Shown here: piece by piece, positions 1 to 64,000 of the stretch
Layout of the letters: each line of letters begins with the position of its first letter
How positions within the stretch are numbered: position 1 is the stretch's first letter
Origin: Segatella copri DSM 18205
GTDB taxonomy: Bacteria; Bacteroidota; Bacteroidia; Bacteroidales; Bacteroidaceae
Assembly (NCBI RefSeq): GCF_025151535.1
Contig: NZ_CP102288.1
Coordinates: 873,501-937,500, forward strand
DNA length: 64,000 nt
Reading direction: 5' to 3'
The notes under the pieces: generated by a model
The model's input: only the letters and a program-made list of their open reading frames with translations
The model's database searches: none
What the model was told of the DNA's origin: nothing
Translations under genes and position numbers: made by a program

Positions 1-1146
1 GAAGAGGGTAGCACAGCTATTGAAGAATGCTGCCAATGAAGCAACGAGTGCGCAGATGAAACCGATGGTTACAATACCCTTGATACCTGCAGGAAGAACG
101 GTCTTTACCATGATGGCGAAGGCTGCATCAGTCTCGTTCATCTGGATAGCACCCTTCTGAGCCAAGGCTGCTGCAATCATACCTGGGATGAGGAACATGA
201 AGCAAGGGAGTACCTTGAAGAAACCGGCTGCGATAGTACCGCGGCGGGCACGCTTCATAACCTCTACGTTGCTCTCGCCAGGAACCTGACCGAGTACACG
301 CTGAACGATGTGCTGGTCAGTACACCAGTACCAGAAACCGATGATGGTTGCACCGATGAATACTACGAAACCAGGATAATCCTGATACATAGAGTCACCT
401 GCCTCCCAGTGGAACATGTGGGTTGTACCATAACCATTGTTCAGCTTGCCGCAGTAATCCATCATGTCGGCCCAACCGGCAGAGATGCTGCCACCGCCGA
501 GGGTAGAGAGACCGAGGAAGAGTACGAGGAAAGAACCGATGACGAGGATAGGAGTCTGGATGGTTGACAATGTCATCACACCCTTCATACCACCGAATAC
601 GGTGAAGATGGTAGTGAGGATAATCAAGCCGATGGCACCAACCCAGAAGTTCAAGCCCCAAAGATATTCAAAGAAGATACCACCTGTAAGGGCTGTAACA
701 CTCACCTTAGTAAGGATGTAAGCTACGAGGGTGATGATAGAGAGCCATGAACCTGTGCGCTGGGTATAGCGGAACTTCAGGAAGTCTGGCATGGTGATGA
801 TTTTACCCATCTTGTTGATGAGCAACTGGTAGAAAGGTACGAACAGCCAACCCAAGATGAGGATCATCCAGCCCTGCATCTCCCAGTGTGCCATACCGAC
901 ACCACTCTTGGCACCTGTACCAGCCAAACCAACGAGGTGCTCTGAACCAATGTTGGCTGCAAAAATAGCCATACCGATTACATACCATGGCTCACCCTTA
1001 CCGAAGAGGTAGGCAGAAGAGTCTTCACCTTTCTGAGCCTTTCTGTCTTTCATGATTGCGTGCCAGACAGCCCAAATTACGCCGATAACACCAATGGCGA
1101 GTATAGCCCAATCAAGCCATACGAATTCTGTTGAATTCCAATTCAT
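1..1146 (-). CDS. Sodium:sugar symporter (SglT-like), 3' end beyond window
   Basis: This is an inner-membrane Na+-coupled sugar transporter of the sodium:solute symporter (SLC5) family. It reads from an ATG at 1144-1146 and stays open for 382 codons to the window edge, so roughly the last third of a typical protein of about 520-560 residues is missing. Family motifs are visible: a first hydrophobic helix after MNWNSTEFVWLDW, then AANIGSEHLVGLAGTGA, TMPDFLKFRYTQR, GGMKGVMTLSTIQT and FWYWCTDQHIVQRVLG. It lies about 180 bp downstream of the lipoprotein mutarotase on the same strand and closes the galactose locus, so a hexose substrate is likely. The substrate is inferred from context. Confidence 0.9.
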   Translation of the reverse strand, partial: MNWNSTEFVWLDWAILAIGVIGVIWAVWHAIMKDRKAQKGEDSSAYLFGKGEPWYVIGMAIFAANIGSEHLVGLAGTGAKSGVGMAHWEMQGWMILILGWLFVPFYQLLINKMGKIITMPDFLKFRYTQRTGSWLSIITLVAYILTKVSVTALTGGIFFEYLWGLNFWVGAIGLIILTTIFTVFGGMKGVMTLSTIQTPILVIGSFLVLFLGLSTLGGGSISAGWADMMDYCGKLNNGYGTTHMFHWEAGDSMYQDYPGFVVFIGATIIGFWYWCTDQHIVQRVLGQVPGESNVEVMKRARRGTIAAGFFKVLPCFMFLIPGMIAAALAQKGAIQMNETDAAFAIMVKTVLPAGIKGIVTIGFICALVASLAAFFNSCATLF

Positions 1147-1329
1147 AATTACTATAAGATTGTTTGTTTATTATTATTTGTTTATTCTTTTCTTTTATTG
1201 GATGCTTATTATGTTAGTTTCTTATCCAGCACATTTCGTTTTTTTGTTATTGCGAAAACTTCTTGTTGGATGTTAGCTGTTCCAGCGGACTTTATCCGCC
1301 GGTTCGCTAACTTTTAAACTAACTTACGC

Positions 1330-2517
1330 TTACTTTTTAACGCTGAATTTGTAAGCGAGGTGAGAATAGTATTTCTCTCCTGGCTTCAATGTGGCATCTG
1401 TCCAATCCTTTACACCCTGAGCAATCTTGGTTGGAGAATCAGGATATTTCTGGCTCTCGAAGCAAACGCTTACGTGTTTAGGATACTTGATGCCATGCTT
1501 GCAGGCAATACCTGTGCCTTGGAAGTTACCGGTGTAAACCTGAATGCCTGGCTCGTTGGTAAATACTTCAAGAAGGATACCGCTCTTTGGTGAGTAGAGG
1601 CTTGCGCAAACTGTTTTGTCATCGCCCTTACCGTTCTTATATGTGTTCAAACACCAGTTGTGGTCGTAACCTGTGGCATTCTTAATCTGGTCAAAGTTAT
1701 AGTCTACCTTCTTGCCGATTTCTGCAGGTTTACGGAAATCCATAGGGGTTCCCTCGACACTCTTGATTTCACCTGTTGGGATGTAAAGTGAATCTGCAGG
1801 AGTGAACTTATCTGCATTGATGTACATTACCTGATCGAAACCTTCCTTAGATGGATCGCCATTCAAGTTGAAGTAACTGTGGTTGGTCATATTGACAACG
1901 GTCTCTTTGTCTGTTGTAGCGCCAAACTCGATGTCGAGTGTGTTGTCACTCTTGACCGTATATTTAGCTGTTGCTGTTACGTTGCCAGGGAAACCATTCT
2001 CGCCATCCTTCGCATTGATAGTGAAGGTAACGGATGAGTCGTTCTTCTCTGTAATGTCGTAAACCTGGTTCAACCATCCTGTTGCACCACCACCATGCAG
2101 GCAGTTGCCATTATCATTTGCCTTCAACTGGTATGTTGAACCAGCAAGTGAAAGTTTAGCATCCTTGATACGGTTGGCATAACGTCCTACTGAAGAACCA
2201 TAATCTGAAGGAGAGTTAAGGGTGTCAGCATACTGATGGATATTATCGTAACCAAGAACCACATCTGTTGGCTTTCCGTCCTTGTCTGGAACGGAAATGG
2301 AAACGACACGTCCACCATAATTGGTGAGGCAAACTTCCATGCCGTTTGCATTCTTGAGAGTTACTAACTCAGTCTTCTTGCCCAATACTGTTGAATCGAA
2401 ATCTGCTGGATTCAAACCAGATTGTGTGAGACTTGCATTGCTGCTTGATGAACAAGCTGAGAGGGTAGCGATAGCCGCAAAACCAACTCCCATAAATAGG
2501 GTCTTAAATGTACTCAT
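1330..2517 (-). CDS. galM: Aldose 1-epimerase (mutarotase), lipoprotein form
   Basis: This enzyme interconverts alpha and beta anomers of aldoses such as galactose. The 395-residue protein starts with a lipoprotein signal whose lipobox LSAC ends at Cys22, so the mature enzyme is probably lipid-anchored outside the cytoplasm. After the cysteine comes SSSSN, without the acidic residues that usually drive surface export in Bacteroidota, so a periplasm-facing position is my guess. Mutarotase motifs are present: GRYANRI, TNHSYFNL (catalytic His), GYDHNW and CFESQKYPDSP (catalytic Glu). A second, signal-less mutarotase lies 3 kb upstream in the same locus. A strong terminator separates this gene from galK, so it probably has its own promoter. 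Confidence 0.95.
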   Translation of the reverse strand: MSTFKTLFMGVGFAAIATLSACSSSSNASLTQSGLNPADFDSTVLGKKTELVTLKNANGMEVCLTNYGGRVVSISVPDKDGKPTDVVLGYDNIHQYADTLNSPSDYGSSVGRYANRIKDAKLSLAGSTYQLKANDNGNCLHGGGATGWLNQVYDITEKNDSSVTFTINAKDGENGFPGNVTATAKYTVKSDNTLDIEFGATTDKETVVNMTNHSYFNLNGDPSKEGFDQVMYINADKFTPADSLYIPTGEIKSVEGTPMDFRKPAEIGKKVDYNFDQIKNATGYDHNWCLNTYKNGKGDDKTVCASLYSPKSGILLEVFTNEPGIQVYTGNFQGTGIACKHGIKYPKHVSVCFESQKYPDSPTKIAQGVKDWTDATLKPGEKYYSHLAYKFSVKK

Positions 2518-2667
2518 TTTTAGGCTGTTTTTTATTGTCTATTCATTTTGGGTGTAAAATTACAATTTTATTTCGAATCTGCAAGCGTTTTCCCTAACTT
2601 TTTTTCTTCTAAAGTGTCTTTTTAACACTATTTGTATGAAAACGCCTGTTTTTGTCTTATTTGGGAC

Positions 2668-2702
2668 AAAAAAACTGCAGTTAGCAAATACTAACTGCAG
2701 TT
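2668..2702 (-). terminator. Rho-independent terminator after galK
   Basis: On the minus strand a perfect 12-bp stem (AACTGCAGTTAG / CTAACTGCAGTT) with a 6-nt loop is followed by seven T. It sits 25 bp past the galK stop and isolates galK from the lipoprotein mutarotase. Confidence 0.85.
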
Positions 2703-2727
2703 CCTTATATTATATATAATGTATATA

Positions 2728-3888
2728 TTAGCAAACCTTGTGAGAACCCTCAGAGATGATTACAGGGTAAATCTCTGGAGCATGACCATATTTAGCTGTG
2801 AACTTAGCTGTAACGTCCTCAACGAACTTGTCGTAGATATCGTCCTTTACCAGGTTGATGGTGCAGCCACCGAAGCCACCGCCCATGATACGGCTACCAG
2901 TAACACCGTTCTCCTTAGCAACATCGTTTAAGAAGTCGAGTTCCTCGCAGCTTACCTCGTATTCCTTGCTCAAGCCGTAGTGAGTCTCGTACATCTTCTG
3001 ACCTACTGTCTCGTAGTCGCCCTTCTCAAGAGCATCGCAGACTGCCAAAACGCGGTCCTTCTCGCCCAATACGAAGTGAGCGCGGCTGTAATCCTCTTCG
3101 CCTACCTCAGCGCGAACCTCTTCCAACTGCTCCCATGTGCAATCACGGAGAGTTTCGAACTTAGTTTCTGGGTGCTTTGCTGCAATGTGCTTAACAACAT
3201 TTTCGCAAGAGTTGCGGCGGTCGTTGTATGGAGAACCTGCCAGCTCGTGCTTTACCTTAGAGTTTACCAGGCAGAGTTTATAGCCCTTAGGCTCGAATGG
3301 GAAGTATTCAAATTCGCGGCTGTTGCAATCGAGGCGCATCAACTTACCTTCCTTACCGAAAACAGAAGCAAACTGGTCCATGATACCGCAGTTAACACCT
3401 ACATACTTGTGCTCAGTAGCCTGGCCTGCGAGTACGAGATCCCATTTAGAAACCTTGTTGTCACCAAAGAGGTCGTTCAAAGCAAAAGCAAAACAGCTTT
3501 CAAGAGCAGCAGAAGAAGACATACCTGCACCGAGAGGCACATCACCATAGAATGCTGCATTGAAACCCTTTACGTCAACGCCCAAAGCCTTCATCTCCTG
3601 GCAAACACCATAGATGTAACGTGCCCATGAAGTGCGTGGACCTTCAGGATCATTAATCTTGAATTCTACACGGTCCTTCAAGTCGATAGAGTAGAGCATG
3701 ACGGTATCTGTTCCGTTAGGACGGATTTCTGCCATAATACCCTTATCTACTGCACCTGGGAAAACAAATCCACCATTATAATCGGTATGCTCGCCAATCA
3801 AGTTAATACGACCTGGTGACATGTAGATGTTACCTGTTTTACCATCGAAATGCTTGATGAAACGGCTTCTTACTTTTTCAATATCCAT
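2728..3888 (-). CDS. galK: Galactokinase
   Basis: This cytoplasmic GHMP-family kinase phosphorylates alpha-D-galactose at C1 with ATP, the first committed step of the Leloir pathway. At 386 residues it has normal family length. The galactokinase signature GRINLIGEHTDYNGG is at residues 26-40, the ATP-binding PLGAGMSSSAALE at 118-130, NCGIMDQFASVFG (catalytic Asp) in the middle, and the third GHMP motif IMGGGFGGC near residues 334-342. It lies 96 bp downstream of the sugar MFS permease and is probably co-transcribed with it. No galT or galE occurs in the window, so the rest of the pathway must be elsewhere. Confidence 0.98.
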   Translation of the reverse strand: MDIEKVRSRFIKHFDGKTGNIYMSPGRINLIGEHTDYNGGFVFPGAVDKGIMAEIRPNGTDTVMLYSIDLKDRVEFKINDPEGPRTSWARYIYGVCQEMKALGVDVKGFNAAFYGDVPLGAGMSSSAALESCFAFALNDLFGDNKVSKWDLVLAGQATEHKYVGVNCGIMDQFASVFGKEGKLMRLDCNSREFEYFPFEPKGYKLCLVNSKVKHELAGSPYNDRRNSCENVVKHIAAKHPETKFETLRDCTWEQLEEVRAEVGEEDYSRAHFVLGEKDRVLAVCDALEKGDYETVGQKMYETHYGLSKEYEVSCEELDFLNDVAKENGVTGSRIMGGGFGGCTINLVKDDIYDKFVEDVTAKFTAKYGHAPEIYPVIISEGSHKVC

Positions 3889-3984
3889 AATTAGTTAAGT
3901 TTTTGTTGGGTTGTTACTAAAGATTTGATTATATGATTTAGCCCCAAGACTATATATGCCTTAGGGCTAATTTATTTCGTGTTA

Positions 3985-5310
3985 TTAATCAACAGGAATA
4001 TCCTTGTTGATGTTCTTGCAACCAGCTACAGCATAAAAGAACATGTATGCCATACAGATGAGAGGCACAATGTAACTAGCCATATAGCCAGCGTTGTCTG
4101 CGATGAAGTTCTGTACCAATGGCATCAATCCGCCACCTACTACCATCATCATGAAGATACCTGAAGCCTGGGCTGTATACTTGCCAAGCCCCTCGGTAGC
4201 GAGGTTGAAGATAGAAGACCACATGATAGAAGTGCAGAGACCGCAGAGTACCAGGAACATGGCAGCGATAGGCACTGTTACCATCTGGAATGATGTACCT
4301 GTAAATACAGGCATTTCTACTGTAGTTGACTTGCCGAGAAGTACGGCGAGGACGATAAAAATCATACCTGCACCATTGGCAATCATCATCATCATGCGGC
4401 TAGATACCTTGTCAGCAATAAAGCTAGAGCAAAGACGACCAACCAGCATCAGGAGCCAATATGTACCTGCAACGAAACCACCGATAGCTGCTGCATTTGC
4501 CAAGGCTGTACCATTGATGAAACCACCACCATTTGCTGTTGTATCAGAAATGTAGAAGTTCAATGTTCCAGGAATGCCTACCTCAACACCTACATAAACG
4601 AAGATTGCGATAACGCCGAGGTTGAAGTGGCGGAAAGCCCATGGTGAATGCTCGAATACAGTCTTGTCTGTAGTCTTACCCATCTCTGGATCCTGGATAG
4701 GGATGAAGTTCAAGATAACGAATGCTGCTGCGAAGACGGCAAGGGCAATGTAAAGCACGAGGTTCACATCTACCATTTTGGTATTAGCAGTAACAGTACC
4801 GATAAGGGCACCTACGAGCATTGGGGTTAAAGTTCCGGATAAACTGTTCAATGTACCACCGATGAGGTTCAACTGGTTACCGCGGTTACCACCACCACCG
4901 ATGAGGTTCAACATTGGGTTTACAACAGTATTCAAAATACAAACTGCGAAACCTGAGATGAACGCACCGAAGAGGTAAACGGCGAAGCCTGAGATGTCGG
5001 CACCGAACTTACCTGAAAGGAACTGGATGAGCACGCCTACGAATCCGGTAGCGATACCGGTGAGGGCTGTCTTCTTGTAACCGATTTTGGTGAGCAACTT
5101 ACCTGCAGGGATACCCATGAAGAGGTAAGCCAAGAAGTTCATGGCGTTACCCAACATACCGATCATGTTAGCACTTCCGCTGTCAGCGAATACATTTTTC
5201 CAAATAACTCCGATAGGAGCGGCCAAATTCGTTACGAACGAAATCATGGCGTAGAGGAACATCATCGTGATAATGGCGATGATATTGCCATTTTTACTTT
5301 GGTTTTCCAT
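3985..5310 (-). CDS. Glucose/galactose MFS transporter (FucP-like)
   Basis: This is a 12-helix major facilitator superfamily sugar permease of 441 residues, likely a proton-coupled symporter bringing galactose or glucose across the inner membrane. The N-terminus has a short polar stretch before the first helix (IIAIITMMFLYAMISFVTNL). The FucP/GluP-like feature is the first-half block NFLAYLFMGIPAGKLL with KIGYKK, followed by glycine-rich helices; QLNLIGG and VGGGLMPLVQ are also visible. It is flanked by mutarotase and galactokinase on the same strand, which supports galactose as substrate. Its 250-bp leader carries four imperfect AAGAGG-type repeats that may be regulatory. Confidence 0.9.
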   Translation of the reverse strand: MENQSKNGNIIAIITMMFLYAMISFVTNLAAPIGVIWKNVFADSGSANMIGMLGNAMNFLAYLFMGIPAGKLLTKIGYKKTALTGIATGFVGVLIQFLSGKFGADISGFAVYLFGAFISGFAVCILNTVVNPMLNLIGGGGNRGNQLNLIGGTLNSLSGTLTPMLVGALIGTVTANTKMVDVNLVLYIALAVFAAAFVILNFIPIQDPEMGKTTDKTVFEHSPWAFRHFNLGVIAIFVYVGVEVGIPGTLNFYISDTTANGGGFINGTALANAAAIGGFVAGTYWLLMLVGRLCSSFIADKVSSRMMMMIANGAGMIFIVLAVLLGKSTTVEMPVFTGTSFQMVTVPIAAMFLVLCGLCTSIMWSSIFNLATEGLGKYTAQASGIFMMMVVGGGLMPLVQNFIADNAGYMASYIVPLICMAYMFFYAVAGCKNINKDIPVD

Positions 5311-5357
5311 TTTTTTTGATAGTTGATATTGTTATTTGTTATTATTATTTGCGAAAA

Positions 5358-5475
5358 GCTTGTTTATACTCTTTTTGAAGAGGTTATTGATTCTCTTTTA
5401 TGGTAAAGAGGTTGCTACTCTTTTCTTCTAAGAGGTTGTTTCTTCTTTAAAGACGTTAAGACTTCTCTTTAAGAT
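5358..5475. repeat. Four imperfect AAGAGG repeats in the sugar-permease leader
   Basis: Copies of AAGAGGTT (last one AAGACGTT) start at about 5378, 5406, 5430 and 5450. Each is followed by a TCTTT-type half that can pair back, giving a row of small dyads. They lie in the 252-bp gap between the cytosolic mutarotase and the MFS permease. Tandem binding sites or a structured leader are both possible. Confidence 0.5.
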
Positions 5476-5562
5476 TGTTGTCGCGCTGGATGGGGTTTGT
5501 CATTCAAGCGCGAAAATGGAGCAAGTGCTGTTTAGAGTACCTGCTCCATGATTTATTCTGAT

Positions 5563-6648
5563 TTATTTGTCAATTCCAAACTTATAGATTGTCTTCTGGG
5601 TGTATGTTTCACCCGGATTTAATCTGCAACTTGGGAAATAGGTGTGATTTGGAGTGTCTGGGAACTTCTGTGCCTCGAAGCAGACTGCACTGCGACGTGG
5701 GAATGTTGCACCAAACTGTCCTGAGATACCTGCAAGGAAATTACCTGTGTACATCTGCAAACCTGGTTCTGTGGTATAAACCTCCATGGTACGGCAGCTT
5801 ACAGGGTCTTTTATACGGGCAGCGAAACTCAACTCACCTTCTTCTGTCTTGTTCAATACATAGTTGTGGTCATAACCCTGACCATTCTTGATCTGCTCGT
5901 TGTCTGCATTGATGTCCTGACCAATTGGCTTTGGTGTACGGAAATCGAATGGTGTGCCCTCAACCTTCAAAATCTCACCTGTAGGGATAGAATACTTATC
6001 GATAGGGAGATAGTAGTTTGCGTTCACCTCACAGATGATATTGTCAACTGTTGGGGTAGGATTAGCAATACCCTGGATTGAGAAGAAAGCGTGGTGTGTC
6101 AGGTTGCAGATGGTTGTCTTGTTGGTTGTAGCCTGATACTTGATAACGAACTCATTGTCGTCGGTCAATGTGTAAGCTACCCAAACTGTCAATTCACCAG
6201 TGAAGCCTTCTTCACCATAAGGGCTTGTGTATTTCAATACGACAGCGCTATCACTCATGCGGGTTGCATCCCAAACTTTGGTGTGGAAACCTGTAGGTCC
6301 ACCATGCAGGTGGTTGGGACCATCGTTGCATGCCAAATGATACTCCTTGCCGTGAAGTATGAACTTGCCTTCTTTAATACGGTTGCCATAACGACCGATG
6401 AGCACACTCAAGAATGGCTCTGGTGAGTTGATGACGTCCTGTATGTTGTCATGGCCTTGGATGAGGTTGGCATAGTTGCCATCCTTGTCAGGCATCATGA
6501 TGGCTACGACTGCTCCACCATAGTTAGTCACTGCAACTTCGTTGCCTTGCTTGTTTCTTAACACGAAGAGATCAGTCTTCTTGCCATTCACTGTGGTCTG
6601 AAAATCTTCTCTTTTCAAACCACACTTATTTGCTGGTTCTGTATTCAT
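5563..6648 (-). CDS. galM: Aldose 1-epimerase (mutarotase), cytosolic form
   Basis: A 361-residue mutarotase without signal peptide, so it should act in the cytoplasm on imported galactose before galactokinase. Motifs: GRYGNRI, LTHHAFFSIQ (catalytic His region), GYDHNYVLN and VCFEAQKFPDTPN (catalytic Glu). The start MNTEPANKCGLK has no hydrophobic stretch. It is the first gene of the galactose run. Its upstream gap holds a dyad with TTTTTTTAGTTAC and GTAACTAAAAAAA arms around a GTTACTTTGCA sequence that may be its promoter. It differs clearly from the lipoprotein paralogue, so the two look like parallel enzymes for two compartments, not a recent duplication. Confidence 0.95.
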   Translation of the reverse strand: MNTEPANKCGLKREDFQTTVNGKKTDLFVLRNKQGNEVAVTNYGGAVVAIMMPDKDGNYANLIQGHDNIQDVINSPEPFLSVLIGRYGNRIKEGKFILHGKEYHLACNDGPNHLHGGPTGFHTKVWDATRMSDSAVVLKYTSPYGEEGFTGELTVWVAYTLTDDNEFVIKYQATTNKTTICNLTHHAFFSIQGIANPTPTVDNIICEVNANYYLPIDKYSIPTGEILKVEGTPFDFRTPKPIGQDINADNEQIKNGQGYDHNYVLNKTEEGELSFAARIKDPVSCRTMEVYTTEPGLQMYTGNFLAGISGQFGATFPRRSAVCFEAQKFPDTPNHTYFPSCRLNPGETYTQKTIYKFGIDK

Positions 6649-6759
6649 AATATCTCACTTTTTTTAGTTACCTTACTTTGGTTTAAGTAATGTACTGCAA
6701 AGTAACTAAAAAAAAATGAGTATTACAAATATTTTATGAACTTTTTGATTTAAAAAATC

Positions 6760-7998
6760 CTAAAACGATTCTGATAGCAAATCGGCAACGACGTAACTTG
6801 ATCCGCCAATAAAGATAAAATCATCTTTTTTTGCGTTTGCTTTTGCTGTGTTAAATGCCTGTGCGATAGTTTGATAGCATGTTCCGTTTAAGCCGTGCTT
6901 TTGTGCGTATCCGAATAATTTGTCTACAGGAATCGCTCTTTTGGTTGATGGCTGTGTCCAATAGAAAATCGTGCTTTCTTTTGGCAACTTTTCTAATAGT
7001 TCCATTACATGCTCTACATCTTTGTCGTCAACCATTCCGAAGACAATATGTTTCGTATCGGCTTTGACGGATGCAATCTGAGGTTCCAGATACTCCCATC
7101 CGGCAAGGTTATGTCCCGTATCACAGATGGTGAGAGGGTGCTCGTTGAGTTTTTCCCATCTGCCACGTAAGCCTGTCAGCTCGCATACATGTTCGAAGCC
7201 GTTCTTTATGCTTTGATCTTTGATTTCTATTCCTTCTTCCTTCAGGCATTCTACGGCTGCGGATATGGTGCAGAAGTTCTTTTTCTGATAGTTGCCTTTC
7301 AGTTCGAAGTTCATGTCTGCGTCAGTTTCATGTGCAAAATGGATAGGAGAATTCTGTTCATGGGCTTTCTTGATGAACACAGGTTGGGTCTCTTCGTTCC
7401 ATTCGCCAATAACGACAGGAATCTTTGGCTTGATGATACCCGCCTTTTCGCCTGCAATCTCGCCGAGTGTATTCCCGAGAAATTGGGTGTGGTCAAAACT
7501 GATGTTCGTGATAACGGATAGGATAGGAGTGATGATGTTGGTACTATCCAGTCTTCCTCCCAATCCAACTTCGATGACGGCAAAGTCTACCTTTTGTTCT
7601 GCAAAATACTGAAATGCCATCATGGTGGTCAGTTCAAAGAACGAAGGATGTAGCGGTTCGAAGAATTTCCGGTTGTTTTCTACAAAGTCGATTACATACT
7701 CTTCGCTTACCATCTCACCATTTATGCGAATGCGTTCTCTGAAATCTACAAGATGTGGAGATGTGAACAGGCCGACCTTATAGCCCTGGCTCTGCAGGAT
7801 TGCTGCAAGGGTATGGGATGATGAACCTTTTCCGTTGGTTCCTGCAATGTGGATACATTTATATTGGTTATGAGGATGTCCGAAGTGTTCATCCATTTTA
7901 TACATCGTATCAAGCCCAGGTTTGTATGCCTTGGCTCCAATCTTTTCAAAAACCGGCGTGCTGGTGAAAAGATATTCAACAGTTTCTTGATAATTCAT
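6760..7998 (-). CDS. folC: Bifunctional dihydrofolate/folylpolyglutamate synthase
   Basis: This cytoplasmic ATP-dependent ligase adds glutamate to dihydropteroate and to folates, completing and polyglutamylating the cofactor. The 412-residue protein has the Mur-ligase-type P-loop GTNGKGSSSHT at residues 53-63, the FTSPHLVDFRERI segment, IEVGLGGRLDSTN, SFDHTQFLG and AGEKAGI, all classic FolC blocks. The C-terminal domain starts around TGLRGRWE and includes CDTGHNLAGW. Length and order are normal. It follows dnaJ across a strong hairpin, so it is probably a separate transcription unit. Confidence 0.97.
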   Translation of the reverse strand: MNYQETVEYLFTSTPVFEKIGAKAYKPGLDTMYKMDEHFGHPHNQYKCIHIAGTNGKGSSSHTLAAILQSQGYKVGLFTSPHLVDFRERIRINGEMVSEEYVIDFVENNRKFFEPLHPSFFELTTMMAFQYFAEQKVDFAVIEVGLGGRLDSTNIITPILSVITNISFDHTQFLGNTLGEIAGEKAGIIKPKIPVVIGEWNEETQPVFIKKAHEQNSPIHFAHETDADMNFELKGNYQKKNFCTISAAVECLKEEGIEIKDQSIKNGFEHVCELTGLRGRWEKLNEHPLTICDTGHNLAGWEYLEPQIASVKADTKHIVFGMVDDKDVEHVMELLEKLPKESTIFYWTQPSTKRAIPVDKLFGYAQKHGLNGTCYQTIAQAFNTAKANAKKDDFIFIGGSSYVVADLLSESF

Positions 7999-8031
7999 GT
8001 TATATGTTATACCTTATTATATATACAGATA

Positions 8032-8085
8032 ATCCCCGAAAAGAGCGAACCGTTCTTTCAAAGATAGTTCGCCCTCTTCGGGGAT
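8032..8085. terminator. Strong hairpin between dnaJ and folC
   Basis: Arms ATCCCCGAAAAGAGCGAAC (8032-8050) and GTTCGCCCTCTTCGGGGAT (8067-8085) pair almost fully around a 16-nt loop. It lacks a clear T-tract on the minus strand, so it could stabilise the dnaJ 3' end instead of ending transcription. Confidence 0.6.
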
Positions 8086-8098
8086 AGCTCTTTACTGT

Positions 8099-9262
8099 TT
8101 ATTTTTTAAAGAGATTCTTGAAACTTTCAAAGAGAGATTTCTTCTCTGCATTATCTGCTTTGAAATTATCGCATTCCTTGAATTTCACAACAAGATCCTT
8201 TTCTCCTTTGGTCAGAGAGGTAGGGATGAAAACGGTAATATTGACGATAATATCACCACGGCCATAACCATATCCCTTAATAGCCGGCATACCTTTGCCA
8301 CGCAAACGGATCTGTTTGCCTGGTTGTGTGCCTGGTTCTATTTTAATCTTTGTCTTACCATCCAAGGTAGGGACTTCTACCTCGCCACCCAAAGTGGCAG
8401 TTGCAAAGTCAAGAACAAGATTATGGTATAAGTCCTGACCAACACGCTCGAAATCATCGTTCTTTTCTACGCTTACCATTACCTGTAGGTTTCCGTAGAG
8501 ACCATTGTGCTTGCCTTGGTTACCCTTTCCTTCAACGGTAACAACCATATCGTTGTCGACACCTGCAGGAATATTGATTTCTACGAGTTCCTCGCCCTTC
8601 ACGATTCCGTCGCCACCGCATTCCTTACATTTGTTCTTGATGATAGTTCCCTCACCGCCACACTTTGTACATGCAGCCTGAGTTTGCATCATGCCGAACA
8701 TGCTGCGCACCGTCTTTAAGACATAGCCGCTTCCATGACATTCCGGACATGTTTCTGGCTGGGCACCACCTTCGCAACCTGTTCCGTGACATGCAGAGCA
8801 AGTTACATCCTTGCGAATCTTGAAGCGCTTGGTAACACCTGTTGCTGCCTCTTGGAGAGTCAGTTTTACTCTTACGCGAAGGTCGCCACCCTGGTAAACC
8901 CGCTTCTGTGAACCGCCACCGAATCCGCCGCCACCAAAGCCGCTGAATCCGCCGTGTCCGCCAAAGATATCTCCAAACATAGAGAAGATGTCGTTCATGT
9001 CCATGCTGGCACCACCGCCGAATCCGCCGAATCCACCTTGTGGGCCGTTGAAACCAAACTGGTCATACTGCTGGCGCTTCTGGGCATCGTGGAGAACTTC
9101 GTAAGCTTCGGCAGCTTCCTTGAATTTCTCTTCCGCCTCTTTGTTGCCAGGGTTGCGGTCTGGATGATACTTGATGGCTATCTTTCGATAAGCCTTCTTT
9201 ATTTCGTCTTCTGATGCCGACTTGTCTACGCCCAGCACCTCATAATAGTCTCTCTTAGCCAT
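8099..9262 (-). CDS. dnaJ: Chaperone DnaJ (Hsp40)
   Basis: This is the type I Hsp40 co-chaperone that delivers unfolded proteins to DnaK and stimulates its ATPase. The 387-residue protein has the J domain with HPD at residues 33-35, a Gly/Phe-rich linker at about 75-120 (GGFGGFGGG type), and the four zinc-finger repeats [24 protein letters not shown] and CKECGGDG. The C-terminal substrate-binding domain includes [19 protein letters not shown]. It lies 84 bp downstream of grpE on the same strand, the usual heat-shock pair. dnaK is not in the window. Confidence 0.99.
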
Positions 9263-9346
9263 TTGCTTATTTCAAATATTGAATTTTCTTGCAGAATTCT
9301 AATGGAATGTTCTGAATTTTGAAAAATAATTTTTGATATTTCTTTC

Positions 9347-9988
9347 TTACTGACCTACAGCTACTTTGGCATGGCGAATTACCTTGTCGTTCATCGTATA
9401 ACCTGTCTGGACGCAGTCAATAATCTTTCCCTTCTTGTCATCGCCCATTCCCGGAACCATAGCAATAGCCTCGTGGAAATCTACATCGAAATCCTTGTCG
9501 TTGGTTTCAATCTTCTTTACGCCAAGACCTTCGAGTGTCTTTACGAACTTGTTGAAAATCATCTGGACACCTTCCTTGATAACCTTAGGATCTTCGCTCT
9601 TGTCAGCGATGGCGCGCTCAAAGTCATCGAGAATAGGCAGAATAGCAGCTACAGTCTTCTCGCCACCATTCAAAATCAGTTCTGCTTTCTCTTTGAGGGT
9701 ACGCTTACGGTAATTCTCAAACTCAGCAGTCTTATAGAGCAACTGTTTCTTGAGTTCCTCTACCTCTTGCTGTGCTTTTGTTAAAGGATCAACCTCTTCT
9801 GCCTTCTTGTCAGCAGCGTCTGTATTGTTGTCACCTTCTTCTGCCTTGTTGTCAGTATTCTGATTTTCCTCAGTATTTTCATTTTGAGTTGTCTGCTCAT
9901 TATTTTCATTCTGAACAGTCTCCTGAACGTTTCCGTCCTCTATATTGATTTCTTTTTCTTTTGACATAGTCTTAAATTTTTTAAACAT
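9347..9988 (-). CDS. grpE: Nucleotide exchange factor GrpE
   Basis: GrpE releases ADP from DnaK. The 213-residue protein has a long acidic, Gln/Asn/Glu-rich N-terminal tail (about residues 10-70), then the coiled-coil dimerisation helix with EFENYRKRTLKEK and the beta-wing domain (FDVDFHEAIAMVPG, DCVQTGYTMNDKVIRHAKV). Two starts are possible: ATG at 9988 (MFKKFK) or ATG at 9967 (MSKEKEIN). The second is plausible because the first seven residues look like translated leader. It is operonic with dnaJ, and a terminator lies just upstream at 10014-10052. Confidence 0.97.
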   Translation of the reverse strand: MFKKFKTMSKEKEINIEDGNVQETVQNENNEQTTQNENTEENQNTDNKAEEGDNNTDAADKKAEEVDPLTKAQQEVEELKKQLLYKTAEFENYRKRTLKEKAELILNGGEKTVAAILPILDDFERAIADKSEDPKVIKEGVQMIFNKFVKTLEGLGVKKIETNDKDFDVDFHEAIAMVPGMGDDKKGKIIDCVQTGYTMNDKVIRHAKVAVGQ

Positions 9989-10013
9989 GATAATTCTTGT
10001 TATTGGTTGTTTG

Positions 10014-10052
10014 ACAAAAAGTGTGCCAACCCGATTCTCATCGAATTGGCAC
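10014..10052 (-). terminator. Terminator after the ABC-F gene
   Basis: On the minus strand a stem built from GTGCCAAtTCGAT and ATCGggTTGGCAC is followed by ACTTTTTG, 58 bp past the ABC-F stop. It separates that gene from grpE. Confidence 0.75.
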
Positions 10053-10109
10053 TATTGAATTATAAGATAATTTGTGGTTGCTGTTTAAAACAGCAGAATA
10101 ACTTTCTGT

Positions 10110-11735
<1,626 letters not shown>

Positions 11736-11775
11736 CTAAATATCTTTTATTCTGATTATATCTTTAATTCTGCTG

Positions 11776-11783
11776 CAAAATTA
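11776..11783 (-). promoter_or_regulatory. Promoter -7 element of the ABC-F gene
   Basis: TAATTTTG on the minus strand matches the Bacteroidota TAnnTTTG box, about 50 bp upstream of the start codon. The -33 box is weak. Confidence 0.55.
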
Positions 11784-11854
11784 CAAAAAAATATTTGAAA
11801 CACAATGATTTATTGGCAAAAGTTACTAATTTTTAGTTAAAAACATGGTGGCTT

Positions 11855-11885
11855 TTTGTTATTTTGCAGAAAAGTCTTACTTTTG
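11855..11885 (+). promoter_or_regulatory. Promoter of the RluA-type synthase
   Basis: TTTG (11855-11858), a 19-nt spacer and TACTTTTG (11878-11885) fit the Bacteroidota promoter. Transcription would start near 11890, upstream of the chosen ATG at 11957. Confidence 0.7.
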
Positions 11886-11956
11886 TAGGCTGAAACGGAG
11901 AAAATGCAGCATTGATTCTGTGTTTTTCATGTAAAGAAAATGATATCGATAACAAT

Positions 11957-12904
11957 ATGAGACAACAAAATAGAAAAGGAAATTTTAGTAAGCATACCAA
12001 TAATGCTTATGGCTACGGAAACCCAAATGAATATGAGCATTACAAGGTAGAAAAACCTGCTCCGTTGCTGGAATGGCTGATGGAGAATGTGAAGGGACCT
12101 AGCAAGACCAAGGTGAAGCAGACTCTGCAGGGTAGGGGAATCAAGGTAAATGGCAAAACCATTACCCAGTTTGATTATGCCCTGAAGCCGGGTATGAAGG
12201 TGAGTGTGAGCAAGACAAAGAAGAATCAGGAGGTATTTAAAAGTAGATACCTTAAGATTGTTTATGAAGACAGATATCTGATTGTTGTCGAGAAAAACAT
12301 TGGTATCTTGAGTATGGCAGCCGGTCATTCTACTCTGAATGTGAAAACGGTACTTGATGATTATTTTCATAAGACTCGCCAGAACTGCCAGGCGCATGTA
12401 GTACATCGCCTGGACCGTGATACTTCGGGCTTGATGATTTATGCCAAGGATAAGCAGACGGAGTTAGCTTTGGAGGATGATTGGCATCATAATGTGTACG
12501 ACCGCAGATATGTGGCTCTGGTTTCCGGAGAGATGGAAGATGATGAAGGTACCGTTGCCAACTGGCTGAAAGATAACAAGGCCTACATTACTTACAGCAG
12601 TGATACGGATAATGGCGGCAAGTATGCTGTTACCTATTACCATACATTAGAGCGTACCACCGCTCATTCTCTGGTGGAGTTTAAACTCGAAACGGGCCGT
12701 AAGAATCAGATTCGTGTTCATACAGCTGATATGGGGCATCCGGTGTGTGGTGATATTAAGTATGGTAATGGTGATGATCCATGCCAGCGCTTGTGCCTGC
12801 ATGCCTATGTGCTGTGTTTCTATCATCCCGTAACGCATCAGCCTATGGAATTTGAAACTCCGATACCGGCTGAATTCCGCAGGGCATTAAAGAATGATCG
12901 TTAA
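11957..12904 (+). CDS. RluA-family RNA pseudouridine synthase
   Basis: This enzyme isomerises uridines in rRNA or tRNA. From the ATG at 11957 the protein has about 315 residues. An S4-like RNA-binding domain lies near the N-terminus (LLEWLMENVKG to GMKVSVSK), and the catalytic domain has the family motif HRLDRDTSGLMIYAKD with the nucleophilic Asp, then LETGRKNQIRVH and GHPVCGDIKYG. An in-frame upstream codon exists (11912), but MRQQNRKGNF is a more usual beginning and lies a normal distance after the promoter. Which RluA/C/D-type target it modifies cannot be told from the sequence. Confidence 0.92.
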   Translation: MRQQNRKGNFSKHTNNAYGYGNPNEYEHYKVEKPAPLLEWLMENVKGPSKTKVKQTLQGRGIKVNGKTITQFDYALKPGMKVSVSKTKKNQEVFKSRYLKIVYEDRYLIVVEKNIGILSMAAGHSTLNVKTVLDDYFHKTRQNCQAHVVHRLDRDTSGLMIYAKDKQTELALEDDWHHNVYDRRYVALVSGEMEDDEGTVANWLKDNKAYITYSSDTDNGGKYAVTYYHTLERTTAHSLVEFKLETGRKNQIRVHTADMGHPVCGDIKYGNGDDPCQRLCLHAYVLCFYHPVTHQPMEFETPIPAEFRRALKNDR

Positions 12905-12949
12905 TAGGGTGATGAATACTGATTGGTAGTTTATATATAATAATGTGAT

Positions 12950-13099
12950 ATGAATGATTTTGGATATTATGCGCTGGTATTGGTAGTCCTTGTTGTAGGA
13001 CTGTTTGTCTTAAAGAAGGTGGCTACCTGCATGATTAAAGCAATGGTAGCTGTTGTTATGGTAGCCGTGCTGGCAGTTCTTTACTGGCTCTTCTGTTGA
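12950..13099 (+). CDS. Small membrane protein, 49 residues
   Basis: A short reading frame starts MNDFGYYALVLVVLVVG and ends in WLFC before TGA. Residues 7-22 and about 30-48 are strongly hydrophobic, separated by a short KK-containing loop, so it would be a two-helix membrane peptide. It begins 45 bp after the pseudouridine synthase and could be translated from the same mRNA. I do not recognise the family. Support is the clean membrane topology and the position; conservation was not tested. Confidence 0.5.
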   Translation: MNDFGYYALVLVVLVVGLFVLKKVATCMIKAMVAVVMVAVLAVLYWLFC

Positions 13100-13207
13100 T
13101 AGTAGAGTTGTATGATGATGACGGGATAAAAATTTAGATATTTTTGATTGGTAAATTGGTTGCAGTTGTCTGGGGGTAAACTTTGGATGGCTGCAATTTT
13201 TTATATT

Positions 13208-13253
13208 GATATTTAAAGAGATATAAAGTGATATTTAAAGGTGATATGAAATG
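13208..13253. repeat. Short direct repeat TGATATTTAAAG
   Basis: Two imperfect copies of about 22 nt (TGATATTTAAAG followed by an A/G-rich tail) lie side by side in the AT-rich gap before the tRNA terminator. No gene is visible in 13100-13272. Confidence 0.4.
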
Positions 13254-13272
13254 GTAGGGAGAAATAAATAAC

Positions 13273-13307
13273 AAAAAAGAGCATTCCTGTTAAGGAATGC
13301 TCTTTTT
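13273..13307 (-). terminator. Terminator of the Lys-Arg-Arg-Lys tRNA operon
   Basis: AAAAGAGCATTCC and GGAATGCTCTTTTT pair around a TTAACA loop. On the minus strand the stem ends in a T-tract directly after the last tRNA. Confidence 0.9.
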
Positions 13308-13308
13308 G

Positions 13309-13381
13309 TACACCCTTAGGGATTCGAACCCTAGACCCACTGATTAAGAGTCAGTTGCTCTACCAACTGAGCTAAGGGTGC
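13309..13381 (-). tRNA. tRNA-Lys (anticodon CTT)
   Basis: A 73-nt cloverleaf on the minus strand: D-stem GCTC/GAGC, anticodon loop CTCTTAA giving CTT, T-arm TAGGG-TTCGAAT-CCCTA, acceptor GCACCCT/AGGGTGT with a G-T first pair. No encoded CCA. It is a second copy of the Lys tRNA at 13594-13666. Confidence 0.95.
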
Positions 13382-13394
13382 AACTATTTGTTGG

Positions 13395-13468
13395 TGACTC
13401 CGCAAGGATTCAAACCTTGAACCTCTTGATCCGTAGTCAAGTGCTCTATTCAGTTGAGCTACGGAGCC
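13395..13468 (-). tRNA. tRNA-Arg (anticodon ACG)
   Basis: A 74-nt cloverleaf on the minus strand: acceptor GGCTCCG/CGGAGTC, anticodon loop CTACGGA (ACG), T-arm CAAGG-TTTGAAT-CCTTG. In this copy the next bases happen to read CCA; in the second copy they do not. Confidence 0.95.
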
Positions 13469-13504
13469 AAAACCGTTTGTTTCAGTGAAGCTTTGATAGG
13501 AGAG

Positions 13505-13578
13505 TGACTCCGCAAGGATTCAAACCTTGAACCTCTTGATCCGTAGTCAAGTGCTCTATTCAGTTGAGCTACGGAGCC
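13505..13578 (-). tRNA. tRNA-Arg (anticodon ACG), second copy
   Basis: The mature sequence is identical to the Arg tRNA 110 bp away, with different flanks and no CCA. It forms the inner pair of the Lys-Arg-Arg-Lys row. Confidence 0.95.
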
Positions 13579-13593
13579 AATTCTTATCTTTTG

Positions 13594-13666
13594 TACACCC
13601 TTAGGGATTCGAACCCTAGACCCACTGATTAAGAGTCAGTTGCTCTACCAACTGAGCTAAGGGTGC
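13594..13666 (-). tRNA. tRNA-Lys (anticodon CTT), first in operon
   Basis: The mature sequence is identical to the Lys tRNA at 13309-13381. As the promoter-proximal gene on the minus strand it follows the promoter at 13701-13732 by about 35 bp. Confidence 0.95.
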
Positions 13667-13700
13667 AACATTTAAAAGCCTCATTTCTGAATTGCGAGTG

Positions 13701-13732
13701 CAAAGGTACTACTATTTTTTGATTCCACCAAA
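13701..13732 (-). promoter_or_regulatory. Promoter of the Lys/Arg tRNA operon
   Basis: On the minus strand TTTG (13729-13732), a 20-nt spacer and TACCTTTG (13701-13708). The -33 box lies inside the last codons of the upstream glycoside hydrolase gene. The -7 box and the bases after it (GCACTCGC) match those of the tRNA-Asp operon. Confidence 0.85.
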
Positions 13733-15460
13733 TTTTTTCGCAACTTTTTTCGAAAAAAAACAATTTTTCTTCATCTTGAAGGTTCCTAATGTATGTCTAT
13801 ACCCCTTCTTGTTGATGCTTACCACGCGGTAGATACCCTCCTTTAAGTTTCTTACATCTAGCGTGTTATCTTTTGCATGGAGGTACAGAATATCGCATCC
13901 TTGCAGGGTTTCGATCATCAGAACGTCAAAAACGAGATTTTTGGTAGTTTCTGCTAGATATACCTTCTTTCCGTCACATTCGAGTAATTTCGCAGCTCCT
14001 GTGCTTTTGGAAAAAAGTTGATTCTCTTCCTCTTTTTCTTGGGTTGGCAGACTTTCTATGCCATATCCGTCCATTGAAGTTACGGCAACAAACAGATGTT
14101 TTGCATCAGGATTTTCTATTTTGAACGAATTTCCTATGATTCGTGCGGCAACCAGGTTGCGTGCATCGGTGATGTCAACCGGATATTTCTTGCTCGCGTA
14201 TACATTATTATATATATAAGGGGTTGCGATGTTAGTGCCATCCGTATAGTTTGAAGGATTGCTCCAGGAAACTGATACCTTGTTATCGGTGGTGATTACC
14301 GATAATTGTTGTGGCTGTTCCGGTTGGTTCTTGCTTGCCCAGGTCATCGGCGGAACCAATGATGGGTATGGATTGAAACGTTGGGTAAAGTCGAGGATAC
14401 CCTGTTTGTTGTCCAGAAGAAACTTGTTTCTGAAGAATGCATATCCCATTCCGAGGTTTCGGATGTGATACATTTCTGCCGTCACGTCATTGATGTTCCA
14501 CTTTCCTTCTTTCGGATCGAGAAAGTAGATGCCCAGTCCTGGAACCACAATCTTGCCATGGCTCTGTTCCTGCCAGTCGATGGCAAACGGATAAAAGTGT
14601 TCGTTCTTGAAATACATCATAGGGAAGAGTTCGTCCATCAGACCGCTCTTGAGCCAGCCCTGTGCATCCTGACAGACCTTCGTGTATGCATTCCAGCCAA
14701 AACTCCGGTATCTGCTCAGGTCATCATACTTTCCTACAGGTGAGCAGCTCATTTTTACCCAAGGTTTTTCAGCCTTCACTGCATCGTGAATCTTTCTTAC
14801 GATGTTGGTGATATACCGGCGTCCCTGTTCCCGGCTCACTTTGATGTTCCAGGTTTCAGGGTAACGGATATAGTCGAGGTGAATACCGTCTACATTATAT
14901 TTATGTGTAATTTCCCTGCAGATGTTTGCTAGATAATCACCAGTCCGACTGTTTTCCGGATCCATGTATCCGTCGGCTCCAATTTTCTTGATGAGTTTCG
15001 GCATCTTCTGTCTGAGGGTTTTGCAGCCGAGTGCGTTCCATTTTCCTACAGGGATGGTTACCACCCAGGCATGCAGTTCCATACCGCGCTTATGGCATTC
15101 GTCGATGGCAAACTGCAGGGCATCATAGCCCGGACTTCTGCCCGGAAATCCTGACAGACATCCATCCCAAGGTTCGTATGCCGACGGATAAATCATGGTA
15201 CCTCTTACGCGGGTCTGTATCAGTACGGTGTTGATTTTAGCCAGCTGTAACCGGTCCAGTATATCAGTAAGCTCCTTTTTCTGCTTTTCGGCAGAATAAG
15301 AAGACTGGGCATAAGAGTGTGGCCAGTCGATACCTCCTATGGTTGTCAGCCATACAGCTCTTACTTCATGTTTCGGCACCTGGTTATTGAACACGATACT
15401 CTGGGCTTTTGCGGCCAAAACAGAGCATAAAACGATAAAAAATATCTTAAATCTCTTCAT
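13712..15460 (-). CDS. GHL10-type (DUF187) family 10 glycosylhydrolase-like, secreted
   Basis: A predicted TIM-barrel glycoside hydrolase-like protein exported to the periplasm or surface. From the ATG at 15460 it has about 582 residues and starts with a signal peptide (MKRFKIFFIVLCSVLAAKAQ); an earlier in-frame codon lies upstream of the promoter-proximal region and is unlikely. The barrel is recognised by AVWLTTIGGIDWPHS, TVLIQTRVRGTMIYPS, GMELHAWVV, DGIHLDYIRYPE and LFPMMYFKNEHFYPF. After about residue 360 comes a fibronectin-like part (QLSVITTDNKVSVSWSNPS). Substrate is unknown; the family is linked to cell-wall or polysaccharide turnover. It has its own divergent promoter opposite cstA. 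Confidence 0.88.
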   Translation of the reverse strand: MKRFKIFFIVLCSVLAAKAQSIVFNNQVPKHEVRAVWLTTIGGIDWPHSYAQSSYSAEKQKKELTDILDRLQLAKINTVLIQTRVRGTMIYPSAYEPWDGCLSGFPGRSPGYDALQFAIDECHKRGMELHAWVVTIPVGKWNALGCKTLRQKMPKLIKKIGADGYMDPENSRTGDYLANICREITHKYNVDGIHLDYIRYPETWNIKVSREQGRRYITNIVRKIHDAVKAEKPWVKMSCSPVGKYDDLSRYRSFGWNAYTKVCQDAQGWLKSGLMDELFPMMYFKNEHFYPFAIDWQEQSHGKIVVPGLGIYFLDPKEGKWNINDVTAEMYHIRNLGMGYAFFRNKFLLDNKQGILDFTQRFNPYPSLVPPMTWASKNQPEQPQQLSVITTDNKVSVSWSNPSNYTDGTNIATPYIYNNVYASKKYPVDITDARNLVAARIIGNSFKIENPDAKHLFVAVTSMDGYGIESLPTQEKEEENQLFSKSTGAAKLLECDGKKVYLAETTKNLVFDVLMIETLQGCDILYLHAKDNTLDVRNLKEGIYRVVSINKKGYRHTLGTFKMKKNCFFSKKVAKKFGGIKK

Positions 15461-15478
15461 AATCTTACAATTTGGCAA

Positions 15479-15509
15479 CAAAGATACCAATATTTTTTTT
15501 TATTTCAAA
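15479..15509 (-). promoter_or_regulatory. Promoter of the GHL10-type gene
   Basis: On the minus strand TTTG (15506-15509), a 19-nt spacer and TATCTTTG (15479-15486), about 20 bp upstream of the chosen start codon. This supports starting the protein at 15460. Confidence 0.75.
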
Positions 15510-15526
15510 TAAAAATATTACTTTTG
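15495..15526 (+). promoter_or_regulatory. Promoter of cstA
   Basis: TACTTTTG (15519-15526) with a T-rich -33 region 20 nt upstream. It overlaps the divergent GHL10 promoter region, so the two may share regulation. Confidence 0.6.
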
Positions 15527-15594
15527 CGGTTGAAATATTAAAATAAAGTGCATTTTGCACCGAAAGAGAGAAAATTTTAAGCAATAAAAGAAAA

Positions 15595-17127
15595 ATGGTC
15601 AGTTTCGTTATTAGTTTGGTCGCCCTTGTATTGGGTTACCTTCTTTATGGAAAGTTTGTGGCGCATGTGTTCGGACCTGATGACCGCCCTACGCCTGCAG
15701 TGACCAAAGCCGATGGGGTCGACTTTATGGTACTGTCTAGTTGGAAAATCTTCATGATTCAGTTCCTCAACATTGCAGGAACGGGTCCTATCTTCGGTGC
15801 TATTATGGGTGCCTGGTACGGACCGGTGGCTTATCTGTGGATTATCTTCGGATGTATCTTTGCAGGAGCCATGCATGATTACATGAGCGGTATGCTCAGT
15901 ATCCGTAACGGTGGAGCTGGTTTGCCGGAATTGGTAGGTAAGTATTTGGGTGGACGCACCAAGAAAGTGATGTTGGTCTTTTCGGTACTTTTGCTGATGA
16001 TGGTGGGAGCTGTGTTTGTATACAGTCCGGCTATCATTATGAGTGGCATTTGCAATACGGATGCATACTGGGGCAGCCAGATGTTTTGGATAGTGGTGAT
16101 TTTCGTTTATTACGTCATTGCTACATTACTGCCTATCGATAAGATTATCGGTAAGGTTTATCCGCTTTTTGCCTTCTCGCTTCTCTTTATGGCGGGTGCT
16201 CTGATGATAGGTCTCTTTGTGAAATGGCCTTCATTGCCTGAACTCTGGAGCAATTTGCAGAGTTTCAATCTCAATGAGAATCCGGCTTGGTTGGGAACGG
16301 AGTCTTTTGTACAGAAGAGTCCGATTTTCCCTTGCCTCTTTATCACGATAGCCTGTGGTGCCATCAGTGGTTTCCATGCTACGCAGAGTCCGCTCATGGC
16401 CCGATGCATGAAGAATGAGAAGATGGGTCGCCCTATTTTCTATGGAGCTATGATTACAGAAGGTATTGTTGCCTTGATATGGGCTACGGTTTCCATGTAT
16501 TTCTTCTATTATGGTGGATGGCGTGAATGCGTAAGTCCGGAGGTGGCTCAGCAGTTTATCGCTCAGTTTGATGGCGGCAAGTCGCTTATCCAGAACTTCG
16601 ATGCGCCTACCGTTGTGAAGATAGTATGTTCCAGCTGGTTGGGTGTGGCTGGTGGAATCCTGGCTCTGCTGGGTGTTGTTGCAGCGCCTATTACCAGTGG
16701 CGATACGGCTTTGAGAAGTGCCCGTCTGATTATCGCCGAGTTTATCGGTTTGGAGCAGCGCTCTATGCGCAAGCGTCTTTATATCTGCGTTCCGTTGTTT
16801 GCTCTTACGGTGGGCATTCTGGTTTGGCAGATGGAGAATCCTGATGGTTTCAATATCATCTGGCAGTATTTCGGCTGGGCTAACCAGACGCTTTCTGTGT
16901 TCACTCTCTGGACATTGACGGTTTATCTGGTACAGCAGAAGAAGCCTTTTGTGATGACGCTGGTTCCTGCCTTGTTTATGACCGTGATATGTTCAACCTT
17001 CCTGCTCATTTCGCCAACAGCTTTGGCTTTGGGTGAGAGCCTGGCTTATACGGGCAGTGTCATCATTCTGGTGATTGCCTTGGTATGGTTCCTGGGTTGG
17101 TATCGCAGTTATCAGAAGAAACAATAG
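15595..17127 (+). CDS. cstA: Carbon starvation protein CstA family transporter
   Basis: An inner-membrane protein with many hydrophobic helices. The CstA family imports peptides or, in some bacteria, pyruvate under carbon limitation. The 510 residues contain the family blocks GTGPIFGAIMGAWYGP, GCIFAGAMHDYMSGM, NGGAGLPELVGKYLG and SGFHATQSPLMARC. It belongs to the short Bacteroidota form; the E. coli protein is about 700 residues. It stands alone behind its own promoter, and the next gene on the same strand starts about 40 bp later. The substrate cannot be assigned from sequence. Confidence 0.9.
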   Translation: MVSFVISLVALVLGYLLYGKFVAHVFGPDDRPTPAVTKADGVDFMVLSSWKIFMIQFLNIAGTGPIFGAIMGAWYGPVAYLWIIFGCIFAGAMHDYMSGMLSIRNGGAGLPELVGKYLGGRTKKVMLVFSVLLLMMVGAVFVYSPAIIMSGICNTDAYWGSQMFWIVVIFVYYVIATLLPIDKIIGKVYPLFAFSLLFMAGALMIGLFVKWPSLPELWSNLQSFNLNENPAWLGTESFVQKSPIFPCLFITIACGAISGFHATQSPLMARCMKNEKMGRPIFYGAMITEGIVALIWATVSMYFFYYGGWRECVSPEVAQQFIAQFDGGKSLIQNFDAPTVVKIVCSSWLGVAGGILALLGVVAAPITSGDTALRSARLIIAEFIGLEQRSMRKRLYICVPLFALTVGILVWQMENPDGFNIIWQYFGWANQTLSVFTLWTLTVYLVQQKKPFVMTLVPALFMTVICSTFLLISPTALALGESLAYTGSVIILVIALVWFLGWYRSYQKKQ

Positions 17128-17174
17128 ATTTATATATAAGTATTAATCAATATACGTAATTTTTTATGATACGA

Positions 17175-17657
17175 ATGAAAAAATTAGCTATTGCAGCATT
17201 GGCACTTGTCGTTTCGACAGCTGCCCATGCTCAGTTTGAAAGTGGAAAACAGTATATAGGTGCGTCGATGACGGGCTTAAACTTGAGTTATAATGGCTCT
17301 CAGGACCTCAATCTCGGTATTCAGGCTAAGGCTGGATACTTCGTAGAAGACGATTGGATGCTGTTGGGGCAGGTAGAATATAATCATTCTGGTCTTGAAG
17401 GCGTGAAGGATTATTTCTCTGTCGGTGCCCAGGCACGTTATTATATCGAGCAGAATGGTCTGTATCTGGGTGGCGGCGTAAAGTTGGCTCATTCCGGAGG
17501 TTATAATGATTTCATGCCAGGGCTAGAGGTAGGTTATGCTTTCTTCCTCGGCAAGTCGGTTACCCTCGAGCCAGCTGTCTACTACGATCAGAGTTTCAAG
17601 AAGCATGTAGATTATTCTACTGTAGGTTTGAAACTGGGTATTGGTATTTATCTCTAA
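17175..17657 (+). CDS. Outer-membrane beta-barrel protein, small
   Basis: A 160-residue exported protein with signal peptide MKKLAIAALALVVSTAAHAQ. The mature part alternates hydrophobic and polar residues with aromatic ends (YIGASMTGLNLSYNG, VGAQARYYIEQNGLYLGGG, GLKLGIGIYL at the C-terminus), as expected of a small eight-strand barrel in the outer membrane. ATG at 17175 is preferred to 17166 because it gives a clean signal peptide. It is followed after 9 bp by recR, so the two may be co-transcribed. No specific function can be stated. Confidence 0.8.
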   Translation: MKKLAIAALALVVSTAAHAQFESGKQYIGASMTGLNLSYNGSQDLNLGIQAKAGYFVEDDWMLLGQVEYNHSGLEGVKDYFSVGAQARYYIEQNGLYLGGGVKLAHSGGYNDFMPGLEVGYAFFLGKSVTLEPAVYYDQSFKKHVDYSTVGLKLGIGIYL

Positions 17658-17666
17658 ACTGCTAAG

Positions 17667-18278
17667 ATGCAACAACAGTTTTCTTCGACTTTGTTGGAAA
17701 AGGCAGTGGCGGAGTTTTCTAAATTGCCAGGTATAGGGCGCAAAACAGCTTTGCGCCTTGTACTTTTTATGCTCAAGCGTAAGAGTGAGGATGTGGAACT
17801 CTTTGCTGATACCATTTCCAGGATGCGGCGTGAAGTGAAATACTGCAGAGTTTGTCATAATATCAGCGATACTGATGTCTGTCCGATCTGTTCTGATTCC
17901 CGGCGCGATGCTTCTACCATCTGTGTCGTCGAGAATGTGCAGGATGTGCTGGCGATAGAAAACACGCAGCAGTTTCACGGACTCTATCATGTCTTGGGCG
18001 GCATCATTTCGCCGATGGATGGTATCGGTCCTTCGGATATAGAGATAGAATCGCTGGTTCAGCGTGTGGCTGAAGGTGGGGTGAAGGAGGTGATTTTTGC
18101 TCTCAGCAGTACGATGGAGGGTGATACTACCAACTTCTATATCTCCCGTAAACTTGCTGATTATCCTGTTAAACTCTCTGTTATCGCCCGTGGTATCTCG
18201 GTGGGTGATGAATTGGAGTATACAGATGAGGTTACCCTCGGACGGAGTATCCTGAACAGAACTCCATTTGGACAATAA
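17667..18278 (+). CDS. recR: Recombination mediator RecR
   Basis: RecR forms a ring clamp on DNA and, with RecF/RecO, loads RecA at gaps. The 203-residue protein has the N-terminal helix-hairpin-helix ([17 protein letters not shown]), the four-cysteine zinc motif [16 protein letters not shown], and the Toprim domain ([21 protein letters not shown] with DGIGP). Length is standard. It begins a run of four plus-strand genes with short spacings (recR, membrane protein, glycosyltransferase, GNAT enzyme). Confidence 0.98.
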
Positions 18279-18292
18279 CAAAAGACAACAAA

Positions 18293-18727
18293 ATGAAAAT
18301 CAAACAAGTACAACGAATATTGATGACCAATTTCCTCTTTGTCCTGTTGGTAGGATTCCTGCTGGTCTTGCTTTATGAGACAGAAATACTGGAACCTACT
18401 AATCTGGCAGGGGATGTCACGTTGGTCTATGTGATAACCGTAGCGATGGAGTTTCTTACCATTGCCGTAATTCCTTTGGCGCTCAAACTCTTCAGTTTCA
18501 AGACTATTCACCGTCAGTTGGTAACCCATAAGGGAGATGCACTTCTTCCTCTGGGCACTGCCCGTCTGAATATGCTCTGCTTGCCAATGCTGATCAATAC
18601 GTTTATGTATTATCAGACGATGGCGCCTGCTTTTGGATATATGGCTATCATCCTTTTTCTCTGTCTCTTCTTTGTTTATCCTTCTGTCGGAAGATGTGAA
18701 GAAGAAACAACAGAGGCGGAAGGTTAA
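18293..18727 (+). CDS. Conserved membrane protein of unknown function
   Basis: A 144-residue protein with about four hydrophobic segments (ILMTNFLFVLLVGFLLVLLY, VYVITVAMEFLTIAVIPLAL, LNMLCLPMLINTFMYY, GYMAIILFLCLFFVYP) and a charged tail ending in EETTEAEG. It lies 14 bp after recR and 30 bp before the glycosyltransferase. I do not recognise a family with a known role. Confidence 0.75.
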   Translation: MKIKQVQRILMTNFLFVLLVGFLLVLLYETEILEPTNLAGDVTLVYVITVAMEFLTIAVIPLALKLFSFKTIHRQLVTHKGDALLPLGTARLNMLCLPMLINTFMYYQTMAPAFGYMAIILFLCLFFVYPSVGRCEEETTEAEG

Positions 18728-18757
18728 ACTCTCAGTATCTAATATTTGCTATTCGGT

Positions 18758-19870
18758 ATGAAACTCAGTGTTGTCATAGTAAGCTATAATGTGAAGTACT
18801 ATCTTGCCCAGTGTCTGCGTTCGGTAGAGAAAGCTATCGGCGTGTTGGAGTGTGGGCAGCAGGGTGATGCAAGTGGCGATACGGCAGAGATTATCGTGGT
18901 TGATAATCATTCTCAGGATGGAACGGTGGAATATCTCGAACAGTGTTTCCCGGCTTCCCGATATCCTAATCTCCATGTTGTAGCCTGTACGCATAATAAC
19001 GGATTTGCCCGTGCCAACAATCTTGCTATCCGCAAGAGCGAGAGTGATCTGGTTCTTTTGCTGAATCCGGATACCATTATCGGTGAGCATGTTCTCAAAG
19101 ATGCTGTCTGTTTTATGCGTTCTCATCCTGATGCCGGTGCACTGGGTGTAAGGATGTTGGGAGCCAATGGCAAACCAGCTCCTGAGAGTAGGAGAGGATT
19201 GCCTTCTCCGATGGTGGCTTTCTATAAGATGATGGGGTTGTGCGGCCGGTTTCCTCAGCATCGCAGTTTCGGTCATTATTACATGGGTTATCTTCCATGG
19301 GATAAGCCGGCAAAGATAGAGGTTGTGAGCGGTGCTTTCTGTATGATTCGTCGTGAAGCCTTGCTGAAGGTGGGGTTGCTGGATGAGGATTTCTTCATGT
19401 ATGGCGAGGATATTGATCTTTCTTACCGTATCTTGAAGGGTGGTTATCAGAACTATTATCTGCCTGTAGATATCCTGCATTACAAAGGTGAAAGTACTCA
19501 GAAGTCGAGCTTCCGCTATGTTCATGTGTTTTACGAGGCGATGCTTATCTTCTTCCGTAAACATTATTCGGGTATGTCGCTTCTCTTGAGTATTCCTATC
19601 AAATTTGCCATCTATGCCCGTGCCTCTGTAGCCTTTACGCAGATGATGACTGCGAGAATCAGAAAGAGTCTGGGATTCTTTTCTCCTTCTCATGTCGACC
19701 TGTCAAATCAGGTATTGTTTGATGCTGACGAGATGAGCTATGAAGAGATGCTGCATCAGCTTGCGCAGCGGTCTGACGAGAATATCAAACTGGCTACCTA
19801 TACGAAGGACATCGGTAAGGTGATTACGGATAGGGAGGTGATGGATAAGGATGAATTTGGTTATTTATAA
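18758..19870 (+). CDS. Family 2 glycosyltransferase
   Basis: A GT-A fold glycosyltransferase of about 370 residues that would transfer a sugar from an NDP-sugar to a lipid or polysaccharide acceptor on the cytoplasmic face. Visible: MKLSVVIVSYNVKYYLAQCL at the start, EIIVVDNHSQDGTVEYL, NNGFARANNLAI, LLLNPDT (metal-binding aspartate) and DEDFFMYGEDIDLSYRI. The rhamnosyltransferase-like form is similar in length. The ATG at 18758 begins the beta strand directly; the earlier codon at 18746 would be a TTG. A C-terminal tail of about 60 residues is acidic and not family-typical. Confidence 0.9.
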   Translation: MKLSVVIVSYNVKYYLAQCLRSVEKAIGVLECGQQGDASGDTAEIIVVDNHSQDGTVEYLEQCFPASRYPNLHVVACTHNNGFARANNLAIRKSESDLVLLLNPDTIIGEHVLKDAVCFMRSHPDAGALGVRMLGANGKPAPESRRGLPSPMVAFYKMMGLCGRFPQHRSFGHYYMGYLPWDKPAKIEVVSGAFCMIRREALLKVGLLDEDFFMYGEDIDLSYRILKGGYQNYYLPVDILHYKGESTQKSSFRYVHVFYEAMLIFFRKHYSGMSLLLSIPIKFAIYARASVAFTQMMTARIRKSLGFFSPSHVDLSNQVLFDADEMSYEEMLHQLAQRSDENIKLATYTKDIGKVITDREVMDKDEFGYL

Positions 19871-19928
19871 GGATAGATTTATTTCTATATAATAAGGTAC
19901 GCGCGTACATTCTTAATAAGTGTAGTTT

Positions 19929-20438
19929 ATGAAAGAACCGAATATTCGATTACGTGCTTTAGAGTTGGAAGATCTTGATTTTCTCTACCAGATAGAGAAT
20001 GATGATCGGCTTTGGGAACTGGGTGTTTCCAATGTTCCATATTCGCGCCGGGTGCTGCTCGACTATATAACCAGTGCTTCGGCAGATATTTATGTAGACA
20101 ATCAGGTGCGCCTGATAGTAGAGAATGAGCAGAATGAGCAGGTGGGCATCCTGGATCTTACAGATTTTGATCCCCGTCATCACCGTGCTGAACTCGGAAT
20201 TGTCATCAAAAAGGAGTTTCAGGGGCAGGGTTACGCGAAGGCTTCTGTGTCACGCTTGTTGCAATATGCTCGGAATGTACTTCATCTTCAGCAAATTTAT
20301 GCTATTGTAGGTATCAGAAACCAAAAAGCGGCTAAAATGCTGCAATCTGTTGGATTTGAGGGGAATAATATCCTGAAACAGTGGCTTTGTGGCCAAGTTG
20401 GATATGAGGATGCGATGTTTTTTCAATATTTTCTGTAA
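19929..20438 (+). CDS. GNAT family N-acetyltransferase
   Basis: A 169-residue acetyl-CoA-dependent acyltransferase of the RimJ/RimL/SpeG-like group. It opens with IRLRALELEDLDFLYQIEND, has the central LIVENEQNEQVGILDL strand pair, and the acetyl-CoA binding region GIVIKKEFQGQGYAKASV (R/QxxGxG/A form QGQGYA). The end KAAKMLQSVGFE is the usual last helix and strand. Substrate is unknown. It ends the recR run; the tRNA-Asp promoter begins right behind it. Confidence 0.9.
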   Translation: MKEPNIRLRALELEDLDFLYQIENDDRLWELGVSNVPYSRRVLLDYITSASADIYVDNQVRLIVENEQNEQVGILDLTDFDPRHHRAELGIVIKKEFQGQGYAKASVSRLLQYARNVLHLQQIYAIVGIRNQKAAKMLQSVGFEGNNILKQWLCGQVGYEDAMFFQYFL

Positions 20439-20453
20439 AAAGTTGCATAAAAA

Positions 20454-20485
20454 TTTGGTAGAACAAAAAAAAAGTAGTACCTTTG
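20454..20485 (+). promoter_or_regulatory. Promoter of the tRNA-Asp operon
   Basis: TTTG (20454-20457), a 20-nt spacer and TACCTTTG (20478-20485). From AGTAG before the -7 box to the bases after it, the sequence is identical to the Lys/Arg tRNA promoter. Confidence 0.85.
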
Positions 20486-20536
20486 CACTCGCAAATGAAA
20501 AATGAGCGCTAAGCCATTCAATTTGATTTCATGATT

Positions 20537-20610
20537 GGTGCGTTAGTTCAGTTGGTTAGAATGCCTGCCTGTCACGCAGGAGGTCACGAGTTCGAGTCTC
20601 GTACGCACCG
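20537..20610 (+). tRNA. tRNA-Asp (anticodon GTC), copy 1
   Basis: A 74-nt cloverleaf: acceptor GGTGCGT/ACGCACC, anticodon loop CTGTCAC (GTC), T-arm ACGAG-TTCGAGT-CTCGT, discriminator G, no encoded CCA. Confidence 0.97.
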
Positions 20611-20646
20611 CTCAAAAATCATCTTGCAGGTTTGCCAAAATAGTTT

Positions 20647-20720
20647 GGTGCGTTAGTTCAGTTGGTTAGAATGCCTGCCTGTCACGCAGGAGGTCACGAG
20701 TTCGAGTCTCGTACGCACCG
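20647..20720 (+). tRNA. tRNA-Asp (anticodon GTC), copy 2
   Basis: The mature sequence is identical to the first copy; the 36-nt spacer between them is unrelated. Confidence 0.97.
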
Positions 20721-20761
20721 CTAATTTCATTTGAACATTTCGACTCCTCCATAATAATAAT

Positions 20762-20835
20762 GGTGCGTTAGTTCAGTTGGTTAGAATGCCTGCCTGTCAC
20801 GCAGGAGGTCACGAGTTCGAGTCTCGTACGCACCG
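20762..20835 (+). tRNA. tRNA-Asp (anticodon GTC), copy 3
   Basis: The mature sequence is identical to the other two copies and is followed after 5 nt by the operon terminator. Confidence 0.97.
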
Positions 20836-20840
20836 CAGAA

Positions 20841-20875
20841 ACCTTCGAGAGTGATCTCGGAGGTTTTTTGTTTTT
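20841..20875 (+). terminator. Terminator of the tRNA-Asp operon
   Basis: A 10-bp stem ACCTTCGAGA / TCTCGGAGGT with loop GTGA is followed by a T-rich run. Confidence 0.9.
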
Positions 20876-20893
20876 ATTTAAATCTAAGAGAAT

Positions 20894-22330
20894 ATGGCTA
20901 TCGTTATCACAGTTCTGGCATACTTCTGTGTGCTGCTGCTCTTCAGTCATCTTACTGCCCGTAAAATGGCAAGTAATGAAACTTTCTATCGTGCCAACCG
21001 CCGTTCGCCTTGGTATATGGTTGCTTTCGGTATGGTGGGAGCGTCTATTTCGGGCATCACTTTCGTCAGTGTGCCGGGCATGGTGATGAGAACGGATATG
21101 ACCTATCTTCAGATGTGCATCGGTTTCATCCTGGGTTATTTCCTGGTTGCCTTTCTTTTGCTTCCTATCTATTACCGGTATAATCTCACTACGATTTACG
21201 GTTATCTGCAGCAGCGGTTGGGGGAACGTTCGTATAAGACTGGAGCTTCGTTCTTCCTCTTGTCCAAGATGACGGGTGCGGCGGTCCGTTTCTTTGTCGT
21301 CTGTATCCTCTTGCAGCGTTTCGTGCTCGATGGGATTGGTGTTCCGTTCTGGGTCACGGTTCCTGTCATGGTACTGCTTATCTGGCTTTATACGCGCAAG
21401 GGTGGCATCAAGACGCTGGTGTGGACGGATACCTTTCAGACGCTCTGTATGTTTGCTGCGCTCATCCTCATTATCTGTCAGGTGATGTCAGCGTTGGGCA
21501 TGACTCCTTCCGAAGCGATCACCGCGATTGCTCACGACAGTCATTCCCGTATTCTTGTCTTTGATGACTGGATGTCGAAACAGAATTTCTGGAAACAGTT
21601 CCTCAGCGGTGTCTTTGTCGTGATTGTGATGACTGGTCTTGATCAGGACATGATGCAGAAGAATCTTACCTGCAAGTCGCTCCGTGAGGCCCAGAAGGAT
21701 GTTTGCAGCTATGGTTTTGCCTTTGTGCCTGCCAATCTGCTTTTCCTGAGTCTGGGTGTGTTGCTGGTGATGCTGGCTCAGAAACAGGGAGTGGCTTTGC
21801 CTGATGCTCCTGATGATCTGTTGCCGATGTTTGCGGCTTCGGGGGCGATGGGAAACCTGGTGGTGGTCTTGTTTACCATTGGCATTGTGGCGGCAAGTTT
21901 CTCCAGTGCCGATTCAGCATTGACCGCGATTACTACGAGTCTCTGTGTGGATATATTGGGCAGGAAAGAGGATATGAAGCTTCGCAAGCGCATGCATCTG
22001 CTGGTGGCTTTCGTCTTCATGCTCTTCATCATTGCTTTCAAGGCGATTAATTCTACGAGCGTGATAGATGCCATCTACATCCTCTGCTCTTATACTTACG
22101 GTCCGCTGTTGGGTTTGTTTGCCTTCAGTCTGCTCACCAAGCGTCAGGTAAACGACCGCTGGTCGCCATGGGTCTGCATCGCCAGTCCGCTCATCTGCTT
22201 CGCCATCGATACCCTTACCTCGCAGTATGTGGGCTATAAGTTCGGTTATGAGCTTCTGATGCTGAATGGCGCCCTGACATTTGCAGGTCTCGCTCTTATA
22301 AAAAAAGAAACAGTTAAATACAAACAATAA
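20894..22330 (+). CDS. Sodium:solute symporter family transporter
   Basis: A 478-residue inner-membrane Na+-coupled symporter (SSS family) with about 13 hydrophobic segments. Typical features: FYRANRRSPWYMVAFGMVGASISGITFVSVPG near the N-terminus, YGYLQQRLG, the RKGGIKTLVWTDTFQ block and SADSALTAITTS (Na+ site region). The substrate cannot be told; unlike the transporter at the window start it lacks sugar-type motifs. Its stop codon overlaps the start of the M13 peptidase (TAATG), so translation of the two is probably coupled. Confidence 0.9.
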   Translation: MAIVITVLAYFCVLLLFSHLTARKMASNETFYRANRRSPWYMVAFGMVGASISGITFVSVPGMVMRTDMTYLQMCIGFILGYFLVAFLLLPIYYRYNLTTIYGYLQQRLGERSYKTGASFFLLSKMTGAAVRFFVVCILLQRFVLDGIGVPFWVTVPVMVLLIWLYTRKGGIKTLVWTDTFQTLCMFAALILIICQVMSALGMTPSEAITAIAHDSHSRILVFDDWMSKQNFWKQFLSGVFVVIVMTGLDQDMMQKNLTCKSLREAQKDVCSYGFAFVPANLLFLSLGVLLVMLAQKQGVALPDAPDDLLPMFAASGAMGNLVVVLFTIGIVAASFSSADSALTAITTSLCVDILGRKEDMKLRKRMHLLVAFVFMLFIIAFKAINSTSVIDAIYILCSYTYGPLLGLFAFSLLTKRQVNDRWSPWVCIASPLICFAIDTLTSQYVGYKFGYELLMLNGALTFAGLALIKKETVKYKQ

Positions 22331-24357
22331 TGAAAACAAAAGTATTATTCGCAGCATTGTTGCTCAGTGCAACAACTGCTTTTGCCCAGCAGGAGAAGTT
22401 GGGCTCCGGTATTGACAAGACCAACATGGACTTGACCATTAAGCCGGGTAATGATTTCTATCGCTATGCCGCAGGCAACTGGATGAAGAATCATCCACTC
22501 GATGCCGAGCATACCGACAATGGTGCTTTCACCGATCTCTTTGAGCAGAACCAGAAGCGCATCCAGGACATCATCCTTGAATATGCTTCCAAGCCACAGC
22601 AGAAGGGGTCACTCGGACAGAAGATCGGTTCGCTCTACAACCTCCGTATGGACAGCGTTCGCCTGAACAAGGAGGGATGGGCACCTATCAAGCCAACTCT
22701 CGACCGCATTGCAGCCATCAAGGACCGCAGAGAGTATCAGCTCGTTACCGCTCAGCTCGATTTCCGTGGCGAGGGTACCATGATGTATGGCATCGGTGTG
22801 GGCGCCGACCTTCGTGATGCCGCCAACAACCTCGTTGAGGTAGACCAGAGTGGTCTCGGTCTTGGTGTACGCGATTACTATGTAAACGATGACGAGCAGA
22901 CCAAGAAGATTCGTGATGCATACAAGGCTTATATGAAGAAGCTCTTCCAGATGGTAGGCAACGACGAGGCTACCGCCCAGAAGAAGATGGAGGCTGTGAT
23001 GGCTATCGAGACCCGCATCGCTAAGGCAAGCTATAGCCAGGTACAGCTTCGCGACATCGACAAGAACTATCACAAGATGACCTACAACCAGCTCGTGCTC
23101 GATTATCCTGGCATCGACTGGGGCAATGTGTTCCTGGCATCCGGTTTCCCTGCTTTCAAGGAAATTTGCGTGGGTCAGCCTGAACCAATCCACGAGGTTG
23201 AGAAGATTCTCGCAGAGACCTCTCTGGATGATCTGAAGACATACGCAGAGATCAAGGTGATTTCTGGTGCAACCAGCGTATTGAGCGATGATTTCCGTGC
23301 CGTATCCTTTGAGTTGAGCAAGGTAATGAGCGGTGTTCAGCAGGACCGTCCTCGCTGGAAGCGTGCCGTAAGTACCGTGAGCGGTGTGTTGGGCGAGGCT
23401 ATCGGAAAGATTTACGTAGAGAAGTACTTCCCGGAGAGCAGCAAGAAGCGTATGCTCGAACTGGTTCACAATCTCCAGACTGCGCTTTCACAGCGCATCG
23501 ACGAGGCTACATGGATGAGTGCTGCTACCAAGGCACAGGCTAAGGATAAGCTGGAGAACTTCATCATCAAGATCGGCTATCCTGACAAGTGGAAGGACTA
23601 TAGCGGATTGCAGGTAGATGACAGCCTTTCTCTCTACGAGAATATGGCAAATATCTCTGAGTTCTTTACCAAGGATGAAATCGCCCGCAAGGTGAACAAG
23701 CCGGTAGATAAGACAGAGTGGGGAATGACTCCTCAGACTATCAATGCTTATTATAACCCAACTACCAACGAGATCTGCTTCCCTGCAGCTATTCTCCAGC
23801 CTCCATTCTTCGACCCGACAGCTGATGATGCGATGAACTATGGTGGTATCGGTGGTGTAATCGGTCATGAGATGAGTCATGGCTTTGACGATCAGGGCAG
23901 CCAGTTTGACAAGACCGGTAACCAGCACAACTGGTGGACTGCTGCTGACAAGAAGAACTTCGAGTCTCGCACCAAGATCCTGGTTGACCATTTCAACAAG
24001 ATTGAGTTGGCTGGCAAGAAGGTAAACGGCCAGATGACCCTGGGTGAGAACATCGGTGACAATGGTGGTTTGAATATTGCTTTCCGTGCACTTCAGAATG
24101 TGATGAAGATAGAGAAGTTGGGTGTGAAGGATGGATTTACTCCAGAACAGCGCTTCTTCCTGGCATGGGCACGTGTATGGGCAGGCAATGCCCGTCCTGA
24201 GTACCTGCAGTATCTGATGACCGTGGATGTTCACTCTCCAAACGAGGCTCGTGTAAACGGTGCCCTCCCAATGGTGGATTCATGGTATAAGGCATTCAAC
24301 ATCAAGAAGGGCGACAAGCTCTTTGTTCCTAAGAACAAGCGTGCACATATCTGGTAA
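22330..24357 (+). CDS. M13 family zinc metallopeptidase (neprilysin/PepO-like), exported
   Basis: A 675-residue zinc peptidase that would cleave oligopeptides in the periplasm. A signal peptide is clear (MKTKVLFAALLLSATTAFAQ). The N-terminal M13 domain starts with IKPGNDFYRYAAGNWM; the catalytic domain has NAYYNPTTNEICFPAAILQPP, GVIGHEMSHGFDDQG (the HEXXH zinc site) and GENIGDNGGL (third zinc ligand Glu), ending with PLPMVDSWYKAF-like ALPMVDSWYKAFN and RAHIW. All catalytic residues are present. It overlaps the symporter stop, suggesting peptide breakdown coupled to uptake of a product. Confidence 0.97.
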   Translation: MKTKVLFAALLLSATTAFAQQEKLGSGIDKTNMDLTIKPGNDFYRYAAGNWMKNHPLDAEHTDNGAFTDLFEQNQKRIQDIILEYASKPQQKGSLGQKIGSLYNLRMDSVRLNKEGWAPIKPTLDRIAAIKDRREYQLVTAQLDFRGEGTMMYGIGVGADLRDAANNLVEVDQSGLGLGVRDYYVNDDEQTKKIRDAYKAYMKKLFQMVGNDEATAQKKMEAVMAIETRIAKASYSQVQLRDIDKNYHKMTYNQLVLDYPGIDWGNVFLASGFPAFKEICVGQPEPIHEVEKILAETSLDDLKTYAEIKVISGATSVLSDDFRAVSFELSKVMSGVQQDRPRWKRAVSTVSGVLGEAIGKIYVEKYFPESSKKRMLELVHNLQTALSQRIDEATWMSAATKAQAKDKLENFIIKIGYPDKWKDYSGLQVDDSLSLYENMANISEFFTKDEIARKVNKPVDKTEWGMTPQTINAYYNPTTNEICFPAAILQPPFFDPTADDAMNYGGIGGVIGHEMSHGFDDQGSQFDKTGNQHNWWTAADKKNFESRTKILVDHFNKIELAGKKVNGQMTLGENIGDNGGLNIAFRALQNVMKIEKLGVKDGFTPEQRFFLAWARVWAGNARPEYLQYLMTVDVHSPNEARVNGALPMVDSWYKAFNIKKGDKLFVPKNKRAHIW

Positions 24358-24370
24358 AAACATAAAACAT

Positions 24371-24411
24371 AAAAAAAGTCTTGCAGGCTATATGCTTGCA
24401 AGACTTTTTTT
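24371..24411. terminator. Bidirectional terminator between M13 peptidase and EamA gene
   Basis: AAAAAAAGTCTTGCA pairs with TGCAAGACTTTTTTT around a short loop. It has a T-tract on both strands and lies between two convergent genes. Confidence 0.92.
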
Positions 24412-24420
24412 ATCTAATCA

Positions 24421-25338
24421 TTACTTTGTTCCGAAATAGAGGAACAGCATTCCGAGCAGAACGAGGAGAAGGTCTACGAACTTCGCCTTGAGATTCTTCT
24501 CATGGAAGATGGCTGCACCGAAGAGGAAGCTGACGATGACCGAACCGCGGCGAATCATGCTCACGATACTGATCATGGCGCCAGGCAGACTCAGAGCGTA
24601 GAAATATACGAAGTCGGCTGCCGAAAGGAAGATACTGATGAAGATGATACTCCAGTGCCAGTGGAATGGGGTAGAATTCTTCTTGGTAGGCCACCATATC
24701 ATCAGAAGCATGGCTCCCATGAGGAAACACTGGTAGATGTTGTACCAGCTCTGCACAATCATTCTGTCTAATCCTACACCATCATTCTCTGGTGGAGCCA
24801 TCAGATACTTGTCGTAGAGACCGCTTATTGCACCGAGCACGGCAGCCAGCACGATGAAGTAAATCCATTTGTTGTGCTTGAAGTCGATACCCTCTTTCTT
24901 GCCGCTGCGCGAAAGCATGGCAAAGGAGATGATGGCAAGTATGACACCAATCCACTGATACAGATTCAGTACCTCGCCATAAACCAGCAGGGCGCCTACG
25001 AGTGTCATTACCGGTCGGGTGGCGTTGATAGGTCCTACGATGGTGAGCGGCAGGTGTTTCATGCCGAAATAACCGAAGATCCAGCTGCTCAATACGATGA
25101 AACTCTTGAGCACGATGTACTTGTGAACTTCCCATCCGCCTTCTGCTACATGAAACATCGTTCCATCCAGCGAATTTCCTGTATAGCTCATTACGATGAA
25201 CGGCAGGAAGATGAGCGATGAGAAGAGCGTGTTCAGAAAGAGCACGGGAATCACTGCGTTACCTGAAAGTGCCTTCTTCTTGAAGGCATCATAAAATCCC
25301 AGCAGCGCTGCTGAGAGAAATGCTAATACTAACCACAT
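24421..25338 (-). CDS. EamA/DMT family transporter
   Basis: A 305-residue inner-membrane protein with ten hydrophobic helices, built of two EamA repeats (residues about 1-140 and 155-300). Visible: LLGFYDAFKKKALSG at the start, GPINATRPVMTLVGALLVYGE in repeat 1 and the equivalent SMIRRGSVIVSFLFGAAIFHEK in repeat 2. The drug/metabolite transporter superfamily moves small metabolites; substrate unknown. It lies about 60 bp upstream of truA, which has its own promoter upstream, and ends at the shared terminator. Confidence 0.88.
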   Translation of the reverse strand: MWLVLAFLSAALLGFYDAFKKKALSGNAVIPVLFLNTLFSSLIFLPFIVMSYTGNSLDGTMFHVAEGGWEVHKYIVLKSFIVLSSWIFGYFGMKHLPLTIVGPINATRPVMTLVGALLVYGEVLNLYQWIGVILAIISFAMLSRSGKKEGIDFKHNKWIYFIVLAAVLGAISGLYDKYLMAPPENDGVGLDRMIVQSWYNIYQCFLMGAMLLMIWWPTKKNSTPFHWHWSIIFISIFLSAADFVYFYALSLPGAMISIVSMIRRGSVIVSFLFGAAIFHEKNLKAKFVDLLLVLLGMLFLYFGTK

Positions 25339-25398
25339 TTTTATGAATGTTAAATGTTGAATGTTGAATGAGGCTCACGCCCTTGTGTTTCTAATCAT

Positions 25399-26142
25399 TT
25401 AATCTTTGAAATCATACCCCACGTCTTCCAGGAACAATGCGTTACCCGGCATGCTTTCGCCTGCATCGCTGCGGCTTCCGTTGTGCAGGATATCGAGAAA
25501 CTGTTCCATCGTAATCTTTTCTCTGCCTACATCGATGAGTGTACCTACTACGGCTCTCACCATGTTTCTCAGGAACCGGTTGGCGGTAATCTCAAAATAC
25601 CAGGTGGTAGGAGAGGTCTGTATCCATCGGGCGGCTGTTACGTGGCAGATGGTAGTCTTGTTGTCGCCACCCGCCTTGCAGAACGCTGCATAGTCTTCGT
25701 GATGCAGAAAATGCTGAGCAGCCTCGTTCATCTTCTCGAAATTCAGGGGATAGTTCATCTGCAGTGAATAATGGCGCTCAAACGGATCTTTCTGCGTATG
25801 TATATAATAATGGTATGTGCGCGAGATAGCAGAGAAACGGGCATGCATCTCCGGGGCTACCTCCATTACTTCGTATACGGCGATGTCGCGGGGCAGGATG
25901 CGGTTCAGGCGGTATACCAGCTGGTCGGGTTCCATCGGAATCCTGTCGGTATCGAAGTGGGCTGCCATGTGTCGTGCATGTACGCCGGTATCGGTCCTTC
26001 CTGCTCCCACCACCTCCATTTCCTTTCTCAGAAGTATGGAGAGGGCGCGCTGCAACTCCTGCTGCACCGAATTGGCATTGGGCTGAATCTGCCAGCCGTG
26101 GTAGTTGGTGCCGTCGTAACCGAAGAATATGAAATATCTCAT
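25399..26142 (-). CDS. truA: tRNA pseudouridine(38-40) synthase TruA
   Basis: TruA converts uridines 38-40 of the tRNA anticodon arm to pseudouridine. The 247-residue protein has the N-terminal YDGTNYHGWQIQPN, the catalytic GAGRTDTGVHA with its aspartate (residues about 46-56), FSAISRTYHYYIH and the C-terminal RFLRNMVRAVVGTLIDVG. The length is normal. It is the first gene of a minus-strand pair with the EamA transporter downstream. Confidence 0.98.
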   Translation of the reverse strand: MRYFIFFGYDGTNYHGWQIQPNANSVQQELQRALSILLRKEMEVVGAGRTDTGVHARHMAAHFDTDRIPMEPDQLVYRLNRILPRDIAVYEVMEVAPEMHARFSAISRTYHYYIHTQKDPFERHYSLQMNYPLNFEKMNEAAQHFLHHEDYAAFCKAGGDNKTTICHVTAARWIQTSPTTWYFEITANRFLRNMVRAVVGTLIDVGREKITMEQFLDILHNGSRSDAGESMPGNALFLEDVGYDFKD

Positions 26143-26222
26143 GATAATCTTTAAACTTTTTTGTTTTTTTGCTATGAACTTTGAGCTTTGATTTGTTCTA
26201 CGTTCTTTGCTTAATTCGGGTG

Positions 26223-26230
26223 CAAAGTTA
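26223..26230 (-). promoter_or_regulatory. Promoter -7 element of truA
   Basis: TAACTTTG on the minus strand followed by GCACCCG, about 80 bp upstream of the start codon. The -33 box is poor. Confidence 0.5.
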
Positions 26231-26311
26231 CTAAAAAAACGTGAAATATGGTATAATAATACAGATTTTTTTCAAAAATGGTACAATCTTGAAAGAAAAG
26301 TTCATTTTTAT

Positions 26312-26342
26312 TTTGCAAATTGACAATAATTGTGTACTTTTG
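26312..26342 (+). promoter_or_regulatory. Promoter of dapA
   Basis: TTTG (26312-26315), a 19-nt spacer and TACTTTTG (26335-26342), 25 bp upstream of the ATG. The short leader suggests simple regulation. Confidence 0.8.
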
Positions 26343-26366
26343 CCAACGTTTTTGATATTATAGATT

Positions 26367-27254
26367 ATGGCACAGAACATATTCAAGGGTTTAGGTGTTG
26401 CCCTTATTACTCCTTTCAACACCGATGGCTCGGTTGATTATCAGTCGCTCAAGCGATTGGTAGAGTTTCAAATTGACAATGGTGCAGACTTCCTTTGCAT
26501 CCTTGCCACAACTGGTGAGGCTCCATGTCTTACACAGGAAGAGAAAGATAAAATCACAGAATTGGTAAAAGATGTGAACAAGGGTCGCATCAAGATATTG
26601 AAATATTGTGGCGGTAATAATACTGCTGCTGTCGTTGAAGAAATCAAGAACACCGACTGGAGTGGCATCGATGGCATTCTCAGTATCTGTCCTTACTATA
26701 ACAAACCTTCTCAGGAAGGTCTCTATCAGCACTTCAAGGCCATCGCCCAGGCTAGTCCGCTGCCTATCGTGCTCTACAATGTTCCTGGCAGAACCGGTAT
26801 CAACATGAAGCCTGAAACAACCTGCCGTATCGCCCGCGACTTCCCTAATGTGGTAGCCGTGAAGGAGGCTAGTGGCAGTCTGGAGCAGGTAGATGAGATT
26901 ATCAAGAACAAGCCTGATAATTTTGATGTTATCAGCGGCGATGATGCGCTTACCTTCTCAATGATTGCCAGTGGTGCTGCCGGCGTTATTTCTGTTATCG
27001 GCAATGCCCTGCCTAAGGCTTTCAGCCGTATGATCCGTCTCGAGTTCCGTGGCGAATATGAGCCAGCCCGTAAGATTCATCATTCTTTTACCGAGCTCTA
27101 CAGTCTGCTCTTTGTTGACGGTAACCCTGCCGGTGTAAAGGCGCTCCTCAATGATATGGGCTTCATCGAGAACGAGCTCCGTCTGCCTCTGGTTCCTACC
27201 CGTATTGCAACCAAGCAGAAGATGAGCGACATCCTGAAGACTTTGAATATCTAA
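26367..27254 (+). CDS. dapA: 4-hydroxy-tetrahydrodipicolinate synthase
   Basis: DapA condenses pyruvate with aspartate semialdehyde, the first step of the lysine/diaminopimelate branch needed for peptidoglycan. The 295-residue TIM-barrel enzyme has GLGVALITPFN at the start, TTGEAPCLTQEE (binding Thr-Thr), LYNVPGRTGINM with the catalytic Tyr, and VAVKEASGSLEQV with the Schiff-base Lys. ISGDDALTFSMIASGAAGVISV is the usual phosphate-loop region. It is monocistronic, with a palindromic element behind it. Confidence 0.98.
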   Translation: MAQNIFKGLGVALITPFNTDGSVDYQSLKRLVEFQIDNGADFLCILATTGEAPCLTQEEKDKITELVKDVNKGRIKILKYCGGNNTAAVVEEIKNTDWSGIDGILSICPYYNKPSQEGLYQHFKAIAQASPLPIVLYNVPGRTGINMKPETTCRIARDFPNVVAVKEASGSLEQVDEIIKNKPDNFDVISGDDALTFSMIASGAAGVISVIGNALPKAFSRMIRLEFRGEYEPARKIHHSFTELYSLLFVDGNPAGVKALLNDMGFIENELRLPLVPTRIATKQKMSDILKTLNI

Positions 27255-27285
27255 AATAGTGATTAGTTACTGAACTTTTGCATAT

Positions 27286-27425
27286 GGGGAAGTTAAGTGA
27301 AGTTAGGGAAGTTAGAAGGAAGTTAAGGGACAAATGTCCTACGTTTTACGCTAGAAGACTATTGTCCCTTAACTTCCCGAACGACCGTAGGGAGTGATAA
27401 CTTCTTTAACTTCAATCAATTCCCT
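27286..27425 (-). repeat. Dispersed palindromic element, copy 1 (reverse orientation)
   Basis: Runs of GGAAGTTAA-type units face TTAACTTCC units across a non-repetitive core. Read on the minus strand, the core (ATCACTCCCTACGGTCG, then ACAATAGTCTT and GCGTA) matches copies 2 and 3 at 34.1 and 37.8 kb. The plus-strand end CTTGCGAAACTTGAAT also recurs at the end of copy 2. No coding potential is evident. Confidence 0.75.
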
Positions 27426-27459
27426 CACTTGCGAAACTTGAATATAATACAGCCAACGT

Positions 27460-27503
27460 AATCGTTTAAGTGAAATTATCAAAAATATTTCGCTTAAACG
27501 ATT
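27460..27503. promoter_or_regulatory. Paired TCGTTTAAGYGA sites / hairpin before uxaC
   Basis: Arms AATCGTTTAAGTGAAAT (27460-27476) and ATTTCGCTTAAACGATT (27487-27503) pair with one G-T, then TTTTTT follows. Each arm contains a near-palindromic 12-mer, TCGTTTAAGYGA, which looks like a repressor half-site set. It ends just before the uxaC -7 box TATCTTTG (27524-27531), so it may be an operator or the dapA terminator. Confidence 0.55.
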
Positions 27504-27583
27504 CTTTTTTCGGATATTTGTTGTATCTTTGCGCTACAATTTGAAATGTATAAATAAACATTTAAAAACTACGATAACGAATT

Positions 27584-28987
27584 ATGAAGCAATTTATGGA
27601 TGAAAACTTCCTGCTCGACACGAAGACAGCACAGGATCTTTTCCACAATCATGCGGCTAAAATGCCAATTATCGATTATCACTGCCACCTCATCCCTGAG
27701 ATGGTAGCCAATGATCACAAGTTTAAGAGTATTACAGAACTTTGGCTCGGCGGCGACCACTACAAGTGGCGTGCTATGCGTACCAACGGTGTAGATGAGC
27801 GCTTCTGCACAGGTACTGATACTAGCGACTGGGAGAAGTTCGAGAAGTGGGCTGAAACAGTGCCTTATACATTCCGTAACCCTCTCTATCACTGGACTCA
27901 CCTGGAGCTCAAGACTGCTTTCGGTATCAATAAGCAGCTCAGCCCTAAGACTGCCCGTGAAATCTACGATGAGTGTAACGAGAAGTTGCAGTTGCCTGAA
28001 TTCAGTGCTCGTGGCTTGATGCGTCATTATAACGTAGAGTGCGTTTGTACAACAGACGACCCAATCGATGACCTGCGTTACCACAAGCAGACACGTGAGA
28101 GCGGTTTCGAAATCAAGATGATTCCTGCTTGGCGTCCAGACAAGGCTATGAACATTGAGAAGCCAGATTTCGCTGACTATATGAACAAGCTCGGTGAGGT
28201 AGCAGGTGTTAACCTCGTTACATTCCAGGATATGTTTGATGCTTTGCAGAAGCGTCACGACTTCTTTACTGAGAACGGCTGTAAGTTGAGCGACCACGGT
28301 ATCGAGGAGTTCTACGATGAGCCATACACAGATTCTCAGATTGAGACTATCTTTGCCAAGGCTATGCGTGGTCAGCAGCTTTCTGCTCTCGAAATCCGTC
28401 AGTACAAGCATGCATTCCTCAAGGTTTGCGCTGAGATGGATCACGCTGCCGACTGGACACAGCAGTACCACTATGGTGCTATCCGCGACAACAATACACT
28501 GATGTACAACAAACTCGGTGCTGATACCGGTTTCGATTCTATCGGTGAGTTCACTACAGCCAAGGCTATGAGCAGCTTCCTCAATGAGCTCAACATGGAG
28601 GGTAAGCTCACTCGTACTATCCTCTATACATTGAACCCATGTGCCAACGAGGTAATCGCTACCATGCTCGGTAACTTCCAGGATGGTTCTTGCCCAGGTA
28701 AGATTCAGTTTGGTTCTGGCTGGTGGTTCAACGATCAGCTCGATGGTATGACCCGCCAGATGAACGCACTCTCTGTATTGGGTCTCCTGAGCCGTTTCGT
28801 AGGTATGTTGACCGACTCACGTTCATTCCTCAGCTACCCACGTCACGAGTACTTCCGTCGTTTGCTCTGCAACCTCCTCGGCAATGATGTAGAGAAGGGC
28901 TTGCTTCCTAACGACATGGAGAGCCTCTCTCGCATGGTAGAGGATATCTCTTACAACAATGCTCGCAACTACTTCAAGTTCTATTAA
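27584..28987 (+). CDS. uxaC: Glucuronate isomerase
   Basis: UxaC isomerises D-glucuronate to D-fructuronate and D-galacturonate to tagaturonate, the entry step of hexuronate catabolism. The 467-residue amidohydrolase-fold enzyme shows MDENFLLDTKTAQDLFHNHA, the metal-binding IDYHCHLIPE, the CTTDDPIDDL block, and the C-terminal QFGSGWWFNDQLDGM, LTDSRSFLSYPRHEYFRR. These are strongly conserved in the family. No other uronate genes are adjacent, so it stands as a single gene here, behind a promoter with paired operator-like sites. Confidence 0.98.
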   Translation: MKQFMDENFLLDTKTAQDLFHNHAAKMPIIDYHCHLIPEMVANDHKFKSITELWLGGDHYKWRAMRTNGVDERFCTGTDTSDWEKFEKWAETVPYTFRNPLYHWTHLELKTAFGINKQLSPKTAREIYDECNEKLQLPEFSARGLMRHYNVECVCTTDDPIDDLRYHKQTRESGFEIKMIPAWRPDKAMNIEKPDFADYMNKLGEVAGVNLVTFQDMFDALQKRHDFFTENGCKLSDHGIEEFYDEPYTDSQIETIFAKAMRGQQLSALEIRQYKHAFLKVCAEMDHAADWTQQYHYGAIRDNNTLMYNKLGADTGFDSIGEFTTAKAMSSFLNELNMEGKLTRTILYTLNPCANEVIATMLGNFQDGSCPGKIQFGSGWWFNDQLDGMTRQMNALSVLGLLSRFVGMLTDSRSFLSYPRHEYFRRLLCNLLGNDVEKGLLPNDMESLSRMVEDISYNNARNYFKFY

Positions 28988-29017
28988 TCCATAGAACTGT
29001 AGCAATTTATACTAAGA

Positions 29018-29066
29018 CAAATCCCTTCACGTCATCCCGGTGGTGTTGTGGAGGGATTTGATGTTT
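29018..29066 (+). terminator. Probable terminator of uxaC
   Basis: CAAATCCCTTCAC pairs with GTGGAGGGATTTG around a 17-nt loop; a short T-rich stretch follows a few bases later. Confidence 0.55.
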
Positions 29067-29093
29067 TTATCGTGAAACCAACACTTTAAGCTT

Positions 29094-30413
29094 ATGGGGG
29101 TAATAGAAAGAATACTAGGTTTTTACGAAGATATCAGAGAGTTCAATTCTTCTAATATCAAAGACTTCCGGGGCAGACTCAAGTCTTGGATCAAGATGGG
29201 TATGCTTGCCGGTCGCATCTTCTATCTCAAGGATATGTGGGCCAGGGATGTGGCTGCCTTGACTTTTGCCTCCTTCATGGCTCTGATACCTTTCATGGCT
29301 ATGATGTTTGTCATAGCCCGTGGTTTCGGCTATGCCTCTCTGCTCGAATCCTGGCTCTCTACCACCTTCGAGGCACAGCCCGTTGTAGCGCAGACCATCG
29401 TTAACTTCGTTCACAATTATATCGAGAATACGCAGAGCAACTACATCATCGGTACGGGTATCGTGATGTTTCTCTATACCATCGTTTCGCTGATGCAGAA
29501 GATAGAGCTTACCTTCAATGATATCTGGCATACGGGCGAGCGTTCATGGAAGCAGATTGTTACCGAATATCCAACCATTCTGTTTGGTCTGGGACTGCTG
29601 ATACTCTTTGCTTCGAGCATCAATGTATGGACGGTGAATATGGTGGATAATGTAGACAGGATAGCGGATATCGGTGATACCATTCCTTCGTTCATCCTTC
29701 ATCTGGCGGCTTTTGTTCCGATGTTCCTGTTCTTCGTGTTCTGCTATTATGTCATCCCGAATACCTATATCCGGGTTTGCAGTACCCTGGTTCCATCGTT
29801 CCTGGCGGGTGTCTGCATGACGGCACTTCAGTATGGATATATCTATCTGCAGGTTTTTCTGTCCAGCTACAATGTCATCTATGGTTCGCTGGCAGCCATT
29901 CCGCTTTTCCTGTTATGGCTTCAGATTTCGTGGGCTATCGTAGTGTTTGGCGCCTTGCTTTGCCATACCAACCAGAACATCCATTATTATGATGGTGATT
30001 TGCAGTACGATCATCTGAAACTGGTGCATCGCATCAAGGTTTGTGGGGTAGTGATGCATCTGGTATGTCGTCGGTTCAATCAGGGCGAACAGGCGTATAC
30101 TCCGAAAGAAATTCATGATTTAACGAAGATACCTCAACAGATTGTCAACCAGTCGGTTAAGGAACTGTTACGTGCCCGTTTGCTGGTAGAAATCCGGATT
30201 GGTAAGAAGAGCAGTTTTGAGGAATCGGTGGTTCTTCATCCGATAGAGAAGATAGAGCATCTTACCTATGGTGTGATGATAGAGCGCCTCTTCAGTTATG
30301 GCGAGGATATCTCAAGCCTGGCCGCATTTGAGTCGGATATGGCGATGTGGAAGGATATCGACATCGTGAATGCAGAGTTCATAGAAAGGGGAAAGAAAAT
30401 CGCTTTCTGTTAA
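29094..30413 (+). CDS. YihY/BrkB-type membrane protein with winged-helix tail
   Basis: A 439-residue inner-membrane protein of the YihY (formerly 'RNase BN-like') family, probably a transporter; the ribonuclease label is a historical error. About six hydrophobic helices lie between residues 45 and 300 (ALTFASFMALIPFMAMMFVIARG, YIIGTGIVMFLYTIVSLMQKI with ELTFNDIW, NVIYGSLAAIPLFLLWLQISW). The last 120 residues (LVHRIKVCGVVMHLVCRRF, YTPKEIHDLTKIPQQIVNQSVKELL) read as a winged-helix domain, an arrangement common in Bacteroidota. It is monocistronic. Confidence 0.85.
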   Translation: MGVIERILGFYEDIREFNSSNIKDFRGRLKSWIKMGMLAGRIFYLKDMWARDVAALTFASFMALIPFMAMMFVIARGFGYASLLESWLSTTFEAQPVVAQTIVNFVHNYIENTQSNYIIGTGIVMFLYTIVSLMQKIELTFNDIWHTGERSWKQIVTEYPTILFGLGLLILFASSINVWTVNMVDNVDRIADIGDTIPSFILHLAAFVPMFLFFVFCYYVIPNTYIRVCSTLVPSFLAGVCMTALQYGYIYLQVFLSSYNVIYGSLAAIPLFLLWLQISWAIVVFGALLCHTNQNIHYYDGDLQYDHLKLVHRIKVCGVVMHLVCRRFNQGEQAYTPKEIHDLTKIPQQIVNQSVKELLRARLLVEIRIGKKSSFEESVVLHPIEKIEHLTYGVMIERLFSYGEDISSLAAFESDMAMWKDIDIVNAEFIERGKKIAFC

Positions 30414-30457
30414 TAAACGGTGTTTTTTAGGCACGGATTTTATGTGAGATATTTTAT

Positions 30458-30552
30458 TAGGCACGGATTACACGGATTACACGGATATTCTTTAAGAGTT
30501 GTTTATTGGCTTTAGTGCCATAAATCCGTGTAATCCGTGTAATCCGTGCCTA
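30458..30552. repeat. Perfect 29-bp inverted repeat of CACGGATTA units
   Basis: The arm at 30458-30486 (TAGGCACGGATTACACGGAT and onward) and the arm at 30524-30552 are exact reverse complements, with a 37-nt loop. Each arm carries three CACGGAT units, and one extra unit lies at 30430. It lies between two convergent genes and may end transcription both ways. Confidence 0.8.
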
Positions 30553-30554
30553 AA

Positions 30555-31151
30555 TTATTTCTGGTCATATCCGTCAGAAATCTTTTTTCCCAGTGCTAGC
30601 GCCAGTTCAACCTTGGCACCATATCCTTCCAGCTGGTCGGCAAACTTGGCTACCGAATTGCCGGATGCGATGATGTCATCAAAGAGAATAATCTTTTTGC
30701 CCTGGAAGAAAGCCTCGTCGATATGGAGTTCATCTACAGGATCGCCATCTTCATCTACATCATGCGTGTAGCTGAAGGCAGGGTAGGCGTTGGTCATGCC
30801 CGTAGCCTTGCATATCTCCTCGCTGAACTCCTTGAAACGGCGCTTGGTATGCGCCTCAAGAGCTGCAGGAATGCAGACCAGGGTAAACTGTGCTGCCTCT
30901 TCGCCCAAAAGACTCTTCAGCTTGTCTGATACCATTTCGATAGCCTTCTTCAGGGCTTCCTGATGGTCCATCTCCGTAGTGAGCTCGGAGTTACCTTTAA
31001 AGTTGACGATAAGGTCGCGTTTTTCCCATTCCTCTGCTGTGAGTTCAAAAGTACCGAAGGCGCTGAATGCAGCGTAGTCGACAAGCCATTTGTAGTGCAG
31101 TCCGTTTTTCAGCACCGGCCACGAGTTGATTTCATTTTCGTAATTAGCCAT
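30555..31151 (-). CDS. Phosphoribosyltransferase-domain protein
   Basis: A 198-residue cytoplasmic protein with the PRPP-binding signature IILFDDIIASGNSVAKF at about residues 153-169, as in type I phosphoribosyltransferases. The N-terminal half (INSWPVLKNGLHYKWLVDYA, TLVCIPAALEAHTKRRFKEF) resembles ComF/amidophosphoribosyl-type proteins in Bacteroidota, with the basic AHTKRRFKEF loop near the active site. The nucleobase or other acceptor is unknown. It has its own promoter (TATTTTTG at 31192-31199, minus strand). Confidence 0.75.
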   Translation of the reverse strand: MANYENEINSWPVLKNGLHYKWLVDYAAFSAFGTFELTAEEWEKRDLIVNFKGNSELTTEMDHQEALKKAIEMVSDKLKSLLGEEAAQFTLVCIPAALEAHTKRRFKEFSEEICKATGMTNAYPAFSYTHDVDEDGDPVDELHIDEAFFQGKKIILFDDIIASGNSVAKFADQLEGYGAKVELALALGKKISDGYDQK

Positions 31152-31191
31152 AGACTAGAAATTTTTGATAATTAATAATGCATAGTTTCTG

Positions 31192-31199
31192 CAAAAATA
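31192..31199 (-). promoter_or_regulatory. Promoter -7 element of the phosphoribosyltransferase gene
   Basis: TATTTTTG on the minus strand, about 40 bp upstream of the start codon. Confidence 0.5.
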
Positions 31200-31274
31200 G
31201 GAAATCTTTTCGAATTAAGGTGCCGGTTTCATAAAAAAGATTTGTTTTTTAAGTAATATTTCACGTAGCTGCCC

Positions 31275-31302
31275 TTTTTTTACTTATTTTTTAGTACCTT
31301 TG
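31275..31302 (+). promoter_or_regulatory. Promoter of the YitT-family gene
   Basis: A T-rich -33 region and TACCTTTG (31295-31302). Transcription would start near 31308, which rules out the upstream reading-frame start at 31300. Confidence 0.65.
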
Positions 31303-31332
31303 CACCGCATTTTAAGAAATACGTATATTTTT

Positions 31333-32232
31333 ATGACGAGAAAAACAAAACTTCATGAAATCCGCGACTACGTTATCATTGCCCTGGCGATGATAGAAGG
31401 TAGTATCGGTTTGAACATCTTCCTGCTCCCCAATCATATCACGATGGGTGGTGTAGGAGGTATCGCTTCTATCCTTTACTGGGGATTTGGCATCCCGGCA
31501 TCTGTATCTTATCTGGCGCTCAATGTGTTCCTGCTTCTCATTGCATTCCGCATTCTGGGCTATAAGTTCTGTCTGAAGACCATCTATGGTGTTGGTATCT
31601 TTGCCTTAACTACCCGTCTGATAGAGACGCATACGGTAGGCATGACGCCGCTGCTTCACGACCAGCCGTTCATGGCAACGGTCATCGGTGCGTTCTTTAT
31701 GGGCAGCAGTGCCGGTCTGGGTCTTTCCTGCAATGGTTCTACGGGTGGTTCTGATACCGTAGCGGCGATGATCAACAAGTATTGGAACATTTCCCTGGGT
31801 CATGCCATCATGATTTGCGACCTGTGTATCATCACCAGTTCTTATCTGGTATTGCGCGATTGGGAGATGGTGATTTACGGTTATGTCTGCCTCTTTGTGC
31901 AGTCGCTCTGTGTAGATCATGTGGTGAATGCGTTACGCCGTTCGGTTCAGTTCTTCATCATCAGCGACAAATATCTGGAGCTCAGTGCAGCCATCAATAC
32001 CGCCGCCGACCGAGGTTGTACGGTGATGGATGGTCATGGCTGTTATAGTGGCAAAGATGTCCACATGCTGTTTGTATTGGCGCGTCAGCGTGAGTCTCAG
32101 AAGATATTCCGTCTTATCGACGAGATAGATCCTACCGCCTTTGTCAGCCAGAGTGCCGTCATCGGTGTTTATGGCGAAGGTTTCGACCGTTTCAAGGTAG
32201 GCAAGAAGATAGGTTTGCCGAAGAAGAAATAG
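31333..32232 (+). CDS. YitT family membrane protein
   Basis: From the ATG at 31333 the protein has 299 residues. The N-terminal two thirds is a five- to six-helix membrane domain (DUF161-like) with NIFLLPNHITMGGVGGIAS, GSSAGLGLSCNGSTGGSDTVA and AMICDLCIITSSYLVL. The C-terminal soluble domain (DUF2179-like) includes DRGCTVMDGHGCYSGKDVHML and DPTAFVSQSAVIGVYGEGF. Family function is unknown; export or sensing is often proposed. It is monocistronic with a strong terminator. Confidence 0.9.
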   Translation: MTRKTKLHEIRDYVIIALAMIEGSIGLNIFLLPNHITMGGVGGIASILYWGFGIPASVSYLALNVFLLLIAFRILGYKFCLKTIYGVGIFALTTRLIETHTVGMTPLLHDQPFMATVIGAFFMGSSAGLGLSCNGSTGGSDTVAAMINKYWNISLGHAIMICDLCIITSSYLVLRDWEMVIYGYVCLFVQSLCVDHVVNALRRSVQFFIISDKYLELSAAINTAADRGCTVMDGHGCYSGKDVHMLFVLARQRESQKIFRLIDEIDPTAFVSQSAVIGVYGEGFDRFKVGKKIGLPKKK

Positions 32233-32240
32233 ATAAATGG

Positions 32241-32279
32241 AAAAAGGGTGTGTCATAACTGCATGACACACCCTTTTTT
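32241..32279 (+). terminator. Terminator of the YitT-family gene (also serves the amidase)
   Basis: AAAAAGGGTGTGTCAT pairs with ATGACACACCCTTTTTT. It has T-tracts on both strands between convergent genes. The same GGGTGTGTCAT design recurs at 40.4 and 51.6 kb. Confidence 0.92.
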
Positions 32280-32321
32280 AGTAATTTTCTAAGTATAGAC
32301 ATCTATATCCTCTGGCTTCGG

Positions 32322-32759
32322 CTAGATGTGGAAATCTACCAACTTCAGCCATCGCTTGACATCAAACGACGGACAGTCTTTGTGTACGTTCGGCAAATCG
32401 CGGTGGCCCAGTATCTCTGCATCAGGATAGGATAGGCAGAGGCTCTCCAGAAGCGAATACAGAGCCTGATTCTGGGCTGGAGTGCGCGTATCGGCAGGCT
32501 TGCCGTTCTTGTCGAGACCTCCCTCATAACAGATGCCGATGCTGTGGGCATTGTAATGACGGGCATGGGCTCCTACTTCCGATTCCGGACGACCCGGATA
32601 TACCACACCATCCTTCGTGATGTAATAATGATAGCCGATACTCTTGAAACCGCGGGCAAGATGGCAGGCCTCCAACTGCTCGAATGTGAAATCCTGAGTC
32701 ACTCTCGTGGCAGAACAGTGGATCACGATGAGTGAAATGCTACGATGTTTCTGTGTCAT
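32322..32759 (-). CDS. N-acetylmuramoyl-L-alanine amidase (amidase_2 type)
   Basis: A zinc amidase of about 145 residues that cleaves the bond between N-acetylmuramic acid and the stem peptide of peptidoglycan. Visible ligands: IVIHCSAT (first His), GAHARHYNAHSIGICYEGG, and GHRDLPNVHKDCPSFD (His and Cys near the end). It resembles T7-lysozyme/PGRP-type endolysins and has no signal peptide. ATG at 32759 is chosen; the longer frame would overlap the preceding small gene. It directly follows the 29-residue smalltalk peptide (17 bp), a pairing seen across Bacteroidales near HU-like and primase-helicase genes. Confidence 0.92.
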   Translation of the reverse strand: MTQKHRSISLIVIHCSATRVTQDFTFEQLEACHLARGFKSIGYHYYITKDGVVYPGRPESEVGAHARHYNAHSIGICYEGGLDKNGKPADTRTPAQNQALYSLLESLCLSYPDAEILGHRDLPNVHKDCPSFDVKRWLKLVDFHI

Positions 32760-32775
32760 GGCAACCTCCCTTCTT

Positions 32776-32865
32776 TTAGCAGTTCTGTACACAGAATGAG
32801 CTTGCTACAGCTGTTAATACCGTGATGAGGAAGTTGATGATGGTTTTCCAATTTACTTTTTTCAT
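32776..32865 (-). CDS. Smalltalk-type small membrane peptide, 29 residues
   Basis: A 29-residue gene (MKKVNWKTIINFL, then ITVLTAVASSFCVQNC), too short for usual gene finding. The basic start and one hydrophobic helix (residues about 9-24) make a single-pass membrane peptide with two late cysteines. NCBI calls such peptides 'smalltalk protein' and finds them beside Bacteroidales amidases; the match is from memory of the pattern. It lies 17 bp upstream of the amidase on the same strand. A holin-like or regulatory role is only a hypothesis. Confidence 0.8.
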   Translation of the reverse strand: MKKVNWKTIINFLITVLTAVASSFCVQNC

Positions 32866-33151
32866 TTTGCTTTGTTTTTTAATGATTAATACTAAGTGGA
32901 TAATGATAGTCACATGCTTGTTTTAGTGGTTGAAATTTAGTTTCAGTAAGCGTTTCTGGAAGAAGAAGGGCGGGGGAGGAACTGCCAGCCCGGATACCCG
33001 TAAAAGGCAGGTTCTTGAGTCGTTATGATTTGCTGTTTATCCGTAATCGTCAGGATGAAAACCAGCCGCTTTGTGCCTTCGGAATATCCCTGTCGCCGGT
33101 CAGTTCTCTCCTTCCTTCTTCTGTCGTTTCGCATATTTGAGAGACGGATAA

Positions 33152-33673
33152 CTACTCCAGACCGTCTCCGTTGTCGCCTGTTCCGTCGGTGCTGCCACCT
33201 GGTGATGTGCTGCCGCCCTCAGTGGTTCCGCCGCCCTGTGTGGTATCGCCTGCAGCGCTCTCGCTAGAGTTGAGGAGATCCATGGCGTTCTTGGCGTTGG
33301 CATCGAGAGAGAGCTGTGTGTTGCTGAGCTTGCCGGTAGCACGTGCTCTGAGACGGTAGCCTTCTACAAACTTGGCGAGGCTCCACTCCTTGATGCTGGC
33401 GGCTCCCATCTTGTTGATGATGCCGATGGAGAAGATGGCAAGGTTGTCTATCTTCACAGCCTTGTTCTGGAGCACGAGCTCCTTCACACAGCTCACCATA
33501 TCGGTGAGAAGGCCCTTGATGGCACCCTTCGAGAACGGGGTGTTGTGGCTCGCCATGTGTTCGGCGAGTTCATCGATGCCGACGGTTTCTGTTACTACTG
33601 GTCGCGCATAATACTTGCCATACGCTTCCTTGATAGTCTTGTTCTTGTTCTTCACTAATTTGATGAGAATCAT
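33152..33673 (-). CDS. HU-like DNA-binding protein with Gly/Ser/Thr tail
   Basis: A 173-residue member of the Bacteroidota HU-family DNA-binding proteins (IHF/HU fold) that bend and package DNA. Residues 1-125 hold the fold (KTIKEAYGKYYARPVV, KGAIKGLLTDMVSCVKELVL, VKIDNLAIFSIGI). The last 35 residues are low-complexity (GGTTEGGSTSPGGST) and probably disordered. It has its own promoter (TATCTTTG at 33766-33773, minus strand). Within the cluster it sits between DUF4248 and smalltalk/amidase. Between this gene and smalltalk (32866-33151) no convincing gene is visible. Confidence 0.9.
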   Translation of the reverse strand: MILIKLVKNKNKTIKEAYGKYYARPVVTETVGIDELAEHMASHNTPFSKGAIKGLLTDMVSCVKELVLQNKAVKIDNLAIFSIGIINKMGAASIKEWSLAKFVEGYRLRARATGKLSNTQLSLDANAKNAMDLLNSSESAAGDTTQGGGTTEGGSTSPGGSTDGTGDNGDGLE

Positions 33674-33765
33674 ACTTTTAAAAATTTAGTTTTAGTAAAA
33701 GCAGTCTGTGTCTCCGCCGAGACCGTTGCTGCATCAACCTCTCTGATTGACGATACAAAGATACA

Positions 33766-33773
33766 ACATTCCC
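33766..33773 (-). promoter_or_regulatory. Promoter -7 element of the HU-like gene
   Basis: TATCTTTG on the minus strand, about 95 bp upstream of the start codon. Confidence 0.55.
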
Positions 33774-33845
33774 GAACCCCCAACTATGCGATTTGTGCGA
33801 TTTGCAGGGATTCGGGAAAAAAAGGTTGAAAAAAGTGGTATTTTT

Positions 33846-34058
33846 TTATGGTTCATCTAGAAATTCGATGATTTCTGCTACTTGTTGCCGGGTGTAGAAG
33901 TGGGAAAACTTGCCGGCGTAGCCCGAACAGAGGCTCTGCTTGAGCTCGGGACACCGGTTGATCCATCTCACCAGTCGGTTGAGCGCTACCCTGGGGGTAG
34001 CGGTGGGAAAGTAGAGCATGGCGAGCTCTGCCTTCCCGTAACTTCTGTCTTCTATCAT
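33846..34058 (-). CDS. DUF4248 domain protein, 70 residues
   Basis: A small protein of the DUF4248 family, whose members stand next to VirE-type primase-helicase genes in Bacteroidales. The 70 residues contain YGKAELAMLYFPTATPRVAL and LVRWINRCPELKQSL, then FYTRQQVAEIIEFL. The first and last parts read like a helix-turn-helix, so DNA binding is plausible. Function is not established. It is separated from the primase-helicase gene by palindromic-element copy 2. Confidence 0.85.
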   Translation of the reverse strand: MIEDRSYGKAELAMLYFPTATPRVALNRLVRWINRCPELKQSLCSGYAGKFSHFYTRQQVAEIIEFLDEP

Positions 34059-34085
34059 AATTTGTTCGTTTTTTCTTTCGCATAT

Positions 34086-34226
34086 CAGGAAGTTAAAGGA
34101 GTTAAAGGAGTTATCGCTCCCTACGGTCGCTGAGGAGTTAAGACAATAGTCTTTTTGGCGTAGTTTTTCAAGCAGTAAGACAATGTCTTAACTCCTTAAC
34201 TCCTTAACTCCTTTAACTTCTGAACT
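34086..34226 (+). repeat. Dispersed palindromic element, copy 2
   Basis: GGAGTTAA-type units on the left face TTAACTCC units on the right. The core ATCGCTCCCTACGGTCGC, then ACAATAGTCTTTTTGGCGTAG, is nearly identical to copy 3 (37766-37937). The right flank CTTGCGAAACTTGAAT matches copy 1. Confidence 0.85.
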
Positions 34227-34245
34227 TGCGAAACTTGAATAAAAA

Positions 34246-34308
34246 AATCCCTCCGAAAGATACGGAAATATCTCCGAAAGATAAAAAAATATCTCCGAAG
34301 CAGAATTT
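34246..34308. repeat. Three tandem 21-nt units behind the primase-helicase gene
   Basis: CTCCGAAAGATA starts at 34251 and 34272 and a shortened CTCCGAAG at 34293, an exact 21-nt period. The array touches the stop codon of the primase-helicase gene. Confidence 0.75.
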
Positions 34309-34309
34309 C

Positions 34310-36625
34310 CTAAAATGGGAGATCCTCGGGCGGAATATTCTCGCTGCCATCCATCTTCTGGTTGTTCTCTATCTCGTCAGGACGCATTTCTATCACCTTC
34401 CAGCCGTTGCCCGTCTTGCGGTGAATCTTCTTGAATCCCAGCGCCTCCATGAACATCGAAATATCCTTGTTCGACATCGACTGGCGGAAGGCGGGGTTCG
34501 TGCAGATGCGCTCCATCACATCACTCGCCGTAACAAACTTGCAGAACTCGGACGGCGTATCGGCATCAGGAACACGGTAGAACTTGTTGATGCGCTCGGC
34601 TATGTAATTGTTCACTCGGAAATAAAGATTGTGGCGCTGTATCTCCTCGTTCTCCTCCTTCGTAAACCAGTAAACCCAGTCGCAGGGCTCACCCCTCCGG
34701 CGCTTCTCTATCACCTCCTGAGCCAGTGCCACAGCCTGGGAGTAGATGCCCTCGTAATTGAAGGGGAAGTCGATGGGACTCTTGATCTTCTCGATGCGCC
34801 AGATGAGGAAACGGCGGTTCTCGTCATCATCTATGATATGAACCTCATTGCTCGTGGCACAGAACCCCGCATTGTTCTGCAGAATGCAGTCCCACTCGGC
34901 ATAAGGGATTCGCATGCTGATGTTGCGCTTCGTGATGTTGCTCTTGAAGGAATCCAGGTTCTTACCGCGCAGACAGCTGAACTCATCGAGACATACTATC
35001 GCCTTGCTGGCACACATCTGCAGGAAATCCTTGTTCTTGTAGTCGCCCGTAGAATCGTTGGCGAAATACTTGCGCAGATGGGGCGGCAGAAGATGGTCGA
35101 AAAACGTGGTCTTGAAGATGCCGCCCTTGCCTACGAAAACCATGATAGACTGGTTGGTGACATCGGGCCGAACCCAGCAAACCACCATGTTGACCAGCCA
35201 TTTCTTGAAGGCATAGGCAAAATCCTCCTCCGTATGGCGGTAACCGCCGGTCTGCATCACGGTTACCCGATGGGCCAATTCAGCGATATAGTCAGTCTTC
35301 CGGTCCCATTTCGGCAGACTCTTCAGATATTCCTCCATGGGATTGAATTCGGGACTGAAGTTGCTTCTTATCACCGTATCCAGCTTTTTCTGGGTGGTGC
35401 AGATGTTATCCAGTTCCATCTTCACGAACAAGGAATTGCTCACCCGGGTATCCACTTCGGTCCAGTCGAGATAGAGTTTCTCTCCGGTGTTGATGGCGCG
35501 CACTTCATACTGGTTGCTCAGCGTGTTGTGGTGCATTTCATATCGGGCTCCCAGCCATCCCAGCAGTGCTCTCATGCTGGTATAGCGTTTCTGCTCATCA
35601 TCTCCCTGCTGTCTTATCTTCCAGGTTCCCAGCCGCTCGGTATGCTTGTAAATCTCCCGTGCCACCCGCTCGGTATCGGCATATTCGCCGCCAAACTTAT
35701 CTGCCATGTGTTTCACAGCCTCCTCTTTTTCGGCTCCGAAACAGAGGCAGAATGTGGCGTATCTCACTACGTAGCTGTTGTGATGATGCTCCTCAAACCG
35801 CTCTTCCCATCTCTCTGCCAGTTTGTCTACATACTGCAGAATCTCTTCGGTAGTGAGCGTTTTGGGTGGCGCCTCGTCTTCCTGTTTGCGAGGGCTTTTC
35901 TTTCTGGGTTTTTCAGCCTCCGTCTGCCTTTTCCTGTTCTGTTCCTCCTGTTGCTTTGTGGCTTTTTCGAATTCCTCTACCTCCTCCTGGGTGATGGCGA
36001 AGACCTCGGCATTCCAGTTGAAGTAAGCCTCGGGGTCGTAAGCCAGTCCGCAGCTTCTCACCATGTCCTGGCATTGCTTGTCGCAGCAGATACCCAGCAG
36101 TTTGTCGTACACGCTCATGGCTTTCCTGATGGCGAGCTGGTGGAGCTCGGTGGCAGTGAGATTGCATCCTTCAGGCCGCATATATCTGAGCAGGATGCGG
36201 AATCCCTTGCCCGAGACGGTGATGTAGAAGACCATGGTGAAGGGGATTTTCCGGGCGGTCTGCCTGAGTGCCGCGATATTTTTGGGGGGCACGTCGTCAT
36301 AATCGAGCATCAGCCAGTAGGTTTCCTTCTGGAAGTCAGTCAGCTTTTTGGAGCTTCCCTTGAGCTGCACGCTGGGAGTGATGCAGGGCAGCCGGTGCTT
36401 GATGTCCTCTGCCGTTCTCTTGTCCACCTTTATCATCGACCTGTAGCCTTCGGTATTGGTTTTCACCGGTGCCGAATGCATGATGGTGTACTCCAGCACC
36501 TCTCTGTTGGGGAGAGGCTTGCTGGTAGAGGTCTTCAGAGTCTGGAAAAAAGAGGGCAAGACCTCTTTCTCCTGTTCTGTTTCCGGGTTATTTCCGGTCT
36601 CGTTTGTGGGTTTAATCTCTTTCAT
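34310..36625 (-). CDS. Primase-helicase fusion: BT4734-like N-domain plus VirE/VapE P-loop domain
   Basis: A 771-residue replication-type protein. The N-terminal BT4734/BF3469-like domain (about 45-215) has LDYDD (107-111), resembling the hDhD metal motif of archaeo-eukaryotic primases, and TVSGKGFRILLRY. A charged linker (about 215-250) and a helical domain follow. The C-terminal VirE/VapE domain has Walker A GKGGIFKTTF (499-508), Walker B AIVCLDEF, sensor-like FCATSNE and Arg-finger candidate ENRRFLIW. Related proteins are replication primase-helicases of phages, plasmids and satellites. No integrase or capsid gene is nearby. An 814-codon open frame on the opposite strand is an antisense shadow. 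Confidence 0.9.
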   Translation of the reverse strand: MKEIKPTNETGNNPETEQEKEVLPSFFQTLKTSTSKPLPNREVLEYTIMHSAPVKTNTEGYRSMIKVDKRTAEDIKHRLPCITPSVQLKGSSKKLTDFQKETYWLMLDYDDVPPKNIAALRQTARKIPFTMVFYITVSGKGFRILLRYMRPEGCNLTATELHQLAIRKAMSVYDKLLGICCDKQCQDMVRSCGLAYDPEAYFNWNAEVFAITQEEVEEFEKATKQQEEQNRKRQTEAEKPRKKSPRKQEDEAPPKTLTTEEILQYVDKLAERWEERFEEHHHNSYVVRYATFCLCFGAEKEEAVKHMADKFGGEYADTERVAREIYKHTERLGTWKIRQQGDDEQKRYTSMRALLGWLGARYEMHHNTLSNQYEVRAINTGEKLYLDWTEVDTRVSNSLFVKMELDNICTTQKKLDTVIRSNFSPEFNPMEEYLKSLPKWDRKTDYIAELAHRVTVMQTGGYRHTEEDFAYAFKKWLVNMVVCWVRPDVTNQSIMVFVGKGGIFKTTFFDHLLPPHLRKYFANDSTGDYKNKDFLQMCASKAIVCLDEFSCLRGKNLDSFKSNITKRNISMRIPYAEWDCILQNNAGFCATSNEVHIIDDDENRRFLIWRIEKIKSPIDFPFNYEGIYSQAVALAQEVIEKRRRGEPCDWVYWFTKEENEEIQRHNLYFRVNNYIAERINKFYRVPDADTPSEFCKFVTASDVMERICTNPAFRQSMSNKDISMFMEALGFKKIHRKTGNGWKVIEMRPDEIENNQKMDGSENIPPEDLPF

Positions 36626-36638
36626 TTCTTTTTGGGTT

Positions 36639-37097
36639 TTATGAATCTGTATCTTCTAATAATTCTTTAAGTTTATGAGTAATATACCAGTAGGGAAGGC
36701 TATATCTCCAGTAGCTCCATGCTCTGTTATGTTCCCTCCAGTATACCGAACCTTTGTTCTGTTCCCATATGTACACTTCATCGCAATAATACTGGAATCT
36801 TGTTTTATGATGGACATTTTCTTCATGAACCCAGGTTTTACCTTCGAAGGCATCATCTTCGTCTTTTTCCATGAGAATGGTTTTGATGGCTCTATCAATA
36901 GCGAATATGTACTCTGGTATGAGCGTCATCTTATCTGCCTTCTTATCGATAGTGTCCTGTCCTCCAGCTTCTTTACGAATCATAGTTGGTGATACGCCAC
37001 ATGTTTCTGCGATAGCCAGCTTAAATCTGGCTTCATCTTCAAGTTCTGCCATAAATTTCAGCAAATCTTTTTCTCTTATATTTTTCTTCTTTTTCAT
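36639..37097 (-). CDS. Possible DNA-binding regulator, 152 residues
   Basis: I do not recognise this protein. It starts very basic (MKKKKNIREKDLLKFMAEL). Residues about 30-50 (KLAIAETCGVSPTMIRKEAGG) look like a helix-turn-helix. The C-terminal half is rich in Trp and Tyr (WVHEENVHHKTRFQYYCDE, VYWREHNRAWSYWRYSLPYW). It ends 13 bp before the start of the primase-helicase gene on the same strand, so the two are likely one operon. Its upstream region holds two perfect palindromes, which suits autoregulation. Confidence 0.65.
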   Translation of the reverse strand: MKKKKNIREKDLLKFMAELEDEARFKLAIAETCGVSPTMIRKEAGGQDTIDKKADKMTLIPEYIFAIDRAIKTILMEKDEDDAFEGKTWVHEENVHHKTRFQYYCDEVYIWEQNKGSVYWREHNRAWSYWRYSLPYWYITHKLKELLEDTDS

Positions 37098-37129
37098 GTT
37101 GCGAAGGTATACAAAATGATTTACTTAGG

Positions 37130-37178
37130 CGGCGAGTCCTATAGGACTCGCTTTTTACAAAGAATAACCTAGGTTAAA
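37130..37178. promoter_or_regulatory. Two perfect palindromes upstream of the regulator-like gene
   Basis: GCGAGTCCTATAGGACTCGC (37132-37151) is a perfect 20-bp palindrome and TAACCTAGGTTA (about 37166-37177) a perfect 12-bp one. Both lie between the 152-residue gene and the repeat region. TTTTT follows the first on the plus strand, so a plus-strand terminator is the alternative. Confidence 0.6.
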
Positions 37179-37265
37179 CTTTTTAACATGGTGGCTTTGC
37201 GCCCATTTTTGTTGGGGTATTTTGAAGAAGAAGTAGTGAAGAAGCGAAACATCGGAAAAGTGACG

Positions 37266-37474
37266 AGGTGAAGGGTGAAGGGTATATTTTAAATCTTATA
37301 TTATATTCTTTTTTTAGGATTTTTGGAAAATCCAGAAAGTCAGAAAAATGAAAAAACGGATTTTTTCCCTTGCCGCGCGTATATATAAAAAAGAGTTTTC
37401 AAACCTTCACCCTTCACCTTTTTATTTAACATTTTGTGTGTCAAATAGTTACGGGTGAAGGGTGGTGAAGGGTG
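37266..37474. repeat. Iteron-like GGTGAAGGGT repeats with AT-rich DNA
   Basis: AGGTGAAGGGTGAAGG (37266-37281) is an exact inverted copy of CCTTCACCCTTCACCT (37404-37419), and a third set, GGGTGAAGGGTGGTGAAGGG, is at 37453-37472. The DNA between the first two is very AT-rich. This is a non-coding stretch beside a primase-helicase gene, the layout of a replication origin; that is inference. Confidence 0.6.
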
Positions 37475-37729
37475 TTTTCTGCTTTTTATAAACATATTTT
37501 AAGAATTCAGTGCGTTTTTACATATTTTAAGCGTTTGTTTTTGGTCCCGAAATGGGTGTTTTTTTTTTAGGGTCCATTTTTTCCTCTTTTCTTACCGCTG
37601 AAATCTTTGAAAAAGCGAGTGGGGTAGGAAATTCCGTCTTATGTTGTGTTAAACAATTATCAGATAAAAGAAGTTAACGATACCGAGAAAGGACTGGTTT
37701 TTAAACAAATATTAACGCAGAAAACTTGA
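37475..37729. other. AT-rich non-coding stretch
   Basis: No convincing gene. It contains two copies of ACATATTTTAAG about 29 nt apart, a run of ten T near 37557-37567, and a possible minus-strand hairpin-poor region. It lies between the iteron-like repeats and palindromic-element copy 3. Confidence 0.5.
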
Positions 37730-37765
37730 AGTTTCGCATATTAGATTCAGGTTTCGCAGGTTCAG

Positions 37766-37937
37766 GAGGTAAAGGAGTTAAATCGTTAAATGAGTTAAAG
37801 AAGTTAAATGAGTTAAAGGAGTTATCGCTCCCTACGTTCGCTGAGGAGTTAAGACAACAGTCTTTTTGGCGTAGTTTTTTAAGCTGCAAGACATACGTCT
37901 TAACTCCTTAACTTCCTTAACTCCTTAACTTCCTGAT
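37766..37937 (+). repeat. Dispersed palindromic element, copy 3
   Basis: The longest copy: at least five GAGTTAAA units on the left and four TTAACTCC/TTCC units on the right around the shared core ATCGCTCCCTACGTTCGC and CTTTTTGGCGTAG. It ends with GATATGCGAGGTTCAG, similar to the flank at 40530-40545. Confidence 0.85.
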
Positions 37938-37988
37938 ATGCGAGGTTCAGTAAAGCAAAGGTAATGCGAAGCTTTTGTCGGCGAAAAA

Positions 37989-38875
37989 TCAGAAAGGCAA
38001 ATCCTGAATCCTGTTCTCATCCGTTACCCCGAAGATATCAGCCTCTTCCGGTTCTCCATCCGCAATCACGATATCCCTTATCTTCTTGCGGTAGCTCTTT
38101 ACGATACTCCCGTTCTCCAGTTCCACCCTTCTCCTGATGCTCAGGTCCAGATATTCCTTTTCCCTTTCTATGCCCAGATAGCGCCTGCCGGTCAGCGAGG
38201 CAGCGATGCCGGTAGTTCCGCTTCCCGAGAACGGGTCGAGGATCCATGCTCCGTGCCGGGTTGAAGCCAGGATGATGCGTACCAGCAGGGCGAGCGGTTT
38301 CTGCGTAGGATGCTTGCCCTGCGATTTCTCCCATCTTGCGATGGCTGGCAGCCTCCATACATCCGTCATCTGTTTGTTCTCGTTCAGCAGTTTCATCAGG
38401 TCATAGTTGAAGTAGTGCGGCTTCTTCGGGCACTTTCTTGCCCAGATGATGAACTCGGTGCTGTAGGTAAAGTACCGGCACGAGATATTGGGCGGTGGAT
38501 TGTCTTCGCCCATGTGATGACATTGAGGATTTTGAATCCGAGTTGCGTCAGTTTGTTTGCCACCGAGAAGATATTGTGATAAGTTCCCGAAATCCAGATA
38601 GTTCCGTTCTCCGTCAGGTGTTCCCTGCATTCCGCAATCCATTCCTCGTTGAACAGGTCGATATGTTCGGGCGTCCCTCCCTTATCCCATTCCCCCTTGT
38701 CTACGCACACCACCTTCCCGCTCTATACGCTGATGCCGCCGTTCGACAGGAAGTAAGGAGGATCGGCAAAGATCATGTCGAACTTGAAATCAAATTCGCC
38801 CATCAGCCGGATGCAGTCTCCGTGAAGGAGAGTGAAGTCATCAGCCCTATGATATATCGCCTTTTTATTCATCAT
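37989..38875 (-). pseudogene. Beta-class DNA methyltransferase, inactivated
   Basis: A site-specific adenine-N6/cytosine-N4 DNA methyltransferase broken in two places. From the ATG at 38875, codons 1-50 carry LLHGDCIRLMG and the catalytic FADPPYFLSNGG. Codon 51 (38723-38725) is TAG where CAG would continue V-Q-SGK. The frame then runs through VDKGEWDKGG, NGTIWISGTYHNIF and NVITWAKT, where one missing base near 38500-38503 shifts the rest (NPPPNISCRYFTYSTEF, HPTQKPLALL, DPFSGSGTTGIAA) to another frame. DPPY before FSGSGTT marks the beta class. Restoring the two changes gives a protein of about 295 residues. Divergent from the nuclease-like gene at 39100. Confidence 0.88.
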
Positions 38876-38883
38876 TTCGGGTG

Positions 38884-38891
38884 CAAAGGTA
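38884..38891 (-). promoter_or_regulatory. Promoter -7 element of the methyltransferase pseudogene
   Basis: TACCTTTG on the minus strand followed by GCACCC, 8 bp upstream of the start codon. The promoter is still intact although the gene is broken. Confidence 0.55.
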
Positions 38892-39019
38892 ATGCAAATA
38901 TTTGATTTATAAATGATTAGATCATACTTTAACTTTCATGATCAAAAAAGATCAATTCGGCAGAAAGAAAAGAAAAATTGGTTAAAATGAATAAAAACGG
39001 AAAGTTTTTCATATATTTT

Positions 39020-39050
39020 TTTGTTCTTTCTGAATATTGATGTAAATTTG
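39020..39050 (+). promoter_or_regulatory. Promoter of the nuclease-like gene
   Basis: TTTG (39020-39023), a 19-nt spacer and TAAATTTG (39043-39050), 50 bp upstream of the ATG. Confidence 0.75.
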
Positions 39051-39099
39051 CAGAGTGTTTATTTATACAGGCTTTAAACGAAATAAAACTTAGCGAGAT

Positions 39100-39855
39100 A
39101 TGAAACAATACGAAGCTGTAATAGAGACCTTGAAGAGGTTGGGTGGATGTGCTACATTCGGTCAGCTGAATCAGGAGGTGTTCAAGATTGAGGATTGCAC
39201 ATGGAATACCAAGACTCCATTTGCATCCATACGTCGTATTGTGCAAGACCGCAAGGAAATCTTTCGCATTCGTCCGGGATTATGGGCTTTGGAGGAATAT
39301 AGAAGCCTCTTGGCGGATAGGGGGATTGTGGCACAAGATGTGACGAATTCGGATTCTGAGCAGGTGCAGGAATTCAATCATTCCTATTATCAGGGACTTC
39401 TGCTGTATATCGGTAACATGAAGAAACTTGAAACCTATGTCCCTGCACAGGATAAGAACAGGAGATGTATCAATGTGAAGCTGGGCGAAATCTCCACATT
39501 GACGAAAGTTCCGCCATTCTCCTATCAGGAATTCGTGAATAGGAGTAGCACGATAGACGTTATGTGGTTTCAGCCTAATTCTTTGGGCAGCGAGGTGATG
39601 ATGCCCGATAGTTTCTTTGAGGTAGAGCATTCTACGGATATTCAGAATTCTCTCTGTAAGTTTTCTGACCTCCAGTGTTTCAATGCCCAGATGTTTATCG
39701 TGGCTGATGCCAGGCGCCATGATGAATTTATAGCCAAGTTGAGCCATGATTATTTCAAGCCTATCTCGGATAGGGTGAAATTTGTAAGTTATGACAAGCT
39801 TGATAGATATTATGAGGGGCTGATGACGCAGAGAAAGAGTTCGCTTATTCTCTGA
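39100..39855 (+). CDS. Putative restriction-type nuclease with winged-helix N-domain
   Basis: A 251-residue protein. Residues 1-68 (YEAVIETLKRLGGCATFGQL, FASIRRIVQDRKEIFRIRPG, LWALEEY) read as a HARE-HTH/winged-helix domain, often fused to restriction enzymes. The rest may be a PD-(D/E)XK-like fold: IDVMWF (D153) followed by FFEVEHSTD (E174, E176), with Glu in place of the usual Lys. A divergent DNA methyltransferase pseudogene lies 220 bp away, so this looks like the restriction half of a decayed system. That function is inferred; catalytic residues are not certain. Confidence 0.6.
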   Translation: MKQYEAVIETLKRLGGCATFGQLNQEVFKIEDCTWNTKTPFASIRRIVQDRKEIFRIRPGLWALEEYRSLLADRGIVAQDVTNSDSEQVQEFNHSYYQGLLLYIGNMKKLETYVPAQDKNRRCINVKLGEISTLTKVPPFSYQEFVNRSSTIDVMWFQPNSLGSEVMMPDSFFEVEHSTDIQNSLCKFSDLQCFNAQMFIVADARRHDEFIAKLSHDYFKPISDRVKFVSYDKLDRYYEGLMTQRKSSLIL

Positions 39856-39901
39856 TGATAGGATTGGCTTGTCTATATTTTCGATAAATAGAAGTGGTAT
39901 T

Positions 39902-39948
39902 TGTATATACTAATTAGAAAGTGGTACACTTTTAAATTAGTATATACA
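39902..39948. repeat. Long perfect-armed hairpin
   Basis: TGTATATACTAATT (39902-39915) and AATTAGTATATACA (39935-39948) are exact inverted copies, with inner AAAGTG/CACTTT also pairing. It is followed by a small hairpin TCAGG...CCTGA. It lies between the nuclease-like gene and the 121-residue gene and could be an operator or terminator. Confidence 0.7.
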
Positions 39949-40012
39949 GATGTGTCAGGTTTTTACGAATGCCTGAAATCCGTCATATTATTCATTTTAA
40001 GGCTTAAGAAAT

Positions 40013-40378
40013 ATGGATTTTTTTGATTTATTGTTCGGTGGCGGTGAAGCCATACAGAGTATCTTTCAGCTAGGGTTTATCCCTAAAGAAGAGGACTTTA
40101 GAGAGTTTTCGAGTGTAGAATATCAACAGTTCAATGAGAAAGAGTGTGACATTTGCGGCAAGATGTACACATTCAATTCAGACTTCCCTGTTTCAGGAAA
40201 TGATATTTATGCCTTCAGCGAGAAAGAGAAGGAGTTTATGCTGAAAGGGGCTGAGATTATTGACAACCTCTGTGAAAAGAAGACCTTCATCTCGGATGAT
40301 GTAAAACTTCGATATGTTGCCACCTTATTGCCTGGCGTGTTCTCTGAAGGGACAAAATATGCTTGTAATGAAGAATAA
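40013..40378 (+). CDS. Hypothetical protein, 121 residues
   Basis: Not recognised. The 121-residue protein starts MDFFDLLFGGGEAIQSIFQL and has a possible metal knuckle ECDICGKMY plus further cysteines (NLCEKK, ACNEE). No signal peptide or membrane helix. It follows the hairpin at 39.9 kb and ends in a clear terminator, which argues that it is really expressed. Function cannot be proposed. Confidence 0.65.
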   Translation: MDFFDLLFGGGEAIQSIFQLGFIPKEEDFREFSSVEYQQFNEKECDICGKMYTFNSDFPVSGNDIYAFSEKEKEFMLKGAEIIDNLCEKKTFISDDVKLRYVATLLPGVFSEGTKYACNEE

Positions 40379-40394
40379 TCTATGCAAAAATGAA

Positions 40395-40432
40395 AAAGAG
40401 GGTGTGTCATGGATTTATGTCACACCCTTTTT
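40395..40432 (+). terminator. Terminator of the 121-residue gene
   Basis: AAAAAGAGGGTGTG pairs with CACACCCTTTTT; the GGGTGTGTCAT motif is shared with terminators at 32.2 and 51.6 kb. Confidence 0.85.
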
Positions 40433-40439
40433 GAACTAC

Positions 40440-40545
40440 TTAACAGGGCGACAAGTTTGTGTCCGTAATTATCCAGGGCGTGCCCTGGGCTAGGAGCTTT
40501 TGGACCTTCAACCCGTACTTAAGCCACATGCGAAGTTCAGTAAGT
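40440..40545. repeat. Palindrome-bearing segment before the AAA-ATPase gene
   Basis: It contains CCAGGGCGTGCCCTGG (40473-40488), two 7-bp arms around GT, and ends with ATGCGAAGTTCAGTAA, close to the flank of palindromic-element copy 3. It may be a remnant or relative of that family. Confidence 0.5.
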
Positions 40546-40603
40546 AATTATTTTGAAAGTGCAAAAAAGATGAGAAAAGTATGGCGGTTTCGGAAAATAA
40601 TCG

Positions 40604-40611
40604 TAAATTTG
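40604..40611 (+). promoter_or_regulatory. Promoter -7 element of the first AAA-ATPase gene
   Basis: TAAATTTG followed by GCAATTGG, about 27 bp before the chosen ATG. The -33 box is weak. Confidence 0.5.
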
Positions 40612-40637
40612 CAATTGGAAAACAAAGATTAGGAATT

Positions 40638-42212
40638 ATGGTAGAGACTAACGATAGAATATTGCCGGTAGGCATCCAGTCTTTCGAGAAAATCAGAAAG
40701 GAAGGATACCTTTATGTTGACAAGACAGATATCATCTGGCAACTTGCCAACAAAAATAAAACGTACAACTACCTGAGCCGCCCACGCCGCTTTGGTAAAT
40801 CTGTGCTGATCGATACGCTCGAAGCCTACTTCATGGGTAAGAAGGAACTCTTCGAGGGCTTGAAGATCATGCAGCTGGAGACAGAATGGGTGAAGCGTCC
40901 TGTCATCAGACTGGATATGAGTCGTGCAGGCGCAGAACCGGAAACTTTGCGCTCTTATCTCGACAACACTTTCGACAGATTAGAGAAGGAATATGGTATT
41001 CCACCTAATCCAACCGCCAAACTTGCCGACCGCTTCAATGCAATAATCGTGGGGGCGTATGAGCAAACCGGACAGCAGGTTGCCATCCTCATCGATGAAT
41101 ACGATTCTCCATTGCAGCATTCCTGGAAGACTCCTTATCACGAAGCATGTACCGCTGTTTATCGTGAAGTTTTTGCCATTCTCAAGGCAGATGATAAATA
41201 CGAAAAGTTTGTCTTCATCACGGGTATCACCAAGTTTACGCAGCTTTCTCTTTTCTCTGTGCTCAACAATCTGAGCAATATCAGCTTTGAACCTGAATAT
41301 GCTGCCATCTGTGGTATCACGAAGGAAGAAGTCTTACGTGATTTCAAGCCGGAAATCAATAAGTTGGCTGAATACGAAGACTGGACATTCAATGAAGCTG
41401 TTGCGAAGCTTACGGCTTATTATGACGGCTATCACTTCAGTCGCCGCAATATGGTTGATGTCTTCAATCCGTTCAGTCTCATCAATGCCTTGGCAGATTC
41501 TGATTTGAAGAACTATTGGGCTTCTTCGGGTGCAACCTCGCTGCTTCCAAAGTTTGTGGATGACATGGAGATTCGTTTGAAGGATTTTGATCATAGTGCC
41601 CTGTTGGACACAATCATAGAAACTTCTGACGTAACAGGCGGTGGAGCAGAGCTGTTTCTCTATCAGTCGGGCTATCTCACGATTAAGGGTTACATAAACG
41701 GAACTTATCTTCTTGGCATTCCTAACTTCGAGGTTCGGCAAGCCTTGAATGAAATCGTGTTGCCAACGCTTGCCATGCGCAAGAATAATGACCTTCAATC
41801 TACCCAGGCATTTCTGAATGTTCACCTCAGCCTTGGCAATCTTCCCGAAGCCATGAAATGCCTGAAGGCTCTCATAGCTGACGTGCCCTACAGCAACAAG
41901 AAGCTTGCCAGCATGGATATGGAGGAGCGCTACCGACTGATTATGAGCACCATCTTCTATGCTATCGGCTGCCGGGTAGAAGTAGAAAAGATGATTGCTA
42001 CGGGCAGGATTGATATGGTGGTAGAAAACACTAACTTTATCTATGTGCTGGAGTTGAAGCTGAGTAACAATGGTGGTGTGGATGCTGCCACGGAGCAGAT
42101 GAAAGCCAAGCAGTATGCCGAACCTTTCAAGGCTGATAAGCGCAAGGTAATTGCCCTTGCCATAGAACTGGATGATATGGGAAAGGGACTGGTTGATTGG
42201 AAGGAAGTATAA
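40638..42212 (+). CDS. AAA-ATPase with C-terminal PD-(D/E)XK nuclease domain (DUF1703 type)
   Basis: A 524-residue protein of a family common and often multi-copy in Prevotella. It has the N-terminal motif LPVGIQSFEKIRKEGYLYVD, Walker [11 protein letters not shown], Walker [29 protein letters not shown], then FDGYHF-like YYDGYHFSR, and the C-terminal nuclease-like block RIDMVVENTNFIYVLELKLS (PD-(D/E)XK: D, then E-x-K). The ATG at 40638 follows the -7 box TAAATTTG (40604-40611); the earlier in-frame codon at 40581 lies upstream of that promoter. Function is unknown; a link with mobile elements or defence is proposed for related proteins. Confidence 0.88.
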   Translation: MVETNDRILPVGIQSFEKIRKEGYLYVDKTDIIWQLANKNKTYNYLSRPRRFGKSVLIDTLEAYFMGKKELFEGLKIMQLETEWVKRPVIRLDMSRAGAEPETLRSYLDNTFDRLEKEYGIPPNPTAKLADRFNAIIVGAYEQTGQQVAILIDEYDSPLQHSWKTPYHEACTAVYREVFAILKADDKYEKFVFITGITKFTQLSLFSVLNNLSNISFEPEYAAICGITKEEVLRDFKPEINKLAEYEDWTFNEAVAKLTAYYDGYHFSRRNMVDVFNPFSLINALADSDLKNYWASSGATSLLPKFVDDMEIRLKDFDHSALLDTIIETSDVTGGGAELFLYQSGYLTIKGYINGTYLLGIPNFEVRQALNEIVLPTLAMRKNNDLQSTQAFLNVHLSLGNLPEAMKCLKALIADVPYSNKKLASMDMEERYRLIMSTIFYAIGCRVEVEKMIATGRIDMVVENTNFIYVLELKLSNNGGVDAATEQMKAKQYAEPFKADKRKVIALAIELDDMGKGLVDWKEV

Positions 42213-42311
42213 TATTGCAAAAGATAATTGTGAAAAATATCTCTCCCAAAATTTTCCTATTCAAAAAAATATTCGTAACTTAGCAGCGCAAAACGTAAAG
42301 CATGTAGGAAT

Positions 42312-43509
42312 ATGGCAAAAATGGTAAATTTCTATCCTGTAGGAATACAGACATTCTCGAATATCAGAGAGGGTAATTATCTCTATATAGATAAGACCCA
42401 ATACATCGTGGATTTTCGAGAGAAAAAAATGAAGTATGTCTTTCTGAGTCGTCCAAGACGATTCGGAAAGTCGCTCTTTGCATCTACCCTCCAGGCCTAT
42501 TTCGAGGGAAGGAAAGAACTTTTTGAGGGATTGGCCATTGCTGATTATGAGAAGGATTGGGTGAAGCACCCTGTGCTGCATTTCGACCTGAGCGGCGCCA
42601 AGCACATGGGAGTGGAGCAGCTGGAAAGATACCTGGCTGATATGCTTGAAGAGCAGGAGACAATTTGGGGATATAAGACGCATCAGGTGGACGCTAACCT
42701 CCATTTGAAAGACCTGGTGAAAGAAGCATACAAGCAGACGGGTAAGAAGGTAGTGATTATCATTGATGAATATGATGCCCCTTTGCTGGATGTAGTGCAT
42801 GAAAAGGAAAATTTGAAACCGCTGCGCCTCATCATGCAGAACTTCTATAGTCCCATCAAGATGCTCGACCCATACTTGGAGTTTACCTTCATCACGGGTA
42901 TCACCAAGTTCTCGCAGCTCAGCATCTTCAGCGAACTGAATAACCTCGATAACATCAGTATGTTCGACCAGTATTCGGCTATCTGCGGTATCAGCAAGAA
43001 GGAACTTACCACTCAGATGAAACCGGATATTGAGGCATTGGGAGAAGACCTGGGTATGACGTATGAGGAGTGCCTGGCAGAGCTGACAAGATTCTACGAC
43101 GGCTATCATTTCAGTAAGAAATCTGAAGATGTATTCAATCCGTTCAGTCTGGTAAAGGCACTGAATGCACAAAAGATTGCTCCTTACTGGTTTTCCGATT
43201 TATACATCCATAAAACAGTAAATGAGTACCTTTGTAATTTTGATGTTGCTAAGAATTATAATATTGGGGATTTGCCTGAAATTCCTTTTGGGGAGTCAGA
43301 CATAATTCCTTTCCTTTATCAATTTGGAATTCTCTCAATAAAAAAATATAACCCTATTATTGGAGTATATACTATAGGTGTACCTAATGATGATATTCGA
43401 AAAGGGATATCTGATTCCATATTCTGCCGATGGTAAGCGCCTGTTTAAGATTGGCGTAAATTATGACAGCAACCAGCGGACGATAGGTGATTGGATTATC
43501 AAGGAATAG
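42312..43509 (+). pseudogene. AAA-ATPase/PD-(D/E)XK paralogue, mosaic and internally deleted
   Basis: A second copy of the same family. The reading frame (374 codons to 43436) has [33 protein letters not shown] (Walker A), [12 protein letters not shown] (Walker B), [12 protein letters not shown] and [10 protein letters not shown]. It then stops soon after [10 protein letters not shown]. In the next frame the extreme C-terminus of the family follows at once ([19 protein letters not shown], ending WIIKE at 43509). So most of the nuclease domain is deleted with a frameshift near 43400. From about 43195 to 43405 base composition is much more AT-rich than before, which suggests recombination with a foreign paralogue. 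The ATPase half could still be expressed. Confidence 0.8.
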
Positions 43510-43565
43510 GTCACTTGAATCCAACCTTGTTTTGCCATGATGAAATGCTATACAAGATAGATAAG

Positions 43566-43618
43566 TAATTATACGAAAGTAAAATCCCCCATCCCGCTTG
43601 AGAAAGCAGGATGGGGAA
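43566..43618. repeat. Direct repeat 1 flanking the Rpn cassette
   Basis: TAATTATAC, then AAAATCCCCCATCCCGCTTG, then AGAAAGCAGGATGGGG: a hairpin-forming sequence present again at 45063-45114 in the same orientation. Confidence 0.75.
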
Positions 43619-43662
43619 TTTAGTATTATTTGGCCAATAATGATGTTAATTTCATTCAAATA

Positions 43663-43694
43663 TTTGGCGTTGTCAAGATTTTGCAGTATATTTG
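43663..43694 (+). promoter_or_regulatory. Promoter of the small ORF/Rpn unit
   Basis: TTTG (43663-43666), a 20-nt spacer and TATATTTG (43687-43694). Confidence 0.75.
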
Positions 43695-43782
43695 CATCCA
43701 AAGAATTTAAAACTACTTTAGCAACCAGATCTTATTCCAACAAAGATTAAGGATATTGTTAAATTTAAAATAATTAAGGATT

Positions 43783-43947
43783 ATGAGTGAAAGTGAGATT
43801 GAGGGCTTTATCAACAAAGTTGAATCAGGCTTAGTTGAAGCTCAGCATGATATGTTGGTAGAAAAGGCTTTATACAATCGTCCTGTTGTCATTAGTGACG
43901 GAAATGGCGGGGTAGTAGAAGTTTCTGCCAAGCAATTATTAAATTAG
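43783..43947 (+). CDS. Small protein upstream of the Rpn nuclease, 54 residues
   Basis: A 54-residue frame (MSESEIEGFINKVESG ... NRPVVISDGNGGVVEVSAKQ) with a helical, charged N-terminal half and a short beta-like end. It is preceded by a good promoter and followed 66 bp later by the Rpn-type nuclease on the same strand. Not recognised. A partner or antitoxin role is possible from position alone. Confidence 0.55.
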   Translation: MSESEIEGFINKVESGLVEAQHDMLVEKALYNRPVVISDGNGGVVEVSAKQLLN

Positions 43948-44013
43948 AAAAGGTTTTATCATTCTTTTAACTAGAGTCGCCCTTTGCGGCATGGATTTTT
44001 AATACAGATGATT

Positions 44014-44952
44014 ATGAAGCAGGTAGAAGAAAGATACATCAGCTTGCTGACCGACTTCGGTTTCAAGCGAATTTTTGGAACAGCAATGAACAAGGATTTG
44101 CTCATTTGCTTCCTCAACAGCTTGTTTAATGGCAGACAGGTTGTGAAGGACGTATCGTATCTGAACCCGGAGCACGTGGGAGATGTATATACCGACCGCA
44201 GAGCCATCTTTGATGTATATTGCGAGGGCGAAAACGGCGAGAAGTTCATCGTTGAAATGCAGAATGCCTACCAGACGTATTTCAAGGATCGCGCCCTTTT
44301 CTACTCAACCTTTCCTATCCGTGAACAGGCACCAAAGGGGAGTGAATGGGATTTCAGACTCAATCATGTCTATACCGTTGCCCTGCTCAACTTCAGCATG
44401 AACGAGGATGCTTTCGACAAGGAGAAAATCCGCCATCATGTGCAGTTGTGCGACACTGCTACCCACAAAGTATTTTACGACAAACTCGAATATATTTATG
44501 TAGAGATTTCCAAGTTCAACAAATCCCTGGAAGAACTGGATACGCTCTACGATAAGTGGCTCTATGCACTGAAGAACCTCTATAAGCTTACCCAGCGTCC
44601 TAAAGAGCTGTGCGACAAAGTTTTCGACCGCCTCTTCGAGGAAGCCGAGATAGCCAAGTTTACTCCGCAGGAAATGAGGGAGTACGAGACCAGCAAGATG
44701 GCATATCGCGATATCAAGAATTCCGTAGACACTGCTAAGCGTGAAGGTATAGCTGAAGGTATGGAAAAGGGAATGGAATTAGGTATGGCGAAAGGTAAGC
44801 AAGAAGGTCTTGCGGAAGGTATGGAAAAAGGTATGAACCAGAAAGCCCTGGAAATAGCTAAGAATATGCTGGCAATGGGACTTTCAGCCGAACAGGTTGC
44901 CAAGGCTACCCAGCTACCTTTAGAAATCATTAAGAATCTGAGCAATTCATAA
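44014..44952 (+). CDS. Rpn-family PD-(D/E)XK nuclease (recombination-promoting nuclease/transposase-like)
   Basis: A protein of about 312 residues of the Rpn/PDDEXK family, DNA endonucleases that promote RecA-independent recombination and act as toxic defence proteins in some hosts. It begins with SLLTDFGFKRIFGTAMNKDL and LICFLNSLFNG, then carries the nuclease core RAIFDVYCEGENGEKFIVEM with Q (D...E-x-Q form), and FSTFPIREQAPKG. The tail has repeated EGMEKGM/EGLAEG units before a helix ending PLEIIKNL. ATG at 44014 starts at the conserved region; two earlier in-frame codons exist. The locus lies between two direct repeats. Confidence 0.88.
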   Translation: MKQVEERYISLLTDFGFKRIFGTAMNKDLLICFLNSLFNGRQVVKDVSYLNPEHVGDVYTDRRAIFDVYCEGENGEKFIVEMQNAYQTYFKDRALFYSTFPIREQAPKGSEWDFRLNHVYTVALLNFSMNEDAFDKEKIRHHVQLCDTATHKVFYDKLEYIYVEISKFNKSLEELDTLYDKWLYALKNLYKLTQRPKELCDKVFDRLFEEAEIAKFTPQEMREYETSKMAYRDIKNSVDTAKREGIAEGMEKGMELGMAKGKQEGLAEGMEKGMNQKALEIAKNMLAMGLSAEQVAKATQLPLEIIKNLSNS

Positions 44953-44999
44953 AAAACAGAAAGCGGAGATGTAGATTACGAATATCACCATATAATCAA

Positions 45000-45037
45000 G
45001 GGTCTATACGCCACCTTTTCATCGTGGCATATAGACC
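45000..45037. repeat. Hairpin behind the Rpn gene
   Basis: GGTCTATACGCCAC and GTGGCATATAGACC pair around a 9-nt loop, about 50 bp after the Rpn stop codon. It has no T-tract. Confidence 0.65.
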
Positions 45038-45062
45038 TCATCGTTTGCCGTGAAGTGCGGGG

Positions 45063-45116
45063 AATTATACAGAAGAAAAATCCCCCAGCCCGCTTGAGAA
45101 AGCAGGATGGGGGATA
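45063..45116 (-). terminator. Direct repeat 2 / terminator of dedA
   Basis: The second copy of the direct repeat. On the minus strand CCCCCATCCTGCTT pairs with AAGCGGGCTGGGGG and runs into ATTTTTC just after the dedA stop, so it can act as its terminator. Confidence 0.75.
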
Positions 45117-45121
45117 GTTTC

Positions 45122-45763
45122 TTATTTCTTCTTGAGCCCCTTGTATGCAAGGAAAGCTACAATAACAACGGCAAGAGCCAAGATGATGTAACCGAGCTCA
45201 TGACTATACTTTAATGCCTGCTGATATACATCTTGAGCTGTTTTATAGTCTGTATATTGGTAAATACCCCAACCGATGGTTGCTAAAACAGTATTCCAAA
45301 TGCCAGCACCGATTGTGGTATAGAGCAAGAATTTGCCTACATGCATACCTGCCAAACCGGCTGGAATGCTGATTAACTGGCGAACAGCTGGTACCAGGCG
45401 CCCAAAAATAGTGGATGCGGCTCCATGCTTGCGGAAAAACTCTTCTGCAACTTCTACCTTTTGGCGGTCTATCAGGCACATATGTCCGATGCGGCTGTCG
45501 GCAAAACGGTAGATGATAGGACGGCCTACCCATTTAGCTAAATAATAGTTGATAAGTGCACCGATATTGGCACCAATGGTGGCAAATACGATGACTAGGA
45601 TAAACGACATTCCGCTATCAGGATCCATGGCTTTCCATGCTGCAGGTGGAACAACCACCTCTGATGGGAATGGGATGAATGAACTCTCGATAGCCATGAA
45701 AAGGGCTACTACCCAGTAATTTAAATTGTCGAGTATCCAAAGAAAAAGCTCTGCTGTATTCAT
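45122..45763 (-). CDS. DedA family membrane protein
   Basis: A 213-residue inner-membrane protein of the DedA/VTT superfamily, whose members move lipids such as undecaprenyl phosphate or phosphatidylethanolamine across the membrane. Typical pieces: FMAIESSFIPFPSEVVVPPA, ANIGALINYYLAKWVGRP, FFRKHGAASTIFGRLVPAVR and the SIPAGLAGM motif. Length is normal. It lies 63 bp downstream of glnS on the same strand and may be co-transcribed with it. Confidence 0.92.
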   Translation of the reverse strand: MNTAELFLWILDNLNYWVVALFMAIESSFIPFPSEVVVPPAAWKAMDPDSGMSFILVIVFATIGANIGALINYYLAKWVGRPIIYRFADSRIGHMCLIDRQKVEVAEEFFRKHGAASTIFGRLVPAVRQLISIPAGLAGMHVGKFLLYTTIGAGIWNTVLATIGWGIYQYTDYKTAQDVYQQALKYSHELGYIILALAVVIVAFLAYKGLKKK

Positions 45764-45826
45764 TTGTTATCTTGAATCTAAATAATATCTGTCTCAGCTG
45801 TTGAAACTGAGACAGACATAGGTGAT

Positions 45827-47542
45827 TTATTTATTCTGTTTTGCCCATGTATCCTTCAAACCAACGGTTTTGTTGAATACTGGTTTTTCTGCAGTAGAAT
45901 CAAGATCGGCCATGAAATAACCGATACGCTGGAACTGGAGATATTCACCTGGCTTCTTGCTGGCTGCATATTCCTCAACATAGCAGTTAGGATAGTCGTG
46001 GAAGCTATCCGGGTTGAGCAACTCGTGGAAGTCACGTTCATCAGCAGATGGATTTTCTACCACAAAAAGACGGTCGTATTCGCGCACCTCTGCCTTTACG
46101 CAGTGATCAGCTGATACCCAATGCAATGTACCCTTAACCTTACGGTTGGCACCTTCCATGCCGCTCTTGCTGATAGGATCGTATTCTGCCTGAATCTCAG
46201 TAATAACGCCATTTTCGTCCTTTGTGCATCCTGTGCACTTAACGATGTAAGCATTCTTCAGACGAACTTCTTTACCCGGAGTCATACGGAAGAATTTTTT
46301 AGGAGCATCTTCCATAAAGTCAGCACGCTCTATCCAGAGATTCTTAGAGAATGTGATGGTGTGTGTGCCATCAGCTTCATTTTCTGGATTATTGATTGCT
46401 TCCATTTCCTCTGTTTCACCTTCCGGATAGTTGGTAATTACGAGTTTTACAGGATCAAGTACTGCACTCACACGACATGCTTTCTTGTTCAAGTCTTCTC
46501 TAACAGATGCTTCGAGTAAGGCCATATCGTTGAGAGCATCGAACTTAGTATAACCTATACTGTCGATAAACATACGAATACTCTCAGGAGAGTAACCGCG
46601 ACGGCGCATTCCGCAAAGAGTAGGCATACGTGGGTCGTCCCATCCGATAACCAGTTTCTCATCAACCAGCTGGTGAAGCTTACGCTTGCTCATTACTGTA
46701 TAAGTGAGGTTCAATCTGTTGAACTCAATCTGACGTGGACGATTGTCGTTTAATACATCTGCAGTTCCGTCCTTCTCCTTCAAGAAGTCGATGAACTTAT
46801 CGTAAAGCGGACGGTGAGGTACAAATTCCAATGTACAGATAGAGTGGGTTACCCCTTCAAAGTAGTCACTCTGTCCGTGAGCGAAATCATACATAGGATA
46901 TGCATGCCATTTAGTTCCTGTACGGTGATGAGGAGTATGGATGATACGATACATGATAGGATCGCGGAAATGCATATTTGGATTCGCCATATCGAGTTTT
47001 GCGCGAAGAACCATGCTGCCTTCTACGGCCTCAGGAGTATTCATCTTCTCAAACAAAGCAAGGCTTTCTTCGATTGGGCGATCACGATATGGGCTAGCAG
47101 TACCCGGAGAGGTAGGAGTACCCTTCTGCTGTGCAATTTCTTCAGCAGTTTGTTCATCAATATAGGCATTGCCCTTCTTGATCATCCAGACAGCAAAATC
47201 CCAAAGCTTCTCAAAGTAGTCAGAAGCATAGTAGATATTACCCCACTTGAAACCGAGCCACTGGATGTCTTGAAGAATATTCTCTACATATTCATTGTTT
47301 TCCTTGCTAGGGTTAGTGTCATCAAAACGAAGATTGCAAACACCATTATATTTCTCAGCAACACCAAAGTCCATGCAGATAGCTTTGGCATGGCCGATAT
47401 GCAGATAACCATTAGGCTCTGGCGGAAAACGCGTCTGGATTCGTCCTCCGTTTTTGCCTTCTTTGAGGTCTTCCTCAACTAACTGTTCTACGAAAGAGAT
47501 ACTTTTCTTCTCTTCCAAATTGTTTTCTTCATTAATTGCCAT
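45827..47542 (-). CDS. glnS: Glutamine-tRNA ligase
   Basis: GlnRS charges tRNA-Gln with glutamine. The 571-residue class I synthetase has RFPPEPNGYLHIGHAKA (HIGH motif) at residues about 39-55, DDTNPSKENNEYV, LEFVPHRPLYD, NLTYTVMSKRKL (KMSKS-type loop) and the C-terminal anticodon-binding beta-barrels (MTPGKEVRLKNAYIVKC). The protein begins MAINEENNLEEKK, an acidic tail of about 15 residues. Its promoter lies at 47579-47610. Confidence 0.98.
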   Translation of the reverse strand: MAINEENNLEEKKSISFVEQLVEEDLKEGKNGGRIQTRFPPEPNGYLHIGHAKAICMDFGVAEKYNGVCNLRFDDTNPSKENNEYVENILQDIQWLGFKWGNIYYASDYFEKLWDFAVWMIKKGNAYIDEQTAEEIAQQKGTPTSPGTASPYRDRPIEESLALFEKMNTPEAVEGSMVLRAKLDMANPNMHFRDPIMYRIIHTPHHRTGTKWHAYPMYDFAHGQSDYFEGVTHSICTLEFVPHRPLYDKFIDFLKEKDGTADVLNDNRPRQIEFNRLNLTYTVMSKRKLHQLVDEKLVIGWDDPRMPTLCGMRRRGYSPESIRMFIDSIGYTKFDALNDMALLEASVREDLNKKACRVSAVLDPVKLVITNYPEGETEEMEAINNPENEADGTHTITFSKNLWIERADFMEDAPKKFFRMTPGKEVRLKNAYIVKCTGCTKDENGVITEIQAEYDPISKSGMEGANRKVKGTLHWVSADHCVKAEVREYDRLFVVENPSADERDFHELLNPDSFHDYPNCYVEEYAASKKPGEYLQFQRIGYFMADLDSTAEKPVFNKTVGLKDTWAKQNK

Positions 47543-47578
47543 AATTCAATAAAAAGAATAATTTTTAAATTTATGGTG

Positions 47579-47610
47579 CAAAGATACAAATTTAATTGTA
47601 AGTACCGAAA
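47579..47610 (-). promoter_or_regulatory. Promoter of glnS
   Basis: On the minus strand TTTC (47607-47610), a 20-nt spacer and TATCTTTG (47579-47586), about 37 bp before the start codon. Confidence 0.65.
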
Positions 47611-47682
47611 TTATCTGGCAGATAATTTTGTTTTGGGAGCGATAATTCACAAAATATGTTTTTAAACATATAAAAAGATTCG

Positions 47683-47710
47683 TTTGTTTCGAAAAATATG
47701 TCTACCTTTG
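47683..47710 (+). promoter_or_regulatory. Orphan plus-strand promoter
   Basis: TTTG (47683-47686), a 16-nt spacer and a perfect TACCTTTG (47703-47710). No protein gene follows on this strand. Confidence 0.5.
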
Positions 47711-47716
47711 CATCGT

Positions 47717-47796
47717 TATCCTGAATACAATCTTTTTACCTTAAATGAAACTAATACCAAAAAGAACGCCTTCGCTGTGAAGCGAGGGCGTTTTGC
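47717..47796 (+). ncRNA. Candidate small RNA of about 80 nt
   Basis: The segment between an orphan plus-strand promoter and a hairpin with T-run (AACGCCTTCGC...GCGAGGGCGTTTT, 47765-47794). It contains a possible 11-codon frame (MKLIPKRTPSL) running into the hairpin. The hairpin may instead be only the terminator of the lipoprotein gene on the other strand. Confidence 0.3.
47765..47796. terminator. Terminator hairpin between glnS upstream region and lipoprotein
   Basis: AACGCCTTCGCT and AGCGAGGGCGTT pair around a 3- to 4-nt loop with T-rich ends on both strands. On the minus strand it lies about 25 bp past the lipoprotein stop. Confidence 0.8.
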
Positions 47797-47820
47797 ATTT
47801 TATACCAGGTTCATATTCTA

Positions 47821-48201
47821 TTACTTTTTGCGGAATGTTTCGTTCTTAATAATGATAGAACCTTCTTCTGTATCGAGTGTAGCCTGTTCCTGAACATCGG
47901 CATCAAGACCCTTGCGGCTCAGGATAATCACAGCTGCTTTACCTTCTGGCTTAGCTGGCAATTCCCACTTGTAAAATTCCTTATCAAGGCCTTTTACTTT
48001 AACAGAGAAATCACTGTTCAAAGTTACACTACGCTCACCATCTGCGCTCTTATATTCACCGGCTGCTGCAGCCTGAAATGCAGAATCGGTTACAACTGTC
48101 TGTTCTGCCTGAGCTGGTGCAGGTGCTGGTGCCTTTTTCTCAGAACATGCTGTGAAAGCCATCAGGCCCATAGCAAATGCAAGAATTGATAATTTCTTCA
48201 T
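47821..48201 (-). CDS. Small lipoprotein, 126 residues
   Basis: A lipoprotein with signal MKKLSILAFAMGLMAFTAC (lipobox FTAC, Cys19) and then an Ala/Pro-rich spacer (APAPAPAQAEQ). The mature domain (residues about 45-126) has alternating strands (YKSADGERSVTLNSDFSVKV, AAVIILSRKGLDAD) reminiscent of NlpE-like small barrels, but I cannot assign the family with certainty. Probably membrane-anchored in the periplasm. It is expressed alone, with a strong terminator behind it. Confidence 0.8.
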   Translation of the reverse strand: MKKLSILAFAMGLMAFTACSEKKAPAPAPAQAEQTVVTDSAFQAAAAGEYKSADGERSVTLNSDFSVKVKGLDKEFYKWELPAKPEGKAAVIILSRKGLDADVQEQATLDTEEGSIIIKNETFRKK

Positions 48202-48277
48202 AATCTTTAAATTTTATATGTTAATAATAATGTTAATCTAAACCGTTTTTATAAGCTAACTCTTTTTATACATTTGT

Positions 48278-48976
48278 TTATCTCAGTGGTATGCTATAGA
48301 AAGACAGTATTCCACTGGTACAAATGATTACCCAAATAGAAACGAGCCCCGTAATGATAGGGACGCTTGCAAATCTGATGTCGTGATTGGGCTTAAAACG
48401 TTCGGTATGCTTTCTTAAAAAATACTGAAATATATAATAATATAAGGTGGCATAGAGAAAACCAATGAGGGTACCAATCAGGATGTCGCCAAAATAGTGT
48501 ACACCGAGATACATTCGGGAATAACTGGTTATCAATGCCCACAGGCATAAGAATATCGTGAGTTTGCTCCGGCGAACCAGATATTGGGCAAAGAAGGCCA
48601 TGCTCCATGCATTGGCTGCATGAGAAGATGGGAAACCATATCTGCCACCCCGATATCCTTGAACAACATGTACCATCGGACTGATAGGATTATCAGGATT
48701 GCTGGGACGCATTCTTGCTACCAATGGCTTCAGAATTCCTGATGCAGTCTGGTCTGAAAACAAGATAATCAGAGTGATGACAACTATAGTGCTCATCACA
48801 ACCTTGACAGGAAAATTCTTTAGCAGTACAAAGATAAAACTGGCATAGAACGGAACCCATACAAAACGGTCTGAGAAAATCATCATGAAGTAATCCCAAT
48901 ACTCGTTGTGAAAACCATTGAAAAACAGAAAAATCTGCGTATCAATCTGTTCTATTTGATGAAGTAATTCTATCAT
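48278..48976 (-). CDS. PAP2-family phosphatase, membrane-bound
   Basis: A 232-residue integral membrane phosphatase acting on lipid phosphates such as undecaprenyl pyrophosphate, phosphatidate or lipid A. The three PAP2 motifs are present: KPLVARMRPSNP, FPSSHAANAW (PSGH variant with Ser) and SYSRMYLGVHYFGDILIG. Five to six helices surround them. It lies 70 bp downstream of the LTA-synthase-like gene on the same strand, which fits a joint role in envelope lipid phosphate handling. Confidence 0.92.
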   Translation of the reverse strand: MIELLHQIEQIDTQIFLFFNGFHNEYWDYFMMIFSDRFVWVPFYASFIFVLLKNFPVKVVMSTIVVITLIILFSDQTASGILKPLVARMRPSNPDNPISPMVHVVQGYRGGRYGFPSSHAANAWSMAFFAQYLVRRSKLTIFLCLWALITSYSRMYLGVHYFGDILIGTLIGFLYATLYYYIFQYFLRKHTERFKPNHDIRFASVPIITGLVSIWVIICTSGILSFYSIPLR

Positions 48977-49046
48977 AGTCTTTCTTTATGAAATTCTGTA
49001 ATGTTCGCTTTCTTGTTTCTGATAATCTGTTGCCCTGTCGTTTGGG

Positions 49047-50957
49047 CTATTTTGCACTCAAGTCATCGTACAACTTCTGAAGATAAGCCATGCCTCGCTT
49101 CAGGTTATAACCTTTTTTGCCTTTATCATAAACAACCTTTTTGGATTTATTGTCGTAGATGATAGAGTTCTCCTCTGATACCATGCCGAAAGCATCGGGT
49201 ACATCAAAGAATGCAAATTTAGGCGTAGCATCACTCAACATGTTCTTGCTGAACAAGAAGTCTTTGTGAGGAATGCCTAATTGTCCGAGCAGTGTAGCTG
49301 CTATATCATGCTGACTTCCTATGAGCTTAACATTCATTGGGCGAGCTATAGCTCCACCGGTCATGATAAGTGGAATCTGATAGCGGCTGCGGTCAAAGTT
49401 GTCAAGATGTTCTTTGTATGCGCCAACATGATCGGCAACGAGTAATACCAAAGTATTTTTCCATCTAGGCAATTTGCTGTATTCACGCAGAAGATGACCT
49501 ATGACACTATCAGTGTAAGCAAATGCATTTAAACGCTTGTCTTTCAGTCTGCTATATGGTACATCGAATGGCTCATGACTGCTTGATGTCTGGAATACTC
49601 TCAGCATAGGCTGTTTGGCATTCTGTTCTTTCCTGAGGTCTGCAAGCAGCCGGTTGGCTACAATATGATCGTGTACTCCCCATTTGCTCAATTTGTCTTC
49701 TATAGGGAAATCACTATCTGAAATGATTCTCTCATAGCCCTGGGAAACCAGCCAAGAGCGTTGGTTGGCAAAATCAACATCACCACCATAATAATATGCA
49801 TTGCCGTAATGCTTTGCTTTAGCCAATGAACGTGCCAATGATGGTAATTGTGCAGATTTTGCCGGGTAGCGCATGATGCTGGTTGTAGGTTGTGCTGGAT
49901 AACCGCTCAAAACAGCAACCAGACCACGATCCGTGCGGAAAGTGTTGGAATAGAATCTTGGGAAGAAAATTCCCTTTTTGGCTATTGAGTCCAAGCAGAC
50001 AGCTACGTCTTTATGTGTTCCGACGGAAGGCATGATGTCGTTGGCAAAGCTTTCCATAATGATAATAAGTATATCCGGCTTTCCGTTTTTCCGAGCTTCT
50101 TCATTCAGGAGCGGGTAGGTATTCTGGTCGCTTGAACTTACCATTTGAGCAAAGAGTTGGTTAGCTTCTTCTTCTGACATGTATCGGTATTGCGATGCAA
50201 AATCTTCCTGATGGGTAAGTGATTCAAACAGGCTGAACATCGGATTGACGGCAGCATGATTCAAAAACGCATTTTGGCTGAAATATGCCTTTCCTGTATT
50301 TGTTGTAGATACAGTAAATCCTCCTCTGATAGGGATGAAGAGAAGGGCAGTAAGCAGCAACAGAATAAGAGAATGGCGCATACGATGATGCTCTATGTCA
50401 GAGTAGCGTGTTCTACGACCACTGCCGAAATCTCCAAAACCATAGTTGCTGTATCTGCTGGAATAGCGCTTCTGGGTATGAGGCATGCGGAGTGCGAACC
50501 AGACGGCTATGGTAAGCAGCACAGTGATGAGGAGAGCAAGAAAGATGTAAAGCCCTCCAACACTCGCAAGTGCATCCTTTGGCGAAGTAAAGAAATAATA
50601 TAATGGTGTGCTATCTAGTGGGAAGTTCCAATATGGATATAATCCTGCATTCAGTACGAATGTAATGGAAACCAGGAAAGATGCCAGTATAAAATAAGCA
50701 TTCAGAATGGGACGTATAATCTCCTTACGAAACCAAATCATTGCGATGAGCAACAAACCCGGTAGTGCGGTGAGGTAACCAGCCATAGAGAGGTCGAGTG
50801 ATAAACCGTACCACATCACTGTAGGCATTTCGCTCCAGATATTATCGATAGGTTGTGTAGTAGAAGCCTTTTCCAATATCATGAAAAATGGTTTCTGAAT
50901 ACTGAACAAAATGACAAACGTAAAATACGTTTTTATAAACCACAATATTTGCTTCAT
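49047..50957 (-). CDS. LTA synthase-like sulfatase-family membrane protein
   Basis: A 636-residue alkaline-phosphatase-superfamily enzyme. Five hydrophobic helices occupy about residues 1-215; the extracytoplasmic sulfatase-type domain follows (PDILIIIMESFANDIMPSVG metal site, TFRTDRGLVAVLSGYP with the Thr nucleophile, FQTSSSHEPFDVPY, LVLLVADHVGAYKE). In Gram-positives this group makes lipoteichoic acid; in Gram-negatives relatives transfer phosphoethanolamine or phosphoglycerol to glycans or lipids. The substrate here is unknown. Adjacent PAP2 phosphatase suggests envelope lipid modification. Confidence 0.9.
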   Translation of the reverse strand: MKQILWFIKTYFTFVILFSIQKPFFMILEKASTTQPIDNIWSEMPTVMWYGLSLDLSMAGYLTALPGLLLIAMIWFRKEIIRPILNAYFILASFLVSITFVLNAGLYPYWNFPLDSTPLYYFFTSPKDALASVGGLYIFLALLITVLLTIAVWFALRMPHTQKRYSSRYSNYGFGDFGSGRRTRYSDIEHHRMRHSLILLLLTALLFIPIRGGFTVSTTNTGKAYFSQNAFLNHAAVNPMFSLFESLTHQEDFASQYRYMSEEEANQLFAQMVSSSDQNTYPLLNEEARKNGKPDILIIIMESFANDIMPSVGTHKDVAVCLDSIAKKGIFFPRFYSNTFRTDRGLVAVLSGYPAQPTTSIMRYPAKSAQLPSLARSLAKAKHYGNAYYYGGDVDFANQRSWLVSQGYERIISDSDFPIEDKLSKWGVHDHIVANRLLADLRKEQNAKQPMLRVFQTSSSHEPFDVPYSRLKDKRLNAFAYTDSVIGHLLREYSKLPRWKNTLVLLVADHVGAYKEHLDNFDRSRYQIPLIMTGGAIARPMNVKLIGSQHDIAATLLGQLGIPHKDFLFSKNMLSDATPKFAFFDVPDAFGMVSEENSIIYDNKSKKVVYDKGKKGYNLKRGMAYLQKLYDDLSAK

Positions 50958-51083
50958 ATCTATGCTTCTTGACTAATAATTATGATATACTCGGCTTTGA
51001 GCTTGAAAATTAATGCAAAAATAACCATTTTATTTCATATAAACGACTTTTTTGTGTTTATTTTTCAAAAAAGTGAGAAAAAA

Positions 51084-51115
51084 TTTGGTCGTTCTAAATA
51101 AAAGTTGTACCTTTG
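51084..51115 (+). promoter_or_regulatory. Promoter of the AraC-type regulator
   Basis: TTTG (51084-51087), a 20-nt spacer and TACCTTTG (51108-51115). This excludes the in-frame codon at 51105 as start. Confidence 0.85.
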
Positions 51116-51140
51116 TTGTAATAAATTTTATAACATAACT

Positions 51141-51563
51141 ATGGCTAAGTACAATATTCAACCTAAAAAAGAAAAAATAGCAAGATATCAATCTATGCTG
51201 AGTGAAGAAACTAAGGACCGCCTTCGCGACGAGATAATCCGTGTTCTTGTGACTGAAAGAAAGTACAAGGACCCAGACTATAGTTCCAAGAAACTTGCAG
51301 AGGATTTGAATACTAACTCTCGCTATATTTCTGCTGTATGCGCAACTCGATTTCATAAGAATTATGCCGAGTTGGTGAATGATTATCGAGTAAACGATGC
51401 TATGTCTTTACTTACCGATAAACGTTATGCAAGAATGAGTGTAGAAGGTATCAGCGAAATGGCTGGTTTCAATACTCGTCAGAGTTTCTATGCTAATTTC
51501 TTCAAGCGAATAGGCGTTACTCCACGTCAATATCGTGCTAATCATTTTAAGGGATTGGAGTAA
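51141..51563 (+). CDS. AraC-type helix-turn-helix regulator
   Basis: A 140-residue DNA-binding protein. The C-terminal part MSVEGISEMAGFNTRQSFYA and FKRIGVTPRQYR is a typical AraC second HTH; the preceding segment YSSKKLAEDLNTNSRYISAV and YRVNDAMSLLTD makes the first. Nothing remains for a ligand-binding domain, so it is a minimal AraC form, common in Bacteroidota as the output part of larger regulators. ATG at 51141 follows the promoter. The target genes are unknown. Confidence 0.88.
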   Translation: MAKYNIQPKKEKIARYQSMLSEETKDRLRDEIIRVLVTERKYKDPDYSSKKLAEDLNTNSRYISAVCATRFHKNYAELVNDYRVNDAMSLLTDKRYARMSVEGISEMAGFNTRQSFYANFFKRIGVTPRQYRANHFKGLE

Positions 51564-51593
51564 GTTTAATTGTTAATAACTAGAACATGAAAC

Positions 51594-51638
51594 AAAAAGG
51601 AGGGTGTATCATAAGTTAATGATTCACCCTCCTTTTTG
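51594..51638. terminator. Bidirectional terminator between regulator and sigma factor
   Basis: AAAAAGGAGGGTGTATCAT pairs with ATGATTCACCCTCCTTTTT; convergent genes on both sides. Confidence 0.9.
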
Positions 51639-51658
51639 TTTTTACAAACTATTGCGAG

Positions 51659-52276
51659 TTACCTCTTGAAGTAGTTTCTCAATGCCTGGTGGCGGATACT
51701 CCTGTTCAATCTGCGTATGGTCAGATTTCGTATCTGGCGAACTCGCTCGCGTTTGAGCCCCATATCTTCAGCAATTTCAGCCATCGTTTCCTTAGGAACA
51801 CCTATACCATAGAATTTGGTGATGATTTCTTTCTCTCGTGGTAATAAATCTGCAATGCTTTCTGCCATCTTTTTCTTCATCATTTCTATATTCAGGGTAT
51901 CATCTGCAATCTTTACATCCGGATCGTTTAATATGTCTAATAGGGTATACGGATTGTTTGCGCTTAGTGGCGCATCTACAGATACAGCCTTGTCTGCGTT
52001 TCTTGGGGCAAATTTCTTCTGGTCTTTCGGTAAACGATAAAGTCCTGATTGTTTATCGATGGCCTGTGATATAGCCTTGTGAACGAATGGACCGGCATAA
52101 GCCACAAAATCGGTGCCCCGGTCGGCTTGGAACTTTCTGGCTGCCATAAGCATTGCCAGCGTTCCTTCGCTAACCAAGTCATCAAACTCAACGCCTTTAC
52201 CTTTATACTGGTTGGCTACTGATTTTACATAGTTTAAGTTCTCACTAACTATCTTGTTTATTTCTTTTTCTGTCAT
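51659..52276 (-). CDS. Sigma-70 family RNA polymerase sigma factor (short)
   Basis: A 205-residue sigma factor with region 2 (LNYVKSVANQYKGKGVEFDD, LVSEGTLAMLMAARKF) and region 4 (LPREKEIITKFYGIG, ETMAEIAEDMGLKRERVRQI). Region 3 is reduced to a linker (RLPKDQKKFAPRNADKAVSV). ATG at 52276 (MTEKEINKIV) is preferred to 52297. It is shorter than the primary sigma factor at 60.9 kb and probably an alternative factor; its regulon is not evident. It lies downstream of the AddB-like gene, about 80 bp away. Confidence 0.88.
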   Translation of the reverse strand: MTEKEINKIVSENLNYVKSVANQYKGKGVEFDDLVSEGTLAMLMAARKFQADRGTDFVAYAGPFVHKAISQAIDKQSGLYRLPKDQKKFAPRNADKAVSVDAPLSANNPYTLLDILNDPDVKIADDTLNIEMMKKKMAESIADLLPREKEIITKFYGIGVPKETMAEIAEDMGLKRERVRQIRNLTIRRLNRSIRHQALRNYFKR

Positions 52277-52378
52277 ATTCAATAATTCTTTTTGCAAATA
52301 TACATAGAATAATTCAAAAAAGCAAGTATTTTGCGCATTTTAACCAATCATTTTGGTTTCCACATATTATATATGTTT

Positions 52379-55366
52379 CTATGACTTGCATAAAGCTGCG
52401 TATGGACAGTATTCGCAACGATGCTTATCATCTGTAGGTCGGAATGGCTGCTCCTTGTCAAAGATGTTGGCGATGAGAATTTTCAGTTGTTTCATAAACT
52501 CTTCTTCGTATACATCTATGCTACTGATGAGTTCCTTGCCCATTTTTAATGTCGGATCATAATCTTCTGCTCCTGCATTTTGTATAAACAGCAAGCCTGG
52601 AGATACGGGCTCTTGAGCCGGATTCAGATTTCTGTTGTGTCTTACAATAATCGAGTAGAGCATAGATTGTAAATAATAATCTGTATGCTTGTTGAGCATG
52701 GATGGATCAAACACTTCGCTCAGTTCTCTTGGACGTGTTGTTGAAATACGTCCTGTTTTATAGTCTATTACGCGGATTCGTTCTGCAAGATTATTGCCAT
52801 TTGCATGACCGTTAGCTGCAACAGCGTCCAGTCGGTCGATAAAACCTCCTATTGACAGAGATAAATTGCCGATACTTGTTTCTACTTCGACGTCAGTTTT
52901 TACAACCAGCTCTAATCCGAGTATGGTGAATGGAGCCTGTCGCATATCTATCGTGACAAGTTGCCGGATATATCTTGCTATTACTTCTTTGTTAATCAGT
53001 TGCAGACCATTATATTTTGGACGATACCCTGCAGCGCTAACTTTAAAGAGTTCTTCTCTGAACGCCTGATCTACCAGGCGATAAACAAGCGATTCATCTT
53101 TTAAGGCTTGCTCTAATTGCTCTTTTGATACAACGATAGGACGAGTCAGTTTGAGTTCTCCTTTACCGTCTGTTGTCAGAGCATCGCTGCTTGCTAATCC
53201 CAGATAGAACAGCTCTGCTGCCCGATGGAATATATTTCCAAATACTTTGTTGTCTACTTCGTCCTCATCCATTTCATCTGGCTCAATCAGTCCTTCTACA
53301 TATTTATAGTAGAATTGCTTTTCACATCTCAAATAGGTATTCAAAAATGTTGGCGTAAGCATTTTCAAATTCTTGAGCTGGCTGAGCGTATGCAGTTTTT
53401 TCTCTATTGGTTCATAAGTAGGACGCAGTGTGTTTTGTCCTGCGACCAAAGAAAAGCGCTCGATGTCATGATGGCTTTCTACCAGGAGTTGTAGCATAAA
53501 ACGGCTCATCTCACCCGATTGGCCATCTTCTGTTGCGTTATTGTAACATAAAGTGATGTCGTGTGAGCGTTGGAGCAGACTGTGAAAATAATAGGCGTAT
53601 ATAGCTACTTTGTTATCAATTGTGGTAAGACCATATGCCTTTCTCAATGAATAGGGAATAAATGAAGCATCGTTCACACCTTTCGGCAGTTTCCCTTCGT
53701 TGCATGAGAGTACTAAGATATGCTCGAAATCAAGATTTCGGGTTTCCAATACACCCATTACCTGTATTCCTTCTGCAGGTTCACCATGGAAAGGAATACT
53801 TGTTGACTGGATGAGCTGTTGGATGAGTCGTTCCAGAGTGATGCAGTCTACAGCTAAGTCTCCTGTCTGGATGAGTTCTTGCAGACGGTTCAATAAGGTA
53901 TAAGTTCTGAAGAGCGATTCCTGGAATAAAGGATCGTCCTGTTCTTTACTATTCACACCTATTGTCTTCAAAATATCCAGCAGATACTGGATGAGTCTCA
54001 AGTTGTATTCATTTTCTGTTGCAGTCTCACCCAAATCTTTGAAAAGCAGTGACAAGCCTTCATCACCATCCATGCTTAGGAATGGGCGGGTAGGGTAGAA
54101 CTGCTTCTGCTCGTCAAGAGCGCTCAAGAGTTTGCTATAATTTTGAGAAATATAGCGTGTATATGGATGGCGGAGCGCCATGAGCACATTGTGTAAGCGA
54201 TAGTTGTTACTATGCTTGGGGTGACCTACGCCCTGCAACTTGATGAGTTGTTGCAGCAAGCTGTAGAATGGTGTCTGTTGAAGCGGATAGCCCAATGTTA
54301 TGTTATATGCTAACTTGTCGTTCTCAGAATAATCTGGCAACGACTTGATGTCTTCGTTTGTAGGAAGACTATGTATAACACTTTGTAATAATCCTTCATC
54401 GGCTAATACTATAGCCACTTTTTTTCCATATTTATAGCGTTTCTTTTCTTTAAGCCATTGGTTTACATAGCGGGCCTGGATGTTTTCTGTAGATGCCGAT
54501 ATGTATGTAATGTCTTTATTGTTATCAAAGTTATGATAAATTTCACGAAAATCATGAGGAGGCATATCATTCAATTCGTTAGGATAATATTTGAGATATT
54601 CTCGAATGTAGTGACCTGCCTCATGATTGTTTTGCATATAATAGTCATCGTAGTCCCAATAGAAATGTGCTTTACCCTCTTTCATCAAGCGGTCGCAGAG
54701 TTTCCGTTCTACTACTTGCATCATATTAAAACCGACAAAGAGATATTTCTTGTGTTGGAATTTGATATTTTCATCATTTACAACTTTCCTGTATAGAGCC
54801 CCCTCATAAGCTAATCCTTGTTCTTCAAGACGCATGTTGAACTGCTTATAGATATCAAGAAAATGGCTCCATAATTGTAGAAATCTCTTTTTGAGTTCTG
54901 AGTTGTGATCATCGTTGAAATTGCTGAAAAATTTCTTAATCAGCGTTTTCTGTTCTTCTGTAAGATATGAGATGTCATCAAGTTCATGTATATTGCTAAG
55001 ATTGGCAAAGAGTTTTTCTGCTTCTGCCATGTTTTTATCAATATCGTCAAAATCTGTGATAAGAAGTTGTCCCCATCCATAAAAATGGTCGAGGGTCTCA
55101 TCAATACCAGTGCAGGCTACGAATGTTTTATGTAAATCGCAAACAAGTTTGATTGGGTCTCCAACTTTCAATGTGCTATGTTTGCGAAACAGGTCGCTGA
55201 TTGTTATGTAAGATGGCGACCAGATAGGGTGATCAGTCAAACGGGCCAGACTCTCGTTGAGGAAAAGAGCGGCGCGTTTATTTGGAAACACGACGGCAAT
55301 GTCGCTGAGATTGTTTCCGTATTTCTCGAGTATATCTCTTGCTACATATTTTAAAAATGCTTTCAT
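52379..55366 (-). CDS. addB: AddB-like nuclease subunit (PD-(D/E)XK, Fe-S type)
   Basis: A 995-residue subunit of the AddAB/RecBCD-type double-strand-break repair complex. The N-terminal helicase-like region has a degenerate P-loop (AVVFPNKRAALFLNES), as usual for AddB. The C-terminal nuclease domain starts at TFLNTYLRCEKQFYYKYVEG, contains VIDYKTGRISTTRPREL (the PD-(D/E)XK Asp and Lys) and ends RCEYCPYAALC, so the four Fe-S cysteines (one before, three at the end) are visible. It lies 76 bp downstream of the AddA-like gene on the same strand. Confidence 0.9.
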   Translation of the reverse strand: MKAFLKYVARDILEKYGNNLSDIAVVFPNKRAALFLNESLARLTDHPIWSPSYITISDLFRKHSTLKVGDPIKLVCDLHKTFVACTGIDETLDHFYGWGQLLITDFDDIDKNMAEAEKLFANLSNIHELDDISYLTEEQKTLIKKFFSNFNDDHNSELKKRFLQLWSHFLDIYKQFNMRLEEQGLAYEGALYRKVVNDENIKFQHKKYLFVGFNMMQVVERKLCDRLMKEGKAHFYWDYDDYYMQNNHEAGHYIREYLKYYPNELNDMPPHDFREIYHNFDNNKDITYISASTENIQARYVNQWLKEKKRYKYGKKVAIVLADEGLLQSVIHSLPTNEDIKSLPDYSENDKLAYNITLGYPLQQTPFYSLLQQLIKLQGVGHPKHSNNYRLHNVLMALRHPYTRYISQNYSKLLSALDEQKQFYPTRPFLSMDGDEGLSLLFKDLGETATENEYNLRLIQYLLDILKTIGVNSKEQDDPLFQESLFRTYTLLNRLQELIQTGDLAVDCITLERLIQQLIQSTSIPFHGEPAEGIQVMGVLETRNLDFEHILVLSCNEGKLPKGVNDASFIPYSLRKAYGLTTIDNKVAIYAYYFHSLLQRSHDITLCYNNATEDGQSGEMSRFMLQLLVESHHDIERFSLVAGQNTLRPTYEPIEKKLHTLSQLKNLKMLTPTFLNTYLRCEKQFYYKYVEGLIEPDEMDEDEVDNKVFGNIFHRAAELFYLGLASSDALTTDGKGELKLTRPIVVSKEQLEQALKDESLVYRLVDQAFREELFKVSAAGYRPKYNGLQLINKEVIARYIRQLVTIDMRQAPFTILGLELVVKTDVEVETSIGNLSLSIGGFIDRLDAVAANGHANGNNLAERIRVIDYKTGRISTTRPRELSEVFDPSMLNKHTDYYLQSMLYSIIVRHNRNLNPAQEPVSPGLLFIQNAGAEDYDPTLKMGKELISSIDVYEEEFMKQLKILIANIFDKEQPFRPTDDKHRCEYCPYAALCKS

Positions 55367-55442
55367 ATCTTAATGGACTTTTCAATGTTTGCAACTGTTC
55401 TTTATGTTGCCCTGTTTTTTTGAAGGGGGCAATAGAACCATA

Positions 55443-58400
55443 TTATTTTATTACTTCAACTATTCTGTTAGGGTATACATACCATAGATAACCTTTTACT
55501 CGGTGATGTCCCATGCTTCTTAATAAACCGATGTATTTTCTAACCTGTTCATGGTGTTCTACTTTCTGTTTACCGAATTTGAAGTCTACCACGATGGTTT
55601 CATTTTTTGAGTTTTGCATCACGCGGTCTGGACGGTATTCAGCCACTTTTCCATTTTCAACTGTCAGGATAGAACATTCATTTAGTATGGTCAGTTCCTT
55701 GTCAAACCATTTTGCGACCTTTGGTGATTCAAGTCTTTTCCTGATCATCTCCTTTATTTTCTCTGGTGTGAGGTCTTGGTCGTATAAAAGTCCGTCTAAC
55801 TCCAACTGTTTCAGGGCTCCATCAATATCATCAACCGTGCGTATTGTAGAAAAGAGGTTGTGCAAAATGGTACCCATTTTGATATAAAACTTCTGTTGTT
55901 CTTCAGTTTCATCACGCTTTATAAAGTCACGGCTCTGGTTACTTTGTCTGAATTCTGGCATTTCAGGCGTAACATTTATTTTAATTTCTAAAGGTTGAGA
56001 ATAGGCTGAGAGCACGTTTGTATCCTTCTTCTCGTTTGATTTCTTGGAAGAATCAGGTACATATATTTCATTATAGCAGAAAGATATGTCATCTGTTTTG
56101 GCATCAGAACCTATTCCTGTTAACTTCATCTTTACATCATTAGCTTCAAGTCGACTGGCTACCTTATCGAGTACGGATTCGATAATGGCAGAACGATATG
56201 CACTATTAGCTCGTTTGCCAATTACAATCAGGTTATGACTGGCACGTGTGAAGGCTACATAAAGCAGATTCAAATTGTCGACTATGTTTTGCAGATGTTC
56301 ATGATTATAATCTGCTTCATATATACTTTGCTTCATCAGTTTAGCACTGAAATCTATAGGTACCAGTGGAAGCTCGTTGTATGGAGCTTCTTGCGGTGTG
56401 CACCAGATCGTGTTGGCTTTTTCTAGTTGCCAGTCACAGTAAGGCATGATAACATGATCGTATTCCAGTCCCTTACTCTTATGTATAGTAAGGAATCTGA
56501 TACCTCCATCGCCATCGCTATGGATGCTTTTTTCGTGGATACGGTTATCCCACTCTTTCAGAAATCCAGTGATATCACTACTGTTATCTGTGAGATATTT
56601 ACTTAAGCAATCATAAAAAGTACAGATGTAGGCAGTTTGCTTGATCATGTCTTTTATTTCGCCAAGTTTAAGTTCTGCAAAAAGGCGTTCTGTGAGATCG
56701 AACAGTGGCATTTCCAGATACTCAGAACGATTGGTCAAAAGTTGTTCCGGCATATTTCCTGCTACAGAATACGTGTCACAAAACTTGTTGAGAGTTGCTA
56801 ATGCAATATTGTCATTTGGGTGTACCAGTATGTAGAGAGCGTTAACCAATGTGCATACTGCTTGGGAGGCATCCAGCCTGAATGCCTCATCTGAAACCAA
56901 CGGATAGTCGGAATGGTTCATAAAATACTCAGCAATGTCCTGTATGTTACGGTTGCTTCTTACCAGGATTGCTATTTTGTTGCAAGGAACACCTCTTTCA
57001 ACCAACTTGTCTACAGTGTCCAAGGTTGTTTGCATCATTCTGTCTTCAATATTTTCACCGCCCAGGAGATGGATACTGATAGAACCATTAGGATTAGAAT
57101 GGTGGACTGGTACTTGCTGGCAGACATCGCTATATGCGTTTTCCAGCTGTTTACATTCCTCAGGACCTATATCTTTCAGGTCTTCAATCTCCAACTTTAC
57201 TGCTTCTGTGAAAAAAGCATTGTTAAACTCAATGATGTTTCTATCAGAGCGGTAGTTGGTACCCAAAGTTTCTATGCTTACTTTTTTCGCGCTTTTATTA
57301 AATTCTTTATCGATATTATTGAGCAGTCTCCAATCGCCGGATCGCCATCTGTAAATACTTTGTTTTACGTCACCAACAATGAGGTTACCTGCATCTTCTC
57401 TACTCATGGTTTCTTCGAGCAGCACTTTAAAGTTCTTCCATTGGATGGTGCTGGTATCTTGGAACTCGTCTATCATTATATGGTCGAGTTGAGTGCCAAT
57501 CTTTTCAAAGATGAATGGCGAATCGCTATCCTTTATCAGTGAGTTGAGCAAGGTCTGAGTATCGCTCAAAAGGAAACGGTTTGCCTCTCTGTTCATCTCC
57601 CTGACTTTTTTATCTATGCTTCCCAAAAGGCGGAGCTGATTAAGATGCTTTATGGTCAGATCGGTACTTTTGAAGATTCGGGTGAGTCTTGGACGATTAT
57701 CTTCTGCAAACAGCAGAATAGGGTAGAGCACCGATTCTACATAATTGAAGATATCAGTACAATTTTTTACATCAGATTTTTTGACCCATGCTTCCGGACT
57801 TTCCCGACATTTACAGAAAGTATCATTATGTAGATCATCATCACTGTATTTGCCATTTTTCAGCTTGTTGAAATAGCTCCAAATACCTCTCGTTTTTCCA
57901 GCTAAGTCGTCTGACGTAAAGCCTTCTTCTTCAAGGGAATCGAAAAAAGTAGCAGCAATTTCTTTAAGCTGCTCTTTTGCCTTATTGCGCATCTTTTTCA
58001 TTCGGTCGGTAAAATCCTTGAAGAAATCTTCTTGTTCCATCAATTCTGTCAGCTTGTCGGAATGAGCTTTGTAATAATCCTTGAATATGTTCTCACCGAA
58101 TTTCTTGATTTGTCCTATGACATTCCAACTCTTATCATCATCAATATTTTCTTTGATATAATCCATAATCCAGAAAAGCAGACGATCGGTATCTTCAAGA
58201 CTTTCTATAAGTTCATCAACGGCATGCTGTTCTATTTGATAGTCATTGAGTTCTATCCGTAAATTGGCAGTCAGATCAAGTTCACGTGCTAGATTTCTCA
58301 ATACACTCTGAAAGAACGTATCGATGGTCATAACCCGGAAATAGTTATAATTATGTATGAGCAAATGCAGGGCTGATTCTGCATTTTTCTGAATTTGTTT

Positions 58401-58655
58401 GGATGAAAGATATGGTAAAGCCTGTTGTATTTGATTTACATAATCGTTTGCTTCTGGTAGTCCGTGTGCAATTTCGTATAATTTTCCTAAGATACGCATT
58501 TTCATTTCTTCAGTAGCTTTGTTGGTGAAGGTTACTGCAAGAATGGTTCTGTAGGAAGCAGGATTAGCTATCACGAGTGTCATATACTCGCGAGCCAAAG
58601 TAAATGTTTTACCTGATCCTGCACTTGCTTTATAAACAGTTAGTTGTGAACTCAT
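55443..58655 (-). CDS. addA: AddA-like UvrD-family helicase-nuclease subunit
   Basis: A 1070-residue SF1 helicase-nuclease that unwinds and trims broken DNA for RecA loading. Visible: Walker A ASAGSGKTFTLAREYM at residues 10-25, AVTFTNKATEEMKMRI (motif Ia), IDEFQDTSTIQW (motif II), VGDVKQSIYRWRSGD (motif III), LGTNYRSD (IV), HKSKGLEYDHVI (V) and LNLLYVAFTRASHNL (VI). The nuclease at the C-terminus has RPDRVM and VVDFKFGKQ (Asp and Lys). It forms an operon with the AddB-like gene. Which of AddAB or RecBC naming applies is a matter of convention. Confidence 0.95.
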   Translation of the reverse strand: MSSQLTVYKASAGSGKTFTLAREYMTLVIANPASYRTILAVTFTNKATEEMKMRILGKLYEIAHGLPEANDYVNQIQQALPYLSSKQIQKNAESALHLLIHNYNYFRVMTIDTFFQSVLRNLARELDLTANLRIELNDYQIEQHAVDELIESLEDTDRLLFWIMDYIKENIDDDKSWNVIGQIKKFGENIFKDYYKAHSDKLTELMEQEDFFKDFTDRMKKMRNKAKEQLKEIAATFFDSLEEEGFTSDDLAGKTRGIWSYFNKLKNGKYSDDDLHNDTFCKCRESPEAWVKKSDVKNCTDIFNYVESVLYPILLFAEDNRPRLTRIFKSTDLTIKHLNQLRLLGSIDKKVREMNREANRFLLSDTQTLLNSLIKDSDSPFIFEKIGTQLDHIMIDEFQDTSTIQWKNFKVLLEETMSREDAGNLIVGDVKQSIYRWRSGDWRLLNNIDKEFNKSAKKVSIETLGTNYRSDRNIIEFNNAFFTEAVKLEIEDLKDIGPEECKQLENAYSDVCQQVPVHHSNPNGSISIHLLGGENIEDRMMQTTLDTVDKLVERGVPCNKIAILVRSNRNIQDIAEYFMNHSDYPLVSDEAFRLDASQAVCTLVNALYILVHPNDNIALATLNKFCDTYSVAGNMPEQLLTNRSEYLEMPLFDLTERLFAELKLGEIKDMIKQTAYICTFYDCLSKYLTDNSSDITGFLKEWDNRIHEKSIHSDGDGGIRFLTIHKSKGLEYDHVIMPYCDWQLEKANTIWCTPQEAPYNELPLVPIDFSAKLMKQSIYEADYNHEHLQNIVDNLNLLYVAFTRASHNLIVIGKRANSAYRSAIIESVLDKVASRLEANDVKMKLTGIGSDAKTDDISFCYNEIYVPDSSKKSNEKKDTNVLSAYSQPLEIKINVTPEMPEFRQSNQSRDFIKRDETEEQQKFYIKMGTILHNLFSTIRTVDDIDGALKQLELDGLLYDQDLTPEKIKEMIRKRLESPKVAKWFDKELTILNECSILTVENGKVAEYRPDRVMQNSKNETIVVDFKFGKQKVEHHEQVRKYIGLLRSMGHHRVKGYLWYVYPNRIVEVIK

Positions 58656-58726
58656 ATTTTGATTTTTTTATGATGTTATTGATATTGTGCCCTAGAAATC
58701 ATGTTTTATCCATGCTTTTATGAATA

Positions 58727-60853
58727 TTACCAATCTCTAAATAGTTCAAAACCGAAGCGACAGCCTATGCCATTATACTTCGTGTTTTTGAAGGCTGCAA
58801 AGAATCCTAATGTAATAGCTCTTGTTGTTACTCCATATCCCCATTCTGTATATGGGTGTAAATGGTTTACAACAAGACTGCTTACATACAGACGCTCTGC
58901 TTCTATATATTTCCCAATCAGGGGGAGCCATGCAGTTGCAATCATGGGAGCTTCATAAGTGAAATTTCCGCGAACGTAATAATCACTGGCATTATACCAT
59001 TGGGATGGCAGTAATTCGAATTCTCCACTCCAGCTATCATTCCAGCCTCCAGGAATATTGTCGTCATGGAAATTGGTATAGTCAACGAAGTCCCAATGAT
59101 CACCTTTGCGGGTATAAAAGCCAGCTCCTAACCTTATAGAATATGATTGACGGCGTGATGCTTGAAAAATAGTTTGTGCATCTGCTTCTACCCGTTCGTA
59201 GTCTATGTTTGAACCTAGTAGGTTTTTCCATCCCTTTTCATAGTCTATCTTAAAGATAGAGCCTTTCTTACCCCATGGTAAGAGTTCTAAAGCTACAGCT
59301 GGTGCTACTGATACATATTTGCTTGGATTTTTAAACAGTTTATAGAAACTTTCTACTACAGCTTTTCGTTGATGTGAAACTAAACCTACTTCAAAACCGA
59401 CATAGTCGTTGAAACTCCAGTGGTTAGTTAGACGAAGATAATCATCTTTAAACTCTGTCAGTTTCCTGTTATTAGCATCAATATCTGTTGAGATTTCCGG
59501 TAATGACAATCCTGGATATTCTGAGAATAGTGGATTTAGAAAATCGTTATCTTCAGGTTTGCTGATGCCTAACATCTTTCGTGCAACACGATTATTCGAT
59601 ATTCTATTACCGTTACCGATTTCTAACTTCAGATATCCATTGTGCTTCTGGTTATAGTTGAATGTCAATGGTATATTGAAATAAAATCTGTGTTGTTTCA
59701 TACTGTAACCTCCTTTAAAGCGAAGCCCCAATTCCAGATTTTCTGTAAACCTGTAGCCTCCCTTCAGGTCAAACTTGTATACAATTCCTTTTCGCTCGGA
59801 GTATCCCATATAGAGTGGGTTGAGAATAGGACTGATACGGAAGTAGCCTTGGTTTTGCTTACCGAAGCCTTGGGAAATCCTGTTTAATACATTGTCACCG
59901 ATAACATCCCAAAGTATGTCTTTTGCAAAGTTTTTCTCTGGTATGTGGTTATTCAAGGAATCTGTTATTTGGTTCCTTTTTTCGTAGAATTTTTTATATA
60001 TGTCAGCCTCATCTTGGTTTAACTCAATAGGGCGCACTTTTGCCATTAATGCAGTGTCGGCAACATTATTGAGTGAATCACTTAATATTTTCGGCAGTCC
60101 GTATACAGTTGTATACATGCCCGTTATCTTGTTACCCATAAAACTGAAGTTGGCTCTCATGCTGCATCTTGCAGGAGAAAGTGAACCAAATCCGTCTTTA
60201 CCCATAATAATAGAGATATAGAAACGGGTCATATCATATTCGCCCTCAAAGTCTACCATGCTTATCTTTCCGCTTTGGGAATCAACTATGGCACGTGCTT
60301 CAATAACTTGGGTGTTTTTGAGACGTGGATATACGTAGACTTGTGCTTTGCCGAATGGTAATTGGGTGACGGCATATTTATAATATCTGCGATTCTTATA
60401 GTGGAAAGGAGAAAGAATATTAGTTTCGAAAAGTGTTTCTCCATATACCGTTGGAGTCATGTATTTCAAAACTGATGACAATGTGTTTCTTCTATGCGGA
60501 ATGGTGCTTATGTTCAGCAAACGCTTGGCAACTGGTCTGCCATTTGCGTCTAGCGTCATTTGGTTATAAAACTCGCTGATGAATCTCCTGCCACCGCCAT
60601 GAGCCACCGCATACATTGTCGGTACTAGCATGAGCGTTGCATTACGTTTGTTTGTTTTGATTTGAAATTTAGTGTAGGCATAACTCTTGTGCTCAGCTCT
60701 ACCTGTTGTGTCAACAGATTGCGCATATTTAAATACCAAACACATCACCGAGTCACTAAAGGCGTCTCTCGGTGACATTCTTCTTGCATGTGCTGCAAAA
60801 GCCATCATGCAGAAGATAATCGTCAAAATGATGTGTGTTTGATATTTCTTCAT
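58727..60853 (-). CDS. DUF5686-type outer-membrane protein
   Basis: A 708-residue exported protein with signal peptide (about residues 1-22, HIILTIIFCMMAFAAHA). From about residue 250 it consists of amphipathic strands with aromatic ends (GYFRISPILNPLYMGYSERK, GYRFTENLELGLRFKGGYS, HRFYFNIPLTFNYNQKH), ending in NGIGCRFGFELFRDW, the aromatic last residue of outer-membrane barrels. DUF5686 proteins in Bacteroidota usually carry a carboxypeptidase-like plug; here the N-terminus lacks an obvious one. Role unknown. It is close to, but probably separate from, the sigma factor gene upstream. Confidence 0.8.
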   Translation of the reverse strand: MKKYQTHIILTIIFCMMAFAAHARRMSPRDAFSDSVMCLVFKYAQSVDTTGRAEHKSYAYTKFQIKTNKRNATLMLVPTMYAVAHGGGRRFISEFYNQMTLDANGRPVAKRLLNISTIPHRRNTLSSVLKYMTPTVYGETLFETNILSPFHYKNRRYYKYAVTQLPFGKAQVYVYPRLKNTQVIEARAIVDSQSGKISMVDFEGEYDMTRFYISIIMGKDGFGSLSPARCSMRANFSFMGNKITGMYTTVYGLPKILSDSLNNVADTALMAKVRPIELNQDEADIYKKFYEKRNQITDSLNNHIPEKNFAKDILWDVIGDNVLNRISQGFGKQNQGYFRISPILNPLYMGYSERKGIVYKFDLKGGYRFTENLELGLRFKGGYSMKQHRFYFNIPLTFNYNQKHNGYLKLEIGNGNRISNNRVARKMLGISKPEDNDFLNPLFSEYPGLSLPEISTDIDANNRKLTEFKDDYLRLTNHWSFNDYVGFEVGLVSHQRKAVVESFYKLFKNPSKYVSVAPAVALELLPWGKKGSIFKIDYEKGWKNLLGSNIDYERVEADAQTIFQASRRQSYSIRLGAGFYTRKGDHWDFVDYTNFHDDNIPGGWNDSWSGEFELLPSQWYNASDYYVRGNFTYEAPMIATAWLPLIGKYIEAERLYVSSLVVNHLHPYTEWGYGVTTRAITLGFFAAFKNTKYNGIGCRFGFELFRDW

Positions 60854-60917
60854 CTATTATGAGTTAAGATGTTACTTGGCAGAAGAACTATGTCAAATAT
60901 TTTGGGCAGCAGCTTTC

Positions 60918-61790
60918 CTAGCCAAGATATTTCATAAGGATTCCTATCTTCCCGGATTCTCTCAGTTTGGTGATGCTTTTTTCTCTTATTTGGCGAACTC
61001 GCTCACGTGTCAGCCCCATTTTATCACCAATTTCCTCGAGCCCCTTTTCGGTTTCCCCAATTCCGTAGCATGCGCAGATAATTTTCAGTTCGCGATCCTT
61101 GAGGCAAACTTTTAAAACCTGTCTTAGGTCTTGTGCCATACTTTCATGGTCAACCTGCTTGTCTGTTCTGGCATCGTCTCCGCTTGCCATTACATCTGCC
61201 ATAGAGTTGTCATCGTCATCACTGAATGGAGCATCGATGCTTACATGATGACCACTGGCAGCCATGCTCTGAGAAATCTTGTCCTCGTCAACACCCGTTC
61301 TGGCAGCAAGTTCTTCAACGCTTGGACGACGTTGGTTTTCCTGCTCAAACTTATTAATTTCCTGGTTTACCTTATTGAGTGATCCTACCTGGTTGAGAGG
61401 AAGTCGAACAATTCGGCTTTGCTCTGCTATTGCCTGTAAAATGCTCTGACGAATCCACCATACAGCGTATGAGATAAATTTGAACCCTCGTGTTTCGTCG
61501 AAGCGTTCTGCTGCTTTGATGAGTCCGATGTTTCCTTCGTCAATCAAGTCTGTCAAGGTGAGTCCCTGGTGCTGATATTGTTTTGCTACCGACACCACAA
61601 AACGTAAGTTGGCTTCAATCAACTTATTCTTTGCTCTTTCGCCAGCTCTGCCTCCCTTGCGGATAGCTTGAGCCAATTCTATTTCTTCATCAATAGAAAC
61701 CATTGGGGCTCTACCTATCTCTACAAGATATTTGTCGAGGGCTTCACTATTACGATTGGTTATACTCTTTTGTATCTTAAGCTGTCTCAT
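60918..61790 (-). CDS. rpoD: Primary-type RNA polymerase sigma factor (RpoD/SigA)
   Basis: A 290-residue Bacteroidota-type primary sigma factor, short because the acidic region 1.1 is missing. Regions: 1.2 at [20 protein letters not shown], 2 at [20 protein letters not shown] with [20 protein letters not shown] and [20 protein letters not shown], 3 at [16 protein letters not shown], and 4 at [20 protein letters not shown] with [12 protein letters not shown]. In this phylum such factors read TTTG/TAnnTTTG promoters, which fits the many boxes found in this window. Promoter -7 box at 61827-61834. Confidence 0.95.
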
Positions 61791-61826
61791 TATCTTTCCT
61801 CTTAGTTACACATTGCACAATTGGCG

Positions 61827-61834
61827 CAAAGATA
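61827..61834 (-). promoter_or_regulatory. Promoter -7 element of the sigma factor gene
   Basis: TATCTTTG on the minus strand, about 37 bp upstream of the start codon; no good -33 box. Confidence 0.5.
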
Positions 61835-61906
61835 ATAAAAATATTGATACACGACTAGAATTATAACTTACTTTAACGTAATTAACCTAACTTACTCATT
61901 TAAAGG

Positions 61907-63577
61907 TTATTTTACGGTCTTGTTCTTAACAAAACTTTGAAAAGCGTCATCGTATCCGTTAAACACGTTGATGTCTACCTCTCCATGTATTCCTGCTACT
62001 CTTCCGTCGGGGCAGAGTTGCCAATATACCAATCGGATGTCTGGTTTATACTCTCCATATCGTGCAATCCAAACCTGGTAGTTATGTTTCAGATCGGGAG
62101 CCTTTGGCAGATAGCGATTTACGAAAGTTTGGCTGATGTAAAGAATAGGCTTAACACCAGTTGCTCTTTCTACAATTCTAAGCCAAGTTCTAATGCGTGC
62201 AAACAATACACCCGACCCTCCCATTTTCTTGATTTGACTAGGAAGCGGTTCAACATCAAGAACTGGAGGAAAATCGCCTTTCCTAATGATACTGTGTTTC
62301 AGAAAGTGTCGTGCTTGTTCGGCAGCAGGTGTGATGGTGGTAAAGAAGTGATAGGTTCCAACCTTGTAACCATGTGCTTTTGCATCACGATAATCTTTTC
62401 TATAATAAGGATTTAACAGCGATTTACCTTCTGTACTCTTGATATAGATGAAGCGAATCGGGAAGTTTACTGTTCCTGATATGGTCTTTTTGCTGAGACG
62501 TCCAAGATGTGTAATGCGTAAACGGTTCCAGTTGATAGCATATTTTTTTCTGCCTTTTCCATGCTGGTATTTGCTCAGATCAATGCCATAAATACGTTCC
62601 GATGTATATACGAGTCTTTCGCCTTTATAACGGTCATTTTTCCATTCGCCTATTCGTAAAGGCTTCTTGGGAGCAATGCTGAATCCGAATCCTTCACGTT
62701 TTCCGTTTTTCCAGTAACCTTCATAATAGGTTCCATCGTATCCTTGCCAGCATCCATGACCGTTTGGTTGATAGATACTGTCGGTTGTACCCCGGTAATA
62801 TCCTAGAGAATCAGGTAAGAGGGTGTAATCAATAGAGCGTCGAAGTGTGACTCCATGAGCTGTTGCTAAAGATGCTGCAAGTTGAGGTGAAATAGCTTTA
62901 ACCCCTTCAGGAGTTGTTTCTGAGGAAAGTTGGAATGTGTGGCTTTCTTGTGCAGTTTCTCCATTCATTGCTTTGATGAGTTTGCATGCCTGACTCTTCC
63001 ATTTTCCGTTCTCGTCTCTATAATAGGCTTGATATGAAATGGAGCGTTTCAACTTGAAATGTCCCTTTTTCTGTACATGTTTCAGGGAATCAAGCAGTTT
63101 CTTGGCAGAATCGCGTAGTTCAAGTTCGTGTTGGGTATAAGCGCAAATAGAGTTGTAGCCTGCATCCAGGACAGAATGAGAGTGAATATAATAGTTCAGT
63201 TCTCCAACTTTCCATTTGGAGTCTCTATACAAACTGTCTAAAGAATCAACTTTCTCTTTAAAGATGCTATCCGCATCTTTGCCAAGATAGTGATTCCGGC
63301 TGATGCTGTTGTTGTAGCAGGCGGCAAGTCTTCCTTCACATGAAGGAATCAACGCCCAACGATTCATAAAGTTGGCAGCCAGTGTCGTAGTGTCTTCGTC
63401 GAATCGGAGTATTGTTTTTCCATTTTGAATTAATTCGTAGTGACTGTATACTTTTATGTTTGCTTTTGCCTTGTTCACTCTATCACTTGATGGGTTCAGA
63501 CAATAATAGCTCCATGTGCTGGCGGCAGCCAACAGAATGAGAACTAAACTTGTGCTATATAATATTTTCTTTTTCAT
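61907..63577 (-). CDS. GH25 lysozyme with N-terminal MORN-like region
   Basis: A 556-residue exported or membrane-anchored protein that would cut peptidoglycan between N-acetylmuramic acid and N-acetylglucosamine. A hydrophobic N-terminus (ILYSTSLVLILLAAASTWSYY) anchors or exports it. Residues about 265-325 hold MORN-like repeats (GCWQGYDGTYYEGYWKNGKR, EGFGFSI). The C-terminal GH25 domain (about 330-550) has YGIDLSKYQH, FIYIKSTEGKSLLNPYYRKD, GTYHFFTTI, PPVLDVEPLP (catalytic Asp-x-Glu), and WQLCPDGRV with GEVDINVFNG. Its ATG overlaps the tilS stop (ATGA), so translation is coupled with tilS. Confidence 0.92.
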   Translation of the reverse strand: MKKKILYSTSLVLILLAAASTWSYYCLNPSSDRVNKAKANIKVYSHYELIQNGKTILRFDEDTTTLAANFMNRWALIPSCEGRLAACYNNSISRNHYLGKDADSIFKEKVDSLDSLYRDSKWKVGELNYYIHSHSVLDAGYNSICAYTQHELELRDSAKKLLDSLKHVQKKGHFKLKRSISYQAYYRDENGKWKSQACKLIKAMNGETAQESHTFQLSSETTPEGVKAISPQLAASLATAHGVTLRRSIDYTLLPDSLGYYRGTTDSIYQPNGHGCWQGYDGTYYEGYWKNGKREGFGFSIAPKKPLRIGEWKNDRYKGERLVYTSERIYGIDLSKYQHGKGRKKYAINWNRLRITHLGRLSKKTISGTVNFPIRFIYIKSTEGKSLLNPYYRKDYRDAKAHGYKVGTYHFFTTITPAAEQARHFLKHSIIRKGDFPPVLDVEPLPSQIKKMGGSGVLFARIRTWLRIVERATGVKPILYISQTFVNRYLPKAPDLKHNYQVWIARYGEYKPDIRLVYWQLCPDGRVAGIHGEVDINVFNGYDDAFQSFVKNKTVK

Positions 63578-64000
63578 TTAATGATGACCTCCAATATTTT
63601 CTTGGTGGTTTCGGTAATCTTTGTTTTTTCAGACGTACGTTCGCCGATAAGCCAGATGATATCACCTTTACTATCAGTTAATACATGCTGTGTCTTCTTT
63701 TGTATATAGTCAAATTTCCTATCGGTCATATAGTCACTCAACAGTTTGCTACCCTTCATGCCGAAAGGTTGAAATCTATCGCCTTCTTTTACCAGTCGGT
63801 AGGTGAGGGGAAAACTGACTTTTTCAGCATCTAAAGTGATACATTGCGATTCTTTGCTTGGCATGAAGTCACCCATATGCGAGAAGATTCTTATCTTGAT
63901 TTGGGTTCCTTCGTCCATGTTGTAAATGCCTTCTTCTGGCAGTCGGAACGCTCTTTGCTCCTGAATGTTATTCAAGTCTTTTATGTTAGAGATCAACAGC
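63574..64000 (-). CDS. tilS: tRNA(Ile)-lysidine synthase, C-terminal part only
   Basis: The end of TilS, which modifies C34 of tRNA-Ile(CAU) to lysidine so that it reads AUA. About 142 codons are inside the window; the N-terminal PP-loop domain lies beyond it. The C-terminal substrate-binding domain is clear from EGDRFQPFGMKGSKLLSDYM followed by TDRKFDYI. The stop overlaps the start of the GH25 gene by four bases. Confidence 0.93.
   Translation of the reverse strand, partial: LLISNIKDLNNIQEQRAFRLPEEGIYNMDEGTQIKIRIFSHMGDFMPSKESQCITLDAEKVSFPLTYRLVKEGDRFQPFGMKGSKLLSDYMTDRKFDYIQKKTQHVLTDSKGDIIWLIGERTSEKTKITETTKKILEVIIK

What the first reader, a model, noticed from the sequence alone, without database searches (positions are those of the whole stretch)
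32322..37474. Primase-helicase / HU / DUF4248 / smalltalk / amidase cluster with origin-like DNA: a domesticated replicon or satellite?
Six same-strand genes combine a primase-helicase fusion, a DNA-bending protein, a small DUF4248 protein, a possible regulator, a 29-residue membrane peptide and an amidase. Behind them lie 0.9 kb of non-coding DNA with iteron-like repeats. Replication, packaging and lysis-like functions without capsid or integrase genes suggest a phage-satellite remnant or a chromosomally fixed element. The gene set is known to recur in Bacteroidales; its purpose is not known to me. The replicon reading is inference.
Basis: partly seen in the sequence, partly recalled or inferred. 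Interest (0 to 1): 0.75.

Follow-up and report, generated by a model that had tools for sequence, protein, structure and literature searches.

The report
Primase, HU and amidase cassette
A six-gene chromosomal cassette pairs a phage-satellite-like DNA-replication enzyme with a DNA-bending protein, a tiny membrane peptide and a cell-wall-cutting enzyme; relatives of it recur in Bacteroidales, often beside or inside surface-sugar gene clusters and facing the opposite way, and what it does is still unproven.

Summary

The 'origin-like' DNA is mostly copies of two dispersed repeat families, so an origin there is unsupported. The six genes include no capsid, packaging or integrase gene; the cassette was not found beside the same neighbour gene in relatives checked.

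New result: relatives are eight- to tenfold enriched beside surface-polysaccharide genes and run antiparallel to them (82 of 84 marker genes; 53 of 56 in a second sample). The window's own copy is not at such a locus. Most dN/dS values are low.

Best reading: a capsid-less replicative element, or its domesticated descendant, with an endolysin-like arm. Local replication and lysis are inferred.

The parts
32322..32792 (-). Peptidoglycan amidase (Amidase_2), endolysin-like, no signal peptide seen; the start is probably the ATG at 32759
   Evidence: Pfam 73.4 bits (cut-off 26); phrog_822 8.2e-58; H25/H130/C140 conserved in 4 aligned, (zinc role recalled)
32776..32865 (-). smalltalk, 29-aa membrane peptide: basic N-terminus, hydrophobic stretch, C-terminal Cys
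   Evidence: NF033879 28.2 bits (cut-off 24.7); family pattern
33152..33673 (-). HU-HIG DNA-binding protein, 173 aa, glycine-rich tail
   Evidence: PF18291 37.5 bits (cut-off 26.2)
33846..34058 (-). DUF4248 small protein, HTH-like
   Evidence: PF14053 81.3 bits (cut-off 27); profile match to a small HTH family
34076..34233 (.). Copy of a genome-wide dispersed repeat (not part of the cassette proper)
34310..36625 (-). Primase-helicase: BT4734-type PrimPol domain (residues 75-202) plus SF3/VapE helicase (about 345-747)
36639..37097 (-). 152-aa protein of unknown family, all-helical low-confidence model; 60 relatives found, no Pfam domain of its own
37260..37593 (.). 'Iteron-like' region: copy of a dispersed repeat (homology to 657k continues to 37840)
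37799..37954 (.). Second copy of the repeat at 34.08 kb

Best explanation
The cassette is one copy of a persistent, multi-copy chromosomal element family of Bacteroidales that lacks capsid and integrase genes of its own. Its first arm is a replication initiator/primase-helicase that, like the self-loading helicases of phage satellites, would open and prime DNA locally; DUF4248 and the 152-aa protein would control or assist it, and HU-HIG would shape the DNA. Its second arm, smalltalk plus a cytosolic peptidoglycan hydrolase, would work like a small-membrane-peptide/endolysin pair and open the cell wall when the cassette is fully expressed. Together this would amplify and release nearby DNA in a few cells. 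Shown: gene content, slot-wise replacement, low dN/dS in most pairs, placement and orientation. Inferred: local replication, lysis, DNA release and trigger.
Against: No origin, excision site or circular form was found; the window's upstream repeats are dispersed and most cassettes lack them. No lysis or replication data exist here. Read-through avoidance is not general: outside polysaccharide loci downstream genes show no strand bias (72 to 62) and upstream genes lean parallel to the cassette (32 to 15). Eight of 27 dN/dS values fall outside 0.03-0.15 (two are 0; six are 0.17-0.45, in L100/L132 and the near-identical L132/L135), and many dS values exceed 1. The window genome's own cassettes have no polysaccharide markers in the 19-26 kb read around them. 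A cytosolic amidase could also serve wall recycling (weak AmpD hit, 21.3 bits against cut-off 143).
Confidence: 0.38

Rival explanations
1. Passenger element: a plasmid- or phage-derived replication/lysis remnant that collects in variable islands, polysaccharide loci among them, with no role for the host.
For: Patchy within the genus: no primase match above 36% identity in 23 same-genus genomes, 10 of them under 90% complete. Window copy lies among repeats and accessory-looking genes. A DUF4248/HU/primase unit occurs twice in the genome (L008/L009, 87-98% identical over about 4.7 kb). Flanks of relatives hold some defence-type genes, as islands do. One relative, L073, has an integrase about 3.6 kb beyond the amidase.
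Against: Low dN/dS in most comparisons; the same five slots recur in loci labelled Segatella, Prevotella, Bacteroides, Phocaeicola and Mediterranea; the primase itself is common in metagenome proteins (98% cluster with 16,101 members, others at 94% and 58-61%).
Confidence: 0.23
2. Anti-phage or abortive-infection system: the replication enzyme senses or feeds on invading replication and the wall enzyme kills the cell.
For: Primase domain matches PADLOC PrimPol and DRT-associated profiles. Flanking proteins include defence-type matches: among the 25 families shown, GajB, type I methyltransferase, RTasHel and SoFic in 1-2 of 118 downstream proteins, PtuA, AriA and others in 2 of 101 upstream (no control run). 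Patchy presence; toxic-looking arm.
Against: The other four of five cassette proteins scanned have no PADLOC hit; defence-type neighbours are few and may only mark variable islands.
Confidence: 0.18
3. Regulator of surface-polysaccharide loci: HU-HIG and antisense or replication-transcription conflict tune the operon it sits in.
For: Eight- to tenfold enrichment and antiparallel placement. In Porphyromonas gingivalis an HU gene (PG0121) flanking the capsule operon is needed for normal expression (abstract of PMC3969353), and an antisense RNA acts at that locus (abstract of PMC8757827).
Against: 47 of 72 amidase-selected loci have fewer than two such markers, and no own-genome cassette has any. 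[quoted passage not shown] coli HU, unlike this HU-HIG on the opposite strand. Regulation does not need a primase-helicase or a wall enzyme.
Confidence: 0.15

Closest known systems
Replication proteins of staphylococcal phage satellites and like elements (PriRep1; SaPI5 primase-helicase)
   Same: Same SF3-type helicase fold; primase-type domain plus helicase in one protein
   Different: No integrase, packaging or capsid-remodelling gene among the six; no iteron origin shown; has HU-HIG, smalltalk and a wall hydrolase; several chromosomal copies
Phage lysis cassette (small membrane protein plus endolysin; the T7 gp3.5-gp4 neighbourhood is recalled)
   Same: Signal-less amidase of phrog_822 type directly after a tiny membrane-peptide gene
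   Different: Most cassette amidases form their own clade apart from 66 viral ones; no virion genes; smalltalk not found in the 80 viral loci
Colicin lysis lipoproteins (recalled)
   Same: Very short peptide ending in a lipobox-like [VIML][QTS][SA]C
   Different: Almost nothing follows the Cys; no bacteriocin gene seen; lipidation untested
BT4734/BF3469 locus of Bacteroides
   Same: Same primase family with DUF4248, HU and amidase; beside pflBA in B. finegoldii; an amidase is listed with pflA/pflB at BT4735-38 (passage in PMC10434189)
   Different: DUF4248 on the other strand; different site; primase 27-28% identical

Membership tests
BT4734-type archaeo-eukaryotic primase | PF08800 domain with motif I acidic residues | tested here: met
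   96.1 bits, cut-off 22.4; D110 invariant, D108 nearly so in 30 sequences
BT4734-type archaeo-eukaryotic primase | AEP fold of the N-domain by structure | tested here: inconclusive
   Of the rows shown, those reaching far into the N-half are full-length viral PrimPol at rmsd 17.6 or more; N-domain not folded alone
SF3 / VapE-type helicase | P-loop, acidic Walker B, arginine pair, hexameric-helicase fold | tested here: met
Phage satellite (SaPI/PICI) | Integrase in the element | tested here: not met
   None among the six genes
Phage satellite (SaPI/PICI) | Packaging or capsid-remodelling gene | tested here: not met
   No such PHROG or Pfam hit in the six genes
Phage satellite (SaPI/PICI) | Replication origin beside the initiator gene | tested here: inconclusive
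   Repeats exist but are dispersed
Phage satellite (SaPI/PICI) | Helper-phage induction | not testable with these tools
   Needs culture
Prophage | Virion structural genes | tested here: not met
   None among the six genes
Plasmid | Autonomous circular form | not testable with these tools
   No read data; the 10 plasmid records with a DUF4248 match are labelled non-mobilizable
smalltalk (NF033879) | Score above the curated cut-off | tested here: met
   28.2 against 24.7 bits
HU_rel (TIGR01201) | Score above the curated cut-off | tested here: not met
   47.3 against 68.6 bits; filed as HU-HIG instead
AmpD recycling amidase | NF008758 above its cut-off | tested here: not met
   21.3 against 143 bits
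Holin or lysis lipoprotein | Membrane permeabilisation | not testable with these tools
   Only sequence pattern and position

The most novel reading that the evidence does not exclude
A capsid-free 'replicate and release' system: cassettes seated antiparallel in surface-polysaccharide operons over-replicate that DNA and, through a micro-lipopeptide and a wall hydrolase, free it from a few lysing cells, so helping Bacteroidales exchange capsule genes.
Probability: 0.12. Interest if true: 0.92.

Novelty: new variant of a known kind. Interest (0 to 1): 0.62.

Why it matters
Surface-polysaccharide loci of gut Bacteroidales vary greatly (recalled), and how they are exchanged is open. A conserved replication-plus-wall-hydrolase cassette that sits in them on the opposite strand gives a concrete, testable candidate for moving, amplifying or regulating them. 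It also gives roles to test for DUF4248, HU-HIG and smalltalk, for which I saw no assigned mechanism in the papers found.

Tried and rejected
Origin reading: rejected as a general feature. Motif counts over about 1.3 kb upstream of the primase-type gene in 57 loci gave 5 or more GGTGAA/TTCACC only in the window (6), L011 (10) and L106 (5). In the 18 DUF6371-class loci that stretch mostly covers a coding gene, so the fair test is the other 39. One locus, L138, does have a strong repeat there (an 8-mer 12 times, shuffles at most 5), and a few others reach P about 0.02-0.05 by 60 shuffles, so single cassettes may have repeats of their own. A GTGAAnnGTGAA motif lies near 3 of 28 VapE/primase loci.

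Phage-module reading: of 80 viral amidase loci, 60 show the amidase alone; a Toprim/DnaB-type hit occurs in 17, HU in 7 and DUF4248 in 5 (records of 13.6-41.9 kb for the HU ones); no PrimPol, DUF6371-class or smalltalk hit. Primase scans of the viral and genome collections found nothing, which says little because their patterns were poor.

My own mislabel: I called one class 'CHC2' after its seed (L008/L009). Pfam shows DUF6371 in the 3 members scanned. A direct profile comparison failed; only one sequence, L079, bridges the two, so they are not shown to be homologous.

The 152-aa protein: structure poor (pLDDT 61.6), fold matches not significant. Rfam: no match. Sequence search of solved structures with the primase: one chance-level hit. 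Families absent from VIA-align rows are not excluded.

Rows dropped: three near-duplicate loci (L107, L127, L135) before the flank counts; 26 of 80 loci with under 4.5 kb upstream before the slot counts; flank pieces under 3 kb before the density count; for the downstream Pfam and PADLOC tallies 118 of 179 flank proteins were given, at most two a locus and long ones left out. In the second sample 36 of 57 DUF4248 matches of the ten genomes were used, those shown in a capped list; three of the 36 had no HU or amidase to set a strand.

Full report
OBSERVATION. The window is C1:873501-937500 of a 3.33-Mb single-contig genome. Six minus-strand genes fill 32322-37097. Families: Amidase_2, HU-HIG, DUF4248, BT4734_N plus VapE, smalltalk; the 152-aa upstream gene has none. 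The genome holds seven DUF4248 matches, one with a stop inside, eight BT4734_N and 22 HU-HIG-type matches, 20 over the cut-off. Three sets combine the BT4734 primase with DUF4248: the window, L011 (amidase 77%, HU 59%, primase 41% identical) and a broken-up one, L010. L008/L009 pair a CHC2 primase gene with DUF4248 and HU-HIG; L012 pairs a Rep3 initiator gene with DUF4248, with HU, smalltalk and amidase nearby.

NON-CODING DNA. The 34 kb and 37.8 kb repeats are 94% alike over 94 nt; their core has 32 genome hits at up to 2 mismatches, control 0. The GTGAAGGGTGAANGGT pattern has 43 hits at up to 2 mismatches against 11 for the reversed control, four of them exact. Window 37260-37840 is 91% identical to C1:657k; no cassette profile matches in the stretches fetched around the copies. 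So most of the origin-like DNA belongs to dispersed repeats. L011 also has GGTGAA/TTCACC motifs upstream (10), L106 five, the window six; the other 54 of 57 regions have four or fewer. L138 has a strong repeat of its own there.

THE CASSETTE FAMILY. Since loci were chosen by amidase alone, the other genes are an independent result. Of 54 loci with at least 4.5 kb upstream: HU-HIG 52, smalltalk-like 50, DUF4248 31, primase-type 46 (28 PrimPol-VapE, 16 of the class I first called CHC2, 2 Toprim-DnaB type), 8 without a recognised primase. In 19 more loci the DUF4248 slot holds a small HTH protein; its profile aligns with DUF4248 (hhalign probability 92, pairwise E 5e-7), giving 50 of 54. The 16-locus class is DUF6371 in 3 of 3 scanned, with an AAA_25 gene upstream in 3 of 3 scanned (weak replicative-helicase PHROG hits). 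A Parabacteroides locus has a glucosaminidase where the amidase would be. DUF4248 occurs in 108 of 199 genomes of the family, with up to nine matches each, and in 17 of 198 of the order.

NOT FIXED, NOT JUST DECAY. In 40 relatives (23 of the same genus, 10 of these under 90% complete) the primase has no match above 36% identity in the genus. Close relatives do exist in the protein database: 98% (16,101 members), 94%, and several at 58-61%. The left neighbour (YitT) was found in 33 of 60 same-genus genomes; of 29 non-self loci read, none has cassette genes within 1.5 kb, 3 being cut short. The one that is 90% identical, L236, has other neighbours; the rest are 49-70% identical and may be paralogues. 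Yet some Bacteroides cassettes share flanking DNA across species. dN/dS is 0.03-0.15 in 19 of 27 usable comparisons; L100/L132 gave 0.17-0.45 and the near-identical L132/L135 0, 0, 0.28 and 0.45; four comparisons were saturated and many dS exceed 1. Pairwise distances of amidase, HU, smalltalk, DUF4248 and PrimPol correlate (Mantel r 0.43-0.77), less with the DUF6371 class (0.16-0.26), so that module may be exchanged more often. The tree of 148 amidases, rooted at the midpoint, has a clade of 76 of 82 cassette-set sequences without viral ones (support 0.90).

SMALLTALK AND AMIDASE. In 73 smalltalk-like frames, Cys is kept in 70 and the residue before it is Ser or Ala in 70; 64 of 73 are 30-37 aa by my choice of start. 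I read this as a lipoprotein-signal-like peptide with almost nothing behind the Cys; lipidation is inference. At least one frame (L084) looks spurious. The amidase begins at its domain, as in endolysins (49 of 70 by ORF length, 21 by eye).

POLYSACCHARIDE LINK. The top Pfam families in both flanks are mostly sugar-nucleotide and glycosyltransferase families (118 downstream proteins; 101 upstream). Counted with 27 marker proteins (23 from E. coli K-12, 4 from L073): 80 marker ORFs in 859.8 kb of flank (106 pieces) against 7 in 720 kb of control (40 arbitrary regions of six genomes); 25 of 72 loci have two or more; resampled controls gave mean 7.8, sd 3.4, maximum 23. The result does not rest on the L073 queries: 76 of 84 markers are also hit by an E. 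coli query, as are 5 of the 7 control ones. Orientation: 82 of 84 markers lie on the strand opposite to the cassette; by locus 28 of 29; the 25 loci with two or more fall into 13 amidase clusters at 75% identity. In these 25 loci the first three downstream genes are 66 opposite to 6 parallel and the first three upstream 39 to 16; in the rest 72 to 62 downstream and 15 to 32 upstream (arbitrary neighbours are co-directional in 296 of 425). Nine loci have markers on both sides, so there the cassette lies inside the cluster. A second sample chosen by DUF4248 (36 of 57 matches in ten genomes; species may overlap with the first set) gave 56 markers in 716 kb against 8 in 800 kb of control from the same ten genomes, 7 of the 8 in one region; with E. 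coli queries alone 46 against 3. There 53 are antiparallel and 3 parallel; loci 20 to 1; HU in 33, amidase in 27, primase-type in 23, smalltalk in 16 of 36. Against: no own-genome cassette has a marker in the 19-26 kb read around it; controls were arbitrary regions, not variable islands. Defence-type genes also occur in the flanks (1-2 members for each family shown, of 118 and 101), and L073 has an integrase about 3.6 kb beyond its amidase. A hotspot effect is therefore not excluded.

LITERATURE. Searches for DUF4248 (3 papers), HU-HIG (60 papers, the 10 listed irrelevant), BT4734/smalltalk/BF3469 (3 papers), and combinations with polysaccharide loci, VapE or amidase showed no description of this cassette or its placement in the listings seen; the library lacks most subscription papers, among them the HU-superfamily paper that I recalled. 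A DUF4248 gene of P. gingivalis was deleted, with hyperpigmentation and more oxidative-stress tolerance (title and passages of PMC6231650); it stands between queG and a lyase gene, so it may be a stand-alone relative.

MECHANISM. See Best explanation. Steps shown: content, slot replacement, mostly low dN/dS, placement. Steps inferred: replication from the cassette, wall opening, DNA release, trigger. Antiparallel placement may be selected because operon read-through would switch on a harmful cassette; the parallel upstream neighbours at other loci speak against a general rule of that kind.

Noticed in passing
L314 2358-3906 (genome C1:2732.4-2733.9k): A single VapE-like gene stands between two inverted copies of a GTGAAGAG-type palindromic repeat, like a one-gene element; similar palindromes without a gene lie elsewhere in the genome.
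   Followed up: partly
L008 6375-11099 and L009 5629-10586: A unit of about 4.7 kb (CHC2 primase gene, DUF4248, short protein with an SSSC-type membrane stretch, HU-HIG) is present twice, 87-98% identical, with sharp homology borders; no transposase was seen inside.
   Followed up: partly
L138, 1.3 kb upstream of its PrimPol gene: An 8-mer (AATGAAGA) occurs 12 times, far above shuffles: a possible iteron set of that one cassette.
   Followed up: no
window 37989-38713: An N6/N4 DNA methyltransferase gene appears split over two frames (37989-38642 and 38396-38713).
   Followed up: no
window 40581-43436: Two neighbouring genes with similar starts, resembling the predicted AAA-ATPase/PD-(D/E)XK family; a gene of that family interrupts cassette L073. 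Family not tested for the window genes.
   Followed up: no
window 34226-36670, + strand: An 814-codon open frame runs antisense to the primase gene; probably a by-product of codon usage.
   Followed up: no
P0001-P0060 (relatives of window 36639-37097): The 152-aa protein family keeps its C-terminal half while the N-terminal half comes in two diverged versions, as if domains were exchanged.
   Followed up: no
L011 7000-13400: Several copies of a CACAGATT-rich repeat surround the second cassette of this genome (by eye).
   Followed up: no
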